64,000 nt of DNA from Verrucomicrobiaceae bacterium (GTDB lineage Bacteria; Verrucomicrobiota; Verrucomicrobiia; Verrucomicrobiales; Akkermansiaceae), in NCBI GenBank assembly GCA_027491155.1, contig JAIXWR010000038.1, positions 62,001 to 126,000 on the forward strand. Reading direction: 5' to 3'. Positions 1 through 64,000 of the stretch are shown here, one piece after another (position 1 is the stretch's first letter; each line of letters begins with the position of its first letter). The notes under the pieces were generated by a model. It searched no databases, was not told where the DNA came from, and worked only from the letters and a program-made list of their open reading frames with translations. The translations under genes were made by a program, and so were the position numbers.

Positions 1-501
1 GGCAAAGCGGACGCCGCGGTGGGTGATCGTTTCCTCGACGGTGCCTCCGGCCACCAGCTTGTCCACGGCCGCGACGAGTTCCGGCGGCATGGGGGTGTCG
101 GCCGAGAGGCGTCCGCGGACCCGGGTGATCCGCGAGTCGCCGTCGATCGCCACCGGGCCCTCGTGAATCCACGCGGGCTCGCCTTGCTGCCAGCGGCCGT
201 CGCGGTTGTTGTCGGCAAAGGCCCCGATGTGCTGGTTGAGCGGGCTCTTGACCGAGAAGACGAAGGCCCCGCCCGCCGCGAGTTCGACGCGGTCGCCGGA
301 GTAGATGTTGTTGTCGGCGCGATCCCACTCGATCACCGCCACCCGGACCGGGACCTGAAAGTCGTCGGCATTCTCGATGATGCCGGCAATCCGGTAGTCG
401 TCGCGGAACGGTTTGATGTCGGCGGCGAGGTGGCGGAAATTCGCGCAGCCGGAAAGGACGGGCAGGGCGAGCAGGAGAAGGCGGGCGAGAAGGGGTTTCA
501 T
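1..501 (-). CDS. Lipoprotein, N-terminal part (cut by window edge)
   Basis: The reverse strand is open from an ATG at 501 to the left edge, giving 167 residues with no stop, so the C-terminus is missing. It begins MKPLLARLLLLALPVLSGC, a lipoprotein signal peptide with lipobox LSGC and lipidated Cys19, so it should be membrane anchored. Residues 40-125 look like a small beta-rich domain, including an FADNNRDGRWQQGEP stretch. This resembles the N-terminal domain in front of some lipoprotein alpha/beta hydrolases, so a hydrolase domain may lie outside the window; that part is inference. It is divergent from ldhA. Confidence 0.75.
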   Translation of the reverse strand, partial: MKPLLARLLLLALPVLSGCANFRHLAADIKPFRDDYRIAGIIENADDFQVPVRVAVIEWDRADNNIYSGDRVELAAGGAFVFSVKSPLNQHIGAFADNNRDGRWQQGEPAWIHEGPVAIDGDSRITRVRGRLSADTPMPPELVAAVDKLVAGGTVEETITHRGVRFA

Positions 502-645
502 GGCTTTCCACGGAATGAAAGCGGATCGGCCCGGGAAGGCGAGCCCCGGGTTTCCCCGTATCCTTGCAAATCTTCCGCATCCCGTCCGCGGAACACGATG
601 CGGCTTTACCGGAGCAGGCCTTTCGGCCCAACTCGCGATGCCACG

Positions 646-1659
646 ATGATCCGCACCGTTGTTTTCGACACCAAGTCCTACGACCGCGAGCACTTGCAGC
701 AGGCGTCCGCGGGCCTCGCCATCGACTGGCGCTTCATGGACTTCCGGCTTTCGGCCGAAACGGCGATGGCGGCGGAGGGTGCGGCGGCGGTCTGCATCTT
801 CGTCAACGATCATGCCGACCGTTCCTGCCTGGAGGCGCTTGCGGGGCTCGGGGTGAGGCATCTCGCGCTACGCTGCGCCGGCTTCAACGGCGTCGATCTC
901 GCCGCGGCGAAAGAGCTCGGGCTCTCCGTGACCCGCGTGCCGGCCTATTCACCGCACGCCGTCGCCGAACACGCGGTGGCCTTGCTGCTGGCGCTGAACC
1001 GCAAGATCCCGCGCGCCAACAACCGGGTGCACGACCTCAATTTCTCGCTGCAAGGACTGGTCGGCTTCGACCTCCACGGCAAGACCGCCGGCATCGTCGG
1101 CACCGGCAAGATCGGCCGCGTCGCGGCGCAAATCCTCCGCGGCTTCGGGATGCGGGTGCTGGCCCACGACCCATTCCCTTCGGCCGACTGGGCGGTCCAA
1201 CACGGCGTGGAATACACCGACGCCCGCACCCTGGCCGCCGAGTCCGAGGTGATCTCGCTGCACACCCCGCTCACCCCGGAGACGCGCCACCTCATCCGCC
1301 GCGAGACGCTGGAGCTGATGAAGCCCGGAGCCATCCTGATCAATGTCAGCCGCGGCGCGCTGATCGACACCACGGCCTTGATCGAGGCCCTCAAGTCCGG
1401 CCGCCTCGGCGGCGTGGCGCTCGATGTTTACGAAGAGGAAGAAGGCGTGTTCTTCGAGGATCTCTCCGGGCAAATCCTGCAGGACGACGAGCTCGCGCGG
1501 CTGCTGACTTTCCCCAACGTGCTGATCACCGCGCACCAGGCCTTCCTGACGAAAGAGGCGCTGTCGGAGATCGCCCGCGTGACCGTTGCCAATCTCAAGA
1601 ACCTCGATGCCGGCGAGCCGTTTCTGCCCGGGACCGCGCTGGTCGAGGTCGGACGATGA
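646..1659 (+). CDS. ldhA: Fermentative D-lactate dehydrogenase
   Basis: This cytoplasmic NAD-dependent enzyme reduces pyruvate to D-lactate and regenerates NAD during fermentation. The 337-residue product follows E. coli LdhA along its whole length: early FVND and LRCAGFN blocks, Rossmann motif GTGKIG at 152-157, catalytic Arg236 in NVSRGALID, Glu264 in the DVYEEEEG block, and His297 in AHQAFLT. The frame is open far upstream, but homology and length place the start at the ATG at 646. It stands alone, followed by a transporter gene on the same strand. No regulatory site was recognised. Confidence 0.93.
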   Translation: MIRTVVFDTKSYDREHLQQASAGLAIDWRFMDFRLSAETAMAAEGAAAVCIFVNDHADRSCLEALAGLGVRHLALRCAGFNGVDLAAAKELGLSVTRVPAYSPHAVAEHAVALLLALNRKIPRANNRVHDLNFSLQGLVGFDLHGKTAGIVGTGKIGRVAAQILRGFGMRVLAHDPFPSADWAVQHGVEYTDARTLAAESEVISLHTPLTPETRHLIRRETLELMKPGAILINVSRGALIDTTALIEALKSGRLGGVALDVYEEEEGVFFEDLSGQILQDDELARLLTFPNVLITAHQAFLTKEALSEIARVTVANLKNLDAGEPFLPGTALVEVGR

Positions 1660-1762
1660 GCCTTCCGCCGGATCGCCGCGGATTCCCTGCAATGCCTTGA
1701 ACGGCCTTAACCCCGATGCCTGCTGCCGCGATATACCTCGCCGGCACGGGCCTTGCTGACCC

Positions 1763-3445
1763 GTGGAAATGGACTGGCTTTTCGAACTTCACCGCACCCA
1801 GCCGGTCGCCCATGCCGTGGGGGTCATCTCGCTGGTCTGCGTGCTGGGGATGGCGATGGGCAGCGTGAAGTTCCGCGGCATCGGCCTCGGCACCGCGGGC
1901 GTGCTGTTCGCAGGGATCCTGGTCGGGCACCTCGGCAATCCGGTGGACCACGCGACGCTCGATTTCGTGAAGGAGTTCGGGCTCATCCTCTTCGTCTTCA
2001 CCATCGGCCTCCAGCTCGGTCCGGGCTTCTTCGCGGCGCTGCGGCAGCAGGGGGTGAAGCTCAACGCGCTGGCCGCCGCGGTCGTGATCCTCGGCGCGCT
2101 CGCGGCACCCTTGACGGGCTGGCTGGCGGGCTTCGATGGCGCGGCGGTGCTCGGGATCTTCTCGGGGGCTTCCACAAACACGCCGTCGCTCGGGGCCTCG
2201 ACCCAGACCCTCGCGATGCTGCCCGATCTCGCCGCCGACCGCCGCGCGCTGCCGGCCCTGGCCTATGCGGTGACCTACCCGACCGCCATCGCCTGCATCA
2301 TCGGCACGCTGCTGCTGTTGAAGAAGATCTTCCGCATCGATCCCGCGGCCGAGTCCCTCGACTTCAACGCCAGCCGTCGCCGTCGCGTCGCAGCGCTGGA
2401 GCGCCGAACGCTCGTGGTGACCAATCCGAATCTCGCCGGCCTGACGCTCGACAACATCCCGGGACGACTTGAAACCGGCGTGACCATTTCCCGCGTCCGC
2501 CACGCCGGTGAGTCGGAAGTCCTGGTCGCCACCGACTCGACGAAGCTCGGCACCGGAGACCTGCTCGCGGTGGTCGGCACCCCGCGCGGGCTCGATCAAT
2601 TCGAGCGCGTGGTCGGCGACACCAGCGACGAAGACCTGGTGCTCGCCAGCGAAGCCGTGACCTTCCGCCGCGTGGTGCTGACCAACCGCGACGTGCTCGG
2701 CAAGACCGTGGCGGAGCTCGATCTCGACAACCGCTACGGGGTCGTCGTCTCGCGGGTCACCCGCGCCGACATCGAGATGACCGCGGTGCCCGGCCTGCGC
2801 CTGCAGTTCGGCGACATGCTCCAGGTGGTCGGCAACGAGAAGGACATCCTGAAGGCCGGCAAGCTGTTAGGGAACTCGCTCAAGGAGCTCAACGAGACGC
2901 ATTTCGTCCCCCTGTTCACCGGGATCTTCCTCGGCATCGTGCTCGGCAGCATGCCGATCGTTTTCCCCGGCCTGCCCCAGCCGGTGCGGCTCGGCCTGGC
3001 TGGCGGGCCGCTGATCGTGGCGCTGCTGTTAGGGCGGCTGGGACGCATCGGCAAGCTGGTCTTCCACATGCCGGTGAACACCAACCTGGCCTTCCGCGAA
3101 TTCGGGATCGCGCTTTTCTTCGCCGCGGTCGGGCTCAGCGCGGGTGCCAAGTTCTTCGCCACCGTCTTCAGCCCGCTCGGCTTGCAATGGCTGCTGGCCG
3201 GGGTGGCGGTGACCGTGCTGCCGCTGCTCGCCGTCGGGATCTTCGCGCGGGTCGTCTGGAAGATGAACTTCATGGACCTGAGCGGCCTGATCGCCGGCAG
3301 CATGACCGACCCGCCGGCCCTCGCCTTCGCGACCAACGTCGCCGGAAGCGACTCGCCGACCGTCGCCTACGCCACCGTCTATCCGCTGACCACCTTGCTG
3401 CGGATCCTGTCCGCGCAGGTGCTGGCGATCGTGCTGATGGGGTGA
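1763..3445 (+). CDS. YidE/YbjL-type transporter with two TrkA-C domains
   Basis: This is a 560-residue integral membrane protein of the AspT/YidE/YbjL putative antiporter family. The N-terminal membrane half carries KFRGIGLGTAGVLFAGILVGH and EFGLILFVFTIGLQLGPGFF. Two TrkA-C-type regulatory domains follow at roughly residues 210-380, and the second membrane half holds GLAGGPLIVALLLGR and the signature GSMTDPPALAFA. Similarity to E. coli YidE is clear over its length. Substrate is unknown; AspT relatives exchange aspartate and alanine, which does not fix the function here. The annotated start is GTG at 1763; an ATG two codons later at 1769 is equally possible. Confidence 0.88.
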   Translation: MEMDWLFELHRTQPVAHAVGVISLVCVLGMAMGSVKFRGIGLGTAGVLFAGILVGHLGNPVDHATLDFVKEFGLILFVFTIGLQLGPGFFAALRQQGVKLNALAAAVVILGALAAPLTGWLAGFDGAAVLGIFSGASTNTPSLGASTQTLAMLPDLAADRRALPALAYAVTYPTAIACIIGTLLLLKKIFRIDPAAESLDFNASRRRRVAALERRTLVVTNPNLAGLTLDNIPGRLETGVTISRVRHAGESEVLVATDSTKLGTGDLLAVVGTPRGLDQFERVVGDTSDEDLVLASEAVTFRRVVLTNRDVLGKTVAELDLDNRYGVVVSRVTRADIEMTAVPGLRLQFGDMLQVVGNEKDILKAGKLLGNSLKELNETHFVPLFTGIFLGIVLGSMPIVFPGLPQPVRLGLAGGPLIVALLLGRLGRIGKLVFHMPVNTNLAFREFGIALFFAAVGLSAGAKFFATVFSPLGLQWLLAGVAVTVLPLLAVGIFARVVWKMNFMDLSGLIAGSMTDPPALAFATNVAGSDSPTVAYATVYPLTTLLRILSAQVLAIVLMG

Positions 3446-3541
3446 GGGGCGGGACCTGTTCCGCGGTGAAGCCGGTGCGCCCCGCCGGCATGCCGCTGTC
3501 ATCGCGCTCGCGGAGGTTGTGAGTTAGGCGGGTCGGAGGTT

Positions 3542-3760
3542 TCAAGCGTGGAGGAGGGGTTGGGAGAGCCGTGCGATGAGTTGGTCGCGCTTGCGGCGCG
3601 CCTCATGTTCGCAGCGGGTCTTGAGGTTCACCCGCTTCCGCTCGCGGGTGCCGTCGGGCAGGTGGAAGGTGCCGTGGAACCACCAGACGCCGTGGTTGTT
3701 CCAAAGGTGGTGGAGCGGATTCGGGCAGTGCTGCCGGGTGGAGAGACAGATCGTGTTCAT
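3542..3760 (-). CDS. Small basic protein resembling an integrase arm-binding domain
   Basis: A 72-residue ORF starts at the ATG at 3760; an in-frame ATG at 3829 exists but lies inside a terminator hairpin, so the internal start is preferred. The sequence has an HCPNPLHHLW block, then NNHGVWWFHGTFHLPDGT and a very basic tail (RKRVNLKTRCEHEARRKRDQ). This pattern of an aromatic strand, a P-D-G-T turn, 'K-T-R' and an EAR-R helix resembles the N-terminal arm-type DNA-binding domain of tyrosine recombinases, but no catalytic domain follows. It may be a stand-alone DNA binder or a remnant. A riboswitch candidate and terminator lie just upstream on the same strand. The function is unknown. Confidence 0.5.
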   Translation of the reverse strand: MNTICLSTRQHCPNPLHHLWNNHGVWWFHGTFHLPDGTRERKRVNLKTRCEHEARRKRDQLIARLSQPLLHA

Positions 3761-3801
3761 GAGGTGTCGTTCGGGGATGCGGGGCGACACCGGGACCCGG
3801 G

Positions 3802-3841
3802 AAAAACGAAACGCCCGTTCCTTTGACATCGGGACGGGCGT
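3802..3841 (-). terminator. Rho-independent terminator upstream of the small ORF
   Basis: Read on the reverse strand, an 11-bp stem (ACGCCCGTCCC paired with GGAACGGGCGT, one G-T wobble) encloses a short loop and is followed by TTTCGTTTTT. It lies between the riboswitch candidate and the small ORF, where an expression-platform terminator would be expected. Confidence 0.7.
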
Positions 3842-3887
3842 CGGAAAATTCCGGGGAGACTGTTGTTGGGCGGGTCTGTCTGGTCCC

Positions 3888-3985
3888 GCTCCCTCATCCC
3901 GTGAACTGGCTCACGGAAGCACCTTGGCGTCTCGGCTAGGTTGCTGGCCCCGTCTTGCGTCGGGGCACTCCTGATGTCGGGGAGC
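3888..3985 (-). ncRNA. SAM-clan (SAM-IV/SAM-I-IV-like) riboswitch candidate
   Basis: On the reverse strand this segment can fold into a multibranched RNA. P1 pairs GCTCCC...CATC with GATG-A-GGGAGC. P2 pairs CCCCG with CGGGG around ACGCAAGA. P3 pairs ACCT with AGGT. A further hairpin CCGTGA/TCACGG closes next to P1. The junctions carry GAGTGCC, GCAACC and GGTGCTTCC, which match core blocks of the SAM-I/SAM-IV clan as remembered. A terminator follows 46 nt downstream. The class is assigned by eye without a covariance search, and the downstream gene is a small ORF rather than a methionine gene, which is unusual. Confidence 0.55.
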
Positions 3986-4168
3986 ACTTTGGCACGCGGA
4001 TCCGGCCGGTTCAAGCGGAGAGTCCCGCCGCGGTTGTCATGAGAACCCTCCTCCGCCCCTCTTTGCAAAGACTTCGCATCGACTCCATCGGGCCGGAATC
4101 GGCTTTACCTCCGCGGAAAGGGGCGACGAGGATGGGGCGCTGGACCTCCGGCGAAAGGAACCCGTGCG

Positions 4169-7100
4169 ATGAAGGAAACCCGGATCGATGACTTCGCGAC
4201 GGCCGAAGGCTGGCAGGCCTTCGCGTCGGGCGAGGCGGTGATGAAGATCTCCGCGGAAGCCGGCGCGCTGCGGCTCGACTTCGATTTCCATGGCGGCGGC
4301 GGTTTCGTGGTGGCGCGGAAGGAATTCCGGTTCGCGATCCCCGACGACTACGCCTTCGCCTTCCGGGTGCGCGGCGCGGCGCCGAAAAACACCTTCGAGT
4401 TCAAGCTGGCGGATCCCTCGGGGAAGAACGTCTGGCGCTGGCAGGAGCCGGCCTTCGCGTTCGGCAAGCAGGCCCGCGAGCTGGTGCTCCGCGGCAGCCG
4501 CATCGGCTTCGCGTGGGGCCCGGCCGGCGGCGGGACGCCGCAGCGGCTCGGTGCGATCGAGTTCGTGCTCAGCGCACCACCGGGCGGGAAAGGCACGATC
4601 TGGATCGAGGACTTGCGCTTCCAGGACCGGACGATCCGCAAGAAGCCTGCGGTGAGCGCATCGTCGTCTGTTCGAGGAAGCGAGCCCTCATCGGTCCTCG
4701 GCACGAAGGGTTCGTGGCGCGCGGCGGCGAAGGATGCCGCGCCGGTGTTCGCTCTCGATTTCCACGAAGTCCGCGAATACGGCGGACTGGTCATCGACTG
4801 GGAGCCGGAGCCGGCGGCGCGGGCCTTCCACGTTCAGGCATCGGACGACGGCGTGAAGTGGCGGACGCTCCACCGGGCGAAGGATTCACGGGGGCCGCGG
4901 AGTTTCATCCCGCTGCCGGTGGCCGAGTCGCGGCACCTGCGGCTGGCCTTCGACACGCCGGGCATCGGCATCCGGCGGATCGCGGTGAAGCCCTTCGAGT
5001 TCTCGCGCAGCACGATCGATTTCTTCCACCAGGTCGCCGCGGCTCATCCGCGCGGCCATTTCCCGCGCTACCTGAGCCGCGAGCAGAGCTACTGGACCTG
5101 CGCCGGCGTTCCCGACGGACTGAGCTGCGCGCTGATCAACGAGGAAGGGTTGGTCGAACCCTTCAAGGGCGGCTTCACGCTGGAGCCGTTCCTGCACGAC
5201 GGCCGCAAGCTCCTCACCTGGGCCGACGCGCGGCGGACGGTGACGCTGGAAGACGGCGAGCTGCCGATCCCCTCGGCGCGCTGGTCGCTGAAAGACTGGA
5301 CCTTGCAAACGACGGTCTGCGGTTGCGGGGAAGGCGAGGACGCGGTGAGCCTCACCCGCTACCGGGTCTCTAACAGGTCCGCCGCCGCCCGCAAGGTGAC
5401 GCTCTTCGTCGCGATCCGGCCCTTTCAGGTCACGCCGCCGTGGCAGGGCTGGCAGGGGCTCGGCGGGATGAGCGAAATCCGGGAGATCGCATGGAAGAAG
5501 GACCGCGTGGTGGTGAACCGCGAACGGACGGTGTTGCCCTTGAACAAGCCTGCGGGTTTCGGTGCGGCGAGCTTCGAGCAGGGGGTGATCACGAGCGATC
5601 TCGCTGATGGCAATTTTCCGACGCAGACCGCGGCGCGCGATGTCTCGGGCTGTGCTTCGGCTGCGCTGCGCTTCGACCTGACGATACCCGCCGGCGAAAC
5701 GCGCGAGGTCTTCCTTGCGATGCCGAACGGCAAAGCCGGGGTGCCGGCCGATGGCGCGGCGGCCTTTGACGAGGCGTTGCGTGAGATGCGGTCGAGGCTG
5801 TCGGGCGTCGTCTTCGAAATGCCGGCCGGTCCGGCGCGCGAGGCCGCCCGGACTTTCAAGACTGCCGCCGGGCAAATCCTGATCAACCGCGACGGTCCCG
5901 CGCTCCAGCCGGGACCGCGGCGCTACACCCGCTCGTGGATCCGCGACGGCGTGATCATGGGTGCGGCGCTGCTGCGCAACGGCGACCTGCGCGCTTTGCC
6001 GGACTTCATCCGCTGGTATGCACCGTATCAGCGGAAGGATGGCTTCGTGCCGTGCTGCGTCGATCGCAGTGGACCCGACTGGCTGGTCGAGCACGACAGC
6101 CACGGACAACTGATCCACGGCGTCGCGGAAAGTTTCCGATTCACCGGTGACAAGGGCTTTCTCAGAGACCTCTGGCCCCATGTGAGGAAAGCGGCGAGGT
6201 TCGTCGTCAAGCTCCGTGCGGAGCGACTGACCGCGGAGTACAGCGAGCCGGACAAGGTGAACCGTTACGGCCTGCTGCCCGAGTCCGCCAGCCACGAAGG
6301 CTACCTCGCGCATCCGGTGTATTCCTACTGGGACGACTTCTGGGGTTTACGCGGCTTGCTCGATGCGGCGGAGATCGCAGCCACGCTGGGCAAGCGGGCC
6401 GATGCGGATTTCTTCAACGAGCAGGCGCTGTGGTTCCGGGCGACCTTGCATGCGTCGATCCTCGCGGTGATCGAGGCGAAGGGCCTGAACTACATCCCGG
6501 GTTCGGTCGAGTGGGCGGACTTCGATCCGACGGCAACCTCGAACGCGATCAGCCTGCTGCAAGCGATGGACGATCTGCCGCGGCAGCCGCTCGACGCGAT
6601 GTTCGATCTCTTCGTCCACGACTTCCGCCGCAAGCACTCCGGAGCGATGGAGTGGAACAACTACACCGCTTACGAGATCCGGATCATCGGCGCGTTGGTG
6701 CGGCTCGGCAAAAGGGCGGAGGCGAACGAGGTGTTAGAAGTCTTCCTCGCCGACCGCCGACCACGCGCATGGAATCAGTGGCCGGAGATTTCCTGGCGCG
6801 ACCCGCGCAGCCCGGGCCACCTCGGCGATGTGCCGCACACCTGGATCGCCGCCGAGTTCATGCTCGCCTTCGCCAGCCTGTTCGCCTTCGAGCGCGAGTC
6901 GGATGATGCGCTGGTGATCGGCGCGGGTGTTCCTTTGGAATGGCTGGAGGGCGGGGTCGCGGTGAAGGGACTGCGAACCTGGCATGGCGCGCTGGACCTT
7001 TCGATGACGCTCGACACGGAACTCGTGCTGGAGATCGGCGGTGAGGTCCACGCTCCGCGTGGCGGCTTCGTGCTGCGTCCTCCGCTTCCCGGGCCGATCC

Positions 7101-7210
7101 GTTCGGTGACGGTCAACGGCCGGACCTTGAAGAAGTTCGCGGCCGATGAAGTCCGGATCCGCGTGCTGCCGGCGACCGTCCGCATGAGTTTTGATCCCGG
7201 GCCATCTTGA
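4169..7210 (+). CDS. Large (alpha/alpha)6-barrel glycosidase-like protein with discoidin-like domain
   Basis: The 1013-residue protein starts at ATG 4169 behind an AAAGGAA ribosome-binding site. Residues 1-160 look like a carbohydrate-binding beta-sandwich, and about 185-275 like a discoidin (F5/8 type C) domain with VQASDDGVKWRTL. From about 570 on there is an alpha-helical toroid typical of glucoamylase/GH63/GH133-like enzymes, with RSWIRDGVIMGAALLRNGD, EWNNYTAYEIRIIGALVRLG and WNQWPEISWRDPRSPGHLGD. A C-terminal beta domain follows. No signal peptide is visible, suggesting a cytoplasmic enzyme acting on imported oligosaccharides. The GH94 gene lies 43 bp downstream, so the two probably act on the same glycan. 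The exact family and bond specificity cannot be set. Confidence 0.7.
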   Translation: MKETRIDDFATAEGWQAFASGEAVMKISAEAGALRLDFDFHGGGGFVVARKEFRFAIPDDYAFAFRVRGAAPKNTFEFKLADPSGKNVWRWQEPAFAFGKQARELVLRGSRIGFAWGPAGGGTPQRLGAIEFVLSAPPGGKGTIWIEDLRFQDRTIRKKPAVSASSSVRGSEPSSVLGTKGSWRAAAKDAAPVFALDFHEVREYGGLVIDWEPEPAARAFHVQASDDGVKWRTLHRAKDSRGPRSFIPLPVAESRHLRLAFDTPGIGIRRIAVKPFEFSRSTIDFFHQVAAAHPRGHFPRYLSREQSYWTCAGVPDGLSCALINEEGLVEPFKGGFTLEPFLHDGRKLLTWADARRTVTLEDGELPIPSARWSLKDWTLQTTVCGCGEGEDAVSLTRYRVSNRSAAARKVTLFVAIRPFQVTPPWQGWQGLGGMSEIREIAWKKDRVVVNRERTVLPLNKPAGFGAASFEQGVITSDLADGNFPTQTAARDVSGCASAALRFDLTIPAGETREVFLAMPNGKAGVPADGAAAFDEALREMRSRLSGVVFEMPAGPAREAARTFKTAAGQILINRDGPALQPGPRRYTRSWIRDGVIMGAALLRNGDLRALPDFIRWYAPYQRKDGFVPCCVDRSGPDWLVEHDSHGQLIHGVAESFRFTGDKGFLRDLWPHVRKAARFVVKLRAERLTAEYSEPDKVNRYGLLPESASHEGYLAHPVYSYWDDFWGLRGLLDAAEIAATLGKRADADFFNEQALWFRATLHASILAVIEAKGLNYIPGSVEWADFDPTATSNAISLLQAMDDLPRQPLDAMFDLFVHDFRRKHSGAMEWNNYTAYEIRIIGALVRLGKRAEANEVLEVFLADRRPRAWNQWPEISWRDPRSPGHLGDVPHTWIAAEFMLAFASLFAFERESDDALVIGAGVPLEWLEGGVAVKGLRTWHGALDLSMTLDTELVLEIGGEVHAPRGGFVLRPPLPGPIRSVTVNGRTLKKFAADEVRIRVLPATVRMSFDPGPS

Positions 7211-7253
7211 TCTGATCCGACCGATCCTTCCCCAATCCTCAAATCTCCCCGCC

Positions 7254-10200
7254 ATGAAACCCGACCCGCAGCTCCCGACTCCCCACGCCCGTTTTCTGTC
7301 GAACGGCCGCTACCATGTCTTCCTCGGCGCCGCCGGCACCGGGCAATCGCGTCGGCACGGCCATGCGGTGAACCGCTGGAGCGGCGATCCGGTGGAGGAC
7401 GCGCAAGGGCAGTTCATCTACCTCCGCGACCTCGATGGCGGCGCGACCTGGTCGGCCGCAATGCAGCCGCTGAAAGTGCCTTCGCTTGCCTACGAGTCGT
7501 CGGACGTTCCCGGCGTGTTCAGCATCGTGAACGAATGCGAAGGCATCCGCGCGCGGCTGGATGTCGCGGTGTCGCCGGCCGATGACCTTGAGATCCGGCG
7601 CCTTCACCTGCGCAATCTTTCCGGACGGCCGCGGCGGATCGAAGTGACGAGTTTCCTCGAAGCCGTGCTCACGTGGCAAGGCGAGGACCTCGGGCATCCG
7701 GCGTTCTCGAAGCTGTTCGTGCAGACGAGCTGCGACGCGACGAACTCGATGCTGCTCGCCGAGCGCCGGCCGCGCGGGGCGGATGAAACATGGCCCTGCC
7801 TGTTCCATGCGCTTGCCGGGGCCGCCGCGAGCGGATGGGAGACCGACCGGCTGCGCTTCATCGGCCGCGGCCGCGACTTGTCGGACCCGCGGGCGATGGA
7901 AGACGAACGGCTGTCCGGCACCGTCGGCAACGTGCTCGATCCCTGCCTGAGCTTGCGCGTGGTGATGGAGTTCGCGGTGGGTCAGGAGCGCGAGCTGGGC
8001 TTCGTCACCGGCATCGCCGAAACACGGGAAGCCGCGGCGGAGATGGGGAAGCGGCATCGCACCGTGGCGGATCTCGACCGGGTGCTGCAGGATGCCGGTG
8101 CCGCGGAACTCGCGTTGCAGGGAAGGCTGGGGATCGATCCCGCCGAAGCCGAGCGCTTCCAGTCGCTGGCGGCGGCGATGTACTACGGATGTCGGAGTTT
8201 GGTTCCGGCAAAGATTGGAATCGCTCCCGACGCCGACGCCAACGCCTTCTTCGGCAAGCACCGCATCCCGCGCGACCGGCCGCAGGTGGTGGTCTGCGGA
8301 CCCTGGGACAGCGGCTTGACGCGGGAACTGCTGAAGGCCCGCGATTACTGGAACCACAAGGGATTCTTCACGAACTTCATCGTGCTCGCGGATTCCGCGG
8401 GGAAGGTTCCGGAGGGGCTCGACGACCGGGTGTTCACGATTCCCGCCGCGTCGCTTTCCGATGCCGACCGCGCGCTGCTGTTCGCCTCGGCTTCGGCGGT
8501 GGTGAAGGACCGATTCCCCGATCTGAGCGCCAACCACGCGCCCGCTCCGCCGCCGGAGATCAAGTGGATCCTCCACGAGACGTGCCCGTCGAAAGAGGAG
8601 GAGCCGTTGCAATTCTTCAACGGCCACGGCGGCTTCAGCGCGGATGGATCCGAATACGTGATCCGCCTGCCGCGCGGCGGGAAGCGGCCGCCGATGCCGT
8701 GGATCAACGTGATCGCCAACGAGGCGGCGGGCTTCCTGGTCAGCGAGAGCGGTGCGGGCTGCACCTGGGCGCGCAACAGCCAGGCGAACCGCATCACGCC
8801 CTGGTCGAACGAGCCGGCCGGCGATCCGCACGGCGAGGCGCTTTACCTGCGCGACGAGAAGACCGGCGCGGTCTGGTCGCCGCTGCCCGGCCCGGTGCCA
8901 GGGTCCTGCGACTACGAGGTGCGGCACGGCTTCGGCGCGACGCGCTTCCTTTCGAGCTGTCACGGGATCGACCAGGAGGTGACGATGTTCGTCCCGCGCG
9001 TCGATCCGGTGAAGATCATCCACCTGCGTCTCAGCAATCATTCGAAAGTCGCGAAGCATCTGGGTTTCACGTGCTTCCAGCGGCTGGTCCTGGGTTCGTT
9101 GCCGGCTCGGCCAAGCCTGATCGTCACGCGGGAAGAAAAGGATGGCAGCTTGCGCGCGGTGAATCCGGCGGCGGGGGATTTCCTCGGCGGCGTGGCTTTC
9201 GGCGCGACCTCTTTGAGCGGCGCGGAAGTGGAAAGGCGGGACTTCACCTGCGACCGGCTCGCCTTCCTCGGCCGCCACGGCACGCCGCGGAATCCGGCGG
9301 GCCTGCGGAACGGCGTCGAACTCGGCGGCGCGACCGGCGCGGGGTTGGATCCCTGCTTCGCGGAACGGCGGACCTTCACGCTGGAGCCGGGCGGGGTGGT
9401 CGAGATCGTGGTGCTGCTCGGCGAGGCGATGAGCGAGGCGGAAGCCGCCGCTTTGATCGCGCGCTACCGCGATCCGGTCGTGGCGTTGGAGGCACTCGCG
9501 GAGGCACGGGATTTCTGGAAATCATTGCTGGGCGCGGTGAAGGTGATCACTCCTTCGCCGGTGCTCGACCTGATGGTCAACGGCTGGCTCGCTTACCAGA
9601 CGCTGTGCTGCCGGATGTGGGCGCGCTCGGCCTTCTATCAGTCGAGCGGTGCCTTCGGCTACCGCGACCAATTGCAGGACTCCGGCTCGCTGCTGCCGCT
9701 GGATCCCTCGTTCGCGCGGCGGCAGATCCTGCTGCACGCAAGGCACCAGTTCGTCGAAGGCGACGTGCTCCATTGGTGGCATCCGGAGCCGATCGAGCGC
9801 GGCCTGCGCACCCGCTTTTCCGACGACCTGCTGTGGCTGCCGCTGGTCACCGCCGACTACGTGCTCGCGACCGGCGACCACGCGGTGCTCGACGAGCGTG
9901 AGCCCTATCTAACAGCGCCGCTGCTGGAAGACGGGCACGACGAGAATTACCTCACGCCGGAACCTGTGGGAGAGGACGGCAGTCTCTACGACCACTGCTG
10001 CCGGGCAATCGACCGCTCGCTGGTGACCGGAGCGCACGGCCTGCCGCTGATGGGCACCGGCGACTGGAACGACGGCATGAGCCGAGTCGGCCGCGAGGGG
10101 AAGGGCGAAAGCGTGTGGATGGGGTTCTTCCTTTACCGGATTCTCGGCAAATTCATCCCGCTCTGCGAGTCGCGCGGCGATGGCGGGCGGGCGGCGAAGT

Positions 10201-11048
10201 ACGAGGAACATCGAAGCAAGCTCCGCGTCGCGCTCAACGATGGCGGCTGGGACGGTGAGTGGTATCGCCGCGCCTATTACGACAACGGCGCGCCGCTGGG
10301 GTCGAAGGAGAGCGACGAATGCAAGATCGACGCCCTCGCGCAGGCCTGGGCCATCCTTTCGAAGGCCGCGCCGCCCGAACGTGCGGAGCTCGCGATGGCG
10401 GCGATGTCGCGCGAGCTGATTTCGGAAGAAGAAGGCCTGATCCGCCTGCTCACCCCGCCTTTCGTCAACACGGCCAATGATCCCGGCTACATCAAGGGCT
10501 ACGTCGCCGGTGTGCGCGAGAACGGCGGCCAGTACACCCACGCCGCCTGCTGGGCAGTGCAGGCCATCGCGGAGCATGGCGACAACAACCGGGCGCTGCG
10601 TCTTTGGGAAATGCTCACGCCGGTCCTTCATGCGCGGAATCCGGAAGCGGCGGAGATTTACAAGGTGGAGCCCTACGCCGTCGCCGCCGACATCTACGGC
10701 GCGGTGCCGCACATCGGACGCGGCGGCTGGACCTGGTACACGGGATCGTCCGGCTGGATGTACCGCGTGGCGATCGAGTCGATCCTCGGCCTGCGGGTCG
10801 AGGATGGCGGGACGCTGGTGATCCGGCCCTGCATTCCCGATGAATGGCCGTCGTTCGTGATCCGAGGCGGGCTGCCGGACGGTTCGGCGAGCTATCGTGT
10901 GACCGTGGAGAATCCCGCCGCATCGGCGAAGCGGGTCGTTTCAGCAGAGGTCGATGGAGTGCAGGTGGCCATCATCGACGGTGCGGCGCGGATTCCCCTG
11001 CCGCGCGACGGCGGGATCCATGAAGTGCGGGTGATGCTCGGGGCTTGA
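7254..11048 (+). CDS. GH94 family glycoside phosphorylase-like protein
   Basis: This is a 1264-residue relative of cellobiose/chitobiose phosphorylases and of the phosphorylase part of cyclic beta-glucan synthases (formerly GT36). The catalytic barrel lies in the C-terminal third, with GTGDWNDGMSRVG at about 935-947 holding the general-acid Asp, then NGGQYTHAACW and GGWTWYTGSSGWMYR. Two N-terminal beta-supersandwich units are present, one from residue 1 and one from about residue 450, each with a YLRD...W block. The doubled N-terminus and length fit 1,2-beta-oligoglucan phosphorylase-like enzymes better than 800-residue cellobiose phosphorylase. Family known, substrate inferred. ATG 7254 follows the preceding gene by 43 bp. 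No signal peptide. Confidence 0.82.
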   Translation: MKPDPQLPTPHARFLSNGRYHVFLGAAGTGQSRRHGHAVNRWSGDPVEDAQGQFIYLRDLDGGATWSAAMQPLKVPSLAYESSDVPGVFSIVNECEGIRARLDVAVSPADDLEIRRLHLRNLSGRPRRIEVTSFLEAVLTWQGEDLGHPAFSKLFVQTSCDATNSMLLAERRPRGADETWPCLFHALAGAAASGWETDRLRFIGRGRDLSDPRAMEDERLSGTVGNVLDPCLSLRVVMEFAVGQERELGFVTGIAETREAAAEMGKRHRTVADLDRVLQDAGAAELALQGRLGIDPAEAERFQSLAAAMYYGCRSLVPAKIGIAPDADANAFFGKHRIPRDRPQVVVCGPWDSGLTRELLKARDYWNHKGFFTNFIVLADSAGKVPEGLDDRVFTIPAASLSDADRALLFASASAVVKDRFPDLSANHAPAPPPEIKWILHETCPSKEEEPLQFFNGHGGFSADGSEYVIRLPRGGKRPPMPWINVIANEAAGFLVSESGAGCTWARNSQANRITPWSNEPAGDPHGEALYLRDEKTGAVWSPLPGPVPGSCDYEVRHGFGATRFLSSCHGIDQEVTMFVPRVDPVKIIHLRLSNHSKVAKHLGFTCFQRLVLGSLPARPSLIVTREEKDGSLRAVNPAAGDFLGGVAFGATSLSGAEVERRDFTCDRLAFLGRHGTPRNPAGLRNGVELGGATGAGLDPCFAERRTFTLEPGGVVEIVVLLGEAMSEAEAAALIARYRDPVVALEALAEARDFWKSLLGAVKVITPSPVLDLMVNGWLAYQTLCCRMWARSAFYQSSGAFGYRDQLQDSGSLLPLDPSFARRQILLHARHQFVEGDVLHWWHPEPIERGLRTRFSDDLLWLPLVTADYVLATGDHAVLDEREPYLTAPLLEDGHDENYLTPEPVGEDGSLYDHCCRAIDRSLVTGAHGLPLMGTGDWNDGMSRVGREGKGESVWMGFFLYRILGKFIPLCESRGDGGRAAKYEEHRSKLRVALNDGGWDGEWYRRAYYDNGAPLGSKESDECKIDALAQAWAILSKAAPPERAELAMAAMSRELISEEEGLIRLLTPPFVNTANDPGYIKGYVAGVRENGGQYTHAACWAVQAIAEHGDNNRALRLWEMLTPVLHARNPEAAEIYKVEPYAVAADIYGAVPHIGRGGWTWYTGSSGWMYRVAIESILGLRVEDGGTLVIRPCIPDEWPSFVIRGGLPDGSASYRVTVENPAASAKRVVSAEVDGVQVAIIDGAARIPLPRDGGIHEVRVMLGA

Positions 11049-11085
11049 ACCGCCAGGGAGGCATCGGAAGTGCTCGCTCTCTCAT

Positions 11086-11230
11086 GGAGTGCGACGGCAC
11101 GACGTCGCTTTGGCTTGGTGTGAAGCCTGGCACTCCCCGTCGGCCGCGGACCGTCCGGCAAGGCGATCCGTGGCCATTAGAAGAAATCGGCCGTCCCCGG
11201 AGCCAAAGCTGCGTCGTGCCGCAGCACTCC
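11086..11230. repeat. Intergenic element with 30-bp imperfect inverted repeats
   Basis: The gap 11049-11295 between convergent genes holds two 30-bp arms, 11086-11115 and 11201-11230, that are reverse complements at 26 of 30 positions (GGAGTGC...GCTTTGGCT). They enclose 85 bp without an ORF. The form is that of a REP/MITE-like unit. It lies between convergent stops, so it could also serve as a transcript end. Confidence 0.6.
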
Positions 11231-11295
11231 AAAAGCCTGTGGCGCAGGGTCGGGCCGTCACGGTGGCTCGGCGTCGCTTCGGACAATCCCGCGCC

Positions 11296-12609
11296 TCACT
11301 TCACCTCGAACGGCATGTTGGCGGTCGCGGCGTGGCCCTTGCCGTCCTTGACCCAGACGTGGAGCCGGTAAATCCCCGGCTTGGCGGGTGCTTTCACGGC
11401 GACGCGGTCGCCGGAGGGGTTGGCGATCGTGCCGGCGATGGCTTTCGGCATCGGCGGGGCCTTGCTGCCGTCGTGGCTTTTCGGTTCGGGCAGGACGGCC
11501 CAGTGGAAGGCGAGCGGATCGCCTTCGGGATCGGTGGCCTGCACGCTGGCTTCGAAGGGGCTGCCGGCCGTGAGAGCGGCCGGGGGAACGCCCTGCACCG
11601 GCTGGATGTCCGGGGCGCGGTTGGCCGGCATCTTGCCGCTCCACAGCTCCTGGAGCACATCGGCGGCGGCCGTGGTTTCGCCCTCGTGGGTGATCAGACC
11701 GAACCACGTCGCGGAGGCTTCGAATTTCCAGCCCCAGATGAAGACATAACTCCCGAGGCAGCCGCCGTCGTTGGAGATCGCGGTTTCATAGGCCTTGCGG
11801 ATCATCGCCGCCTTGTCGCTGCTGGTTTGCTCGATGGGTGCGCCGGATTTGGCCTTGGGGCTTTCCCAGAAGCCGCGCGGACCCCACTCGGTGAGCAGCC
11901 AGGGACGCTTCCAGCCGACCTTCTCCAGATGCTTCCGCAGTCCCATGACGCCGCCGTAGGTGTTGACGCCGAGGAAATCGAGATGGGGCACGTGATCCAT
12001 CAGCCCTTTCACCTTCGCCTCGTTCGCTCCCGCCACCGCGGTGTAGGTGGGATGCGCGGGGTCCAGTTCCTTGACGAGCTTGGCCAGGCGGTCGAGCTGC
12101 TGCCAGAACGCGATGTTGGACCCGTCGCCTTCGACCTCGTTGCCGATGCCCCAGGCGAGCAGGGCGGGATGATCCCGATAGCGCAGGACTTCCTCTTTCA
12201 CCCGGGCCGCTTGTTTCGCGCAGTGCTCGGGATTGGAGTAGGAGAACCAGGAGCACTCCGGCTCCAGCCAGAGCCCGGCGCTGACGGTGAGGCCCAGCGA
12301 TTCCGCCTGATCGAGGATTTCCGCGAGTCCCTGGGTGGTCCAGGTGCGGGTCGAGTTGGCACCGCGCGCGGCGAGTTGCTCCAGGCTGCCGCTGCCGCCG
12401 GCTCCCTTGACAAAGTAGGGCTGACCGCCGCGCGTCATGCCTTTCGTGGCGTCGACGGTGACCGGGATGGCGGCGGGCTTGGTTGCCTCAGTGGCGGCGG
12501 GCGGCGTGGAGGTTTTCGCCGGGCTCGAGTCGCGGCAGCTTGAAAAGGCCACGGCGGCGAACGCGAGGCAGGCGGCGCGGCGGATCCGGAAGCGGGTGGA
12601 GTGAAGCAT
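11296..12609 (-). CDS. Lipoprotein glycosidase-like TIM-barrel protein with C-terminal Ig-like domain
   Basis: The 437-residue product begins MLHSTRFRIRRAACLAFAAV and has Cys25 in a loose lipobox (FSSC), suggesting export and lipidation. A proline/threonine-rich linker is followed by a (beta/alpha)8 domain at about 55-335 resembling GH2/GH5 clan-A enzymes: WGIGNEVEG carries the likely acid/base Glu and LLTEWGPRGF the likely nucleophile Glu. The last 90 residues form an Ig-like/PKD-like beta domain. Substrate unknown, probably a beta-glycan. The frame is open upstream of 12609, but the signal peptide fixes the start. A LamG-like protein and an AraC regulator follow upstream on the same strand. 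Confidence 0.75.
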   Translation of the reverse strand: MLHSTRFRIRRAACLAFAAVAFSSCRDSSPAKTSTPPAATEATKPAAIPVTVDATKGMTRGGQPYFVKGAGGSGSLEQLAARGANSTRTWTTQGLAEILDQAESLGLTVSAGLWLEPECSWFSYSNPEHCAKQAARVKEEVLRYRDHPALLAWGIGNEVEGDGSNIAFWQQLDRLAKLVKELDPAHPTYTAVAGANEAKVKGLMDHVPHLDFLGVNTYGGVMGLRKHLEKVGWKRPWLLTEWGPRGFWESPKAKSGAPIEQTSSDKAAMIRKAYETAISNDGGCLGSYVFIWGWKFEASATWFGLITHEGETTAAADVLQELWSGKMPANRAPDIQPVQGVPPAALTAGSPFEASVQATDPEGDPLAFHWAVLPEPKSHDGSKAPPMPKAIAGTIANPSGDRVAVKAPAKPGIYRLHVWVKDGKGHAATANMPFEVK

Positions 12610-12679
12610 GGGAAAGAATGGTGAAGCAGCGAAGGAGCGAGAGCCCCGACGTGATAGCCCGGGCGACTGGAAATGTCGA

Positions 12680-13525
12680 TCAGGATCCCGCAAGGTACGT
12701 CGCCCGTAGTAGTTCCATCGCCGCCTCCAGCTCCGCGTCTTCAAGCGGGCGCTCCCAGATCAGGAAGCGGGCGATCTCGCCGTCGAAGGACTCGTGGCCG
12801 GGATGCTGGATGGCATCGCGTTCCTGACCGACGGCCATGCGCGACGGATTGGCTTTCGGGTTCACCGGAAACCCGGCGGCGGCGACCGGCTTGGCGCTGT
12901 TGGAAAAAAGTTCGAGCTTCACGGTGCCCCCGCCCGCGGCCATCCGGCCGGCGACGAGGTGGAACTTCCCGGTTTCCAGCTTCGGGCCGAGGAGTTGCGG
13001 GTTGTTGGCATCGAAGCGGCCGAAGGTCAGCCCGTTCCGGGCACCCCACCACAGCGTGTTGTCATCGTTCAGGCAGCCCCAGACGCCCTCGTACTTCCCG
13101 CCGTTGCGGAGGTTGCCGAAGAACGAGTTCACATCCTTCAAGCCGACCAGCTGGTCATGAACGGCGATCACCGCGAGCCAGGTGTGGCCTTTGCCGGTGC
13201 TCAGGGCGTCGAAGGCGTCCTCGTCGAGGCAGACCAGCTCCTGCTGGCGGAAGACCAGCGAGGGCCTGCCTTTCAGCTCCGGGACTTCCTTCCGCAACAG
13301 CGGCCTGCCGCTGCCGGGCACCTTGCGGCCTTCGTCGCGCTTCACGAAATCCTTGGCGGGCGAGGTGGCGATCTGATTCCTCCATGCCGCGACCTTGTCA
13401 CCGTCTTCGAGCGTGAGGCCTTTCGCGGCATCGAGGTCGAGGACGAGGCCCTTGGCGGGCAGTTCCTCCGCGGTGGCGAGAACGGAGGAGAGAAAGAGCG
13501 CGAGAAGAGGTCGGGCGGGGATCAT
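12680..13525 (-). CDS. Secreted LamG/concanavalin A-like domain protein
   Basis: The 281-residue product starts at ATG 13525 with a Sec signal peptide (MIPARPLLALFLSSVLATAEE, cleavage near residue 19). The mature part is a single beta-sandwich domain of the laminin-G/concanavalin A-like type: VLDLDAAKGLTLEDGDKVAAW near the start and FDGEIARFLIWERPLEDAEL near the end, the usual closing strand of LamG_3 domains. Such domains bind glycans or act as surface modules. No catalytic motif is seen. It lies 70 bp from the lipoprotein glycosidase and 14 bp from the AraC gene on the same strand, so the three may be co-transcribed. Confidence 0.7.
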   Translation of the reverse strand: MIPARPLLALFLSSVLATAEELPAKGLVLDLDAAKGLTLEDGDKVAAWRNQIATSPAKDFVKRDEGRKVPGSGRPLLRKEVPELKGRPSLVFRQQELVCLDEDAFDALSTGKGHTWLAVIAVHDQLVGLKDVNSFFGNLRNGGKYEGVWGCLNDDNTLWWGARNGLTFGRFDANNPQLLGPKLETGKFHLVAGRMAAGGGTVKLELFSNSAKPVAAAGFPVNPKANPSRMAVGQERDAIQHPGHESFDGEIARFLIWERPLEDAELEAAMELLRATYLAGS

Positions 13526-13539
13526 GGTGCGAGCGGGTT

Positions 13540-14406
13540 TCAAAGGCGGTGGTCCCGTTGCTCGGACGGGCGCCAGCCGATCCATTTCTTGAAGGTGTTG
13601 GAGAACGTGAACGAGCTTTCGAAGCCGACGGCGCGGGCGATGACTTCCACCTTGTCTTCGGTGACCGAGAGCAGGTGCTGGGCGCGCTGGAGGCGGAGGA
13701 AAGTGAGGTGCTGCATCGGGCTGCGGCCGAGTTCCTTGCGGCAAACGCGGCGCAGGTGCTCCTCGCTCATGCAGGCGATGGCGGCGATCTCGGTCAGGCT
13801 CCACGCCCGGGCCAGGTTGGCCTCCACCCGCTGCCAGACCTGCCACAGCCGCTCGTCCGGGCGGTGCGGCTGGGCGAAGCGGACGACGTAGCGGTGGACC
13901 AGTTCGTTCCAGTGGTGGAGCAGCGCGGGCGAGGCTTCCCCGGACGACTCGCTGTGGAGGCCCTCGATCGCGGCTCGCAGCGGCGCGGCGTCGAAAGGGC
14001 CGGTGACCGGGGAGTGCGACGAGACGATGGGCCGGACCTCGCGCGACTCGTCGTAGCGGACCCAGGCGAAGGTCCAGCGCTTGCCGGGCAGGCACTTGAG
14101 CGCGTTCAACACGAAGGGCGGCTGCAGGCAGGCCTGGTTGGCTCGGATCTTCTTCCAGCGGCCGTCCGCCAGCACCACGCCCTCGCCCTCGATGCAGGCG
14201 AGCATGAAAGTTCCGCTTTGGTTCATGCGGACCACCTCGAAGGGCGAAGCGGCCTCCATGATGCCGGCGTGCGAGATGTGGTGCTGGTGGAGCAGCGGGC
14301 AGACGCTGCCCTTGGAAAGCCACGACCGCGCGTCCGCGGCATCGGCCCGCACCACGCGGTAGCGGGTCCTGGCGCCGAGGATCTGGACGTCGCCGGAGGG
14401 AGTCAT
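13540..14406 (-). CDS. AraC family transcriptional regulator
   Basis: A 288-residue DNA-binding regulator. The N-terminal part (about 1-170) is a cupin-like sensor domain. The C-terminal 100 residues hold the two helix-turn-helix units of the AraC family: SLTEIAAIACMSEEHLRRVC, then KVEVIARAVGFESSFTFSNTF and a final KKWIGWRPSEQR, matching the family's A-GF-S---F---FK---G--P pattern. AraC proteins next to carbohydrate genes usually respond to a sugar. Here it is upstream of the LamG-like and glycosidase genes on the same strand and divergent from the PEP-hydrolase-like gene, so either could be a target. Confidence 0.88.
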   Translation of the reverse strand: MTPSGDVQILGARTRYRVVRADAADARSWLSKGSVCPLLHQHHISHAGIMEAASPFEVVRMNQSGTFMLACIEGEGVVLADGRWKKIRANQACLQPPFVLNALKCLPGKRWTFAWVRYDESREVRPIVSSHSPVTGPFDAAPLRAAIEGLHSESSGEASPALLHHWNELVHRYVVRFAQPHRPDERLWQVWQRVEANLARAWSLTEIAAIACMSEEHLRRVCRKELGRSPMQHLTFLRLQRAQHLLSVTEDKVEVIARAVGFESSFTFSNTFKKWIGWRPSEQRDHRL

Positions 14407-14547
14407 GCTTGGTTGTTTTCTCTAACCGCGGCGGTCGCCCGGCGTCGAGCCTTCCGGGTGCGATGTGGGTCCGGGATATGCGGAGGTGGCCGATTCCGAC
14501 GCGCAAGAGGCTAGATTTTCGGCATCGGGCGCGTCAGGCTCTTCGCC

Positions 14548-15417
14548 ATGCCGAATCCTTGGACCGGAAAAGGAAACCCCTACACGCGGGCCGAAGTGCT
14601 CGAACGCCTGCACGACACCCTTTCGAAAGGGCAGCCGATCATTGCCGCCGGCGCAGGCACGGGGATCAGCGCGAAGTTCATCGAGAAGGGCGGCGCGGAC
14701 CTGATCATCATCTACAATTCCGGCCGCTTCCGGATGGCCGGCCACGGCTCGACCGCCGGGCTGATGGCCTACGGCGACGCGAACGCGGTGGCGATGGAGA
14801 TCGGCGAATACGAGGTGCTGCCGGTGGTTGAGGAGGTGCCGGTGATCTGCGGCGTCCACGCGACCGACCCGCGCCGCCGGATGTGGCACTGGCTCGGCAA
14901 GGTGAAGGACATGGGCTTCAGCGGCGTGAACAATTTCCCGACCCACTGCATCGTCGACGGCAAGTTCCGCCAGATCCTCGAGGAGACCGGGATGAGCGTG
15001 AAGAAGGAGTTCGAAATGGTCGCGCTGGCCCGCCGGATGGATCTTTTCAGCATCGTCTATGTCGATGCGCCGGAAGAGGCGAAGGCGATGGCGGAAGCCG
15101 GGGCGGACGTGATCATCGCGCACGTCGGGACCACGGTCGGCGGTTCGATCGGCGTGGTCGATGCCACGATGTCGCTGCCGGAGGCGGCGAAGCGGACGCA
15201 GACGATCATCGATGCCGGCCGCACGGTGCGCGACGACATCCTTTACCTCAGCCACGGCGGCCCGATCAATACACCGGAGGATGCGGCCTACATCAACGAA
15301 CACACCGACTGCGTCGGCTTCGTCGGGGCCTCGAGCCTTGAGCGGATGGCGGTGGAAATGTCGCTCACGAAGCTGACGCGGGAGTTCAAGGCGATCCCGG
15401 TGAAGCGGAAGCATTGA
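14548..15417 (+). CDS. PEP-hydrolase-family TIM-barrel protein
   Basis: The 289-residue product belongs to the phosphoenolpyruvate hydrolase-like / TIM-barrel signal-transduction family (Pfam TIM-br_sig_trns). Family-typical stretches are KGQPIIAAGAGTGISAKFIEKGGAD, LIIIYNSGRFRMAGHGS, ATDPRRRMWHWL, GFSGVNNFPTHCIVDG and AHVGTTVGGSIG. In many bacteria this domain accompanies or is fused to the Tm-1-like UPF0261 protein, and here that gene follows 32 bp downstream. The biochemical role is uncertain; a carbon-carbon lyase/hydrolase activity on a keto-acid-like substrate is suggested by fold only. Confidence 0.82.
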   Translation: MPNPWTGKGNPYTRAEVLERLHDTLSKGQPIIAAGAGTGISAKFIEKGGADLIIIYNSGRFRMAGHGSTAGLMAYGDANAVAMEIGEYEVLPVVEEVPVICGVHATDPRRRMWHWLGKVKDMGFSGVNNFPTHCIVDGKFRQILEETGMSVKKEFEMVALARRMDLFSIVYVDAPEEAKAMAEAGADVIIAHVGTTVGGSIGVVDATMSLPEAAKRTQTIIDAGRTVRDDILYLSHGGPINTPEDAAYINEHTDCVGFVGASSLERMAVEMSLTKLTREFKAIPVKRKH

Positions 15418-15449
15418 GGAGATGGTGGATGGTAGATCGTAGGTAGAAG

Positions 15450-16658
15450 ATGAAGACGATTGCTGTTCTGGGGACCCTCGATTCGAAAGGGGAGGAGCAT
15501 GCCTTTGTGGCCGGGTTGATCCGGGAGCGGGGGCATGCGGCGCTGCTGATCGATGTCGGCAGCGGCGGTCCGCCGTCGGTCACGCCTGACATCACTCGCG
15601 AGGAAGTCGCGGCGGCGGCGGGGCTGGACCTTGCACCGCTGGTGGCGAAGCGCGACCGCGGCGAGTGCGTGGTGGCGATGTCGAAGGCCGCGCCGGTCTT
15701 GTTGGAGAAGCTCGCGGCTGAGGGAATGATCGACGGCGTGATCTCGCTCGGTGGGGGAGGTGGCACGGCGATCGGCACCGCGGCGATGCGGGCGCTGCCG
15801 CTGGGCTTTCCGAAGCTGATGGTGTCGACGCTGGCGAGCGGCAACACCGCGCCTTACCTCGGGACCAAGGACATCGTCATGATGCCGAGCATCGCCGACG
15901 TGGCCGGGCTGAACCGCTTGTCGCGGGTGATTTTCTCGCGCGCCGCCGGGGCGATTTGCGGGATGGTGGAAGCGAAGGTCGAAGTCGATGCCGCGAAGCC
16001 GCTGGTCGTCGCGAGCATGTTCGGCAATACCACCGCCTGCATCACCGAGGCCAAGCGGATCCTGGAGGAGGCCGGCTACGAGGTGCTGGTCTTTGCCGCG
16101 ACCGGGGCGGGCGGCCGGACGATGGAATCGCTGATTGAGAGCGGCATGGTCAGCGGGGTGCTCGACCTGACGACCACCGAGTGGGCCGACGAGCTGGTCG
16201 GCGGCGTCCTGAACGCCGGGCCGGAGCGGATGGATGCCGCGGCCAAGGCGAAGGTGCCGGTGGTGATCGCGCCGGGCTGCCTGGACATGGTGAATTTCGG
16301 CGAAGAGGCCTCGGTGCCCGCGAAGTTCGCCGGGCGGAATTTCTACATCCACAACCCGCAGGTCACGCTGATGCGGACCACGCCGGAAGAGTGCGCGGAA
16401 CTCGGCCGCATCCTCGCGGGGAAAGCGAATTCCTGCACGGCGGGTTGCGCGGTGATGATCCCGCGGAAAGCGATCAGCGTGATCAGCGCGGCCGGCCAGC
16501 CCTTCCACGACGCCGCGTCGGACGAGGCGCTGTTCGGGGCGCTGCGCGACAAGTCCCGGCAGCCGGTCGAGGAGTTCGACCTCGAGATCAACGATCCCGC
16601 CTTCGCAAAAGCCTGTGCGGAGAAGCTGCTCGCCCTGATGGCGGCGCGGTCCCGCTGA
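15450..16658 (+). CDS. Tm-1-like ATP-binding protein (UPF0261)
   Basis: A 402-residue protein of the UPF0261/Tm-1 family. It starts MKTIAVLGTLDSKGEEHAFVA, with the Rossmann-like GTLDSKG block, then a glycine-rich GVISLGGGGGTAIGTAAMRALP loop and VAPGCLDMVNFG. The plant member Tm-1 is an RNA-virus resistance protein; the bacterial role is unknown. It sits between the PEP-hydrolase-like gene and a Dabb gene, so all three probably act in one catabolic step. The 33 bases before the ATG are a low-complexity GGTGGATGGTAGATCG-type run rather than a clear ribosome-binding site. Confidence 0.85.
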   Translation: MKTIAVLGTLDSKGEEHAFVAGLIRERGHAALLIDVGSGGPPSVTPDITREEVAAAAGLDLAPLVAKRDRGECVVAMSKAAPVLLEKLAAEGMIDGVISLGGGGGTAIGTAAMRALPLGFPKLMVSTLASGNTAPYLGTKDIVMMPSIADVAGLNRLSRVIFSRAAGAICGMVEAKVEVDAAKPLVVASMFGNTTACITEAKRILEEAGYEVLVFAATGAGGRTMESLIESGMVSGVLDLTTTEWADELVGGVLNAGPERMDAAAKAKVPVVIAPGCLDMVNFGEEASVPAKFAGRNFYIHNPQVTLMRTTPEECAELGRILAGKANSCTAGCAVMIPRKAISVISAAGQPFHDAASDEALFGALRDKSRQPVEEFDLEINDPAFAKACAEKLLALMAARSR

Positions 16659-16686
16659 CTTTCCCACCCACCAACCCCAGAGACCC

Positions 16687-16983
16687 ATGGTTCGACACTA
16701 CGGCATGTTCCAGTTCAAGGAGGGCATCACCTCCGCTCAGATCGACAACTGTTTCCGCGAAATGAAGGGCATGGTCGGGCAGATCCCCGGGCTGCTGGAC
16801 ATGGAGCACGGGCCTTATGAAAGCTCGGAGGGCCTCAACGACGGCTTCACGCACGGGTTCATCATGACCTTCGACACCGCCGCGAACCGCGACGCCTACC
16901 TGCCGCATCCGGAGCACGAGCGCGTGCGCGACATCGTGGTTCCCTGCCTGGAGCGGGTGGTGGTGTTCGACTTCGAAGTCTGA
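16687..16983 (+). CDS. Dabb (stress-responsive A/B barrel) domain protein
   Basis: A 98-residue single-domain protein beginning MVRHYGMFQFKEGITSAQID, typical of the dimeric alpha/beta-barrel (Dabb) family, and ending with the usual HPEHERVRDIVVPCLERVVVFDFE. Family members bind or act on small aromatic or hydrophobic compounds as dimers. It lies 28 bp after the Tm-1-like gene and probably completes the same operon. The substrate is not deducible. Confidence 0.85.
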   Translation: MVRHYGMFQFKEGITSAQIDNCFREMKGMVGQIPGLLDMEHGPYESSEGLNDGFTHGFIMTFDTAANRDAYLPHPEHERVRDIVVPCLERVVVFDFEV

Positions 16984-17318
16984 AAAGGCTGGGCAGGGAA
17001 TCGGGGTTGCATCCCGGATCGGGCGATGCGACAGATCCGTCGACTCGCGTGACAATCCTGGCACAAGGGTGTGCCAAGTTGGCCCGTTTCCGATCCATGA
17101 GATTCCGTCGGTTAGGCGGATGTTTTCATGCAATCGTTTGAAGGTGAGGGGGTGAGGCCGGGGGAGGGCGGCCGGGGCACGGCGAATGCTCGATGGATCG
17201 GGTATCCGGGAGGAATTCCGTGGTAACTTTGTAATCACGGATCCGGCCCGAAATAAGGAATAAACTCAAGCGCTGCGGCGTTAAACCTCCAGAACCCGGG
17301 AGCACCGGGACCCCTGCC
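16984..17318. other. Noncoding gap before the sigma factor gene
   Basis: This 335-bp stretch holds no convincing ORF. A short perfect hairpin sequence, TGGCACAAGGGTGTGCCA (17059-17076), has 7-bp arms but no following T-run. AT-richer sequence at 17222-17275 ends near the sigma factor start and is the likeliest promoter region. No operator or riboswitch was recognised. Confidence 0.5.
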
Positions 17319-18179
17319 ATGACCTACGAATCTGACTCCAGCCTGAAAGTCTACCTGCGGGAAATCTCCAAAACCCCTTTGCTCACTCCCGAAGAGGAAG
17401 TGAAGCTCGCGCGCAAGATCAAGCGTGGCGACAAGGAAGCCCGGGCCCATATGATCAAGGCGAACCTGCGATTGGTCGTGAAGATCGCCCAGGACTACTC
17501 CGGCTACGGCCTGCCGATTTCCGACCTGATCTCCGAAGGCAACATCGGCCTGATGAAGGCGGTGGAACGCTTCGACCCGAAGAAGGGAGGCAAGCTTTCG
17601 ACCTACGCGGCCTGGTGGATCAAGCAGTCGATCAAGCGGGCGCTCGCGAACCAGTCGAAGACGATCCGCCTGCCCGTCCACATGGTCGACAAGATCGCCA
17701 AGATGCGCCGGATCGCCACCCTGCTGGCGGAAGCCTTGGGTCGCGAGCCGACGGACCGGGAACTCGCCGAGGAACTTGGTCTCCCGCACCGGAAGCTGGC
17801 GATGCTTCGCCAGGCTTCGCAGCGGCCGACCTCGCTCGACGCCCCGATCAACGAAGGCGAGGCGACCGAGTACAGCGAGATCATCGGCGACGAGCGCGCG
17901 GAGAACCCGCTGGATTCGCTCTCGGAGAAGAATCTCCACGGCGAACTCGACGGCCTGCTCTCGGTGCTCGACAAGCGCGAGCGCCGGATCATCGACGAGC
18001 GCTTCGGGCTCACCGGCAAGACGCCGATGACTTTGGAAGAAGTCGGCCGCGAGTTCGGGGTGACCCGCGAGCGGATCCGGCAGCTTCAGAACGTGGCGCT
18101 GACCAAGATGCGCAAGGCGCTCCGCCGCAAGGACAAGCCGCTGCCGAAGCCCTTGGCGGAAGGCTTGGCCGCGACCTGA
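17319..18179 (+). CDS. Sigma-70 family RNA polymerase sigma factor (RpoD/RpoS-like)
   Basis: A 286-residue sigma-70 factor. Region 1.2 is at about 8-40 (SSLKVYLREISKTPLLTPEEE). Region 2 is complete: LISEGNIGLMKAVERFDPKKG and FSTYAAWWIKQ-type KLSTYAAWWIKQSIKRAL. Region 3 follows, and region 4.2 ends with MTLEEVGREFGVTRERIRQLQ. It lacks the long N-terminal region 1.1 and the non-conserved insert of large RpoD proteins. It could be the main sigma factor of a lineage with short RpoD or a group 2 factor; sequence alone does not settle this. A terminator follows 33 bp after the stop. Confidence 0.92.
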   Translation: MTYESDSSLKVYLREISKTPLLTPEEEVKLARKIKRGDKEARAHMIKANLRLVVKIAQDYSGYGLPISDLISEGNIGLMKAVERFDPKKGGKLSTYAAWWIKQSIKRALANQSKTIRLPVHMVDKIAKMRRIATLLAEALGREPTDRELAEELGLPHRKLAMLRQASQRPTSLDAPINEGEATEYSEIIGDERAENPLDSLSEKNLHGELDGLLSVLDKRERRIIDERFGLTGKTPMTLEEVGREFGVTRERIRQLQNVALTKMRKALRRKDKPLPKPLAEGLAAT

Positions 18180-18212
18180 GCGAGCCCGCTTTCAGTGGAT
18201 TGTTTGGAGTGG

Positions 18213-18245
18213 CAGCCGCGGGCAAGTCCCGCGGCTGTTGCTTTT
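18213..18245 (+). terminator. Terminator between sigma factor and lptB
   Basis: CAGCCGCGGG and CCCGCGGCTG form a perfect 10-bp stem with a 5-base loop, followed by TTGCTTTT. It lies between the convergent stops of the sigma factor (18179) and lptB (18253). Confidence 0.8.
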
Positions 18246-18252
18246 CCGGCCC

Positions 18253-19011
18253 CTACATCCGGAAATCCTCGCCGAGGTAGTGCTTGCGGGCGACCGGGTC
18301 GTTCACCAGCTCCTGTGAGGCGCCTTCGAGGATCACCCGTCCGTCGTGGATGAGGAAGGCGCGGTCGACGATCGAGAGGGTCTCCCGCACCGAGTGGTCG
18401 GTGATCAGGATGGCCAGGCCGTCGCGTTCGCGGAGTTCGCGGACGATGGCCTGGATGTCTTCCACGGCGATCGGGTCGATGCCGGCGAAGGGTTCGTCGA
18501 GCATCAGCAGCCGGGGCTCCGTGCACAGCGCGCGGGCGATCGCCAGGCGGCGCTTTTCACCGCCAGAGAGGGCGATGGCTTCGGAATTCCGGACGCGGGT
18601 GATCTTGAAGCGGGCGAGCAGGTTCTCGGCGCGCTCGATCCGTTCCTTCTTCGAAAGTCCGGGCCGGGTTTCGAGGACGGCGATCAGGTTTTCGAAGGCG
18701 GTCAGCTTGCGGAAGACGGACTCTTCCTGCGGCAGGTAGCCGAGGCCGAGACGGGCGCGGCGGTGCATCGGCAGGCGGGAGATGTCCTTGTCGTTGAAGT
18801 GCACCGTGCCGGCATCCGGCGGGACGAGGCCGGCGATCATGTAGAAGGAGGTCGTCTTGCCGGCGCCATTCGGGCCGAGCAGGCCGACGATCTCGCCGGG
18901 GCAGACGCTGAGGCTGACGCCATCGACCACGGCTCGGCCGCCGTAGCATTTCCGGAGTCCGGTGGCGGTGAGCAGGGGCTGGCCGTTGCAAGGAGCAGGG
19001 GAGGAAGGCAT
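18253..19011 (-). CDS. lptB: LPS export ABC transporter ATP-binding protein LptB
   Basis: A 252-residue ATPase that powers lipopolysaccharide extraction from the inner membrane with LptF/LptG. Walker A is GPNGAGKTT at 46-54, the Q-loop is GYLPQEESVFRKL (the PQE...VFRKLT wording is typical of LptB), the signature is LSGGEKRR, Walker B is LLMLDEPFAGID, and the switch His is in ITDHSV. The start lies 1 bp from the stop of the OstA-domain gene, and kdsA is further upstream, the usual kdsA-lpt gene order. Confidence 0.93.
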   Translation of the reverse strand: MPSSPAPCNGQPLLTATGLRKCYGGRAVVDGVSLSVCPGEIVGLLGPNGAGKTTSFYMIAGLVPPDAGTVHFNDKDISRLPMHRRARLGLGYLPQEESVFRKLTAFENLIAVLETRPGLSKKERIERAENLLARFKITRVRNSEAIALSGGEKRRLAIARALCTEPRLLMLDEPFAGIDPIAVEDIQAIVRELRERDGLAILITDHSVRETLSIVDRAFLIHDGRVILEGASQELVNDPVARKHYLGEDFRM

Positions 19012-19012
19012 G

Positions 19013-20557
19013 TCAGCGGTTCTTTTTGTCTTCGTCCTTCTTCTTGTCCTTGAGGTCCATCTGCATGTTGATCCCGCCGTTGCCGGTTACCAAGCTTTTG
19101 AAGACGCCGTCTTCCATCGTGATCACGATGTAGGCGTCGTTGCCGGGGACCCTACTGATCTGTCCGTCCTTCACAAACCAAGGCGAACCGCCACGGAGGA
19201 TGAACTCTTCTTTCTTGAGGTCGTAGACGACGGTTCGCGCCGAGGCCGAGGCCTTGACCGGAGCTTCGCCTTCTTTGCTGGTGAGGCCTTCCACGACCAC
19301 GGTGCCGGTGGCGATGATCTTGTTGGGCTCGCCGAACTTCGCATCGGCGACGCCGGATTCCTCGTCCTCGACGGGCTCCTTGTCGGCGTCCGCTTTCTTT
19401 TTCGCCTCCAACCTTTCCGCTTCGGGATCCCGACCTTCAGCGCGGGCTTTCGCATCGGCCTTGGCTTGCATCTCGGCCATTACTTCGTCGCGGGCAGCTT
19501 TGGTTTCTTCCGGGGAGTCGAAGAACACCTTGACCTCGTCGGCTCCCTTGAGGCTGAAGCGGGGATCGTGGACCACCACGTTCTTGAGGAACACCAGCAG
19601 GCCGTTCGGGGAGTCGAAGAAAGCCCCGTCGTCTGAGGTGATGCGGGTTTTGGTAGGATCATCCGGGATGTCCGGGGGCGGGACGTCGCCGCTGGCCGAC
19701 GGGGCGGGCGGCTCGGCCAGCAGGGTGGTCAGGGCGGCGGCGCGGAAGAAATCCGCCATGGTGGCATTCGCGCTCTCTGAACGGGCGATGGCTTCGGAAA
19801 ATTCGTCGCATTTCCGCTTGGACTCCGCTTCGACGAGCGGCCGGCGGCTGGCGGCATCGTCGGACAGGCGCTGGAGTTCCTCCGGGCTGAGGCGCGCTTC
19901 CGCGATCCGTTCCTGCAGCGCGGGGTCTTGGGCGGGCAAGCCGGTGGCGGCGGCCATCATCATGGAGCCGGTGGCAAGGGCCTGGCGGAGTGGTTTCGCA
20001 TTCATCGAGGTGCTTCGGTCGTCCGTGTTGGTGGTGGCGGTGACGGGTCCGTGGAGAAAGCCGCGGGTCTTCTTGAGATCGTAAACGAGGCGGGATCCCT
20101 CGGCGGTGAGGTCGTCGGAAACGAGGGAAACGGGCTGGTCGGAGGTGAGGAACTGCTTCTTCGCATCGTAGCGGGCCGTGGCCATCTCGATATTGCCGCG
20201 GGGCGTGCGGTCGGGGTTGAAGAACTCCAGCTTCACCTTCTTGGCGTCGATCAGCTTGATCTCGACCGTTTTGGTCTTCTTCGAAACGGCGATCTCCATC
20301 TCCTCCGCGCGCAGCGTGGCGGACAACATGAGCTTGTCGTCGTACTGCGGGATGAGGACGTTCTTGAGAATCCCGCCGTCGGGCATCAGGTCGGCATTGA
20401 GCAGCCCGCCCGGTGCTTCTTCCTCTTCGGGATCCCTGTCGTCTTCCGGGAAATCGAGGCTCTGGCCGGTGGCGAGGGCGATGCCGGCCAAGGCGCAGAT
20501 CGCACCGCGGCCGAGGGACCGGGCGGCGGATCGATGCGGGAAGAAGCCGGATTTCAC
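19013..20557 (-). CDS. lptA: LptA/OstA-type LPS transport protein, two-domain
   Basis: A 514-residue exported protein. It starts with GTG at 20557 and an N-terminal hydrophobic signal (about residues 14-31). The first OstA-like region is about 62-178 (MEIAVSKKTKTVEIKLID, then EGSRLVYDLKKTRGFLHGPV). At residue 185 a second signal-peptide-like stretch follows, MNAKPLRQALATGSMMMAAATGLPAQD, then a charged helical linker and a second OstA-like region (about 300-505) with an acidic/Lys-rich insert and a KKDEDKKNR tail. The second half resembles LptA, the periplasmic bridge for LPS; the first may be LptC- or LptA-like. It sits 21 bp after kdsA and 1 bp before lptB. Confidence 0.78.
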   Translation of the reverse strand: MKSGFFPHRSAARSLGRGAICALAGIALATGQSLDFPEDDRDPEEEEAPGGLLNADLMPDGGILKNVLIPQYDDKLMLSATLRAEEMEIAVSKKTKTVEIKLIDAKKVKLEFFNPDRTPRGNIEMATARYDAKKQFLTSDQPVSLVSDDLTAEGSRLVYDLKKTRGFLHGPVTATTNTDDRSTSMNAKPLRQALATGSMMMAAATGLPAQDPALQERIAEARLSPEELQRLSDDAASRRPLVEAESKRKCDEFSEAIARSESANATMADFFRAAALTTLLAEPPAPSASGDVPPPDIPDDPTKTRITSDDGAFFDSPNGLLVFLKNVVVHDPRFSLKGADEVKVFFDSPEETKAARDEVMAEMQAKADAKARAEGRDPEAERLEAKKKADADKEPVEDEESGVADAKFGEPNKIIATGTVVVEGLTSKEGEAPVKASASARTVVYDLKKEEFILRGGSPWFVKDGQISRVPGNDAYIVITMEDGVFKSLVTGNGGINMQMDLKDKKKDEDKKNR

Positions 20558-20578
20558 GAGGACGAGGGACGAAGGAAT

Positions 20579-21403
20579 TCAGGCGCCGTGGGCGGCGTGG
20601 TGGATCGAGACCAGTCGGACGAGCAGGTCTTCGAGAAATTCGAGCGGGATCTGGTTCGGGCCATCGGAAAACGCGTTCGCGGGGTCGGAATGCGTTTCGA
20701 GGAAAACGCCGTCGACCCCGGTGGCCACCGCCGCGCGGGCGAGGACCGGTGCGAGTTCGCCATCGCCGCCGGTGGTGCCGCCGAGTCCGCCAGGGCGCTG
20801 GACCGAGTGGGTGGCGTCGAAGACCACGGGCAGGCCTTCCTTGCGCATCCAGTAGAGCGAGCGCATGTCGGCGACGAGGTTGTTGTAGCCGAAGGTGGTG
20901 CCGCGCTCGGTGATGACGAAGTTGCGGCAGTCGAAGGCGCGGAGCTTGTCGGCGATGTTGACGACGTCCCAGGGCGCGAGGAACTGGCCTTTCTTCACGT
21001 TGACCGCGCGGCCGGTCTTGGCGGCGGCTTCGAGCAGGTCGGTCTGGCGGCAGAGGAAGGCGGGGATTTGCAGCAGGTCGATGTGCTCGGCGGCGATCTC
21101 CGCGTCCTGCGGGCTGTGGATGTCGGTGGTGACCGGGACGCCGAGCTCCTTGCCGATCTCGCCGAGGATGCGGCAGCCTTCGGCGACGCCGGGGCCGCGG
21201 AAGGACTTCACCGAGGTGCGGTTGGCTTTGTCGTAGGAGGCCTTGAACAGGTAGTGGATGCCGGTGCGCTTGGCGATGTCATCGATGGCGCGGGCCATTT
21301 CCCAGGCGAAGGCTTCGGACTCGAGCGCGCAGGGGCCGAGGATGAAGAAGGGCGCGGGGCCGCCGACGGGGACGTCGCCGATTTGGAAAGGTTCGAAGGT
21401 CAT
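20579..21403 (-). CDS. kdsA: 3-deoxy-8-phosphooctulonate synthase (KDO-8-phosphate synthase)
   Basis: A cytoplasmic enzyme that condenses phosphoenolpyruvate with arabinose 5-phosphate to make KDO-8-phosphate for lipid A-core. The 274-residue protein matches KdsA throughout: FFILGPCALESE, FKASYDKANRTS (with the conserved K-A--DKANR), GVPVTTDIHSP, DLLQIPAFLCRQTDLL, KKGQFLAPWD, TERGTTFGYNNLVADMR, VVFDATHSVQRPGG and ETHSDPANAFSDGPN. It heads the leftward kdsA-lptA-lptB group and follows the DUF1844 gene by 24 bp. Confidence 0.96.
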   Translation of the reverse strand: MTFEPFQIGDVPVGGPAPFFILGPCALESEAFAWEMARAIDDIAKRTGIHYLFKASYDKANRTSVKSFRGPGVAEGCRILGEIGKELGVPVTTDIHSPQDAEIAAEHIDLLQIPAFLCRQTDLLEAAAKTGRAVNVKKGQFLAPWDVVNIADKLRAFDCRNFVITERGTTFGYNNLVADMRSLYWMRKEGLPVVFDATHSVQRPGGLGGTTGGDGELAPVLARAAVATGVDGVFLETHSDPANAFSDGPNQIPLEFLEDLLVRLVSIHHAAHGA

Positions 21404-21427
21404 GGGAAAGGGAAACGAAACATCCGT

Positions 21428-21679
21428 TTAGCCTGCCGCTTTGTCGTAAAGCGGGCGGAGGTTGGCAAGGGCGGTCGTCAGCAGTTTTTCTTCGGTCTCG
21501 GTCAGGTTGCCGGCGGTTTTGGCGGCGAGCATTTCGAGGGAATCGATCACCGACTTGGCGGCGCGCAGGTTGACGGTCCGTTCGCCGGTGGCCGGATGGG
21601 GGATCTGGCCGAGGAACAGCCCGGCGTTCTGGGCCTGGAAGAGGATGAACTCGTTGAAGCGGGGATCGGCGGTGGCCAT
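21428..21679 (-). CDS. DUF1844 domain protein
   Basis: An 83-residue protein starting at ATG 21679: MATADPRFNEFILFQAQNAG, then LFLGQIPHP and an alanine/leucine-rich helical second half (AAKSVIDSLEMLAAKT, ETEEKLLTTALANLRPLY). This is the DUF1844 pattern, found in many bacteria beside housekeeping genes; function unknown. The frame is open further upstream, but that part overlaps a palindromic repeat and does not look coding. A GGCACTTGGCACTT-type repeat lies directly before the start. Confidence 0.8.
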   Translation of the reverse strand: MATADPRFNEFILFQAQNAGLFLGQIPHPATGERTVNLRAAKSVIDSLEMLAAKTAGNLTETEEKLLTTALANLRPLYDKAAG

Positions 21680-21690
21680 GCGCGGAGGGT

Positions 21691-21722
21691 GAAGTTCCAA
21701 GTCAAAAGTGCCAAGTGCCAAG
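21691..21722 (-). repeat. Low-complexity word repeat before the DUF1844 start
   Basis: On the reverse strand this reads TTGGCACTTGGCACTT followed by TTGACTTGGAACTT, ending 11 bp before ATG 21679. Nearly the same run precedes an unrelated gene start at 43698-43725. Confidence 0.6.
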
Positions 21723-21733
21723 GAAGGCGGGAA

Positions 21734-21840
21734 AAGTGGCGCACGCTTGCAGCGTGCGACCGGAAAGGCGGTCATCCTGACCGCCGCGGCCCGCAGGATG
21801 CTGGCGGTCCTGTTGCACGCCGGAGGCATGCACCACTTTC
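21734..21840. repeat. Compound palindromic intergenic element
   Basis: The outer arms (AAGTGGCGCACGCTTGCAGC from 21735, and its approximate reverse complement ending CATGCACCACTTT at 21840) enclose smaller inverted repeats such as GGCGGTCATCCTGACCGCC. The right end meets the stop codon of the M16 peptidase gene (21839-21841). No ORF is supported inside. The form suggests a REP-like mobile element inserted directly after the peptidase gene. Confidence 0.6.
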
Positions 21841-24346
21841 AGGACGGCAGGACGCGGACGGTGACGGGCGGGGTGACGAGGAGATGAGCGGCGGCGGCTT
21901 TGACTTCCTCGGCGCTGAGGGACTGGAAGATGGCGGCCATTTCGCGGTGGTGGTCGACGGGGAGGCCGAAGAGGACGTCGATGGCGGCGAGGCGGGCGAT
22001 CGAGGCGGGGGATTGCATGCCGATGGCCAGGCTGGAGAGGACGGTGGCGCGGACGCGCTCGAAGGCGTCGGCGGGGATGCCGTTTTCGGCGATCTTCCGG
22101 ATCTCGGCGGCGAGCTCGCGCTGGGCGAAGTCGAGCTGGGCGGGATCGGTGGCGAGGTAGAAGCCGAAGAAGCCGGCGTCGTGGCCGTGGAACTGGGTGG
22201 CGCCGACTTGGTAGGCGAGGCCGAGTTCCTCGCGGATGCGGATGAAGAGCGGGCCGGCCATGTCGCTGCACCATTCCTGGATCATGCGGAGCGCGAAGCG
22301 GCGGGGATCGAGCGCGCCGCAGCCGGGGTAGGCGAGGGCGAGCACGGCCTGCTTTTTCGGCAGGAAGGCCTCGATCTCGAAGTCGCCGCGGACGGTGGCT
22401 GTTGGGGCGGTCCACGGGGTGCCGGCGGGCAGGGCGGCGAGGCCTTCGGCCAGGAGGTCGCGGGCCTGGGCGGGATCGAAGGCCCCGGCGAGGGCGACCA
22501 CGGTGTTGGCGCCTTGGAAATGGCGGGCGTGATGGGCGGACAGCGCGAAGCGGTCGAGCTTCGCGAGCGATTCCTCGGTGCCGAGCGAGGGCAGGCCGTA
22601 GCCGGTGCCGTCGAAGAGGTGCTGGCGGGCGAGGCGGAAGCCGGTGGAGAGCGGGTCTTCCAGCGATTCGCGCAGCGAGGCGAGCTGGCTGGCGCGTTCG
22701 CGTTCGATCGAGTCGCCGTGGAAGGCGGGCTCGGCGAGGACTTCGGCGAGCAGCGGCAGGAGCGCCGGGAGGTCGGGCGAGAGGCCGGACATCTGGACCA
22801 GCAGGGCATTGTTCCCGGAGCCCGCGCCGAGGGTCGCGCCGAGGGCTTCGAGGGTGCCGGCGAGCTCGGCGGCGCTGCGGCGGATGGTGCCCTGCGGCAA
22901 GGTGGCGGCGAGCAGTGTGTTGAGGCCGGCGTTTTCCGGGATCTCGGAGACCACGCCGGCGCGAACGGCGACCTGGGCGGCGACGATCGGCACGCGGGGG
23001 TCGGGCAGCAGGGCGAGGATGCTGCCGTTCGGTAGGGTCAGGCATTCCGGCTCCGGGCGGCGGCGTGCGGCGGGCTTCAGCGCGGCGGGGGCCGGGGCGT
23101 CCTCGGGGTCGACGATGGAAATGGTGACCTTGTCCGGGGTGAGCAGGGCGACGGCGCGGCGGACATCGGCGGCGGTGGTGGCTTCCAGCGCGGCGAGGTA
23201 GCGGCGGGTGAAGTCGAGGTCGCGGGCTTCGTGCCAGTTCGACGCGAGGTCGGTGGCGCGGCCGGAGGCGCTGGTCAGGGTCTTGAACTGGCTGGCGGCG
23301 ATCTGGCGGCGGGCTTTCGCGAGTTCGGCATCGAGCTCGCTGGACGGCAGCGCGGCGATCTCGGCGAGGATGGCGGCGATCAGTTCGTCGCGCTTTTCCG
23401 GTTCGGCCTCGGCGGAGACGGCGAAGAGGCCTTCGCGGCCGGACTGGCTCCAGGACCAGGCGGAAATTTCGAGTGCCAGGCCTTTCTCCTCGCGCAGCCG
23501 GCGGTAGAGGCGGGCTGAGCGGCCGCGGCCGAGCAGGGCGGCGGCGAGGTCGTAGGCGGGGACGTCGGGGTGGCCGAGCGCGGGGATCTTCCACGCCAGG
23601 CTGAGCTTGCTGGCGGGGACGGCGAAATTCAGGTGGCCGCGCCGCGGGCCGAGCTGGGCGCTGTCTTCCGGCACCACCGGCTCGGCGCCGCTGCCGCGGG
23701 GGAAGCCGGCGTAGAGGGCGGTGATGGTTTCCCGCAGCTCATCGGCATCGAAGTCGCCGGAGACGCAGAGGCAACAGCGGTCCGGGGTGTAGCGGGCGCG
23801 ATGGTAGCCGGTGAGGTCGGCGTAGCTGATGGCGTCGAACAGCGCGCGATGGCCGATGACCGGATGGCGGCGCGGGTCGGAGGCGAAGGCGGTCGAAAAG
23901 AGCAGCCGGCTCGACATGTCGTCGGGGTCGTCGAGCCCCATGTCGATCTCGCGGCGGATGACGTCCTTTTCCTTCTCGAACTCGTGCTCCGGCAGGGCGG
24001 GCGCGAAGACCATCGCGGCGAGGACTTCGAGGAAGGTCGTGAGGCCGCTGGCCGGGCCGTCGATGTAGTAAACCGTGCGGTCGAAGGTGGTGTAGGCATT
24101 CCAGTGGCCGCCGGCGCCTTGGACGGTGGTGGCGAGTTCGTCCGCACCGAAGCGGCCGCCGCCTTTGAAGACCATGTGCTCCAGGAAATGCGAGATCCCG
24201 GAGCCGAGCTGCGCGCCTTCGTGGAGGCTGCCGCTTTCCACCCAGAGCTGGGCGCTGACGACGGGCGCGGCGGGATCGGGGTCGAGGATCAGGGTCAGTC
24301 CGTTGGGCAGGCGGTCGAGAAGGGCGGCGGTGGCAGGGTAATCCAT
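21839..24346 (-). CDS. M16 family zinc metallopeptidase
   Basis: An 835-residue protein with two M16 (pitrilysin/processing-peptidase) repeats. The N-terminal half carries the inverted zinc motif HFLEH at 53-57 within GSGISHFLEHMVFKGG. The second half (from about 440) has the same fold but no zinc motif, as in other one-chain M16 enzymes where it only helps bind peptide. No signal peptide is seen at ATG 24346, so it may be cytoplasmic, or exported in another way. The start is chosen because the frame upstream overlaps the divergent gene at 24392. Confidence 0.88.
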   Translation of the reverse strand: MDYPATAALLDRLPNGLTLILDPDPAAPVVSAQLWVESGSLHEGAQLGSGISHFLEHMVFKGGGRFGADELATTVQGAGGHWNAYTTFDRTVYYIDGPASGLTTFLEVLAAMVFAPALPEHEFEKEKDVIRREIDMGLDDPDDMSSRLLFSTAFASDPRRHPVIGHRALFDAISYADLTGYHRARYTPDRCCLCVSGDFDADELRETITALYAGFPRGSGAEPVVPEDSAQLGPRRGHLNFAVPASKLSLAWKIPALGHPDVPAYDLAAALLGRGRSARLYRRLREEKGLALEISAWSWSQSGREGLFAVSAEAEPEKRDELIAAILAEIAALPSSELDAELAKARRQIAASQFKTLTSASGRATDLASNWHEARDLDFTRRYLAALEATTAADVRRAVALLTPDKVTISIVDPEDAPAPAALKPAARRRPEPECLTLPNGSILALLPDPRVPIVAAQVAVRAGVVSEIPENAGLNTLLAATLPQGTIRRSAAELAGTLEALGATLGAGSGNNALLVQMSGLSPDLPALLPLLAEVLAEPAFHGDSIERERASQLASLRESLEDPLSTGFRLARQHLFDGTGYGLPSLGTEESLAKLDRFALSAHHARHFQGANTVVALAGAFDPAQARDLLAEGLAALPAGTPWTAPTATVRGDFEIEAFLPKKQAVLALAYPGCGALDPRRFALRMIQEWCSDMAGPLFIRIREELGLAYQVGATQFHGHDAGFFGFYLATDPAQLDFAQRELAAEIRKIAENGIPADAFERVRATVLSSLAIGMQSPASIARLAAIDVLFGLPVDHHREMAAIFQSLSAEEVKAAAAHLLVTPPVTVRVLPS

Positions 24347-24391
24347 GAATTTCCGGCTTGGAGCCCGAGAAATGGAGGATACACCGGTGAC

Positions 24392-24859
24392 ATGCAACGG
24401 TGGATCGTGCTGGCCGCGCTGGTTCTTTGCCTCCTGGGGGGCGGGACGGTCTTCGGATACTGGAAGTACAAGCAAAACCTGCCGGACCGCCGCTGGGTGC
24501 CGCTGCCGTTCAATCCCGAGGCCAGCCAGGAGCAGCGCAAGCAGAGCGTGATCGAGATGCGGGAGCGGCTGCTGACCGACACCATCCTGACCGGGGTGGT
24601 GCGCGACTGCAATGTCCAGGGGATGTGGCAGCTGCCGACGGAGGAATCCGCCGTTCAGGAGCTCAAGAACCGGGTTTTCGTCGATGAGGGCGAGATCGTG
24701 GTCAACGGCGTGCCGGCGGCCACCCTCAACATCGGGTTCCGCGGCAAGATCGGCGAGCGCGTGATCCTCGACCAGTTGTCCGAGCGCCTGATGGAAGACG
24801 TGAAGCGCCTGATCGCCCCTCCGCAGCCGGGCCCCGGGGTGGAACCCGCGAAATTCTGA
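24392..24859 (+). CDS. Membrane-anchored protein of unknown function
   Basis: A 155-residue protein starting at ATG 24392, 45 bp from the divergent peptidase. Residues 3-25 (RWIVLAALVLCLLGGGTVFGYW) form a single membrane anchor or uncleaved signal, and the rest is a small soluble domain with PEASQEQRKQSVIEMRERLL and DEGEIVVNGVPAATLNIGFRG. The domain is not recognised. It converges on metG with 6 bp between the stops. Confidence 0.65.
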   Translation: MQRWIVLAALVLCLLGGGTVFGYWKYKQNLPDRRWVPLPFNPEASQEQRKQSVIEMRERLLTDTILTGVVRDCNVQGMWQLPTEESAVQELKNRVFVDEGEIVVNGVPAATLNIGFRGKIGERVILDQLSERLMEDVKRLIAPPQPGPGVEPAKF

Positions 24860-24865
24860 GCGGCC

Positions 24866-26431
24866 TCAGGCCTCCTCGGTGACGATTTTGGGGAAGACCG
24901 GCTTCGGCTTGCCGGTTTCGTGACCGTCGGGCACCAGGCCCCACTGCAGGTCGTCGAGGCGGAGTTCCATCAGGGTGTCCATGCGGAGCTGCGCGGCGAT
25001 CCGTTCCGCCGGCTCCGGCAGGACCGGGGAAAGCAGGACGGCACAGTGCGCGAGGCTTTCGACCAGGTGGGCCAGCACGCTGTCGAGCCGGCCCTTGTGG
25101 GCGGGATCCTTGGCGAGTTCCCACGGCTTGTTGCGCTCGGCGTAGGCGTTGCAGACCGTGACGTGGCGGTTGATCGCCTTGAGCGCCTCGGCGATGTCGA
25201 AGGCGTCCATGGCGGCGCGGTATTCGGCGGTCACCGTTTTCAAGGAGTCGCGCAGCGCGTGGTCGTCGGCATTCGCGGGGCCGCCGGTGCTGACGATCCC
25301 GGCGCAGTAGCGGCCGGTCATGTTGAGGGCGCGGTTGCAGAGGTTGCCCAGCTCGTTGGCGAGCTCCTGGTTGTAGAGCATCACCAGGCGGTCGAGATCG
25401 AAGTCGGCGTCCTTTCCCGTGACGATGTCGCGGACCAGGTAGTAGCGCAGGGCATCGACGCCGAACTTGTCGGCGAGTTCGTCGGGGTCGACGACGTTGC
25501 CGAGCGACTTCGACATTTTCTCGCCGCTGCGGTTCCACCAGCCGTGGACCAGGATTTGCGGCATCTGGTCGTCGCGGAAGCCCATCGCGTGGAGCATGCA
25601 GGGCCAGTAAATGCCGTGGGCGGGGACCAGGATGTCCTTGCCGATGATGTGGACCGGGCCCTTGTCCGGCCAGAGCTTGGCGAAGTCCGGCAGGCCGGCG
25701 TCGTCCTTGGCGCGGTAGCCGGCGAAGGAGATGTAGTTGATCAGCGCGTCGAACCAGACGTAGGTGACGAAGTCCGGGTCGAAGGGGAATTCGATGCCCC
25801 AGCGCAGGCGCTCTTTCGGGCGGGAGATGCAGAGATCGAGTTCCGCGGAGTTGGCCAGCGCGCCAAGCAGCTCGTTGCGGCGGAAGCCGGGGATCACGAA
25901 GTCCGGATTACTAGAAACGTAGTTTTTCAGCCACTCGGCGTGGGCGCTGAGGCGGAAATACCAGTTCTCCTCCTCGATTTCGACGACCTCGCCCCACTCC
26001 GGGCCGAACTCGCCGGCCTCGTTGCGGTCGCGGTCGGTGAGGAACTGCTCCTGACGCACCGAGTAGTGGCCCTTGTAGGCCTTCTTGTAGAGCTCGCCGC
26101 GCTCCTTCAGGTCGCTCAGGATGGCCTGGACGCAGGCCTTGTGGCGGTCGTCGGTGGTTTCCGCCCAGCCGTCGTACTGGACGCCGAGCTTTTTCCAGAG
26201 GTTGAGAAAGAGCTTGGTCTTCTTCTTGGCGAAGGTGGCCGGGTGGATGCCTTCCTTTTCCGCGGTCTGCTGGACCTTCTGGCCGTGCTGGTCGACGCCG
26301 GTGAGGAAATACACCTCGTCGCCGCGGAGCCGCCGGTAGCGGGCGATCACGTCGGCGAGCACCTTCTCGTAGGCGTGGCCGATGTGGGGCGCGCCGTTGG
26401 TGTAGTCGATGGCGGTGGTGAGGTAGAACAT
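24866..26431 (-). CDS. metG: Methionyl-tRNA synthetase
   Basis: A class I aminoacyl-tRNA synthetase that charges tRNA-Met. The 521-residue protein has HIGH at 16-19 (GAPHIGHAYEK) and KMSKS at about 304-308 (GEKMSKSLGNVV). Other typical blocks are FLTGVDQHGQKVQQTAE and YVWFDALINYISFAGY. It is the short form without the C-terminal tRNA-binding dimerisation domain of the roughly 670-residue enzymes. A TPR gene and a foldase gene lie upstream on the same strand. Confidence 0.95.
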   Translation of the reverse strand: MFYLTTAIDYTNGAPHIGHAYEKVLADVIARYRRLRGDEVYFLTGVDQHGQKVQQTAEKEGIHPATFAKKKTKLFLNLWKKLGVQYDGWAETTDDRHKACVQAILSDLKERGELYKKAYKGHYSVRQEQFLTDRDRNEAGEFGPEWGEVVEIEEENWYFRLSAHAEWLKNYVSSNPDFVIPGFRRNELLGALANSAELDLCISRPKERLRWGIEFPFDPDFVTYVWFDALINYISFAGYRAKDDAGLPDFAKLWPDKGPVHIIGKDILVPAHGIYWPCMLHAMGFRDDQMPQILVHGWWNRSGEKMSKSLGNVVDPDELADKFGVDALRYYLVRDIVTGKDADFDLDRLVMLYNQELANELGNLCNRALNMTGRYCAGIVSTGGPANADDHALRDSLKTVTAEYRAAMDAFDIAEALKAINRHVTVCNAYAERNKPWELAKDPAHKGRLDSVLAHLVESLAHCAVLLSPVLPEPAERIAAQLRMDTLMELRLDDLQWGLVPDGHETGKPKPVFPKIVTEEA

Positions 26432-26458
26432 GGGGTGGAGACGGAAGACGGGGAGAGA

Positions 26459-26800
26459 TCAGGAATCCCGCACGACCTTCCCGCCGAGCGAGAGAATGCG
26501 GGCATTGGCCTTGGCGGATTCGGCTTCGCCGATCTGGCCGTCGCGGACATACATCTGGGACAGGGCGGTCCAAGCGAGCAGGTCGTTGGGCCGCAGGGTG
26601 GTGGCCTGGAGGCCGCAGCCGATGGCTTCCTTCACCTGGCCGAGCTTGAGCAGGCACATGCCGAGGGCGTGCCAGCCGTCGAAGAAGGCGGGATCGATCG
26701 CGACGCAGCGGCGGTAGGCTTCCACGGCCGCTTCCAGATCGCCGAGGGCGAGATGGCCGTTGGCCTCGTCGAAAAGGGAGTCGCGATCGGTTCCGGACAC
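26459..26800 (-). CDS. Small TPR-repeat protein
   Basis: A 113-residue protein made of about three tetratricopeptide repeats (ANGHLALGDLEAAVEAYRRCVAIDP, ALGMCLLKLGQVKEAIGCGLQAT, ALSQMYVRDGQIGEAESAKANA). TPRs mediate protein contacts; no other domain is present. It lies 14 bp downstream of the PpiD/SurA-like gene and 27 bp upstream of metG, so co-transcription is likely. The partner is unknown. Confidence 0.8.
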   Translation of the reverse strand: MSGTDRDSLFDEANGHLALGDLEAAVEAYRRCVAIDPAFFDGWHALGMCLLKLGQVKEAIGCGLQATTLRPNDLLAWTALSQMYVRDGQIGEAESAKANARILSLGGKVVRDS

Positions 26801-26814
26801 GGGTGGCAGGCGGA

Positions 26815-28458
26815 TCAGGGCGCGGAGAGTTGCTCGATCCGGGTGGAGTCGAACTTGTCCTTGATCCAGGCCGAGAAGGCGTCGCGCTGGAGGCTGCGGC
26901 TCATGTTTTCGGCGGCGGCCTGCGCGCGGGCGGCGCGGGCCGGGTCTTCGACGAGCTCGCGCTTTTCGACGAACACGAAGAGCGAGCCGTCGGGCCGCAG
27001 CACCGGATCGGCAAGGCTGCCGGGATCGACCAGCGAGGCGGTCTGGAACAGGGTGGTGACGTCGGCCTCGCCTTCGAGCTTGTCGGTCGCCTTGAAGGGG
27101 CCGTGGGCCTTGGGCTCGAGGCCGAGTTCCTTGGCGATGTCGGTGAAGCTCTTCCCTGCGGCCAGGCCCTCGCGGATCTTGGCGGCCTTTTCGTCGGCGT
27201 CCTTCTTGAGCGCCTCGCCGGAGGCCTTGGCGATGAAATCGGTGCGGACTTCTTCCTTGGCTTCCTCGAAGGTTTTCTCGCGGACCGGCTCTTCCTCGTC
27301 GAGGCGGGCGATCAGGTAGCCGCCGTCCGGAATCAGCAGGGCGTCGGTGAAGCGGGTCATCGGCTCGCCGCCGAGCTTGAGGTTGAAGATGAGGTCGGCG
27401 ACCGGGCGGGGATTGCTGGAGGAACGGAGGTTCATCGAGAGTTCAGGCGGGACGGCCGTCCGGGCAAACATCTCGGTGGTGGCGAAGGGCCAGCCGTTGT
27501 CGGTCGCGAGTTTTTCGAAGTCGTTGCCCTCGCTCTTGTCGAGGTCGTCGATGAAAATGTCGACCAGGTCGGCCAGCGCGGTGTCCACCTTGCGTTTCTC
27601 GACGGCGAGCTCGGCTTCTTCCTTCGCCTTCTTGTCGGCGGCTTCCTTTTCGGCGGCCTTCTTGGCCTCCTCGGTGACGGCGTCGGGGAGCTTGGGCGCG
27701 TCCTCCTTGGCGGGTTCCGGATACTTGGGCTTCACGATGACGTGGCTGACCTTCACCCGGCGCTCGGTCTGGTATTTGTCCTTGGTGGTTTCCCAGGCGG
27801 CCTTGAGCTCCTCGTCGGTCGGCTTGATCGATTCCTGGAACTTGGAAAGCGGCACGCGGGCGAGCTGGATGCTGACCTGCTGGTCGTTGCTGGCGGTCTG
27901 CTCGGTGGCGAGCTTCGGATCGGCGGCGAGGCCTCCGCCGATGATGGCCGAGAGCTTGCGGACGGCCAGATTGTCGCGGAGGAGTTCGAGCATGTCCTGC
28001 TCGGTCATGCCCAGGCTGCCGAGGTTCTTGACCACGTTGTTGTAGCTTTCCTGGTCGAAACCGCCGGTGGTCGGGTTGCTGAAGATCCGGATCGAGGCCC
28101 GGGAATCCGCGACTTCCTCGTCCGAGGGATGGACCCCGAACTCGTCGCGGGCCTGTTTCAGGATGAGGCGGTTGACGAAGAAGCGCTGGTCGGCCTGGGC
28201 GTCGTCACCCATCGAAAAGGCATCGGTCGCCTGGAGCAGTTCCATCAGGAACAGGCTCATGGTCAGGCGGCGGGCGGAGGATCCGCCCTTCTGGAGATCG
28301 CTGTAGGTGTAGGTGGTCCCGTCGACCGAGATTACCGGCGGATCGTTGCGGTTGCTTTGCCCGAGGTTGGCGTTGTCGCCGAAGAAGGCCAGCCCGACGA
28401 AGAGCAGGGCGACCACGATGATGATCAGGCCGGTGTATTTGCGAAGGTGTTCGATCAT
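26815..28458 (-). CDS. PpiD/SurA-like membrane-anchored peptidyl-prolyl isomerase family protein
   Basis: A 547-residue protein starting at ATG 28458. Residues 10-27 form one membrane anchor (GLIIIVVALLFVGLAFFG), and the rest is periplasmic. A SurA_N-like chaperone region (about 45-200) is followed by a parvulin-like part starting at RRVKVSHVIVKPK, with a lysine/alanine/glutamate-rich insert (EEAKKAAEKEAADKKAKEEAE) and DALLIPDGGYLIARLDE later. The architecture is PpiD-like: outer-membrane protein folding at the inner membrane. Parvulin catalytic residues are not obvious, so it may be mainly a chaperone. Upstream frame extension to 28521 is rejected. Confidence 0.8.
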   Translation of the reverse strand: MIEHLRKYTGLIIIVVALLFVGLAFFGDNANLGQSNRNDPPVISVDGTTYTYSDLQKGGSSARRLTMSLFLMELLQATDAFSMGDDAQADQRFFVNRLILKQARDEFGVHPSDEEVADSRASIRIFSNPTTGGFDQESYNNVVKNLGSLGMTEQDMLELLRDNLAVRKLSAIIGGGLAADPKLATEQTASNDQQVSIQLARVPLSKFQESIKPTDEELKAAWETTKDKYQTERRVKVSHVIVKPKYPEPAKEDAPKLPDAVTEEAKKAAEKEAADKKAKEEAELAVEKRKVDTALADLVDIFIDDLDKSEGNDFEKLATDNGWPFATTEMFARTAVPPELSMNLRSSSNPRPVADLIFNLKLGGEPMTRFTDALLIPDGGYLIARLDEEEPVREKTFEEAKEEVRTDFIAKASGEALKKDADEKAAKIREGLAAGKSFTDIAKELGLEPKAHGPFKATDKLEGEADVTTLFQTASLVDPGSLADPVLRPDGSLFVFVEKRELVEDPARAARAQAAAENMSRSLQRDAFSAWIKDKFDSTRIEQLSAP

Positions 28459-28559
28459 GGACGCTAACTTGGGTGTGCCCGCGGGGCGCGGAAGTAAAGG
28501 GAGCGACCGGAGCCGCTTCAACCCTTATTCGCGGGCAATTGGGGGCGGTCCGCCCGGGC

Positions 28560-28598
28560 AAAAAAAGAGCCGCCGGGGAGCACCCACTCCCCGACGGC
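28560..28598 (-). terminator. Rho-independent terminator in the leader of the PpiD-like gene
   Basis: On the reverse strand a 12-position stem with one mismatch (GCCGTCGGGGAG with CTCCCCGGCGGC, 6-base loop) is followed by TCTTTTTTT. It points toward the PpiD-like gene, about 100 bp before its start, and no coding gene lies upstream on that strand. It must therefore end either a small RNA or an attenuated leader. Confidence 0.75.
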
Positions 28599-28720
28599 CA
28601 AGTTCGTCAACCCGTGGCGTCCTCGTCAAACGAAGGCCGCCAGAAGCTGACAACTGCTGTTCACCCTTACATGAAAACTGCACTTGCGCGCGGTTTCCAA
28701 AGGGATGAGACCGAAGCCCC
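28596..28720 (-). ncRNA. Candidate structured leader or small RNA
   Basis: The gap 28459-28814 holds no ORF worth calling. On the reverse strand, GGCCTTCGT (28638 downward) can pair with ACGAA-CTT-GGCC ending at 28596. That last GGC is also the first part of the terminator stem, so the two structures compete over three bases. This could be a leader attenuator for the PpiD-like gene or a small RNA ended by the terminator. The 5' end is a guess. Confidence 0.3.
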
Positions 28721-28814
28721 CCGGCCGCCGTTCAATTGTTTCGCAATTTTTTTTCGCGGCGGGCGGAGGAAAAGGACTCTTGCCGGGACCCGGGCGAGGG
28801 GGCATCGCTCGGGC

Positions 28815-30146
28815 GTGACAGGTCATGAGATCCGCGAGGCCCTCGAAGCGGCCGGGGTGATGCCGAGCCGGCAGTTGGGGCAGAATTTCCTCTGCGACCC
28901 GAACATGGCGCGCTGGATCACCGAACAGCTCGAGGCCGGGCCCGGGGACACGGTCGTCGAGGTAGGGCCGGGCACCGGGGCGCTGACCGGGCATCTGGTC
29001 GGCAAGGTCCGGCGGCTGGTGCTGGTGGAGTTCGATTCCCGGCTGGCGGCCTGGCTGAAGGAGCGCTTCGCGGGGGAGCCGTCGGTGGAGGTGCATCACG
29101 CCGATGCCGTGAAGTTCGACGCGCGGACGATTTTCAAGCACCGGCCCGTCAAATTTCTGGGCAACCTGCCCTATTCCTGCGGCGGGGCCATCCTGCGGAA
29201 TTTCCTGTCGCGGCCGAACCCCTACGAGCGGGCGGTGGTGATGCTGCAGAAGGAAGTGATCGAGCGCCTGGCCGCCGGCCCGCGGACCAAGGAATACGGG
29301 GTCCTGACGCTGCGGGTGCAGAGCGAGTGGGAGGTGAGGCCGCTGCGCACCGTGCCGCCGGAGGCCTTTCATCCCCGGCCGCAGATCGATTCCTCGGTCG
29401 CGCTCCTGCTGCCGCGGGGCAAGAGTCTGCCGGCTTTCGACGCCCGCCGCTTTGACGAACTGATCCGGCGCGGCTTCGCGCAGCGGCGCAAGCAGATGGG
29501 CAAGCAGATGCCGGCCAGTCCGCCGTGGGAGGAGGTCAGCCGGGTGATCGGGGCGGGCCCGGCCGCGCGGGCGGAGGAGCTTTCGCTCGGGCAGTGGATC
29601 GAGCTGGCGCGGCTTTACGACGATCATCCGCTGCGCGATCTCCCCCAGAAGGCGGACGAGCTTTTCGACGTGGTGGACGGGGAAGACCGGGTGACCGGGC
29701 AGGCCACGCGGGGGGAGGTGCACCGGCAAGGCCTGCTGCACCGGGCCGTGCACGTGTTCGTGGTCAACCGCCACGGGGAGCTGCTGTTGCAAAAGCGTTC
29801 GCGCTTCAAGGACGCGCATCCCGAGGTCTGGGATTCGAGCGTCGCGGGGCACCTCGATGCCGGCGAGGACTACGAGCCGGCCGCCCTGCGGGAGCTGGAG
29901 GAGGAAATGGGGATCCGCGGCGTCGGGATCGAGGAAATCGGCCGGATCGCGCCTTCCGAAAGGACCGGCTGGGAGCATGTCCGGCTTTTCCTGGCCCGCT
30001 GGGACGGCGTGCCGCGCTTCCCGAGCGCCGAGGTGGAGGCCGCCCTGTGGATGAAGCCGGAGGAACTCCAGGCATGGATCGATGCCAAGCCGGACGACTT
30101 CGCCAGTGGATTTTTGGAATGCTGGAAAGTCGCAAGGGGCGGATAG
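28815..30146 (+). CDS. rsmA: RsmA/KsgA 16S rRNA dimethyltransferase fused to a NUDIX hydrolase
   Basis: A 443-residue fusion. Residues 1-265 are the methyltransferase that dimethylates two adjacent adenines near the 3' end of 16S rRNA: LGQNFLCDPN, SAM-binding EVGPGTGALT at 49-58, and the catalytic NLPY at 117-120. Residues 281-443 are a NUDIX domain of the YfcD/Idi-like kind (LFDVVDGEDRVTGQATRGEVH) with a complete box from 345 (GHLDAGE, then RELEEEMGI). There is no stop or frame change between them. The GTG at 28815 is chosen by alignment to KsgA. The NUDIX substrate is unknown; a housekeeping or ribosome-linked nucleotide is a guess. Confidence 0.88.
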   Translation: MTGHEIREALEAAGVMPSRQLGQNFLCDPNMARWITEQLEAGPGDTVVEVGPGTGALTGHLVGKVRRLVLVEFDSRLAAWLKERFAGEPSVEVHHADAVKFDARTIFKHRPVKFLGNLPYSCGGAILRNFLSRPNPYERAVVMLQKEVIERLAAGPRTKEYGVLTLRVQSEWEVRPLRTVPPEAFHPRPQIDSSVALLLPRGKSLPAFDARRFDELIRRGFAQRRKQMGKQMPASPPWEEVSRVIGAGPAARAEELSLGQWIELARLYDDHPLRDLPQKADELFDVVDGEDRVTGQATRGEVHRQGLLHRAVHVFVVNRHGELLLQKRSRFKDAHPEVWDSSVAGHLDAGEDYEPAALRELEEEMGIRGVGIEEIGRIAPSERTGWEHVRLFLARWDGVPRFPSAEVEAALWMKPEELQAWIDAKPDDFASGFLECWKVARGG

Positions 30147-30257
30147 CGCGGATTTTCTGAAAGTTTTTAGAATTCGCTTGTCAGGAGGGGTTGATTTTGT
30201 AGTCTGTAGGCCACTCCCCGAAGTACCTCCCTTACTTCGAAACACCCTGTCCCGAAC

Positions 30258-30689
30258 ATGAAACTTCCGATCCTCGATCGGCTTGCCCGGACCAGCCACC
30301 GGCGCCGCCGTTCCGCCCAAGGGATGACTCTTCTGGAGCTCACCGTGGTCATCCTTGTCCTGCTGACCCTGATTTCCGTGCTCTTCATCGGAGCCAACGC
30401 CTGGAAACAGGGGTCCGACCGCACCCTCTGCATCCTGAATCTTCAGAACGTGCAGAAGGGAGTCCGCAGCTTCTCCAACCTCAACGGATACAGCGCCGGT
30501 CAGACGGTTGCCGGGCTCCAGTCCCAGGTGATCGGTCTCGGCCGCTTCGTCGAGGTGATGCCGGAGTGTCCCGGGAACGGCAACTACGTCTCGGGAGGCG
30601 ACGTGATCCCGGAGATCGGCACGCTCTACTTCAATTGCACGCTTTCCGCGAGCGGGGCGCACGAGCCGCTCAACGCCGACGACTGGTAA
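30258..30689 (+). CDS. Prepilin-like protein
   Basis: A 143-residue protein with a class III (type IV prepilin) leader: a basic segment RTSHRRRRSAQG, cleavage expected between Gly22 and Met23, Glu at mature position 5 (MTLLELTVVILVLLTLISV), then a hydrophobic helix. The pilin-like C-terminal domain has Cys residues in TLCILNLQ, MPECPG and YFNCTL. Such lone prepilin-like proteins are abundant in Verrucomicrobia. No assembly genes are nearby. Its membrane partner may be the TonB/ExbB-like genes that follow. Confidence 0.82.
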   Translation: MKLPILDRLARTSHRRRRSAQGMTLLELTVVILVLLTLISVLFIGANAWKQGSDRTLCILNLQNVQKGVRSFSNLNGYSAGQTVAGLQSQVIGLGRFVEVMPECPGNGNYVSGGDVIPEIGTLYFNCTLSASGAHEPLNADDW

Positions 30690-30756
30690 GCGGCCGGCCC
30701 GGAATTTCCCGGATTGCAGCAGGCTGCGATCCGGGTGAATCTCGGGCCGAGTTCCG

Positions 30757-31911
30757 ATGAGCGCGGCGGCCCCTCCATTCCAGAGTCAGGCGAAGCTGTG
30801 GCTGATGGCCTTCGTGCTATCCGCCGCGGTGAATGCCGTGCTGATCCTGGTGCTCGGCTTCTGGATGGTCGCGGCCCTGGTCATCCGTCCGGCGGATGAA
30901 AGTTCCACGTCCTGGGAATCGACGGCTTTGATCGTGCCCCAGGTGGGATCGGCGGCGCCGGATGCCGTCGCGGTGACGCCCGCGCCGGCGGAGGCCCCGA
31001 AGGATCCTGCGTTTGCCCGCACTTCTCCCGACCAGCTCGAGGAGGCCCCGGAGACTCCGGATTTCATCGGGGAGCGCAATACCCGTGCGACCAGCGATGC
31101 GACGCCCCGGCCCGACGGCCCGGACCTGCCGAGCCAGAAAGGCCGGGAGCCCTTGTGGGAAGACGAGATCGAAACGACCGAGAGCGATTATCAGGACGGC
31201 GAGTTGGCCCACAACCGCACGGCCGACCCCGAGGCTCCGGCGGAGGAGATGAAGGCCGCTCCGAGCCCGCCCGCGGAGCCGGAAGCGAGCGAGCAGGCCG
31301 CGGAGTCCGAAACCAAGGAGTCCGCCAGCCCGGCGGCGGAGTCGGCGATGAAGGAAGAGCGGCTGGCCGAAGGCCCGGTGCCGGTTGACCGGAAGGTGAA
31401 GGAAATGCCGGAAGCGGAGGAGTCGCCCAAGCCGGCGACCGCGGAGCGGGCGGAAGAGGGCAAGGAGCAGAAGCCGGAGGACCCGGCGAAGCCGCCCGCC
31501 AAGCCGCAAACCGCCGGCAACCCCAACGCCCCCGGTTTTCGCGGCAACCAGAGCAAGACCCGGCTGGAAGGGTCCATCTCGCGGACCGGCCGCTCGGCGT
31601 TGAATGTCGAGGACTCCGTGCTCGGCCGCTACCACGCCACCGTCAGCCGGGCGGTGGAAAAGGAATGGCAGCGGAACTGCGTCCGCAACCGCGATTACAT
31701 CACGCCGGGGCAGCTCACGATGCGGGTCATGCTCGAGGCCAGCGGCAAGGTCCGCTCGGTCGGCTTCATCGAGGAGTTCGGCGTCGGCAACATTCCGAAA
31801 GGTTTCACCCTCAACAGCATTCGCGACGCCGAAATCCCCGCGATGCCGGCCGATCTGAAAAAGCAGCTCGACGGCGAGCCGCTGGAACTCATTTACCGCT
31901 TCAACTTCTGA
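30757..31911 (+). CDS. TonB/TolA-like energy transducer
   Basis: A 384-residue protein with one N-terminal membrane anchor (about 14-40), a long proline/glutamate/alanine-rich periplasmic spacer (about 60-270) and a C-terminal domain of about 100 residues (YHATVSRAVEKEWQRNCVRN, LTMRVMLEASGKVRSVGFIEE) like TolA/TonB C-termini. It is followed by exbB-like (overlap TGATG) and exbD-like genes, forming a proton-motive-force transducing unit for outer membrane import or envelope integrity. The ligand is unknown. Confidence 0.82.
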   Translation: MSAAAPPFQSQAKLWLMAFVLSAAVNAVLILVLGFWMVAALVIRPADESSTSWESTALIVPQVGSAAPDAVAVTPAPAEAPKDPAFARTSPDQLEEAPETPDFIGERNTRATSDATPRPDGPDLPSQKGREPLWEDEIETTESDYQDGELAHNRTADPEAPAEEMKAAPSPPAEPEASEQAAESETKESASPAAESAMKEERLAEGPVPVDRKVKEMPEAEESPKPATAERAEEGKEQKPEDPAKPPAKPQTAGNPNAPGFRGNQSKTRLEGSISRTGRSALNVEDSVLGRYHATVSRAVEKEWQRNCVRNRDYITPGQLTMRVMLEASGKVRSVGFIEEFGVGNIPKGFTLNSIRDAEIPAMPADLKKQLDGEPLELIYRFNF

Positions 31912-32627
31912 TGCTCCCGCCACTGCCCGTTCCGCACCCCCTTTTCGCCGCCGCCACCGAAAGCAAGGGCCTCCAGCAGGTCTGGAAGTTCTTCGAAGAA
32001 GGCGGATTCTTCATGATCCTGCTCGCCGTCTGTTCGCTGGTCGGGGTGGCGGTGATCCTCTTCAAGTTCCTTTCCCTGAGGCGTCAGATCGTGCTGCCGG
32101 ACAAGCTCGCGTCGGGTGTGGACGACTTCGAAGAACGAATCCGGCACGCGAGCGGCGAGGCCTTGATCCGCGAGTTCGAGGCCGGCCAGAGCACGCTGGC
32201 CCGGCTCTGCGCGGTGGCCTGCCGGAACCGCGGCAAGTCGCAGGCCGAGATCACCGAGGCGGTCCAGGCGGCGGCCCGCGAGGAGATTGTCCATCTTCAT
32301 GCCGGCATGACCGCGCTCGACGTCGTCATCACGGTCGCCCCGCTGCTCGGTCTCCTCGGCACGGCCAGCGGTCTGGTCGTGGTCTTCGGCGGCCTCGGCG
32401 ACAGCGCCAATCACACCGCCATCGCGCTGGGGATCGGCCGAGCCCTCAACACCACCATCGTGGGGCTGGCGATTTCCATCCCGGCGGTGGTGGCCCAGGG
32501 TTGGTTCCAGCGCCGGATCGACACCATGGCGGCCCGGCTGGAAGTCCTGCTGACCCGGCTGGCCCATGCCCTCGAAAAGGCGCCCCGGCCGGGTGTCGTC
32601 CCGCCCTCCATCCCCCCGCACGCCTGA
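31911..32627 (+). CDS. exbB: MotA/TolQ/ExbB proton channel family protein
   Basis: A 238-residue inner-membrane protein. It has three membrane segments (GGFFMILLAVCSLVGVAVILFK, DVVITVAPLLGLLGTASGLVVVF, and TTIVGLAISIPAVVAQGWF). The APLLGLLGT and IGRALNTTIVGLAISIP blocks are the family signature. With the ExbD-like protein it conducts protons to energise the TonB-like protein encoded just upstream; the start overlaps that gene's stop. Confidence 0.9.
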   Translation: MLPPLPVPHPLFAAATESKGLQQVWKFFEEGGFFMILLAVCSLVGVAVILFKFLSLRRQIVLPDKLASGVDDFEERIRHASGEALIREFEAGQSTLARLCAVACRNRGKSQAEITEAVQAAAREEIVHLHAGMTALDVVITVAPLLGLLGTASGLVVVFGGLGDSANHTAIALGIGRALNTTIVGLAISIPAVVAQGWFQRRIDTMAARLEVLLTRLAHALEKAPRPGVVPPSIPPHA

Positions 32628-32633
32628 GGTTCC

Positions 32634-33074
32634 ATGCGCTTCGACCGACCCGCCCGAGCCGCCCGCGGGGTGCCGATCGTTCCGATGATCGACATCCTGT
32701 TTATCGTGCTGATTTTCCTCATCGTCTCCACCACCTTCAAGAAGCCGCGGAGCATCCTGCCGATCGAGCTGCCGACCGTGAACGAGATCGCCAGCACCGA
32801 GGTGGTGGACGACCGCTCGATCCTCGCCGTCGACAAGGACGGGAAGATCACCCTCGACTCGCTGGTGGTGCCGGACGCGCAGCTGCTGGACGCCTATTTG
32901 AAGGCTTTCCTCAAGGAGAACCCGGGCCGGAAGCTCGAGCTGGAGGCCGACAAGCAGATCCCGCTCGAGAAGCTGCTCCAGGTGTGGGACGCGTTGACCC
33001 GTGCCGGGATCCCGATTAAGGAAGTGCCCGCCCGCATCCGGCTTCCCCAATCGCCCGCGGATTCTTCCCGATGA
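32634..33074 (+). CDS. exbD: ExbD/TolR family biopolymer transport protein
   Basis: A 146-residue protein with a short cytoplasmic N-terminus, one membrane helix (PIVPMIDILFIVLIFLIVST) containing the proton-carrying Asp of PMIDI, and a periplasmic domain with ILAVDKDGKITLD. It works with the ExbB-like channel 6 bp upstream and overlaps the def start by 4 bp, so the genes are translated as one unit. Confidence 0.9.
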   Translation: MRFDRPARAARGVPIVPMIDILFIVLIFLIVSTTFKKPRSILPIELPTVNEIASTEVVDDRSILAVDKDGKITLDSLVVPDAQLLDAYLKAFLKENPGRKLELEADKQIPLEKLLQVWDALTRAGIPIKEVPARIRLPQSPADSSR

Positions 33075-33619
33075 TCCTCGAAATCGTCCAATACGGCCAT
33101 CCCGTCCTGCGTGAACGTTGCAAGCCCGTGACTCAGGTCGACGACGCCTTGCGCCAGCTCGCCGCCGACATGCTGGAAACCATGTACGACGCCAACGGCG
33201 TGGGGCTGGCCGCCCCGCAGATCGGCCAGGCGATCCGGCTGGCGGTGGTCGATGTCTCGCACGACCCCGATTGCATCAGTTTCCTCAAGGTGGCCGGCCG
33301 GGACGCGCCGCTCGCCTCCATCATGCCGCTGGTTTTCATCAATCCGGAGCTGGAGTTCACCGGGCCGAAGGAGCGGGATGCCGAAGGTTGCCTGAGCATC
33401 CGGGACGTGCGGGCCGAAGTCAGCCGGCCGGTTTCACTGAGGGCGATCCTGCCCCAGCTCGACGGCAGCACGCTGGAGATCGAGACCGACGGCTTGCTGG
33501 CCCGGGCGATCCAGCACGAGACCGACCACCTCAACGGGGTCCTCTTCATCGACCGCGTCTCCCCGGCCGCCAAGATCGCGCTGAAACGGAAACTGCGGCG
33601 GCTGATGGCCGAAGATTGA
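33071..33619 (+). CDS. def: Peptide deformylase
   Basis: This enzyme removes the formyl group from nascent proteins, using a metal ion. The 182-residue protein has all three motifs: GVGLAAPQIG (43-52), EGCLS (105-109, metal-binding Cys) and HETDH (149-153, two metal His and the catalytic Glu). The start overlaps exbD (ATGA), and a terminator follows the stop. Confidence 0.95.
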   Translation: MILEIVQYGHPVLRERCKPVTQVDDALRQLAADMLETMYDANGVGLAAPQIGQAIRLAVVDVSHDPDCISFLKVAGRDAPLASIMPLVFINPELEFTGPKERDAEGCLSIRDVRAEVSRPVSLRAILPQLDGSTLEIETDGLLARAIQHETDHLNGVLFIDRVSPAAKIALKRKLRRLMAED

Positions 33620-33650
33620 CCCTTCCGGCATTTGGAAGCTCGACTTTTCG

Positions 33651-33691
33651 GAAACCTGAAGCTATTTCAGCGGCGGTTTCAGTTTTTTTTC
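33651..33691 (+). terminator. Terminator after def
   Basis: GAAACC pairs with GGTTTC, with an inner CTGAA/TTCAG pairing, followed by CAGTTTTTTTTC. It closes the TonB-like/exbB/exbD/def unit, 17 bp before the next gene. Confidence 0.65.
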
Positions 33692-33708
33692 TAACATCTT
33701 CCGAAGTC

Positions 33709-34563
33709 ATGAACAGCAGCCGCGGTATTTTCGAACCTCAGGAAGGCTTCGCGCCGGCCCCTCCGTCCAAGAGCCCTTTTGCCGTGGCGGACGATGGACC
33801 GGCGAACAGTCCTTTTGCCATTGTCTCCGAACCGGAGTCTCCGTTCGCCTCGATGAAAGACGAACACCCCGCCCGTCTGGCATCCGATCCGGGGCGTCCG
33901 GCCAAGCTGCCCGAGCGCCGGCCTGCCGCCGGTGAAATGCCGCCCACCGACGCCCGCTCGCCTTTTGCCGCGGAACCGGTGGGTTCTTCTCCCTTCGATG
34001 CGCCCGCGGCGTCCGCTTCGCCCTTCGGGGCCACGCCTCCGCCGGTTCCGGCGTCGGCTCCCGCATCCTCCCCGTTTGGATTTGCCCCGGAAGTGGCCTC
34101 GGCCCCTGCCCCTGCCCCGGCTCACGTGAACCCCGCTCCGGAGCCTGTGTCGGCTCCGGCTCCGGCAGCAGCAGCCGCTCCGGCTCCCGCACCCGCCGCT
34201 CCGGCCGAGCAGGATTCCTACGAGTCGGACTCGCGGACCATTCGCCAGCTCGAGCTGCGCGCGATCTTCGGGGTCGACCGCGAACTCGGCGCCGAGGAAA
34301 TGCTCCAGCGTGCCCGCGGACTCTCCGGCATCCGTCATGTCGCCCGCATCCCGGCGGCTGAAGTCGCCACCGTCGATGCCTTCAAGCGCGTCATCGGCAG
34401 CCTCGGTTTCCCGGGCGGCCAGGTGAAGCTGGTGGCCGGCACCACGCCGATCGAGTTCATCCGCGAAGGCAACGTCGTCCTGGCGATCCAGAACGACGGC
34501 TCCTTCGCTCCGGGCGTGCGCGAGACCCTGATGATCGTCGCCCGCGAGCTGGGACGACTCTGA
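33709..34563 (+). CDS. Protein with SPF repeats and a C-terminal Roadblock-like domain
   Basis: A 284-residue protein. The first 165 residues are disordered and contain seven SPF tripeptides (mostly SPFA or SPFG), followed by an alanine/proline-rich stretch. Residues 175-284 form a compact alpha/beta domain (RQLELRAIFGVDRELGAEEM, IREGNVVLAIQNDGSF, RETLMIVARELGRL) that looks like Roadblock/LC7 (MglB type), an assignment by eye. The next gene encodes an MglA-like protein 13 bp downstream, which supports it. SPF repeats may be docking peptides. The start is ATG 33709; the frame is open further upstream but covers def. Confidence 0.6.
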   Translation: MNSSRGIFEPQEGFAPAPPSKSPFAVADDGPANSPFAIVSEPESPFASMKDEHPARLASDPGRPAKLPERRPAAGEMPPTDARSPFAAEPVGSSPFDAPAASASPFGATPPPVPASAPASSPFGFAPEVASAPAPAPAHVNPAPEPVSAPAPAAAAAPAPAPAAPAEQDSYESDSRTIRQLELRAIFGVDRELGAEEMLQRARGLSGIRHVARIPAAEVATVDAFKRVIGSLGFPGGQVKLVAGTTPIEFIREGNVVLAIQNDGSFAPGVRETLMIVARELGRL

Positions 34564-34576
34564 TTCCGTCCTCCGC

Positions 34577-35155
34577 ATGACGGTGGAACAGGACGGACGG
34601 CAAGTCTCGGTCAAGGTCGCCTTGGCCGGGGCGGCCGATTCCGGGAAGCTGGCAATGCTGCGCGCCATCGCGGCGCGCTTCGGTTTCGCCACGGTCCGCG
34701 AGCATCCGGTCGGTGCCGTGAGGGTCCACCGGGTCGAATGGACCGAGCCGCAGCTCCTCCCGGACGGGCGCTTTCTCAACGTGGCCATCCACTCGCTGAC
34801 CGGCCCGGTGGAATACAACGCGGCCGAGGAGCTGCTGCTGCGCGGGGTTGCGGGGATCGTCTTCGTGGTCGATGTCGATCCCGCCAAGTTCCAGACCACC
34901 TGGGACAGCCTGATGAGGCTTTCCGACAACACCCGGCGCAATGGCTACGACCTGCACTCGGTGGCCCTGGCCATCCAGTATCACCGGGCCGATCTCTATC
35001 CGGACTTCGATCCGCAGAAGCTGGACCGCCGGCTCGGCGTGCCGCCCGGAATGATCCCGCGCTTCGTATCGTCGAGCCGCCAGCCCGACGCGGAGGGTCT
35101 TGCCTTCGACTCCGTGCTGGCGCAGCTCAAGGCAAAGATCGGCCAGGCCGCCTGA
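34577..35155 (+). CDS. MglA-like small GTPase relative with degenerate motifs
   Basis: A 192-residue protein aligning with MglA, the polarity GTPase of Myxococcus and Thermus. The order is conserved: P-loop region, an EYNAAEELLLRGVAGIVFVVD block (MglA: DASRKLILKGVDGVVFVAD) and NGYDLHSVALAIQYHRADL (MglA: QGYDLNKIPYVIQYNKRDL). Key GTPase features are altered: the P-loop GAADSGKLA lacks the Thr/Ser after Lys, the switch-II Gly sits in SLTGP, and the NKxD motif has become YHRAD. It may bind nucleotide weakly or act as a scaffold with the preceding Roadblock-like protein. Confidence 0.72.
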   Translation: MTVEQDGRQVSVKVALAGAADSGKLAMLRAIAARFGFATVREHPVGAVRVHRVEWTEPQLLPDGRFLNVAIHSLTGPVEYNAAEELLLRGVAGIVFVVDVDPAKFQTTWDSLMRLSDNTRRNGYDLHSVALAIQYHRADLYPDFDPQKLDRRLGVPPGMIPRFVSSSRQPDAEGLAFDSVLAQLKAKIGQAA

Positions 35156-35171
35156 ATCCCCGCCGGTCGAG

Positions 35172-35792
35172 TCAACGGCCGGCGAGCAGGTGGCGGCTGC
35201 CCTTGAGATAGTTCAGCCCGGAGACCATCGTCAGCGCCACCGCGGTCCAGAGGGAGACCGGCATCAGCCAGCCGGCCGGGTTGGCCAGGTCCCGGAGCAG
35301 GCCGGACAGCCCGCCGCTGCTTTTTTCCAAGGTCAGCCAGACCAGGCCGGTGATGCAGAAGATCAGCTGGAAGGTCGTTTTCCATTTCCCCAGGCGGTCC
35401 GCCGCCAAGACCTGGCCGGCTTCCACCGCGATCAGGCGCAGGCCGGTCACGAGGAACTCGCGGGCGATGATCAGCGCCGTCACCCAGACCGGGCAGTGGT
35501 AGCCTCCCACCGGCTGGGCGGAAAAGAACACGAAAGCCGCGCAGACGAGGATCTTGTCGGCCAGCGGGTCGAGGAGTTTTCCCAGCGGCGTCACCAGTCC
35601 CATCTTGCGCGCCAGGTAGCCGTCCAGCCAGTCGGTCGCCGCCGCCACCGAGAAGGTGACCAGCGCGATGGCGTAGCCCGGATTCCCGGGGAACCCCACG
35701 GCCGCAACGAAAACGCCCGTGAGGACGAGCCGGGACAAGGTGATCGCATTGGGGAGGTTCACGGCGCGAATGTGGGGAATGCATGGCATCAT
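35172..35792 (-). CDS. pgsA: CDP-diacylglycerol-glycerol-3-phosphate 3-phosphatidyltransferase
   Basis: An inner-membrane enzyme of phosphatidylglycerol synthesis, about 206 residues with several membrane helices. The CDP-alcohol phosphotransferase signature is complete: DWLDGYLARKMGLVTPLGKL followed by LDPLADK. The N-terminus NLPNAITLSRLVL is typical of PgsA. Starts at 35792 and 35789 are adjacent ATG codons; either may be used, and longer frames run into the gnd leader. It is divergent from gnd. Confidence 0.9.
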   Translation of the reverse strand: MMPCIPHIRAVNLPNAITLSRLVLTGVFVAAVGFPGNPGYAIALVTFSVAAATDWLDGYLARKMGLVTPLGKLLDPLADKILVCAAFVFFSAQPVGGYHCPVWVTALIIAREFLVTGLRLIAVEAGQVLAADRLGKWKTTFQLIFCITGLVWLTLEKSSGGLSGLLRDLANPAGWLMPVSLWTAVALTMVSGLNYLKGSRHLLAGR

Positions 35793-35862
35793 GGCAACAA
35801 GGGGTTGCACCGAAGGCGCGCCTTCCCTACATCGCCGCCGTTTCCCGAACCGATTCAAGATC

Positions 35863-37281
35863 ATGAGCAACAGCGATTTCGGCCTCATCGGCCTGGCCGT
35901 CATGGGCCAGAACCTCGTCCTGAACGTGGAGTCCCGCGGCTTCCAGGTGTCCGTTTACAACCGCACCACGTCCGTCACCGACGAATTCGTCGGCAAGCAC
36001 CCGGACAAGAAACTCGTCGGCGCGAAGTCGCTGGAAGAGTTCGTCCAGTCCCTCGCCTCGCCGCGCAAGATCATGATCATGGTCAAGGCCGGCGGCCCGG
36101 TCGACGCGGTGATCGAGCAGCTCATCCCGCTCCTCGACAAGGGCGACATCATCATCGACGGCGGCAATTCGCTCTACACCGACACCGAGCGCCGCGACCA
36201 GTGGCTCGGCGACCTCGGCTTCCGCTTCATCGGCGCCGGCGTCTCCGGCGGTGAGGAAGGCGCGCGCAAGGGCCCGTCGATCATGCCCGGCGGCCCGGCC
36301 TCCACCTGGGACGTGATGAAGCCGATCTTCGAAAGCATCTCCGCCAAGGTGGACGGCGAGCCCTGCGTGATCCACGTCGGTCCCGGCGGCGCCGGGCACT
36401 ACGTGAAGATGATCCACAACGGCATCGAGTACGGCGACATGCAGCTGATCTGCGAGGCCTACAACATCTTCAAGGCCGCCGGCTTCACTCCGGCCGAACT
36501 CGCCACGGTGTTCACCGATTGGAACAACGGCGACCTCGAAAGCTACCTGATCCAGATCACCTCGAAGATCTTCGAACAGGTCGACCCCGGCACCGGCAAG
36601 GCGCTGGTCGACGTGATCCTCGACACCGCCGGCCAGAAGGGCACCGGCAAGTGGACCATCATGAACGCGGTGGAGAACGCCGTGGTCATCTCCACCATCA
36701 ACGCCGCCGTGGAAGCGCGCATCCTGTCCTCGATGAAGGACGCCCGCGTCGCCGCCTCGAAGGAGCTCCAGGGTCCGAAGGCCGAGATCTCCGCCGACAA
36801 GGCCGCGCTGGTGAAGAAGGTGCACGACGCGCTGTTCGCCTCGAAGATCATCTCCTACGCGCAGGGCCTCGACCTGATCGCCGCGATGGGCAAGGAGAAG
36901 AACTGGGGCCTCGACCTCGGCAAGATCGCCGCCATCTGGCGCGGCGGCTGCATCATCCGCGCCCGCTTCCTCAACCACATCACCGACAGCTACCGCTCGA
37001 ATCCCGGGCTGAGCAACCTGATGCTGGCCCCGTATTTCAAGGACCTCCTCAACGAGTTCCAGCAGAACTGGCGCGAGGTCATCTCGATGGCCACGCTGGC
37101 CGGCATTCCGGTGCCCGCCTTCAGCGCGTCGCTCGGTTACTACGACAGCTACCGGAGCGCCGTCCTGCCCGCCAACCTGCTCCAGGCCCAGCGCGACTTC
37201 TTCGGTGCACACACCTACGAGCGCACCGACAAGCCGCGCGGCGAGTTCTTCCACACCGAGTGGCCGGAAGTCATCGGCTGA
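35863..37281 (+). CDS. gnd: 6-phosphogluconate dehydrogenase, decarboxylating
   Basis: A pentose phosphate pathway enzyme that converts 6-phosphogluconate to ribulose 5-phosphate and NADPH. The 472-residue protein has the Rossmann motif GLAVMGQNL near residue 9, IIIDGGNSLYTDTERR, GAGVSGGEEGARKGPSIMPGG, the catalytic Lys/Asn block VGPGGAGHYVKMIHNGIEYGDMQ, and the C-terminal FHTEWPEV. The start is ATG 35863. A tandem repeat and a strong terminator follow. Confidence 0.96.
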   Translation: MSNSDFGLIGLAVMGQNLVLNVESRGFQVSVYNRTTSVTDEFVGKHPDKKLVGAKSLEEFVQSLASPRKIMIMVKAGGPVDAVIEQLIPLLDKGDIIIDGGNSLYTDTERRDQWLGDLGFRFIGAGVSGGEEGARKGPSIMPGGPASTWDVMKPIFESISAKVDGEPCVIHVGPGGAGHYVKMIHNGIEYGDMQLICEAYNIFKAAGFTPAELATVFTDWNNGDLESYLIQITSKIFEQVDPGTGKALVDVILDTAGQKGTGKWTIMNAVENAVVISTINAAVEARILSSMKDARVAASKELQGPKAEISADKAALVKKVHDALFASKIISYAQGLDLIAAMGKEKNWGLDLGKIAAIWRGGCIIRARFLNHITDSYRSNPGLSNLMLAPYFKDLLNEFQQNWREVISMATLAGIPVPAFSASLGYYDSYRSAVLPANLLQAQRDFFGAHTYERTDKPRGEFFHTEWPEVIG

Positions 37282-37290
37282 GATCCTCGC

Positions 37291-37343
37291 AGCGGCGGTC
37301 CGTGACCGTCGTGTGCTTGTAGCGGCGGTCGGTGACCGTCGTG
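37291..37343. repeat. Two tandem 23-bp palindromic units
   Basis: AGCGGCGGTCCGTGACCGTC and AGCGGCGGTCGGTGACCGTC (each followed by GTG) occur at 37291 and 37321 with a 30-bp period and one difference. Each is itself partly self-complementary (GGTC.GTGACC). They lie between the gnd stop and its terminator. Confidence 0.6.
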
Positions 37344-37351
37344 CATTTCGA

Positions 37352-37383
37352 AAAACGGCCGGGAGCAATCCCGGCCGTTTTTT
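37352..37383 (+). terminator. Terminator after gnd
   Basis: A perfect stem AACGGCCGGGA/TCCCGGCCGTT with loop GCAA is flanked by an A-run and followed by TTTTTTC. It is strong and probably works in both directions. Confidence 0.88.
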
Positions 37384-37486
37384 CATGTCCCGGACACGAC
37401 CGTCCGGCGGCGGCCCGGGAACGATTTTCCCGCGATGCGGCGATTCGCGGTTTCCTCCCCGGGCCCGGACGGTTCAAAAGGGAGGC

Positions 37487-38953
37487 GTGAACGATCCCGT
37501 GCGGCAGTTGTATTCGGAGCAGCGCTACCCGGCGCTGAGTCATCCGGTGACGGATATTTCGCGCCTGGCGGTCGCCGCCCGGGTGGCGGGCCTGCAGCGG
37601 CCGGCGATGCCGTCGAGCTGCCGCGTCCTGGAATTCGGCTGCGCGTCCGGCCACAACCTGCTGCCGCTGGCGGCACGCTACCCGAAGAGCGAGTTCACCG
37701 GGATCGACTACTCCGACACCGCGATCCGCGCCGCGAGGCAGGCCGCCTATGCCGCCGGGCTGGACAACATCCGCTTTGAAGTTGCCGATCTGGAGCACTG
37801 GCGCCCCTCGCATCCGTGTGACTATCTGATTGTCCACGGCGTCCTGTCCTGGGTGCCGGATGCGGTGAAGGCGCGGGTGATGGACCTGTGCGGCCAGGTG
37901 CTTTCCGATTCCGGGGTCGCCTGCATCAGCTACAACACGCTGCCCGGCTGGTCGCTGCGGCGCGACGTGGTGCCGCTGGTCCGGGCCCTGGCGGCCAGTC
38001 CGGCGGCCGCGGGTCTGGGCGGCAGCGTCGGATCGGTCGCCGCCGCGCTGGCAGGGATGGCGGGATCCGCCACCCCGCATGCGTATGATCTCAAGGCGGT
38101 TTGCAAGAGCATGGCGCGCAAGGGGTCCGAGGTGCTGCCCTTCGACGATTTCGCGCCGGTCTGCGATCCGCTCTATTTCGCGCAGTTCGCCGATTGGGCG
38201 TGCCGGCGGGGCCTGCGCTATCTCGGGGAGGCGAGGTTGCAGGACAACCTGCCCGAGGGGCTTGATCCCGCCTGCTGGGAGCGGCTCGCACCGCTGGCCG
38301 CGGATCCCGTGCTGTTCCAGCAGACCATCGACCTGCTGTCGGGCCGGACCCATCGGAACAGCCTGCTTTGCCGGCAGGATGCGCCGTTGGAAGAAGCCAC
38401 CACCACCGCGGTGGTGCTGCATTTCGCGGCGGGACGCGGCGACGCGGCATGGCCGGAAGCTTCCGGGGAGCCGGCGGTGGCGAAGGTGTTCCGCGAGGTT
38501 CTTTCCGCAGTCGGGAATGACGTCCTGCCGGTGCGGGACCTGATGGAAGAGACCGCCGGAAGGCTGGGCGGGGGATGGGACCCGACCCGCCACTCGCAGG
38601 AGCTGGCCGGCTGGATCTTCCAAGCGGCCCGGATCGGCGCGATCGAGCTCCGCTCCGAAGCCCTGGTGATTCCCCGCGGCTCCGCAGGACGGCCGCTCCT
38701 GTCCGCGCTGAACCGGCACTTCTCCCGGAACGGCCAGCCGCTGGTCGATCCCCGGCATGCGACCTGCCGCTTCCCGGCCGGGCACGAGCAATTGCTCGCC
38801 GCCATGGATGGATCGACCCCTGCGGAAGAGCTGGAAGCAAGGGCGGCCCGTGATTTCCCGGAACTCGATTTTCCGCGCTGGCTGGCCCACCTTGCGGACC
38901 GCGGGCTGCTGATCCCCGAAGAGGGCGGGGTGGAGTCGTTCATTTCAGATTGA
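37487..38953 (+). CDS. Methyltransferase with regulatory domain (protein-lysine methyltransferase-like)
   Basis: A 488-residue protein starting with GTG 37487 after GGGAGGC. Residues 40-160 are a class I SAM-dependent methyltransferase: motif I RVLEFGCASGHNLLPLAARYP, acidic GIDYSDTAI, and LIVHGVLSWVP. The middle region (about 200-300) resembles the methyltransferase regulatory domain known from rickettsial protein-lysine methyltransferases, and the C-terminus a winged-helix-like domain. The substrate is probably a surface protein but unproven. Its stop codon lies inside the first copy of the 19-bp operator of the next gene. Confidence 0.75.
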   Translation: MNDPVRQLYSEQRYPALSHPVTDISRLAVAARVAGLQRPAMPSSCRVLEFGCASGHNLLPLAARYPKSEFTGIDYSDTAIRAARQAAYAAGLDNIRFEVADLEHWRPSHPCDYLIVHGVLSWVPDAVKARVMDLCGQVLSDSGVACISYNTLPGWSLRRDVVPLVRALAASPAAAGLGGSVGSVAAALAGMAGSATPHAYDLKAVCKSMARKGSEVLPFDDFAPVCDPLYFAQFADWACRRGLRYLGEARLQDNLPEGLDPACWERLAPLAADPVLFQQTIDLLSGRTHRNSLLCRQDAPLEEATTTAVVLHFAAGRGDAAWPEASGEPAVAKVFREVLSAVGNDVLPVRDLMEETAGRLGGGWDPTRHSQELAGWIFQAARIGAIELRSEALVIPRGSAGRPLLSALNRHFSRNGQPLVDPRHATCRFPAGHEQLLAAMDGSTPAEELEARAARDFPELDFPRWLAHLADRGLLIPEEGGVESFISD

Positions 38954-38956
38954 ACA
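38938..38956. promoter_or_regulatory. Operator candidate, copy 1 (GTTCATTTCAGATTGAACA)
   Basis: A 19-bp near-palindrome located 29 bp before the GTG start of the GbsR-like regulator. It matches copies at 40065 and 52974 except at two central positions. It overlaps the last codons of the preceding methyltransferase gene. Autoregulation by the GbsR-like protein is inferred from its position. Confidence 0.6.
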
Positions 38957-38984
38957 TTTAGGATTTCTTAGATATCTCACGACC

Positions 38985-39500
38985 GTGCCTCCCGTCCGCG
39001 ATGAAGATGAGATCCGCGAGTTTCCGTCGCTCCGCGCGGTGGAGGCGCAGGTGATCCAGGTCTTTGTCGACGGGGTGAAGGTGCTGGGTTTTCCCCGCTC
39101 GATCGGGGAGATCTATGGTCTTCTCTTCATCTCTCCGGAGCCGCTCTCGCTCGACGACCTGGTCCAGCGCTTGGAGATCAGCAAGGGCTCCGCGAGTCAG
39201 GGTTTGCGGGCTTTGAAAGGGCTCGGCGCGGTCCGCGAGATCCCGGTCGAGAGTTCGCGCCGGGTTCACTATCAGGCCGATACGGAATTGAAGCGGCTGG
39301 TCGGCGGCTTCATCCGGGAGCAGGTGCGGCCCCATCTGGAGAGCGGCCAGTCGAAGATCGGGCGCTTGCTCGAGACCGCCGGCGAGGAAGAGGATCCGGC
39401 CCGCCGGGAGTTCGTGCGCGAGCGGGTCAAGCAGCTCGAACGATGGATCGACAAGGGCCGCATCGTGCTGCCGATCCTTCAAAAAGTGCTCGGCGAATGA
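38985..39500 (+). CDS. GbsR/MarR-type winged-helix transcriptional regulator
   Basis: A 171-residue regulator starting with GTG 38985. The wing-helix region (about 30-95) has FPRSIGEIYGLLFISPEPLSL, recognition helix EISKGSASQGLRALKGLGAV, and REIPVESSRRVHYQAD, the pattern of GbsR-family MarR-like proteins. The C-terminal half is helical and probably mediates dimerisation. The gene is translationally coupled to the RfaH/NusG-like gene (ATGA overlap) and stands directly upstream of the exopolysaccharide genes, so it is the best candidate to bind the shared 19-bp operator. No effector is known. Confidence 0.82.
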   Translation: MPPVRDEDEIREFPSLRAVEAQVIQVFVDGVKVLGFPRSIGEIYGLLFISPEPLSLDDLVQRLEISKGSASQGLRALKGLGAVREIPVESSRRVHYQADTELKRLVGGFIREQVRPHLESGQSKIGRLLETAGEEEDPARREFVRERVKQLERWIDKGRIVLPILQKVLGE

Positions 39501-40042
39501 ATCCGCAAGATTCCAGCAACGAAGCGGCCTGGTTTTGCCTCAAGACGCAGACCAAACGGGAGGCCATCGCCGCCGCCCACCTGCGGGAACTGGAGAACGT
39601 GGAAGTCTTCTGCCCGATGCTCCGCTACCGGAAGGCGACCCGGCGCGGCAAGGTCTGGTGGGTCGAGGCCCTCTTTCCCGGCTACGTCCTCGCCCGCTTC
39701 TGCCTGGATCGCGACGAAAGGGCGGTGATGTACAGCCAAGGGGTGCGCGGTCTCGTCCGCTTCGGCGACCGGGTTCCCGCCGTGGCCGACGATTTCGTCG
39801 ACGTCCTGCGCCAGGAGGTGGCCAAGCAAGGAACCGCCGAAGTCCTCACCGTCGGGCCGCGGATCTCGCAGGGTGAGGAGGTGGAACTCGCCCACGGCCC
39901 CTTGGGCGGGGTCCGCGCCACCGTGGTCGAGGTCTTGCCCGCCCGGGAAAGGGTCAAGGTGCTGCTCGAATTCCTCGGCCGCGAGCAGATCATCGAGGTC
40001 GATCTTTTTTCGCTCCTGCTGCCCCGCAAGCCCTTGCCATGA
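39497..40042 (+). CDS. RfaH/NusG-type transcription antiterminator
   Basis: A 181-residue NusG paralogue. The NGN domain is at about 8-115 (AAWFCLKTQTKREAIAAAHL, VEVFCPMLRYRK, WVEALFPGYVLARF), and the KOW domain at about 125-170 (ISQGEEVELAHGPLGGVRATVVEV). The RYRK...GKVWWVEALFPGY wording is closer to specialised paralogues (RfaH, UpxY, LoaP) than to housekeeping NusG. Such proteins bind RNA polymerase at ops-type sites and let it read through long polysaccharide operons. Its start overlaps the GbsR-like stop, and it lies 198 bp before the first exopolysaccharide gene, whose leader carries an ops-like element. Confidence 0.88.
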   Translation: MNPQDSSNEAAWFCLKTQTKREAIAAAHLRELENVEVFCPMLRYRKATRRGKVWWVEALFPGYVLARFCLDRDERAVMYSQGVRGLVRFGDRVPAVADDFVDVLRQEVAKQGTAEVLTVGPRISQGEEVELAHGPLGGVRATVVEVLPARERVKVLLEFLGREQIIEVDLFSLLLPRKPLP

Positions 40043-40064
40043 GCCGCTGCCAAGGCCTCCTTTT

Positions 40065-40083
40065 GTTCATTTTACATTGAACA
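40065..40083. promoter_or_regulatory. Operator candidate, copy 2 (GTTCATTTTACATTGAACA)
   Basis: The second copy of the 19-bp near-palindrome, flanked to give 7-bp arms TTGTTCA/TGAACAA. It lies 22 bp after the antiterminator stop and 157 bp before the UDP-xylose synthase start, so it probably overlaps the promoter of the main exopolysaccharide operon. Confidence 0.68.
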
Positions 40084-40192
40084 ACCAGCCGATTTTTCGA
40101 TCCATCACGCCGTCGAGGCGCTCTGCCATGATGCTGCCAGAAGACCTGCCTTTTTCCCCAGCCCCATTGGTTTTGACCGGCATCCGGCCAAT

Positions 40193-40210
40193 CGACCAAG
40201 GGCGGCAGCT
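40193..40210 (+). promoter_or_regulatory. ops-like element, copy 1 (CGACCAAGGGCGGCAGCT)
   Basis: An 18-base sequence identical to 53087-53104. Its GGCGGCAGC part matches the enterobacterial ops core GGCGGTAGC at all but one base. It can sit in the loop of a hairpin (GACCA paired with TGGTC). Position 30 bp before the first gene and the RfaH-like gene next door support a role in antiterminator loading. Confidence 0.6.
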
Positions 40211-40240
40211 GGTCTGATTTCCGCTTCCCCCTCCTCCCTC

Positions 40241-41206
40241 ATGCATTTGAACCAAGACCTGAAAGGCAATACCGCGGTGGTGACCGGCGGTGCCGGTTTC
40301 GTGGGATCCCATCTGGTCGACCGACTTCTGGCCGACGGCTTGCGGGTGGTCGCGCTCGACAACTTCGTCACCGGCCACGCACGGAACATCGCCCATCTTG
40401 AGGGGAATCCGGCATTCCGCTTCGTCGAACAGGACGTCTCCGAGCCTTTCGATGTCGAAGGCCCCGTCGACTACGTCTTCCATTTCGCCTCGCCCGCCAG
40501 CCCGATCGACTACGTCCAGATCCCGATCGAGACGCTCAAGGCCGGCTCCTACGCGTCCCACAACGCGCTCGACCTCGCCCTGCGAAAAAAGGCGACCTAC
40601 CTCGTGGCCTCCACCTCCGAGGTCTACGGTGACCCGGAAATTCACCCGCAGCCGGAAAGCTACTGGGGCAACGTCAACTCGATCGGCATCCGCTCCTGCT
40701 ACGACGAGGCGAAGCGCTACGCCGAGGCCGCCACCATGGCCTACCACCGCGCCCACGGTGTCGACACCCGCATCGTCCGCATTTTCAACACCTACGGCCC
40801 CCGCATGCGGCTCGACGACGGCCGCGTGGTCCCCGCCTTCATCGGTCAGGCCCTCCGCGGCGAGCCGATGACCATTTTCGGCGACGGCACCCAGACCCGC
40901 TCGTTCTGCTACGTGTCCGATCTGGTCGAAGGCATCTGGCGGCTCGCCCGTTCCAATTTCCACGAGCCGGTCAACTGCGGCAATCCCCACGAAATGAGCA
41001 TGCGCCAGTTCGCGGAAGCCATCGCCGGCGTCTTCGGCATCGAGCTGAAGGTCGACCCCAAGCCGCTGCCGCCCGACGACCCGAAGGTCCGCCAGCCCGA
41101 CATCACCCGCGCCAAGGAAGTCCTCGGCTGGGAACCGGTCGTCCCCTTCGACCAGGGCATCCGCGAGACCGTCGAATACTTCCGCGGCCAGCTCCAACCC
41201 GCGTGA
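40241..41206 (+). CDS. uxs: UDP-glucuronate decarboxylase (UDP-xylose synthase)
   Basis: A 321-residue short-chain dehydrogenase/epimerase-type enzyme making UDP-xylose from UDP-glucuronate. NAD-binding [12 protein letters not shown] lies near residue 16. The UXS hallmarks are [40 protein letters not shown] and [14 protein letters not shown], which holds the catalytic Tyr-x3-Lys. It is the first gene after the operator/ops-like leader and starts with ATG 40241. The nucleotide-sugar dehydrogenase two genes later could supply its substrate if it acts on UDP-glucose. Confidence 0.88.
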
Positions 41207-41209
41207 TTC

Positions 41210-42382
41210 TTGTCGCCTGATTCCAGCGTCGATTTCCTGATCGTGGGCGCCGGCTTCTCCGGCCTCGTCGCCGCCGAACGGCTGTCGAACGCCGGCTTCC
41301 GCTGCGTGGTCGTCGACCAGCGCGACCACCTCGGCGGCAACGCCTACGACCGCATCGATGCGGCCGGCGTGTTGGTCCACGACTACGGCCCGCACTACTT
41401 CCGCACGAACTCGCCGCGGATCGTCGAATACCTGTCGAAGTTCACCGGCTGGCTCGACGCCGACTACAAGATCAAGAGCTTCACCGACGGCCGCTACTGG
41501 AGCTTCCCGGTCAATCTCAACACCTTCGAGGAACTCGTCGGCCACCCCGCCACCACATCCGACTTCGAAGGCTGGCTGGCCGAGCACCGGATCCCGGCGG
41601 AGCACCCGCGGAACTCGGAGGAGCTGATGCTTTCGATCGTCGGCCCCGAGCTCTATCGCAAGTTCTACGAAGGTTACACGCTGAAACAGTGGCGCCGCCA
41701 CCCGCGCGAACTCGACCCCTCGGTCTGCGGCCGAGTCCCGGTCCGCACCAACCGCGATGACCGCTACCTCGCCGAGGAATTCCAGGCTCTGCCGAAGGAC
41801 GGCTTCACCGCGATGTTCGAGCGCATGCTCGCCGCCTCGCCCCGCGTTGAACTCCACCTCGGCGTCGATTTCGAGGAAGCCCGCCGCCGCTGGCGCCACC
41901 GCCACCTGATCTTCACGGGACCCGTCGACCAGTACTTCGGCCGCCGCTTCGGCGCGCTGCCCTACCGCTCGCTGCGCTTCGAGCACGAAAGCTTCACTCG
42001 CGACCAACTCGCCGCCCGCGCACCGATTTCCGGCAAGCCCGGCTTCTGGCAGCCCGCCGTGCAGGTGAACTACCCGGCCGCCGACGTGCCGCACACCCGG
42101 ATCCTCGAGTTCAAGCACATCACCGGCCGCCAGCCCGAAGGCAGCACCATCATCCGCGAGTTCCCCAAGGACTGGACCCCGGACGACGAGCCCTTCTACC
42201 CCGTCCCCGCCGACGACGCGAAGGCCGCCTACCGCCGCTACGCCGAACTCGCCGCCGCGGAGGAAAACACCAGCTTCATCGGTCGTCTCGCGACCTACCG
42301 CTACTACAACATGGATCAGGTCACCGGCATGGCCCTCGCCGAAGCCGATCGCCTGATCTCCCGCTACTCCACCCATGCTTGA
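41210..42382 (+). CDS. glf: UDP-galactopyranose mutase
   Basis: A 390-residue FAD enzyme interconverting UDP-galactopyranose and UDP-galactofuranose. FAD-binding [18 protein letters not shown] is at the N-terminus, then [27 protein letters not shown], and a C-terminal [16 protein letters not shown] block with the conserved Arg and Tyr residues. The start is taken as TTG 41210, 3 bp after the previous stop, since no ATG or GTG fits. It overlaps the next gene by 8 bp. It indicates galactofuranose or a related furanose in the polymer. Confidence 0.86.
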
Positions 42383-43685
42383 TCGCCTGAAATCGAAACA
42401 AGCCGCTGTCGGCGTCGTCGGCCTCGGCTACGTCGGCCTTCCCCTGCTGCTCGCCTACGCCAAGGCCGGCTTCCGCGCCGTCGGCATCGACATCGACCCT
42501 GCCAAGCCCGAGGCCCTGCTCGCCGGCCGCAGCTACATCAAGCACATCCCGGGCAGCGAAGTCGCCGCCGCCCTCGCTTCCGGAAAGCTCGAAGCCACCA
42601 CCGACTTCGCCGTCATCTCGACGCTCGACGCGATCATCCTCTGCGTCCCCACTCCCCTCGACGAGCACTTCGAGCCCGACCTCAGCTACGTCACCGACAC
42701 CGTCGACGCCGTCGTCCCCCACCTCAAGGCCGGCCAGGTCCTCAGCCTCGAAAGCACCACCTACCCCGGCACCACCGACGAGGAGGTCGTGACTCGCGTC
42801 GAGAAGGCCGGCTTCACCGTCGGTACCGACTTCCACGTCGTCTATTCGCCGGAGCGCGAGGATCCGGGCAATCCGAAGTTCTCCGCGACCAACATCCCGA
42901 AGGTCGTCGGCGGCGTCACCCCCGCCTGCCTCGAAGCCGGTGTCGCGCTCTACGAGGCCGCCTTCGAGCAGATCGTCCCGGTCAGCTCCTGCAAGGTCGC
43001 CGAGCTCACCAAGCTGCTCGAAAACATCTACCGCGCCGTCAACATCGGCCTGGTCAACGAGCTCAAGATCGCCGCCGACCGGATGGGCATCGACATCTGG
43101 GAAGTCATCCGCGCCGCCTCGACCAAGCCCTTCGGCTTCACCCCCTTCTACCCCGGCCCCGGCCTCGGCGGCCACTGCATCCCGATCGATCCCTTCTACC
43201 TCACCTGGAAGGCCCGCGAATACGGCGTGCACACCCGCTTCATCGAACTCGCCGGGGAGATCAACCGCGCGATGCCCGACTACGTCATCCATCGTACCAT
43301 GGAGGCGCTCAATTCCCGCGGCAAGCCGGTCAAGGGCTCCCGCATCCTGCTACTAGGCCTGGCGTACAAAGCCAACGTCGACGACATGCGCGAATCCCCG
43401 ACCTTCGCCCTGCTCGACGGCTTCAAGCGCCTCGGCGCGGAGCTCGCCTACCACGACCCCCACGTCCCGATCGTGGGCCCCACCCGCGAGCACATGGACT
43501 GGGCCGGCCACCGCTCGCTCGACTGGACCCCGGAAAACCTCCGCGCCCAGGATTGCATCGTCATCTCCACCCACCACGCCGCCTTCGATCTCGACCAGCT
43601 CGCCGCCTGCGCCGACCTGATCATCGACACCCGCAACGCCATGGCCGCCACCGCCACCCGCGAAGGCCAGGTGGTCAAGGCGTAG
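42375..43685 (+). CDS. Nucleotide-sugar dehydrogenase (WbpA/Ugd family)
   Basis: A 436-residue NAD-dependent enzyme that oxidises C6 of a UDP-sugar to the uronic acid. Rossmann motif [13 protein letters not shown] is at the start, [10 protein letters not shown] and [18 protein letters not shown] are in the middle, and the catalytic Cys is in [16 protein letters not shown]. The wording is nearer to UDP-N-acetylglucosamine 6-dehydrogenase (WbpA) than to UDP-glucose dehydrogenase, but substrate cannot be set by eye. Either product could enter this pathway; UDP-glucuronate would feed the UXS two genes upstream. Confidence 0.85.
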
Positions 43686-43697
43686 CCTGCCTCCCCC

Positions 43698-43725
43698 GGC
43701 ACTTGGCACTTCTCACTTGGAACTT
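43698..43725 (+). repeat. Low-complexity word repeat before the aminotransferase start
   Basis: GGCACTTGGCACTTCT followed by CACTTGGAACTT ends 6 bp before ATG 43732. Almost the same run precedes the unrelated DUF1844 gene at 21691-21722. Confidence 0.6.
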
Positions 43726-43731
43726 TTCCCC

Positions 43732-44916
43732 ATGCCCGTCCCACTCCTCGACGTCAACGCCCAGAACCTCCCGCTCGAAGCCGAGCTGAAGGCCGTCTTC
43801 GACAGCGTCCTCCGCTCCGGCCGCTTCATCCTCGGCGAGGAGGTGGAAGCCTTCGAACGCGAATGCGCCGCCGCCCTCGGCGCGAAGCACGCGATCTCGA
43901 TCTCCTCCGGCACCGACGCCCTGATCGTCGCGCTGATGGCCCTCGACATCGGCCCCGGCGACGAGGTGCTGTGCCCGTCCTTCACCTTCTTCGCCACCGC
44001 CGGCAGCATCGCCCGCACCGGCGCCACGCCCGTCTTCTGCGACGTCTGCCCGGTCTGCTTCGGCCTCGATATCGATTCCGCGAAAGCCAAGCTCACCCCT
44101 CGCACCAAGGCCATCGTGCCGGTCCACCTTTACGGCCAGTCCGCCGACATGGACTCGGTCATGGCCTTCGCGAAAGAGCACGGGCTGAAGGTCGTCGAGG
44201 ACGTCGCCCAGTCCTTCGGCGCCACCTACAAGGGCCGCGGCTGCGGGACCATCGGCGAGCTCGGCTGCTTCAGCTTCTTCCCGTCGAAAAACCTCGGCGG
44301 ATTCGGCGACGGCGGACTGGTCACCACCGAGGACGACGCCCTCGCGGAGAAAGTCCTGCGCCTCCGCAACCACGGCATGCACCCGCGCTACTACCACTCG
44401 ATGGTCGGCGGGAACTTCCGCATGGACGCCCTCCAATGCGCCCTGCTCCGCGTCAAGCTCCGCCACATCAAGGACTACGAAGCCGGCCGCTCGCGCAACG
44501 CCAATTACTACCTTTCCCGTATTTCGGAACTCCCCGGCGTCGTCCAGGCAAGCGAGGCCGACTGCTGCTGCCCCGCCGGCCAGGCCGCGCGCCTCGCCGG
44601 TGCCAGGCTCGTCCTTCCCGTCGCCTACCGCCACAACGGCCACGTCTGGAACCAGTTCACCCTCCGCGTCCCCGGCGAAGGAAGGCGCGACGCCCTGAAA
44701 GCGCACCTCACCGCCCTCGGCATCGGCTGCGAGATCTACTACCCGGTCCCGATGCACCGCCAGGAATGCTTCGCCAAGCTCCCCGCGCATTCGCTCTCGG
44801 ACTGCCCGGTCTCCGACCTGCTCGCGTCGGAGGTCCTCAGCATCCCGGTCTTCGCCGAACTGCGGCAGGAGCAGCTCGACGAGGTGGCCGGGGCGCTTGC
44901 CTCATTCCTTTCCTGA
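43732..44916 (+). CDS. DegT/DnrJ/EryC1 sugar aminotransferase
   Basis: A 394-residue PLP enzyme that transaminates a keto-sugar nucleotide. Family features are [61 protein letters not shown], and the PLP-binding Lys in [16 protein letters not shown]. Following a WbpA-like dehydrogenase suggests a WbpE-type step toward an amino-uronic sugar, though the oxidoreductase and acetyltransferase partners of the Wbp route are not seen here. The start is ATG 43732, placed by homology. Confidence 0.87.
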
Positions 44917-44921
44917 TCCCC

Positions 44922-45860
44922 ATGACCAAAACCTTCATCACCGGTCATCGCGGCATGGTGGGCTCCGCCCTCGTCCGCGAAGCCGCACGACTCGGCGGCC
45001 ACGACGTCATCACCGCCGGCCGCGACCGGCTCGACCTGCTCGACCAGCGCGCGGTCTTCGATTTCCTTGCCGCGGAAAAGCCCGGCATCGTGATCATCGC
45101 CGCGGCGAAGGTCGGCGGGATCCACGCCAATGCGACCTACCCGGCGGACTTCATCTACGAGAACCTTAGTATCGCCGCGAATCTCGTCGAAGGCAGCCGC
45201 CGCGCCGGCGTGCCGCGGGTGCTCTTCCTCGGCTCGTCCTGTATCTATCCGAAGCTTGCCCCGCAGCCGATGACCGAGGACTGCCTGCTCACCAGCCCGC
45301 TGGAAACCACCAACGAGGCCTACGCCATCGCCAAGATCGCCGGGCTCAAGCTGTGCCAGCACTACCGCGCGCAGCACGGACTGATGTATCACTCCGCGAT
45401 GCCGACCAACCTCTATGGCCCCGGCGACAACTACCACCCGGAGAATTCCCACGTCATCCCCGCGCTGATCCGCCGCTTCCACGAGGCGAAAGTCGCCCAC
45501 GCGCCGAGCGTGACCATCTGGGGCACCGGCGCGCCGCGCCGCGAGTTCCTCCACGTCGACGACCTCGCCGCCGCCTGCTTTCACCTGCTGGGGATCGAGA
45601 ATCCACCCGACTGGGTGAACGTCGGGGTGGGGGAGGACGTCACCATCCTCGAGCTCGCCACCCTTATCGCGGAAACCGTCGGCTTCACCGGCGAAATCCT
45701 CACCGATCCGACCAAGCCCGACGGCACCCCGCGCAAGCTGATGGACGTGTCCAAGATCAAGTCCACCGGTTGGTCGGCCGCCATTCCCTTCCGCGACGGC
45801 CTGGCCGGCGCCTACCGCGACTTCCTCGCCAGCCTCGAAGCCGGCGCGGCGCGGCTTTGA
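44922..45860 (+). CDS. fcl: GDP-L-fucose synthase
   Basis: A 312-residue NADPH-dependent epimerase/reductase performing the last step to GDP-L-fucose. It has [55 protein letters not shown] and catalytic AYAIAKIAG (Tyr-x3-Lys). Residues [21 protein letters not shown] are typical of Fcl. It lies 5 bp after the aminotransferase and 76 bp before gmd, which makes its substrate. Confidence 0.94.
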
Positions 45861-45936
45861 TCCCCACTTCATCACGTAATGGGTCCCCGCGGCCCGGCCG
45901 GGCAATCTCCGGCACTTCCTTCCCCATTCAGTCGCC

Positions 45937-47055
45937 ATGAAAAAAGCTCTCATCACCGGCATCACCGGCCAAGACGGTTCGTACCTCGCCGAGTTCCTCC
46001 TCGAAAAAGGCTACGAGGTCCACGGCATCAAGCGCCGCGCCTCGCTCTTCAACACCCAGCGGATCGACCACATCTACGAGGACCCGCACGTCGAGAACTC
46101 GCGCTTCCGCCTCCACTACGGCGACCTGACCGATAGCTCGAACCTCACCCGCATCCTCAGCGAGGTGCAACCGGACGAAGTCTACAACCTCGGCGCGCAG
46201 TCCCACGTCGCCGTGTCCTTCGAAGCCCCGGAATACACCGCCGACGTCGATGCCATCGGCACGCTCCGCCTGTTGGAGGCCATCCGCTTCCTCGGCCTCG
46301 AAAAGAAGACCCGGTTCTACCAGGCCTCCACCTCCGAACTCTACGGCCTGGTTCAGGAGATCCCGCAGAAGGAGACCACGCCTTTCTACCCGCGTTCGCC
46401 CTACGCCGTCGCGAAAATGTATGCCTACTGGATCACCGTGAACTACCGGGAATCCTACGGCATCTACGCCTGCAACGGCATTCTCTTCAACCACGAGTCC
46501 CCGCGCCGCGGCGAGACCTTCGTGACCCGCAAGATCACCCGCGGCATCGCCAACATCGCGCAAGGGCTCGAGAAGTGCCTGTTCCTCGGGAACATGGACG
46601 CGCTCCGCGACTGGGGCCACGCCAAGGATTACGTCCGCATGCAGTGGATGATGCTCCAGCAGGACGCGCCGGAAGACTTCGTCATCGCCACCGGCAAGCA
46701 GATTTCAGTCCGTGAATTCGTCCGGATGTCGGCCGCCGAGGCCGGCATTGCCGTCGCCTTCTCCGGGTCCGGTATCGACGAGATCGCCACCGTGACCGCG
46801 GTGACCGATGCCTCGAAGGCGCCCGCAGTCGAGCCGGGTGACGTCATCGTCCGCGTGGATCCCCGTTACTTCCGGCCCGCCGAGGTCGAGACCCTGCTTG
46901 GCGATCCCTCCAAGGCGAAGGCCAAGCTCGGATGGGTGCCGGAAATCACCGTCGAGCAGATGTGCGCCGAGATGGTCGCTTCCGACCTCGACACGGCCCG
47001 CCAGCACGCGCTGCTGAAATCCCACGGCCACCACGTGGCGGTGTCGAAGGAGTGA
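45937..47055 (+). CDS. gmd: GDP-mannose 4,6-dehydratase
   Basis: A 372-residue enzyme converting GDP-mannose to GDP-4-keto-6-deoxymannose, the precursor used by Fcl. It has [73 protein letters not shown], the catalytic Tyr-x3-Lys in [12 protein letters not shown], and [19 protein letters not shown]. All are near-invariant in Gmd. Together with fcl it shows capacity for GDP-L-fucose. Confidence 0.96.
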
Positions 47056-47121
47056 TCCGTGTGAAGGGCGACCCCATCCGGTTCGCCCGAGCGCGGTCTC
47101 AGGATTGAGCGTTTCCTCCCC

Positions 47122-48204
47122 ATGAAGAAAATCTTCGTCAGCGGCTGCTACGACATCCTCCACGCCGGCCACCTCCAGTTCTTCGAGGAGGCCCGGGCCC
47201 ATGGCGATTACCTGATCGTTTCCTTCGCCTCCGCCGAGGTGCTCTGGCACCACAAGCGCCGCAAACCTTCCATCCCCGACGACCACAAGCGCGTGCTGCT
47301 TCAAGGGCTGCGGATGGTCGACGAGGTGATCGTCACCCAGGGCCACGAGGAAGGCCTCGATTTCAAGGATGACTTCCTGCGCATCCGGCCGGCCATGCTG
47401 CTGGTCACCGAGGACGACAAGTACGGCGCCTTGAAACGCGAGCTCTGCGCGGAGGTCGGGGCCGAGTATCGCATCCTGCCGAAGACCCCGCCGAAGTTCG
47501 AGCCGGTTTCCACCTCGTCGATCGTCCGCTGGGTCCAGGCACCGACCGAGGCCCCGCTTCGTGTCGATTTCGCCGGCGGCTGGCTCGATGTCCCGCGCTT
47601 CGCCCGCGAGGGGGCCTTCGTGGTGAACTGCGCCGTTTCACCGCTCGTTTCCTTGCGCGAATGGCCCTACGAAAAGCAGGCCGGCCTCGGCGGGAGCGGG
47701 GCCTGGGCTTTGCTCAACGGCAAGGATGGCATCGACTCGGAACTCGATCTCGGCGTCGGCTGGCAGGACCCCGCGGTGATCCGGGAGACCGGGCTTTGCG
47801 TCTGGCGGTCCGGGCAGCGTCCCGTGCTCGATTTCAAGCGCAACGGGGATTTCCTTGCCGGCCGACTCGCCATCCTCTGGACCGGAAAGGCCCACGACAC
47901 GCCGGGTGCCGCCGACCTGCCGCGCGACTACGACCGCATCGCGGAGTCCGGCGGAATCGCCCGCCGGGGCGTGCTGGAAGCTTCCCTCGACGCCCTTGCC
48001 GAAGGAATGGCGCTCTATCATGCCACGCAGCTCGACGAAGGGATGGATCCGCTGCCGGACCTGCCGGGAGCCATCGCCCGAAAGTACTGCGGCGGCGGTT
48101 ATGGCGGCTACGCCCTTTATCTTTTCCCCGGCGAAACTGCCCGTGCGGCGGCCCTTGCCGTGACGGCGGATCTTCGCCCGGTGGAACCCTTCTGCCGGAT
48201 CTGA
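47122..48204 (+). CDS. Cytidylyltransferase-like domain fused to a compact GHMP-type kinase
   Basis: A 360-residue fusion. Residues 1-135 are a nucleotidyltransferase of the TagD/RfaE-C type, with the HxGH motif in CYDILHAGHLQFFEEARAHGD and the later STSSIV block. From about 142 the sequence turns into a GHMP sugar kinase, starting APLRVDFAGGWLDVP as in heptose/fucose kinases, then the ATP loop GLGGSGAWALLNG and a C-terminal GGGYGGYALYLFP motif. The kinase half is only about 215 residues, shorter than the usual 330. A sugar-phosphate activation role (kinase plus NDP-sugar formation) is inferred; the sugar is unknown. Confidence 0.78.
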   Translation: MKKIFVSGCYDILHAGHLQFFEEARAHGDYLIVSFASAEVLWHHKRRKPSIPDDHKRVLLQGLRMVDEVIVTQGHEEGLDFKDDFLRIRPAMLLVTEDDKYGALKRELCAEVGAEYRILPKTPPKFEPVSTSSIVRWVQAPTEAPLRVDFAGGWLDVPRFAREGAFVVNCAVSPLVSLREWPYEKQAGLGGSGAWALLNGKDGIDSELDLGVGWQDPAVIRETGLCVWRSGQRPVLDFKRNGDFLAGRLAILWTGKAHDTPGAADLPRDYDRIAESGGIARRGVLEASLDALAEGMALYHATQLDEGMDPLPDLPGAIARKYCGGGYGGYALYLFPGETARAAALAVTADLRPVEPFCRI

Positions 48205-48236
48205 CCCCCCGGGGGCTGTCCGGTCCTTGTTCCCCC

Positions 48237-49001
48237 ATGCGCACCCTCCCCGTCATCGGTCTTCCCTTGGCCTGCACCGACTACGCCGGGGCCGTGGACT
48301 GGATTCTCCGGAAGGCCGCCGGCTGTAGTACGGCGTTTGCCGTAGAAGCCGCCAACACCCACGTCGCCGCGCTCGCGCGATCCGACGAGGCGTTTGGCGA
48401 GACCATGCGCCGCTTCGACCTGATCGTGCCCGACGGCATGCCGCTGGTCTGGTCGCTGAATGCCGCGCTGCCTCCCGCCGACCGATTGAAAGACCGGGTC
48501 TACGGCCCGACCCTTATGCTCGAAACCCTCCGGGCCACCGACGCCCGGCCGGAGTTCCGTCACTTCCTCTTCGGCGGCAAGGAATCGACCCTGATCAACC
48601 TGAAGTCCGTCTTCGCGGAACGCTTCCCCGGGGTCTCCATCGCCGGGGCCTATTCGCCGCCCTTCGGCGAGTGGCCGGAGGATGAGTTCGACCGCATTTG
48701 CGAAAAGATCCGCGAGTCCGGTGCCAACCTGATCTGGGTCGGCCTCGGCTGCCCGAAGCAGGAACACTGGATCGCCCGCCACAAGGACCGGCTCCCGCCC
48801 GGCGTTTACTTCGGCATCGGCGCCGCCTTCGCCTTCCATGCCGGCGAGGTCTCGCAAGCACCCGCCTTGCTCCAGAAGATCGGCATGGAATGGGCCTACC
48901 GCATCGCCGCCGAGCCGCGCCGGCTCTTCAAGCGCTACTTCACTTACAACTCGCTCTTCCTCTGGTACAGCCTGCGCGACCGGATGAGGGGAGGGGAATG
49001 A
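48237..49001 (+). CDS. WecG/TagA/CpsF family glycosyltransferase
   Basis: A 254-residue GT26-type enzyme that adds an early sugar to a lipid-linked intermediate at the inner membrane. It has the family blocks VEAANTHVAALARSD, LIVPDGMPLVWSLN, RVYGPTLM, FLFGGKESTLINLK and ANLIWVGLGCPKQEHWIARHK, followed by a membrane-proximal basic C-terminus (RIAAEPRRLFKRYF). The start is ATG 48237. The sugar transferred is not deducible; ManNAc-type sugars are known for relatives. Confidence 0.9.
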   Translation: MRTLPVIGLPLACTDYAGAVDWILRKAAGCSTAFAVEAANTHVAALARSDEAFGETMRRFDLIVPDGMPLVWSLNAALPPADRLKDRVYGPTLMLETLRATDARPEFRHFLFGGKESTLINLKSVFAERFPGVSIAGAYSPPFGEWPEDEFDRICEKIRESGANLIWVGLGCPKQEHWIARHKDRLPPGVYFGIGAAFAFHAGEVSQAPALLQKIGMEWAYRIAAEPRRLFKRYFTYNSLFLWYSLRDRMRGGE

Positions 49002-49099
49002 TGGGCCGGCCCCGCTGTTTTTCCAATCGCTCCCGGTCGACGGGGACGGCTTGGAACGCAATCCTTGACCCCTGATGGAGCCCGTGGGAATTTCCCACC

Positions 49100-49339
49100 A
49101 TGAACGAGGTTCGGAAATTGGATTCCAAGCGACGTGCGGTCTTCCCCGACCGCTATTCGCCCGGAGATGTGTTCGTCGAAGATGAGGTGACCGCGGACCG
49201 GGTGGTTTTCCGTTTGCTCAAGCCTGCGGAGGTTCCCTTGGTTCCCCTCGTCGAACGGGATGGGCAACTCTTCGTCGATCAGGTGGTCGACCGCGACATC
49301 ATCCGGCAAGCCATTCGGGATGAGCGCGACGAGCGATGA
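49100..49339 (+). CDS. Antitoxin-like protein, partner of the PIN toxin
   Basis: A 79-residue protein starting MNEVRKLDSKRRAVFPDRYSPGDVF, which resembles an AbrB/VapB swapped-hairpin DNA-binding domain (the 'LDSKRR...P' start), with an acidic, basic-patched tail (QAIRDERDER). It overlaps the downstream PIN-domain gene by 4 bp (ATGA), the usual toxin-antitoxin arrangement. Antitoxin function is inferred from this pairing. Confidence 0.68.
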   Translation: MNEVRKLDSKRRAVFPDRYSPGDVFVEDEVTADRVVFRLLKPAEVPLVPLVERDGQLFVDQVVDRDIIRQAIRDERDER

Positions 49340-49731
49340 GTGCCTACTGGGATAGCTCGGCGATCGTTTCCGCGGCGCTTGAGCCTGCGGTCCGGAACGC
49401 CTTGATTTCCACCCGGCCCTGGTGCCGCCCGAATGTGCTCGCCGAGGTATTCTCCACGCTCACCGGGAGCCGCCTGGGGTTTCGGATCGATCCTGCCAGC
49501 GCTTCAGTTCTCATCGCCGGCATCGCCGCCAACCTTCGGTTCGTCGAATTGACGACCGATGAAACCCTGCTGGCTCTGGCTGCGGCCCAATCCCGCGGGG
49601 TCCGGGGCGGGCGAGTTCACGATTTTCTCCACGCGAAGGCGGCCCGGAAGGCGGGATGCTCAAACTTGGTGACCCTCAATCTTTCCGATTTCCAAGGTCT
49701 CGATCCCGATCTGGTCATTGAGTCTCCCTGA
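49336..49731 (+). CDS. VapC-like PIN domain toxin
   Basis: A 131-residue PIN-domain protein, probably a ribonuclease toxin. Acidic residues expected in the active site are present: Asp6 in YWDSSAI, Glu in LAEVFSTL, Asp in RGGRVHDFLHA, and Asp in LNLSDF. It is encoded with the small antitoxin gene inside the exopolysaccharide region, between wecG-like and cysC, on the same strand as its neighbours. Confidence 0.82.
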   Translation: MSAYWDSSAIVSAALEPAVRNALISTRPWCRPNVLAEVFSTLTGSRLGFRIDPASASVLIAGIAANLRFVELTTDETLLALAAAQSRGVRGGRVHDFLHAKAARKAGCSNLVTLNLSDFQGLDPDLVIESP

Positions 49732-49773
49732 TCCGCTTCCTATCCTGTCGCTTCCGATCTCCGGTTCTTTCCC

Positions 49774-50367
49774 ATGTCCAACATCCACCCGCACGCCACC
49801 CTTCCGCGCCACGACAAGGAAACCTTGCTCGGCCAGCGCGGCATCGTGCTCTGGTTCTGCGGGCTTTCCGGCTCCGGGAAATCGACCATCGCGTCCGGCG
49901 TCGAGCGCGTCCTCCACGACCAGGGCCGCTTCACGGTCCGTCTCGACGGCGACAACCTGCGCACCGGCCTGAATGCCAATCTCGGGTTCTCCGACGACGA
50001 CCGCCTGGAGAACATCCGCCGCACCTCCGAGGTGGCCAAGGTGCTCGCATCCAACGGCGTGATCGTCCTCTGCTCGCTGATCACCCCGCGCGGCATCCAT
50101 CGCGACCTGGCCCGCGGCATCCTCGGCGAGGACTTCGCCGAAGTTTATGTGAAGGCCAGCTTCGAAGCCTGCGAGAAGCGCGACGTCAAAGGGCTTTACG
50201 CGAAAGCCGCGAAGGGAGAGGTCGCCCACTTTACCGGCCGCGACAGCAGCTTCGAGGAGCCCCAGCAGGCCGACCTTGTATTGGATACAGAATTACTGAG
50301 CATCGAGGATGCGGTGTTCGAGGTGCTGGAGTTCGTCCGTGCCAAGGGGAAGGACGGCTCCCGGTAA
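49774..50367 (+). CDS. cysC: Adenylylsulfate kinase
   Basis: A 197-residue APS kinase that phosphorylates APS to PAPS, the sulfate donor. The P-loop is GLSGSGKST near residue 31. RLDGDNLRTGLNANLGFSDDDRLENIRR is the APS kinase lid and substrate block, and VYVKASFEACEKRDVKGLYAKA is typical of CysC. It lies just upstream of cysD and cysN. In an exopolysaccharide region with a sulfotransferase, its PAPS is more likely for sulfation than only for cysteine synthesis. Confidence 0.94.
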   Translation: MSNIHPHATLPRHDKETLLGQRGIVLWFCGLSGSGKSTIASGVERVLHDQGRFTVRLDGDNLRTGLNANLGFSDDDRLENIRRTSEVAKVLASNGVIVLCSLITPRGIHRDLARGILGEDFAEVYVKASFEACEKRDVKGLYAKAAKGEVAHFTGRDSSFEEPQQADLVLDTELLSIEDAVFEVLEFVRAKGKDGSR

Positions 50368-50449
50368 GTGCGACCCTCCTCCAGTCCAGTAAGGCTGGAT
50401 CGCCGGACTCGCCGACTTCACCCCGCGATCGGACCGCGCCGAATTAATC

Positions 50450-50475
50450 ATTACTAAGTTGCTAAACTAGGTAAT
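50450..50475. promoter_or_regulatory. AT-rich palindrome upstream of cysD, operator candidate
   Basis: A 26-bp imperfect palindrome (ATTACTAAGTT on the left, AACTAGGTAAT on the right) within an unusually AT-rich island in a GC-rich genome, 145 bp before cysD. Nine of 13 positions pair, and outer bases extend it. Rrf2-type regulators of sulfur genes use sites of similar size, but no regulator is seen nearby. Confidence 0.4.
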
Positions 50476-50620
50476 TATTTCTTGCCGTGGCCCTTGGCCC
50501 CGGCTTTTCCTCCCGCCCCGCCCAAGCGGTGTTGCGACGTTTCCGAGAGGCGGATCTGCCCCGGAAGCGCGGCTCACCGAAATTCCGGCTCACCGAACCA
50601 CCGACCCACCGGCTTTCCCG

Positions 50621-51526
50621 ATGCCCAACTACCAGCTCTCCCACCTCGACCAGATCGAAGCCGAGGCGATCTTCGTCCTCCGCGAAACCGCGGCCCAGTT
50701 CCAGAATCCCGGACTCCTTTTCTCCGGCGGCAAGGACTCCATCGTGATGGCCTGGATCGCACGCAAGGCCTTCCACCCGGCCCGCATGCCCTTCCCGCTG
50801 GTGCACATCGACACCGGCCACAACTTCCCGGAAACCATCACCTACCGCGACGAGTTCGCCGCGAAACTCGACGCCCGCCTGGTCGTCGGCTCGGTGCAGA
50901 AGTCCATCGACGACGGCCGCGTGGTCGAGGAAAAGGGCCCGAACGCCTCCCGCAACCGCGCCCAGACGACCACCCTGCTCGACACCATCGCCGAGCACCA
51001 GTTCGACGCCCTCCTCGGCGGCGGCCGCCGCGACGAGGAAAAGGCCCGCGCCAAGGAGCGCTTCTTCTCCCACCGCGACGACTTCGGCCAGTGGGACCCC
51101 AAGAACCAGCGCCCCGAACTCTGGAACCTCTTCAACGGCCGCAAGCACTCCGGCGAGCACTTCCGCGTCTTCCCGCTGTCCAACTTCACCGAGATGGACA
51201 TCTGGATGTACATGCAGCGCGAGGGCATCGTCCTTCCCAGCCTCTACTACGCTCACGAACGCGACACCGTCACCCGCAACGGCACCATCCTCGCCGTCAG
51301 CGAGTTCGTCCAGCCGCGCGAAGGCGAGACCGTCGAGCGCAAGGTGATCCGCTTCCGCACCATGGGCGACGCCACCATCACCGGCGCCATCGAGTCCACC
51401 GCCGACACCATGGAGAAGATCATCGAGGAAGTCGCCGCCGCCCGCCAGACCGAACGCGGCAACCGCGCCGATGACAAGCGCTCCGAGACGGCGATGGAAG
51501 ACCGCAAGAAGGAGGGCTACTTCTGA
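50621..51526 (+). CDS. cysD: Sulfate adenylyltransferase subunit 2
   Basis: A 301-residue ATP sulfurylase small subunit that adenylates sulfate to APS with CysN. It has the PP-loop LLFSGGKDSIVM, HIDTGHNFPETITYRDEF, GGGRRDEEKARAKERFFSHRD and WNLFNGRK-G-HFRVFPLSNFTE-type sequence, and ends with the usual DRKKEGYF. It starts at ATG 50621 after a 253-bp gap from cysC that holds the AT-rich palindrome. Confidence 0.96.
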   Translation: MPNYQLSHLDQIEAEAIFVLRETAAQFQNPGLLFSGGKDSIVMAWIARKAFHPARMPFPLVHIDTGHNFPETITYRDEFAAKLDARLVVGSVQKSIDDGRVVEEKGPNASRNRAQTTTLLDTIAEHQFDALLGGGRRDEEKARAKERFFSHRDDFGQWDPKNQRPELWNLFNGRKHSGEHFRVFPLSNFTEMDIWMYMQREGIVLPSLYYAHERDTVTRNGTILAVSEFVQPREGETVERKVIRFRTMGDATITGAIESTADTMEKIIEEVAAARQTERGNRADDKRSETAMEDRKKEGYF

Positions 51527-51527
51527 A

Positions 51528-51657
51528 AGTGCCGAGTGATCAGTGATCAGTGTTTGATCCTGGATCCCGAATCACCCGTCACCACCAAACCCACGCAACT
51601 CGCCCGCAGCAATTCTAACTTCCGCCCCTGATCAGCGCTCACGGATCACTCGGCACT
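51528..51657. repeat. Inverted repeat between cysD and cysN
   Basis: A perfect 14-bp inverted repeat, AGTGCCGAGTGATC at 51528-51541 and GATCACTCGGCACT at 51644-51657, nearly fills the 141-bp gap between the two subunit genes. The inside holds further GTGATCAGTG words. No ORF lies inside. It may be a small palindromic repeat element. Confidence 0.6.
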
Positions 51658-51667
51658 CTGACTTTCC

Positions 51668-52912
51668 ATGGACCTTCTCCGCTTCACCACCGCCGGCTCC
51701 GTCGATGACGGCAAATCCACCCTCATCGGCCGACTCCTTTACGATTCCAAGTCGATCTTCGAGGACCAGCTCGAAGCCATCGAGGAAACCTCCAAGCGCC
51801 GCGGCGACGGCCACGTCGACCTCGCCCTCCTGACCGACGGCCTCAAGGCCGAGCGCGAGCAGGGCATCACCATCGACGTCGCCTACCGCTACTTCGCCAC
51901 GCCGAAGCGCAAGTTCATCATCGCCGACACCCCGGGCCACATCCAGTACACGCGGAACATGGTCACCGGCGCCTCCACCGCCAACCTGGCGATCATCCTC
52001 GTCGATGCCCGCAAGGGCGTGATCGAGCAGACCAAGCGCCACAGCTTCATCGCCAACCTCCTCCGCATCCAGCACGTCGTCGTCGCCGTCAACAAGATGG
52101 ACCTCGTCGATTACTCGGAAGAGGTCTACAACCAGATCGTCAAGGATTACCAGGAGTTCGCCTCGCGGCTCGACAACATCGTCGACATCACCCCGATCCC
52201 GATCTCGGCGCTCAACGGCGACAACGTCGTCGACAAGTCCTCCAACATGCCCTGGTTCCAGGGCCCCTCGCTGCTCTACCACCTCGAGCACGTCTATGTC
52301 GGCGGCGAGGAGAACCACGTCGACGCCCGTTTCCCGGTCCAGTGGGTGATCCGCCCGCAGAGCGACGAATGGCACGACTTCCGCGGCTATGCCGGCCGCG
52401 TCGCCGGCGGCGTTTTCCGGCCGGGCGACGAGATCTCGGTCCTGCCGTCCGGCTTCACCAGCCGGATCAAGTCGATCCACACCGCCGACGGCGACCTTGA
52501 GGAAGCCTTCGCCCCGCAGAGCGTGACGCTGACCCTGTGCGACGAGATCGACATCTCGCGCGGCGACATGCTGGTGAAGAAGAACAACCCGCCGCGCATC
52601 TCGCAGGACATCGAGGCGATGATCTGCTGGTTCTCCAACAAGCCGATGCCGCCGCGGGCCAAGGTCCTGCTCCGCCACACCACGCGGGAAATGCAGGCGC
52701 TGGTCAGCGAGGTGAAATACCTCGTCGACATCAACACCCTGCACAAGATCGAGCAGCCCGGCACCTTCGCGATGAACGACATCGGCCGCATCACCCTGCG
52801 CACCGCGCAACCGGTGATCCACGATTCCTACCGCCGCAACCGCCAGACCGGCTCCTTCATCCTGGTCGATCCCGGAACGAACGAGACCCTCGCGGCGGGG
52901 ATGATTGTTTGA
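51668..52912 (+). CDS. cysN: Sulfate adenylyltransferase subunit 1
   Basis: A 414-residue EF-Tu-like GTPase that drives APS formation with CysD. G1 is AGSVDDGKST, G2 EREQGITIDVAYRYF, G3 DTPGHIQYTRNMVTGAST, G4 NKMDLVDYS. Two beta-barrel domains follow (to residue 414). It has no C-terminal APS kinase fusion; the kinase is separate (cysC). Confidence 0.96.
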   Translation: MDLLRFTTAGSVDDGKSTLIGRLLYDSKSIFEDQLEAIEETSKRRGDGHVDLALLTDGLKAEREQGITIDVAYRYFATPKRKFIIADTPGHIQYTRNMVTGASTANLAIILVDARKGVIEQTKRHSFIANLLRIQHVVVAVNKMDLVDYSEEVYNQIVKDYQEFASRLDNIVDITPIPISALNGDNVVDKSSNMPWFQGPSLLYHLEHVYVGGEENHVDARFPVQWVIRPQSDEWHDFRGYAGRVAGGVFRPGDEISVLPSGFTSRIKSIHTADGDLEEAFAPQSVTLTLCDEIDISRGDMLVKKNNPPRISQDIEAMICWFSNKPMPPRAKVLLRHTTREMQALVSEVKYLVDINTLHKIEQPGTFAMNDIGRITLRTAQPVIHDSYRRNRQTGSFILVDPGTNETLAAGMIV

Positions 52913-52973
52913 GCGGGCCCCGGGGGGCAGCTTTCAATCCGGCGAAGCCGGCCCGGATCACCGAGTCCTTCCT

Positions 52974-52992
52974 GTTCATTTTAAATTGAACA
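52974..52992. promoter_or_regulatory. Operator candidate, copy 3 (GTTCATTTTAAATTGAACA)
   Basis: The third copy of the 19-bp near-palindrome; this copy is self-complementary at 16 of 18 positions. It lies 61 bp after the cysN stop and 182 bp before the sulfotransferase start, as the likely operator of the second exopolysaccharide gene run. Confidence 0.68.
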
Positions 52993-53086
52993 AACTCCTG
53001 CGATCGTCACACTCCGCGCCATGACGCTGGCTTCTGCCCATCGTCGGCAGCATCCGGACGACGAAGCGGGTTGGATTTTGCGAATC

Positions 53087-53104
53087 CGACCAAGGGCGGC
53101 AGCT
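53087..53104 (+). promoter_or_regulatory. ops-like element, copy 2 (CGACCAAGGGCGGCAGCT)
   Basis: An 18-base sequence identical to 40193-40210, located 113 bp after operator copy 3 and 70 bp before the sulfotransferase gene. Here too it is flanked by pairing bases (ATCCG before, CGGAT after) that could present GGGCGGCAGC in a loop. It matches enterobacterial ops at 10 of 12 bases. Confidence 0.6.
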
Positions 53105-53173
53105 TGCCGGATCATCGCGCGGTCTCCGATCCCCGGTGGATAAGGCCGGGTCCGCCCCAAAAAACCCTCGCCT

Positions 53174-53968
53174 TTGCTGGTCTTCGTCCACATTCCGAAA
53201 ACCGCAGGCACCACCCTGCACAAAATCCTGAGCCACCAGTATCCGGCCGGGAAAACCTGGATTCGCCACGATTACGCAGGGAGCTGGTCGGCCGACGAAT
53301 TCGCCCGCCTGCGGGAGGATTCTTCCGGACGTCCGGATCTTGTCATGGGCCACCTTAGCACCGGCCTCCACCGCCAGGTTGGCGGTGTCCGCTATCTCAC
53401 CTGCCTGCGGGAACCGGTGGCACGGCTCGTCTCCCATTACCACCACGCACTCCACGAGTCCGACCACTACCTTCACGAGATTGTGGTGCGCCGGCAGCTT
53501 GACCTCGCTTCCTACGTTTCCAGCGGACTTTCCGGCGAACTCTCCAACGGCATGACCCGGATGATCGCCGGGATCGAGGATTTCGACAGTGCCATGCCCG
53601 GTCCTGCAGAACTCCAACTCGCCAAGGATCTGCTGGATTCACACTTCGACGGGGTTCTCTTGAGCGAGCGCTTCGACGAGGGCCTGCTGCTGCTGGCGGA
53701 GTCGCTGGGCTGGACGACACCGTATTACATCCGGAGGAAAACCGGCCGCTACTCCGCCCGCGCCGGAGCACCGGATCCCGGCACCCGCCGGATCATCGAG
53801 GAGCACAACGCGCTCGATCTCGAGCTTTACCGCTGGGCGCGGGAGCGCTTCGAAAGGCGGATCGCTGCCCTTCCCGAAATCGCAGACAAGGTCCGGCGCT
53901 TCCGCCGGCGCAATCGCATCCTCGGCAAAGCGGTCTTCCTTGCCCGTGAACTGAAGTGCCGCTTTTGA
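53174..53968 (+). CDS. Sulfotransferase family protein
   Basis: A 264-residue PAPS-dependent sulfotransferase of the carbohydrate (heparan-2-O-like) type. The 5'-phosphosulfate loop is FVHIPKTAGTTLHKIL at the N-terminus, and the 3'-phosphate-binding part is CLREPVARLVSHYHHAL. No signal peptide or membrane helix is present, so sulfation would be cytoplasmic, on lipid-linked repeat units. Start by TTG 53174, as no ATG or GTG precedes the conserved motif. It is the first gene after the second operator/ops-like leader, and PAPS is supplied by cysC/D/N just upstream. Confidence 0.85.
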   Translation: MLVFVHIPKTAGTTLHKILSHQYPAGKTWIRHDYAGSWSADEFARLREDSSGRPDLVMGHLSTGLHRQVGGVRYLTCLREPVARLVSHYHHALHESDHYLHEIVVRRQLDLASYVSSGLSGELSNGMTRMIAGIEDFDSAMPGPAELQLAKDLLDSHFDGVLLSERFDEGLLLLAESLGWTTPYYIRRKTGRYSARAGAPDPGTRRIIEEHNALDLELYRWARERFERRIAALPEIADKVRRFRRRNRILGKAVFLARELKCRF

Positions 53969-54150
53969 GACGGCAAGGCCCGGCAGAAGGGCGATCCGGC
54001 TCCATTTTGTAGCCCCCGAGAAATCCTCGGGCCAAGCTTTCGAAAGCGGCCAGCCATGCCGCGGGTCGATATCGTCCAGGCAGGTGGTCCGACCCCGCTC
54101 CACCCGATGGCTTGACGGTCCGCCGCCCTGCATCCACCCTTCCAAGGCCG

Positions 54151-55140
54151 ATGAAAGCGCTTTTCCAATCACTGCTTGCGCTGATTTCCCTCGCACTGCT
54201 CCCCGTGGCTGGCGGTCAGGACGCTTCCAGGCTGGAGAAACTGAAGCAGAGCTTCGATTCCCGTCGCGCGACGTCGGTCGAGGAGCACGCGAAAGCCGTG
54301 GAGAAGCTCCGGATGAGCTATCGCGTGGCCCTGGAGCGGCTTCAGGACAAGGCGCAGAAATCCGGCAAGCTGGAGGACGTCCTGCCGGTTCGGGACGAGA
54401 TCGCCCGCATCGACAAGGAGGAAGATCCCCTGCCGCCGCTCGGGGCCACTGCCAGCGCCGACCTCAAAAAGCTCCGCGACACTTACGACCAGGCTTCCGC
54501 CAAGGCGGGCAAGGCGCATGCGGAAGAGGTCTCGGGCATGGCCGACAAGATGATCGAGTTGCTGGAGAAGGAGTCGGAAAGCGCCACCAAGGCCGGTAGA
54601 ATCGACGATGCGCTCGCCATCGAGAAAATGATCGAAGCGCTCGGGGTCGACCAGGATCTGCAGGAAGCCCGTGCACTTGCCGGACAGGAGAAGAAGGCCG
54701 AAGGCGGGACCAGTCGCGCGATTTCCCTGCTCAAGGCCAAGCGCACGGTGCTGGACGGCGGGACCAGTTATTGGGTCGGCACCATCGACGGCAAGGAAGG
54801 GCAGGGTAACTACGACCCGGCCATTCCCGGCTTGGTCCCTCCCGAGGACGCCGGCGGTCAACACTTCTTCCTTCATCCGCCCTCCCGGGTGGAGTTCCGT
54901 TTCGACCGTCCGGTGGAACGCTTCAGCACTGATGCGTTCGTGGCCCGCAATGGCGATGTCATCTGCCGCCTCTACATCGGGAACCGGAAGGCCTCCGAGG
55001 TAAAGGTAAGCGCCGCGGACAAGGCCAGGAGGAGCTGGGAAGTGAAGTTCAAGCCGACCGATACCTTCGTGCTTGAGGTCGACATGAACGGGACGATCGT
55101 GAACGATCTCTTCTACCTGCTTTCTCCGGTCGTCGAGTGA
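54151..55140 (+). CDS. Exported coiled-coil protein with C-terminal beta domain
   Basis: A 329-residue protein with a signal peptide (MKALFQSLLALISLALLPVAGGQ). About residues 28-185 are charged and helical, probably coiled coil (AVEKLRMSYRVALERLQDKAQKSG and similar). From about 205 a beta domain begins (RTVLDGGTSYWVGTIDGKEG, HFFLHPPSRVEFRFDRPVERF), resembling NPCBM-type glycan-binding modules. It stands between the sulfotransferase and polymerase genes and might bind the exported polymer at the cell surface. Function is otherwise unknown. Confidence 0.65.
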   Translation: MKALFQSLLALISLALLPVAGGQDASRLEKLKQSFDSRRATSVEEHAKAVEKLRMSYRVALERLQDKAQKSGKLEDVLPVRDEIARIDKEEDPLPPLGATASADLKKLRDTYDQASAKAGKAHAEEVSGMADKMIELLEKESESATKAGRIDDALAIEKMIEALGVDQDLQEARALAGQEKKAEGGTSRAISLLKAKRTVLDGGTSYWVGTIDGKEGQGNYDPAIPGLVPPEDAGGQHFFLHPPSRVEFRFDRPVERFSTDAFVARNGDVICRLYIGNRKASEVKVSAADKARRSWEVKFKPTDTFVLEVDMNGTIVNDLFYLLSPVVE

Positions 55141-55198
55141 GGTTCGGGGCGGGGAGATTGAGATCCTCCCGATTTTTACGGCAAAGGAATCGCTCTTC

Positions 55199-56776
55199 AT
55201 GGAATCCAGCAAGATCAAGGCCGTCTTCATCATCGCGCTCGCCGCGGTGTTTGCGGTGTATCTCGGGGTCTCGGCGGCCACGGCCCAGTTCAAGGCAATC
55301 GCTTGGGTCGCGGGTGGCGTCGGCATCGCCTTCATCCTGGCACTCGGTCGGAATGTCTGGATGTTGATCCCGATGGGTCTGGTCCTCCAGGGAACGGTCA
55401 ACGCCCTGCCCGGGTCTCCACCCGTTTGGGCTGCCGGCACCGCGGTGACCATCATGATGTTCACGCTCCGCTTCGCCTTGCGGAAGCCCGATTTTGTCTG
55501 GCGCTTCGATTGGCTGGACCTGGCGGTGCTGCTTCAGGTCTTTGCCGTGGCCCAGGCCTACATGAGAAATCCCACCGGATTGCTCATCCTGGGCGGTTCC
55601 ACGGCCGGCGGGAAATCCTATTTCCTCTTCGCCGTCGCGATCTGCGCCTACTTCTGCATTTCGGTGGTAAAGCCGAACCTTAAGAATTTCAAGATCGTGG
55701 TGATGTTGATGATCGCGGTGATCATTGGCGACGGCCTGCTCGCCACCGCATCCGATTATCTACCCTTCGTGGCCAAGGCCATCCTCCCGATTTATTCGAA
55801 CGCCAACTTCGCCGTGGCTATGGCGGGCGATTCAAGCATCGACTTGAGTTCGGCACGTGGTGGGGGTGGTTTCTCGATTCTCGGCGAGGCGCTCGTGCTT
55901 CCCTGCCTTTGCATGGCCCGTCCCGTGCACTGCCTCCTGCCCACGCGACCCATCCTGTTCGCCTGCTGCGCCGTCGGAGGAATTCTCGTCCTGCTCAGCG
56001 GCTTCCGAAGCGGCATTGGTTACCTGCTGATTGTGTTCATTGTTTCCGCGCTCCTGCGCCGGAAGTATCTGGACGTGATGCTCGTCGGTTTCATCGGCAT
56101 CCTGGGTTTGAGCGTCCTGCTCCTCAGCGGCTCGGTCAAGAGCCTGCCTTTCGGGGTCCAGCGCGTGCTTTCGGTCCTGCCGATCGAGGTCAGCGCGGCG
56201 GCCCGGGCCGATGCCGAGAACAGCTCCGAATGGCGCTTTGAAATGTGGCGGCTCGCCCTCGGAACCGACCGCTATATCCAGAACAAGATGCTGGGAGACG
56301 GCTTCGCCCTGAGTGCCCGCGAGATGAAGCACATCCAGGACGTCGCCTTCGGTCTCACCGATCAATCGCTCGATTCCCAGGAGCAGATGCTCTCCCTGGG
56401 GGCCTACCACAGCTTCCCGGTCGAAACCATCCGCTTCACGGGAGTGGTGGGTTTGGCTTGCGCCCTGTTCCTCATGATCGTCGCGTTCCGGAAATCCCTC
56501 GCGCTCGTCCGCTACTACCGGAACTCGCCGATGTTCCCTTACGTGATGTATGTCTGTGTGCCGATGGTCATCTACCTCTTCTGGTCGCAACTGGTGTTCG
56601 GCGCCTACCGGGTCGAATTCCCGCAGATCATCGCGTTGACCGGCCTGTTGAAGATGCTCGACAACCATCGCGTCCAGGAATTGGCCGCCGCCGCCGAAAC
56701 CGTCCCGCTTGCCGGGAACCCCGCGACCGGTCTTGGGCCGCGCCCGCGTCCGGTTCTCGGGGGATCGCGGGCCTGA
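55199..56776 (+). CDS. O-antigen polymerase/ligase-like membrane protein
   Basis: A 525-residue protein with about ten to twelve membrane segments and a large periplasmic loop between the late helices (about 330-410, with SSEWRFEMWRLALGTDRYIQNKMLGDG and GAYHSFPVETIRFTG). This is the layout of Wzy polymerases and WaaL ligases. The W-R---W and H residues in the loop fit the O-antigen ligase family. In this cluster a role in polymerising repeat units is most likely, but ligase activity is not excluded. Confidence 0.78.
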   Translation: MESSKIKAVFIIALAAVFAVYLGVSAATAQFKAIAWVAGGVGIAFILALGRNVWMLIPMGLVLQGTVNALPGSPPVWAAGTAVTIMMFTLRFALRKPDFVWRFDWLDLAVLLQVFAVAQAYMRNPTGLLILGGSTAGGKSYFLFAVAICAYFCISVVKPNLKNFKIVVMLMIAVIIGDGLLATASDYLPFVAKAILPIYSNANFAVAMAGDSSIDLSSARGGGGFSILGEALVLPCLCMARPVHCLLPTRPILFACCAVGGILVLLSGFRSGIGYLLIVFIVSALLRRKYLDVMLVGFIGILGLSVLLLSGSVKSLPFGVQRVLSVLPIEVSAAARADAENSSEWRFEMWRLALGTDRYIQNKMLGDGFALSAREMKHIQDVAFGLTDQSLDSQEQMLSLGAYHSFPVETIRFTGVVGLACALFLMIVAFRKSLALVRYYRNSPMFPYVMYVCVPMVIYLFWSQLVFGAYRVEFPQIIALTGLLKMLDNHRVQELAAAAETVPLAGNPATGLGPRPRPVLGGSRA

Positions 56777-56806
56777 CCCGACTTCCTCCGGTCGGGAGGT
56801 GAACCG

Positions 56807-58336
56807 ATGATTCGACGGCTCCTCTCCAGCAAGTCCGGCAAGAATGCCCTTGCCTCCTATCTTGCCTTCTTCTCATCCGCCGTCTGCGCGCTGCTTTCGA
56901 TGGCGGTGGCGGTCCGCTACCTCGGCAAAGCCGAGATCGGACTCTGGACCCTGGTCAGCCAGATCGTGGCCTGCCTGATCTGGATGGATCTCGGGATCGG
57001 TGACGGTTTGGGTCGGAAAATCGCCCCCGCGATCGCAAGAGGCGACCGCGAGGAAGCATCGAAGTGGTGGACCTTGTCGATCGGCGTCCTGCTTTTCCAA
57101 GGGCTCTTGTTGTTCGTTCTGGCGGCTTGCCTCGTGCCGGTCCTGACCGGATGGCTCCAGATCGGTGCGGAAATGCAATCGCTGGCCTCGGGGCTCTTTC
57201 TTGGTGCGGCGCTGGTGACCGCCCTCAATCTTCCCAGCAGGATCTACCCCGGGATCCTGCTGGCGCAGGAACGCTACCACTGGGTGCCGCTTGTCCAGTC
57301 GGTCATCCCCTGGGTCCAGGTCGCGGTGTTCTGGCACCTCCTCCGTGAGGGCGGCGGCATCCACTCCTATCTCTGGTCGGTGGCGGCCAGCCAGTTCACC
57401 GGGTTCATCGCGTTTCTGGCACTGGTTCACGGCAGGGAAAACTGGAGCTTCCACCGTTCGGGTTTCCGGTGGGGCAGGGTCCGCGACCTTCTCGGGTTCG
57501 GTGGTTCGCTCACGATCAACGGGCTGGCGACGGCCATCCTGACCAGTTTGCCCGCGATGATCATCGGCCGGTCCGGTGGCGTGGCCCTGGTTCCACCCTT
57601 CGGGTTCACCCAGCGGGGTCCGGCGATGGCCTCGGGGCTGGTGCTGCGGACCTCGCTGTCGTTTTATCCCGGGCTGCAAAGGATGTTCATCGACGGCCAG
57701 CAGGCCGCGTTCCTGCTCAAGTACCGGAGGATTGCCGATTTGACCCTGGCCGTCGGACTGCTGGGCGGGGCGGCGGTCATCACCTTCAACCGCAGCCTGA
57801 TCGAGCTCTTCGCCACCCCGGCGTTTTTCGCCGGGCATTGGGCGAACGCCTGGTTCGCCCTCGGGATGATCACGGGTCCTCTCACCGCCTGCCTGGTGCA
57901 CCTGCTGCAGTATTCCGGCTCGATGGGGAAGATCGCCTGGCTTTCCATCTTGCAGGTGATCCTCTGCATCTCCCTGGGCGGGCCGGTCTGGGACCGGGCG
58001 GGGATGTCCGGGATCGCGGCCCTGGTCGTGTTGTTGCCTTTGGTCACCATCGCTCCCTACGCCCTGGTCCGGGGCTCGCGTGGCTGCGGTTTCAAGCCCG
58101 CCGGAGTGTTGGGCCCGGTCCTGCTGCGGGCCACCTTGATGGCCGCCGCCATCCTTTCCTGCGGGGGATTCCTCGACTGGAAGGCGGGCGAGGCACGCGC
58201 TATGGCAGGGTTTGGCAGGACTTGGCCCCTTCCTGGAGATGCCGAACTGGCTTGCGGCGCGCTGCTGGCGCTTGCCGGTGCCGGTCTTCTCTGGCTTTCG
58301 GTTGCAAAGCTGCGGCAACCGCTTGCCCGGTCCTGA
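56807..58336 (+). CDS. Wzx-type polysaccharide flippase (first of two)
   Basis: A 509-residue membrane protein with about twelve to fourteen helices of the polysaccharide biosynthesis (Wzx/MOP) family. The N-terminus NALASYLAFFSSAVCALLSMAVAVRYLGKAEIGLW is typical. It moves lipid-linked repeat units across the inner membrane. A second, related flippase is encoded at 59549, with one glycosyltransferase gene between them. Confidence 0.83.
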   Translation: MIRRLLSSKSGKNALASYLAFFSSAVCALLSMAVAVRYLGKAEIGLWTLVSQIVACLIWMDLGIGDGLGRKIAPAIARGDREEASKWWTLSIGVLLFQGLLLFVLAACLVPVLTGWLQIGAEMQSLASGLFLGAALVTALNLPSRIYPGILLAQERYHWVPLVQSVIPWVQVAVFWHLLREGGGIHSYLWSVAASQFTGFIAFLALVHGRENWSFHRSGFRWGRVRDLLGFGGSLTINGLATAILTSLPAMIIGRSGGVALVPPFGFTQRGPAMASGLVLRTSLSFYPGLQRMFIDGQQAAFLLKYRRIADLTLAVGLLGGAAVITFNRSLIELFATPAFFAGHWANAWFALGMITGPLTACLVHLLQYSGSMGKIAWLSILQVILCISLGGPVWDRAGMSGIAALVVLLPLVTIAPYALVRGSRGCGFKPAGVLGPVLLRATLMAAAILSCGGFLDWKAGEARAMAGFGRTWPLPGDAELACGALLALAGAGLLWLSVAKLRQPLARS

Positions 58337-58379
58337 AGCTGCCGCGACCCGCGGTCAGGTCGTTCCCTAGAACGGAGCC

Positions 58380-59549
58380 ATGGTGCGCCGCCCGCGAATT
58401 TGCCTTCTGGCACCCTTTCCCCTTCATGCCTTGCCGGGACAGCGGGTGGCTGGTCCGGCACACCATGCCACCTGGTTGCCGCCGCTGGCGCGGGAACTGG
58501 AGGCCCAACAGGAGTTCGACCTCCACTGGATCACCTGCGGCAAGGAAGCCGATAGCCGGCTTGCGCTACACGCTTGGAACCAGACTTTTCATCGACTGCC
58601 CCGCGGACGGCTTGCGTGGGAGATCGCGAGCGGCTTCCGCCGTGAACGCCGCCTGATCCTGAATCTTCTCCGCGAATTGTCGCCCGATCTGGTCCATGCC
58701 TGGGGCACCGAAGAAGGCTACGGGATTTCCGCCGGCGCCTGGCCGGGGAGGCGGGTGCTTTCCATGCAGGGCATCCTCCAGGCCTACTGCGCGGCGGCAC
58801 CCCAGCATCCCTTGCTTCGCTGGCAAGCCCGCCACGAGCGCGGGGTGCTCGGTGCCTTCCCGCGGATCACGGTGGAATCGGAATGGGGCCGCCGGCAGCT
58901 CGCCCGGCTGGCACCCCGGGCGCAGGTGAGCATCATCGAATACGGCGTGGAGCTTCCCGACGCGGCTCCGGCACGTGATCCGGATCCGTCTCCCGTGGCA
59001 CTTTTCGTGGGTACCCTCTCCCGGCTCAAGGGCGTCGACCTTCTGCTCGAGGCATTTGCGGACGAGCGGCTGCGCCACGTGCGGCTCGTGATACTCGGCG
59101 AGGGTCCCTTGCGCCGATCCGGCCACGGGCCTCTCGGCAATCTCGACTTCCTCGGGCACCGGTCTAAGGCGGAGGTCGCGGCGTGGATGGCCCGCGCCTG
59201 GTTCCTCGTTCATCCCACCCGTGCCGACACTTCTCCCAACTGCGTGAAGGAGGCCCGGGTCAGGGGATTGCCGGTGATCACCACCGCCGAGGGAGGGCAA
59301 ACCGCCTATGTCGAGCACGGCGTCTCGGGCGCGATCGTCCGAACCAACGACCGCGATGGCCTGGTGGCCGCGATCCTGGATGTCGCGGCAAGAGTCGCGG
59401 CGAACCGGCAGTTCGGAACCGATGGTCGCGATTCCTGTCGCGAAGCGCTCGATCCGCGCCGGACGGCTTCGTCGTTTCTCCAGCTCTATCGTGAACTCCT
59501 CGGCCGGCCGCGGATCCCGCCGGAATCCGCCCCCTGCCGCGCAAGCTGA
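58380..59549 (+). CDS. Group 4 glycosyltransferase
   Basis: A 389-residue GT-B enzyme. The donor-binding C-terminal half has LFVGTLSRLKGVDLLLEAF, LVILGEGPLRR, and VHPTRADTSPNCVKEARVRGLPVITT, the EX7E-like region where a Glu is expected (here CVKEARV). This assembles one sugar of the repeat unit; donor and acceptor unknown. It overlaps the next gene's start (TGATG). Confidence 0.85.
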   Translation: MVRRPRICLLAPFPLHALPGQRVAGPAHHATWLPPLARELEAQQEFDLHWITCGKEADSRLALHAWNQTFHRLPRGRLAWEIASGFRRERRLILNLLRELSPDLVHAWGTEEGYGISAGAWPGRRVLSMQGILQAYCAAAPQHPLLRWQARHERGVLGAFPRITVESEWGRRQLARLAPRAQVSIIEYGVELPDAAPARDPDPSPVALFVGTLSRLKGVDLLLEAFADERLRHVRLVILGEGPLRRSGHGPLGNLDFLGHRSKAEVAAWMARAWFLVHPTRADTSPNCVKEARVRGLPVITTAEGGQTAYVEHGVSGAIVRTNDRDGLVAAILDVAARVAANRQFGTDGRDSCREALDPRRTASSFLQLYRELLGRPRIPPESAPCRAS

Positions 59550-61081
59550 TGTTCCGGAAATTCCAACGGCTGGCCGGCAGGATCCGGAACTCCCCGACCG
59601 CGCTGACGGCTTTTTCCGGCTACGCGGCGATGTTCAGCATCATGCTGGCGGGCGTGTTCTCGGTGCCGCTGGCCCTGCGTTTCCTTTCGAACGAGGAATT
59701 CGGGCTCTGGAATGTCATCGGACAGTCGCTGGGCTACCTGCTGTTGATCGACTTCGGGGTCTCCTGGTCGGCCAGCCGCATGCTCATCGGTCCGCTCCGG
59801 GACGGGAACTCGCGGGAACTCGACTCCTGGTGGACGGTATTGGTTTCGGTACTGGTGATCCAGGGTCTGCTGATTGTTGGCCTCGGATTCGCCGGCCGGG
59901 ACTTTTTCCTGAGCTTCTTCGACATCTCGCCGGAACTCCTCCCGGAGGCCCATCTCCTGTGGTCGGGGATGATCCTCGTCAATGCGATCCAGTTTCCTTT
60001 CCGGGCCTACACGGGAATCCTCTACTGTCAGGACCGCTGGTACGTGATGCATCTGACCTCGATCCTCTCGTCGTGGCTGAACCTCGTCGTCTTCGCCGCC
60101 TTGCTTTACGCGGGTTACCGGATGAGCGCCTATCTCGTGGCGAGCAGCCTCTCGATCGCCTGCAACTCGATCCTCTGGTTCCTTTCGGTGCGGCGCAGCG
60201 GTCTCAGGCTTTCGTTCCGTCCGCAGCTTTTCGACCACGGGAAGCTGGTCGCGCTGTTCCGCTTCAGCAGCGGCATGTTCCTGCTGGCGATGGCGGCCCA
60301 GATCACGTTCATGTCGCAGTCGATCATCATCGGCAAGGTGCTCGGTCTGGGCGCCGTGGCGGCATTCGTGGTGAGTTCCAAGTCGTTCACGGTCGTCCTC
60401 CAACTGGCGCGCCGTGCTTTCGATGCTTTCAGCCCGAGGTGGATGCAGCTTTTCGTGGGGAATGACCGGGAAACGGTCTGCCGGCAATGGCAAGGCGTGA
60501 TGTCGTGGCTGCTTCCGGCGACGCTGGCCGGGGCGCTTGGAATTCTCATATTCAACCGTTCCTTCTCTGTTCTTTATGGTGGCGCCAGCAACCATGTCAG
60601 CCGGCTGTTCGACCTCTTGCTCGCCACCGGCCTGCTGGTCCAAGTCGTGATCTTTTCAACGGCCTTTACCTTCCATTTATCCGCCAGGATCCGGGGATGG
60701 TGCCTCGCCGGAATCGGCGATGCCCTCCTCCAGGTGTCGCTCGGCGTGATCCTGACGCGCTGGTATGGCAGCTGCGGCCTGCTTGCAGGTGCTTTGCTCG
60801 GTCCGGCCTTGGTCTCGCTGCCCTTCCTCTTCCTTCGGGCACCTGCCGAACTGGGAATGTCCCGGAGTGCGATGTTCGGCGGAGTGGCAAAGCAGCTTGT
60901 GGTGTCACTTCTGGTGCTGGGTAGCTGCTATGCCCTGCTCGTCCTGGTTCCTCAATCCTCCGGCGGGTGGTGGCCCAGTTCTCTCGAAATCCTGCTTGGC
61001 GGGGGCGTCTGCTTGGCCTGCCTGTTGTGGCTCCTCCGTCTGCGAAACCTTCATCAGGGCCTGAAGCAAATCGAGGCATGA
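59549..61081 (+). CDS. Wzx-type polysaccharide flippase (second of two)
   Basis: A 510-residue multi-helix membrane protein of the same MOP family, with AMFSIMLAGVFSVPLALRFLSNEEFGLW near the start and SWSASRMLIGPLRDG. Its sequence differs from the 56807 flippase, so it is not a recent duplicate. It overlaps the upstream glycosyltransferase by 1 bp and the downstream one by 4 bp, so it is fully embedded in the operon. It could export a second polymer or be specific for another repeat-unit form. Confidence 0.83.
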   Translation: MFRKFQRLAGRIRNSPTALTAFSGYAAMFSIMLAGVFSVPLALRFLSNEEFGLWNVIGQSLGYLLLIDFGVSWSASRMLIGPLRDGNSRELDSWWTVLVSVLVIQGLLIVGLGFAGRDFFLSFFDISPELLPEAHLLWSGMILVNAIQFPFRAYTGILYCQDRWYVMHLTSILSSWLNLVVFAALLYAGYRMSAYLVASSLSIACNSILWFLSVRRSGLRLSFRPQLFDHGKLVALFRFSSGMFLLAMAAQITFMSQSIIIGKVLGLGAVAAFVVSSKSFTVVLQLARRAFDAFSPRWMQLFVGNDRETVCRQWQGVMSWLLPATLAGALGILIFNRSFSVLYGGASNHVSRLFDLLLATGLLVQVVIFSTAFTFHLSARIRGWCLAGIGDALLQVSLGVILTRWYGSCGLLAGALLGPALVSLPFLFLRAPAELGMSRSAMFGGVAKQLVVSLLVLGSCYALLVLVPQSSGGWWPSSLEILLGGGVCLACLLWLLRLRNLHQGLKQIEA

Positions 61082-62295
61082 GATCGCGAGATCCGCTACC
61101 GGCCGTCGCCTTGTGCACGGAGTATCCTGTCGCCCAAGGCGGCGGTGTCGGCGTGATCGTGGAAGAACTCGCGGCGGGCCTGCGCGACGAATTCCGCCTG
61201 CTGCTGGTGAGTCCGGATCCCGAAGGGGCCGTCGCCACCGCGTCCGGATCCTCGCCCTTCTCCGCGCATCTTTCCTTCCAACTGGCGGCCTTGCCTCCTT
61301 CGCCCGCTTACCGCAGGCAATCGCAGGAGTTGGTGCGTCGGCTGAAAGTCGAGAACACGGCCATCGCCCACTTCCACTGCGGAGGAACCTTCGGCTGGGG
61401 CAACCGCTGGCCGGGACTCTCCATTCCCGAACTCTGCTCCAGGCAGGGGATTCGCGCGGTCTGGACGAATCACCTGACGGCGTTGCCGGACCGGGTTTAC
61501 GCCCCGCCGGGTCGTCCTGCCTGGCTCGGCAAGCTCCTTTCACCCCTTGCCCGGGCCGGCAAGGCCCGTCAGATGGCGGCGGTGGATTGGGAGATCGCGG
61601 TGTCCGATCACGACCTCGATTTCTTCCGCCGCGAGTACCGGTGTGACGGGGTGCGGCTCAAGCGCATCTACCACTCCCGCCTGGAGAAGCAGCCGGAGCC
61701 TTCGCCCGGCAACCGATTGCCGATCGTGCTTGCGGTGGGTCATCTGGCCTTCCGCAAGGGACAGGACGTTCTGGTGCGTGCCTTCCTCCGGATCGCCTCC
61801 CGCTTCCCGGAGTGGCGCCTGATCGTGGCGGGTCCCGACGGGGGCGGAGGATGTCTCCAGGAGATCGAGCGGCAGATCGGGAGCCATCCCGAGGGGCACC
61901 GTATCGAGCTCGCCGGGGCCTGCTCCCATCCGATGGAGCTCATGGCCAAGGCATCCATCTTCGTCCAACCCTCGTTGGAGGAAGCGCTTGGTCTCGCGCT
62001 CCAGGAGGCGCTCTTCTGCGGCTGCCCGGCGATCGGCAGCCGGACCGGCGGGATCCCGGAGGTCATCGAGGAGGGTCGCACCGGACTCCTGGTGCCGCCG
62101 GGAGATTCTGCTGCGCTGGCAACCGCGCTGGCATCACTGATCGAGAACGAAGCCATGCGCGGGGAGATGAGCCGCCAAGGGCAGGTTTCGATCGCAGCCA
62201 AAGGAATGGTTCGCAAAGGCATGATGGACGCCCACCGCAAGCTCTACATGGAGCTGCTGGGGCCGCGTGTTTCGAACCACATCAAGGGCCTCTGA
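61078..62295 (+). CDS. Group 4 glycosyltransferase
   Basis: A 405-residue GT-B enzyme. The N-terminus is VALCTEYPVAQGGGVGVIVEELA, and the C-terminal half has LAVGHLAFRKGQDVLVRAF, VAGPDGGGGCLQEIE and the retaining-GT signature EEALGLALQEALFCGCPAIGSRTGGIPEVI with both Glu residues of the EX7E motif. Its start overlaps the flippase stop. The sugar is unknown. Confidence 0.9.
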   Translation: MRSRDPLPAVALCTEYPVAQGGGVGVIVEELAAGLRDEFRLLLVSPDPEGAVATASGSSPFSAHLSFQLAALPPSPAYRRQSQELVRRLKVENTAIAHFHCGGTFGWGNRWPGLSIPELCSRQGIRAVWTNHLTALPDRVYAPPGRPAWLGKLLSPLARAGKARQMAAVDWEIAVSDHDLDFFRREYRCDGVRLKRIYHSRLEKQPEPSPGNRLPIVLAVGHLAFRKGQDVLVRAFLRIASRFPEWRLIVAGPDGGGGCLQEIERQIGSHPEGHRIELAGACSHPMELMAKASIFVQPSLEEALGLALQEALFCGCPAIGSRTGGIPEVIEEGRTGLLVPPGDSAALATALASLIENEAMRGEMSRQGQVSIAAKGMVRKGMMDAHRKLYMELLGPRVSNHIKGL

Positions 62296-62299
62296 GATC

Positions 62300-63448
62300 A
62301 TGGGTTTCTCCGTCATTTGTCCGATCCGCTCGGTTTTGGACGACCATGCAAGGGTGCTGGCGAAGCACGCCTTGCTCGATCGTTACATCGTTGGCACCCG
62401 ACGAGGCACGAAGGGCATCCCCGGGGAACTTACCTACCTCAACCCTGCTTTCGGGCTTTGGACCATGGGCACGCGGCGGCTCTTTTCCACCTACGGAGCC
62501 GAATGGCTGAGAGCGGCGGCCCATCCGGTGTTCGACCGGCTCGCCAGCATCGACGTGAAGCCGGGAGACCATGTGATCTCGAGTTATGGCTATGCCAACC
62601 GCTGTTTCGCCAAGGCGAAGTCCGGCGGGGGCAAAGCCTTCGTCGATGCCGGCAACTCCCATCCCGCCGACTTTTGGGAAGTGATCCTGGAGGAACACCG
62701 GCGCTGGAACGTGAGACGCGCTCCCTATCCTCGCCACTGGAACCGCCAGGGCCTGCGGACGGTCGAGCTGGCGGACTACATCTTCACTCCCAGCACCCAC
62801 GTCGCGAACTCGTTTCGCAAGCGCGGGTTCCGGGACGACCAACTCCTTCATCTTCCTTATCCCGTCGACTTGTCCGTCTTTCATGCCCGGAAAGAACTGG
62901 CCCTTCCATCATCGCCCTTGCGCGTCGTCTGCACGGGAAGCGTCTCCCTGAGGAAGGGATTTCCTTATCTGTTCGAGGCCGTCCGCTTGATTCGCAAGCA
63001 ACGGGACGCGGTGCTGGTGCTGACGGAATCCATCGAGAGCAGCATGACGGACGTGATCAAGGCCTACGCGGACGTGCCCGTGGAGTGGGTGCGACCGATG
63101 CCCCACGAGCAACTTGCCGTGCATTTGAAGGGCTGCCATGTGTTCGCCCTCCTTTCCCTGGAAGAAGGGATGGCTCGCACCGCTCTGGAAGCGATGGCGT
63201 GCGGGTTGCCGGTCGTGCTGACCCCGAATACCGGAACTGCAGATCTCGTGACACCGGGTGCCAACGGCGAGATCGTGCCGATCCGGGATGCGGCTGCGGC
63301 GGCTGCGGCGATCGTAAGCTGCCATGAAAGACAGCTGGCAACGGGGCCTCCGGTGACCGGAACCCTTGGTGCGATGCTGTCGCTCGACACCTTCGAAAGT
63401 CGGTTGATGGGCCATTTGCGGGATGCCGGATTCGCGGTCTCCGCTTGA
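62300..63448 (+). CDS. Group 4 glycosyltransferase
   Basis: A 382-residue GT-B enzyme. The donor-binding half has VVCTGSVSLRKGFPYLFEAV, and LLSLEEGMARTALEAMACGLPVVLTPNTGTADLV, with the EX7E pair (EEGMARTALE). It starts at ATG 62300, 4 bp after the previous stop. It probably adds another sugar to the repeat unit. Confidence 0.88.
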   Translation: MGFSVICPIRSVLDDHARVLAKHALLDRYIVGTRRGTKGIPGELTYLNPAFGLWTMGTRRLFSTYGAEWLRAAAHPVFDRLASIDVKPGDHVISSYGYANRCFAKAKSGGGKAFVDAGNSHPADFWEVILEEHRRWNVRRAPYPRHWNRQGLRTVELADYIFTPSTHVANSFRKRGFRDDQLLHLPYPVDLSVFHARKELALPSSPLRVVCTGSVSLRKGFPYLFEAVRLIRKQRDAVLVLTESIESSMTDVIKAYADVPVEWVRPMPHEQLAVHLKGCHVFALLSLEEGMARTALEAMACGLPVVLTPNTGTADLVTPGANGEIVPIRDAAAAAAAIVSCHERQLATGPPVTGTLGAMLSLDTFESRLMGHLRDAGFAVSA

Positions 63449-63493
63449 CCTTTGACAACCTCAGTTTCGGGAAAAACCTAACAGATCATCACT

Positions 63494-64000
63494 ATGGACG
63501 CAGAAAAGTCTTACGACGATTATTGGCAAAGCGGAAAACACGGGACCAACGCGTGGACGGAAGAAGAGTTCAACTCGTGGATGGCACCGCTCCGCAACCA
63601 AGGGAAGGTGTTGGATTACGGTTGCGGGATGGGATTCTCCTACCAGAGAGAACTTCTCAAGAACTGCCGTGAGTATGTCGGCGCGGATGTCAGCAACGTG
63701 GCTCTGGAGGATCTGGCGAAGAAGGGGCTCCAAGGGGTGAGGATCTCGCCCGAGGGCCGCATCGACGTGCCCGATGCTTCCTTTGATGCGGCCGTCTGCT
63801 GCGAGGTCATGGAGCACCTTTGGGATCCGCTGAGTGCGGCGCGTGAACTGGCTCGAGTGGTCAAGCCGGGCGGCGTGCTGGTGTCGACAGTTCCCAATTT
63901 CGGCTACCTTCCCTGGCGGTTGCTGGCCCTGTTCCGTGCCCAGGTATGGGACGAGCCTGAAGTTCCCGAAGAGGATCCTTTCAAGGGTGTGCACATTCGC
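63494..64000 (+). CDS. Class I SAM-dependent methyltransferase (cut by window edge)
   Basis: The frame is open from ATG 63494 to the right edge, giving 169 residues; the C-terminus is missing. Motif I is KVLDYGCGMGFSYQREL, then EYVGADVSNVALEDLAKKG, and motif IV/post region FDAAVCCEVMEHLWDPLSAARELARVVKPGGVLVST. This is the Methyltransf_11/23 pattern common in polysaccharide clusters, where it methylates a sugar. Its substrate is unknown. Confidence 0.85.
   Translation, partial: MDAEKSYDDYWQSGKHGTNAWTEEEFNSWMAPLRNQGKVLDYGCGMGFSYQRELLKNCREYVGADVSNVALEDLAKKGLQGVRISPEGRIDVPDASFDAAVCCEVMEHLWDPLSAARELARVVKPGGVLVSTVPNFGYLPWRLLALFRAQVWDEPEVPEEDPFKGVHIR

Follow-up and report, generated by a model that had tools for sequence, protein, structure and literature searches.

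A probable SAM-I/IV riboswitch ahead of a small conserved gene in Verrucomicrobiota

The DNA analysed here (the window) is a 64,000-nucleotide stretch from a Verrucomicrobiaceae bacterium. On its reverse strand lie, in the order of transcription, a candidate promoter region, a predicted riboswitch aptamer, a terminator, a hairpin ahead of a start codon and a small open reading frame (ORF) (Table 1). An earlier note, made from the sequence alone, had recognised three junction blocks of a SAM-clan riboswitch here; their positions were right (GAGTGCC at 3970-3964, GCAACC at 3944-3939 and GGTGCTTCC at 3923-3915, reverse strand).

Table 1. Features at the riboswitch locus, in window coordinates.
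Feature	Position	Strand	Basis
TCATGACAAC, window copy of the conserved TATGACA box	4033..4042	-	upstream of the riboswitch promoter; ATGACA count over 84 RNAs
Candidate -35 box TTGAAC	4009..4014	-	read by eye from upstream regions
Putative SAM-I/IV riboswitch aptamer	3853..3982	-	RF01725 sub-gathering score; covariation over 84 copies
P1 5' strand CAUC (with flanks GACAUC, 3978-3973)	3973..3976	-	Rfam match and alignment
P2 hairpin, no internal loop	3947..3966	-	double changes in 5/5 modelled pairs
P3 with conserved AACC / GGUG core	3918..3945	-	core conservation over 84 copies
PK-2 pseudoknot, P3-loop strand GAGAC	3929..3933	-	complement of at least 5 nt in the 3' tail
P4 hairpin CCGUGA/UCACGG	3899..3916	-	double changes in 6/6 pairs, 79.1% of cells paired
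P1 3' strand GAUG	3895..3898	-	Rfam match and alignment
P5 hairpin	3868..3892	-	double changes in 7/7 pairs
PK-2 pseudoknot, 3' strand GUCUC	3856..3860	-	same PK-2 complement test
Intrinsic terminator ACGCCCGT / ACGGGCGT then UUUCGUUUUU	3802..3841	-	-22.4 kcal/mol, z -1.52
GAUGUC in terminator loop, complement of P1 5' strand GACAUC	3825..3830	-	downstream-complement test over 73 RNAs
Hairpin GGUGUCG / CGACACC, ending 2 nt before the start codon	3763..3791	-	5' arm can pair with P1 5' strand (one G-U)
Small ORF, 72 aa from ATG at 3760, arm-domain-like protein	3542..3760	-	ORF, homologues and predicted fold

A permissive-filter Rfam scan of 3500-4200 matched 3982-3853 of the reverse strand to the SAM-I/IV family (RF01725, SAM-I-IV) over model positions 1-99 of 99, with 35.7 bits and an E-value of 5.5e-4; this is below the gathering score of 41.1. 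RF01725 was the sole match reported there, two SAM-clan matches with lower scores having been suppressed. At gathering scores, Rfam gave no family match over the 64-kb window. The whole genome was also searched with RF01725 and RF00162, and zero hits were obtained at E ≤ 0.001. Of the covariance models named in the earlier note, RF01725 thus gave a sub-gathering match in the scan of 3500-4200, and RF00162 gave none in the genome. When the window RNA was folded as a single sequence, the result was not significant (z -1.75; 12 of 200 shuffles were equally good). Since this fold is uninformative and the genome-wide Rfam searches gave no hits, the identification rests on comparison.

We compared RNAs found with a covariance model built from ten copies, both copies of the window's own genome included (R1). 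R1 matched 85 places, spread over 76 of the 386 genomes searched in the order; this count, like all counts given here, is inflated by kinship among the genomes; the E-values of R1 and of a further model, R2, are rough. In a DNA search, copies of the RNA were found in 13 of 144 genomes, the own genome counted. The covariation alignment holds 84 of the 85 RNAs; the one left out is the best R1 hit, L020, which has both the RNA and the small ORF. In this alignment, which was fitted to the structure and is biased towards it, 92.2% of the cells were paired and 24 of 31 pairs showed a change on both sides. The covariation score over the 84 copies was 0.326, compared with 0.128 in shuffles (0 of 500 as high), and sliding the partners lowered the pairing to 26.5-44%. 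P1 does not covary because it is nearly invariant, and it says little by itself. For the PK-2 pseudoknot, a complement of at least 5 nt to the P3 loop was present in the 3' tail of 74 of the 77 RNAs tested, with loops such as GAGAC, GGAGAA and others; the script did not find the loop borders in seven further RNAs, which were dropped. Shuffled tails reached at most 32 (200 rounds) and swapped loops at most 63 (300 rounds). The shuffles in this control, and in those for the P1 complement, the ATGACA and TATGACA box, the terminator and the start hairpin below, were of single bases.

Among 40 loci scanned, five relatives with the same downstream gene passed the RF01725 gathering score, with 41.3-44.9 bits (L288 44.9, L188 43.8, L281 43.7, L283 41.6 and L221 41.3). 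By this comparison, the window copy, though sub-threshold, is part of one continuous set with the relatives that pass.

The predicted anatomy of the window RNA comprises an undivided P2, P3, P4 within the junction, P5 behind P1 and a PK-2 pseudoknot in which the P3 loop pairs with the 3' tail; the absence of an internal loop in P2 was read from the alignments. The core bases GA (J1-2), GCAACC and GGUG are near-invariant, with AACC in 83-84 and GGUG in 84 of the 84 copies, and we take the AACC, GGUG and J1-2 GA bases to be those that contact SAM. The blocks GCAACC and AAGGUGC are common to the window RNA and to the crystallised SAM-I/IV aptamer (4L81), in the sequence given in PMC5393176. As described in the available parts of PMC6890682 and PMC5393176, the SAM-I/IV class (RF01725; 4L81) shares with the window RNA P1, the undivided P2, P3 with GCAACC...AAGGUGC, P4, P5 and PK-2. 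It is set apart from SAM-IV by its undivided P2, the lack of PK-1 and the presence of P4 (PMC6890682, available part). SAM-IV (RF00634) shares its hallmarks, P5 and PK-2, with the window RNA, but its P2 is split into P2a and P2b, PK-1 is present and P4 is absent, according to the same part of PMC6890682. SAM-I (RF00162) shares the ligand core and P4, whereas its P2 is divided by a kink-turn and it has no PK-2 of the SAM-IV kind (PMC6890682, available part); the window RNA has PK-2 and no P2 internal loop. The SAM-I/SAM-IV variants are typically metagenomic and miss the P2 internal loop, as stated in the available part of the Weinberg 2010 survey (PMC2864571). The window copy differs from SAM-I/IV as represented by RF01725 in its sub-gathering score, in the platform formed by the P1 5' strand and the terminator loop and in its small arm-domain-like target; neither this platform nor such a target is described in the available parts of PMC6890682 or PMC5393176.

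These comparisons support the window RNA as a real SAM-clan RNA and narrow it to the SAM-I/IV class. The earlier note had proposed a four-helix fold of SAM-IV or SAM-I-IV type. A structured RNA of the SAM clan and of the SAM-I/IV type stands; the number of helices does not, since there are five (P1-P5) and a pseudoknot, and SAM-IV falls away, since P4 is present and P2 is undivided. The further thought that the RNA might be of another class is unsupported.

The rho-independent terminator that the earlier note had seen downstream is present, as an intrinsic terminator. An automated terminator scan detected none; its loop limit is 8, and the loop here has 15 nt. The loop carries a complement of the P1 5' strand. 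We looked for such complements (at least 6 nt, with CATC included, and at most 120 nt downstream) in 73 RNAs, a set that omits two RNAs with short tails and nine without CATC. They were present in 59 of the 73, compared with a mean of 3.8 and a maximum of 10 in shuffled tails (200 rounds) and a mean of 41.6 and a maximum of 48 with swapped strands (500 rounds). The conservation of P1 makes matches frequent with swapped strands too, and the covariation in favour of a switch is therefore moderate. Differing versions of the strand and its complement nevertheless pair up with each other (GACAUC/GAUGUC, ACAUCAAG/CUUGAUGU and GCAUCAG/CUGAUGC). The 14 of 73 RNAs without a 6-nt complement count against a switch.

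By a strict definition, 29 of the 84 RNAs have a terminator-like hairpin (shuffles: mean 1.4, maximum 3, 15 rounds), and in 26 of the 29 GATG or AATG lies inside it. A start hairpin, in which the sequence of the P1 5' strand recurs close to the ATG with its complement before it, was found in 38 of 71 RNAs (shuffles: mean 0.26, maximum 2, 100 rounds). Eight of these hairpins are doubtful, either because fewer than 3 or more than 40 nt separate the arms or for other reasons. When a distance of 3-40 nt was required, the count was 32 of 71, and shuffles reached at most 1. Eleven RNAs have both kinds of hairpin. By the same strict definitions, 55 of 84 RNAs lack the terminator and 33 of 71 the start hairpin, and we count these against a switch as well. 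Because its match to P1 relies on a G-U pair, the start hairpin of the window was not counted by the script; its stability does not exceed that of shuffles (z 0.60). As isolated duplexes with the P1 5' strand, the P1 3' strand gave -8.3, the terminator loop -9.5 and the start-hairpin arm -10.5 kcal/mol, so that the alternative partners are slightly favoured over P1. For the whole leader, forced P1 gave -87.3 kcal/mol versus -79.1 kcal/mol for the forced pairing of P1 with the terminator loop. Since the leader energy favours P1, the alternative pairing would have to form during transcription.

The simplest reading of these features would be an OFF switch decided during transcription, with SAM as the presumed ligand and the direction deduced from the pairings. 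When SAM is plentiful, it would bind the aptamer and stabilise P1. With the P1 5' strand occupied, the terminator and the start hairpin would be free to form and the small gene would be off. When SAM is low, the P1 5' strand would pair with the terminator loop and the small gene would be transcribed; in relatives elsewhere, the P1 5' strand without SAM may instead open a hairpin over the start codon. The RNA very probably senses the methyl donor SAM. That a riboswitch of the SAM-I/IV class turns the small gene off at high SAM we regard as highly probable, a judgement that applies to the switch and not to the role of the protein.

The RNA and the small ORF usually occur together. In 72 of the 84 RNAs, the small-ORF domain begins on the same strand, 59-295 nt past the RNA. 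With L020 and two loci in which the ORF runs off the contig (L045 and L088), the number of RNAs followed by the small ORF rises to 75 of 85. Three of the RNAs sit at contig ends. Seven are true exceptions without the small ORF, namely the second copy of the own genome, which precedes a 250-aa ORF, and L027, L038, L041, L044, L047 and L093; a DUF2637 gene lies behind the RNA of L041 and a MoxR-type ATPase gene behind that of L044. The RNA of L041 (G156:C81), which stands before a DUF2637 / HTH protein, is a shorter RNA of the set.

The 72-residue ORF that the earlier note had placed downstream of the RNA is borne out by its relatives. The small protein is encoded in 196 of the 386 genomes of the order (E ≤ 0.001, own genome included), in 66 of 288 genomes of a phylum-wide draw (own genome and weak matches to E 5e-4 included) and in 544 stretches of GTDB species genomes. 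Synteny, which the earlier note had proposed to examine, was followed in two sets of loci, both chosen by protein. In the best 80 of the 544, which are the nearest to the window protein and so favour copies of the riboswitch type, the RNA lies upstream of the small ORF in 55 at E ≤ 1 (weakest 0.38) and in 47 at E ≤ 0.001. The second set comprised 40 of 49 class- and phylum-level matches, nine being left out, six of them weak; the RNA was upstream in 24 of the 40 (weakest E 0.029). The loci with both RNA and small ORF include metagenome-assembled genomes named Opitutae, Chthoniobacter and Lentisphaerae and one labelled Planctomycetota. Judged from these matches, the pair recurs across the phylum Verrucomicrobiota. 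The published literature that we searched, mostly outside subscription journals, held no description of this pairing. The aptamer class is already known, and its commonest target over a phylum appears to be a tiny uncharacterised protein. Riboswitches are good guides to gene function, and one with such a target points to an unknown branch of SAM biology.

The small protein does not need the switch, since 124 of the 196 genomes that encode it have no RNA match at E ≤ 0.001. No R1 match was found in Akkermansia-type genomes or in 13 of the 16 genomes listed for the own genus, while each of these holds 1-3 copies of the protein. The own genome has both kinds of copy, one with the RNA (in the window) and one without (on C40). 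In 20 loci of small ORFs without the riboswitch, Rfam at gathering scores gave no SAM-clan hit, and R1 gave as signs of a hidden aptamer just two matches, at E 1 and 1.4, one of which overlaps the gene for ribosomal protein L28. R2 gave no match in these loci (L128-L147) and four in other loci (E 0.0048 to 0.044). The protein is conserved in Verrucomicrobiota and has relatives without the riboswitch in Akkermansia; the riboswitch suggests that it may have a part in SAM or methionine physiology. The riboswitch-less small ORF lies behind a PLP enzyme of Cys/Met metabolism in 12 of the 20 loci (L128-L133 and others) and behind L28 in five. The PLP protein of L129 matches PF01053 (E 3.7e-39); among the 25 NCBIfam matches listed for it, none reaches its cut-off, the best being BesB with 246.6 of 800 bits.

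In some lineages, the operon behind the riboswitch continues into metK. In L122, the small ORF overlaps the start of metK by ATGA (TIGR01034, 458.9 bits), and metK also directly follows the small ORF in L124/L219, L156, L264 and L276. One MetK query adjoined six distinct places with RNA and small ORF, which is a lower bound because the flanks were short (1.2-3 kb) and the query single. We extended eleven loci, chosen for having MoxR or metK. In eight of them, the small ORF stands with genes for a MoxR-type ATPase, a DUF2201-like protein and a MetK homologue; in two, only the small ORF and metK are present; and L298 has the MoxR-type and DUF2201-like genes without small ORF or metK. The RNA was found in 10 of the 11 at E ≤ 8e-6, and most of the RNAs that R2 recovers there had also been used to build it; neither R1 nor R2 matched L302. 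For L305, the DUF2201 assignment is below its threshold (20.2 of 23.2 bits), and L297 has none. As the riboswitch operon continues in some lineages into metK, a MoxR-type ATPase gene and a DUF2201-like gene, a link of the small-ORF/riboswitch system to SAM is likely. The finding ties the MoxR-type ATPase and the DUF2201-like protein to MetK.

The MoxR-type ATPase / DUF2201-like / MetK cluster recurs behind the SAM-I/IV RNA among L296-L306. The MetK of L305 is divergent, with about 29% identity to that of L122. In L302 (G550), the cluster of small ORF, MoxR, DUF2201-like and MetK genes is followed by a gene for homoserine O-succinyltransferase, and the sequence upstream resembles a diverged SAM-clan RNA by eye.

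The same operons bear on whether the window copy is a relic. In that case, the riboswitch would earlier have governed a MoxR-type / DUF2201-like / metK operon that has since lost its main genes in this genome, and the small ORF would be what remains of it, its first gene. Eight of the eleven extended loci have such operons, in a sample chosen for MoxR or metK. A search of the own genome for the DUF2201-like protein, run without a positive control, came back empty, and the one match of this genome to the MetK of L305 lies on another contig (C36). However, the MetK query adjoins only six RNA-small ORF places, itself a lower bound, and the small ORF is conserved over the phylum, so we consider a relic improbable. 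The suggestion in the earlier note that the original target was lost may be partly true, since in some relatives the small ORF is followed by MoxR, DUF2201-like and metK genes, which are missing from the window copy. The best fit among its three alternatives is the one that gives the ORF a SAM-linked role, in view of the frequency of the pair, its spread over the phylum and the metK operons.

A second alternative concerns the ligand. The SAM-I/IV scaffold might be kept and sense SAH or another adenosyl compound or metabolite, which would suit a usual target that is not a classical methionine gene and a window RNA that scores below gathering. The near-invariant core bases, the presence of metK in the same riboswitch operon in several lineages and the five homologues above the SAM-I/IV gathering score argue against this, and we think a changed ligand quite improbable.

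The small protein is basic and was modelled with AlphaFold from 68 sequences, which have nine invariant columns. The model is beta-beta-beta-alpha (strands 19-22, 25-33 and 39-45; helix 51-66), with a mean pLDDT of 79.4 and block values of 84-91 for residues 21-60. It is hardly credible that the ORF is a leader peptide or a spacer for post-transcriptional control without a functional protein: it is indeed the first ORF after the switch, with the ATGA overlap in L122, but the invariant columns, the modelled fold and the copies that exist without any riboswitch all speak for a protein.

The earlier note had seen a resemblance to an integrase arm-binding domain, and this holds weakly. Foldseek with the model gave no match at E ≤ 0.001, and the best E-value in a sequence search of solved structures was 0.57. 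In a structural second look (VIA), the arm domain of HPI integrase (3jtz) came first (Z 4.3, rmsd 2.3, 50 residues aligned) and that of HAI7 integrase third (Z 3.9); every Z was below 5, and unrelated chains scored nearly as high. DUF6538 (PF20172) was hit at E ≤ 0.1 by 59 of 68 members (best 2.9e-6), and the window protein itself, with 13.8 bits, is below the gathering score of 27. The predicted three strands and helix of the small protein resemble those of the integrase arm-type DNA-binding domains (3jtz, 3ju0) and DUF6538. The small protein differs from the integrase arm domains in standing alone, with about 70-90 aa and no catalytic domain, and the similarity is weak. As a basic beta-beta-beta-alpha protein of integrase-arm-like form, it may bind DNA; given the weak resemblance and the nearly equal scores of unrelated chains, DNA binding is a lead. 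It may serve SAM or methionine homeostasis, and here we can only guess at a regulator or a partner of the MoxR-type, DUF2201-like and MetK proteins.

Other origins of the small ORF were considered and set aside. For a phage origin, L131, a Luteolibacter-type relative, had no match in 50,697 phage records, a single relative of the protein family was found in IMG/VR, and its one PHROG hit was weak. For a defence origin, neither the small protein nor the 250-aa ORF gave a PADLOC hit.

The region upstream of the aptamer is also conserved. ATGACA occurs at most 95 nt upstream of P1 in 71 of the 84 RNAs (shuffles: mean 1.6, maximum 6, 500 rounds), and TATGTCAC stands at a similar place in eight of the other 13 by eye. 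The spacings fall into two classes, 43 at 51-56 nt and 28 at 60-66 nt from P1. The classes differ by roughly one helical turn, as would be expected if a protein bound one face of the DNA. A TTG-type box often follows the TATGACA box; a consensus promoter scan gave no promoter. Upstream of small ORFs, TATGACA was found on either strand in 58 of 85 loci with the RNA (shuffles at most 8) and in 13 of 50 without it (shuffles at most 5), L174, L191, L203, L204, L208, L210 and L225 having been put in the RNA group by eye. The TATGACA box is probably a regulator site.

In the own genome, TYATGACAAC has four sites, namely both riboswitch promoters and two inside ORFs. A wider regulon of the box in this genome was rejected, as the two sites beyond the riboswitch promoters are coding. 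A longer pattern of the box occurs at the window copy and two further places.

The switch and the box might be parts of one relay, in which the switch sets the level of an arm-domain DNA-binding protein that binds the TATGACA box at its own promoter and perhaps elsewhere. We put this forward tentatively and with more doubt than confidence. If it is true, SAM status would become a trans-acting signal across Verrucomicrobiota. The promoter box, the switch and the 72-residue protein form a set that can be tested directly at the bench.

The second copy of the RNA in the own genome was found by the DNA search on C24, with 82% identity. This SAM-I/IV copy (G000:C24:10369-10237; L002, L003) precedes the 250-aa ORF, and its anti-P1 sequence GATGTC overlaps the ATG of that ORF. 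Neither Pfam nor NCBIfam gave a match to the 250-aa ORF. A search of 288 genomes yielded, apart from the ORF itself, a single marginal relative (G278:C4:1826-2158, E 6.0e-4), which lies downstream of the RNA and small ORF of G278; tblastn does not support this relative (best E 1.0, on the other strand). By eye, a repeat of roughly 130 bases that includes a GC-rich hairpin (GGGGCCGCACAC...GCGGCCCC) flanks the second copy on both sides, at 110-260 and 1775-1930 of L002. Elsewhere in the window, a 1285-aa ORF on the forward strand (7191-11048) carries GH94 supersandwich and catalytic domains and adjoins a glycosidase-like ORF at 4169-7210.
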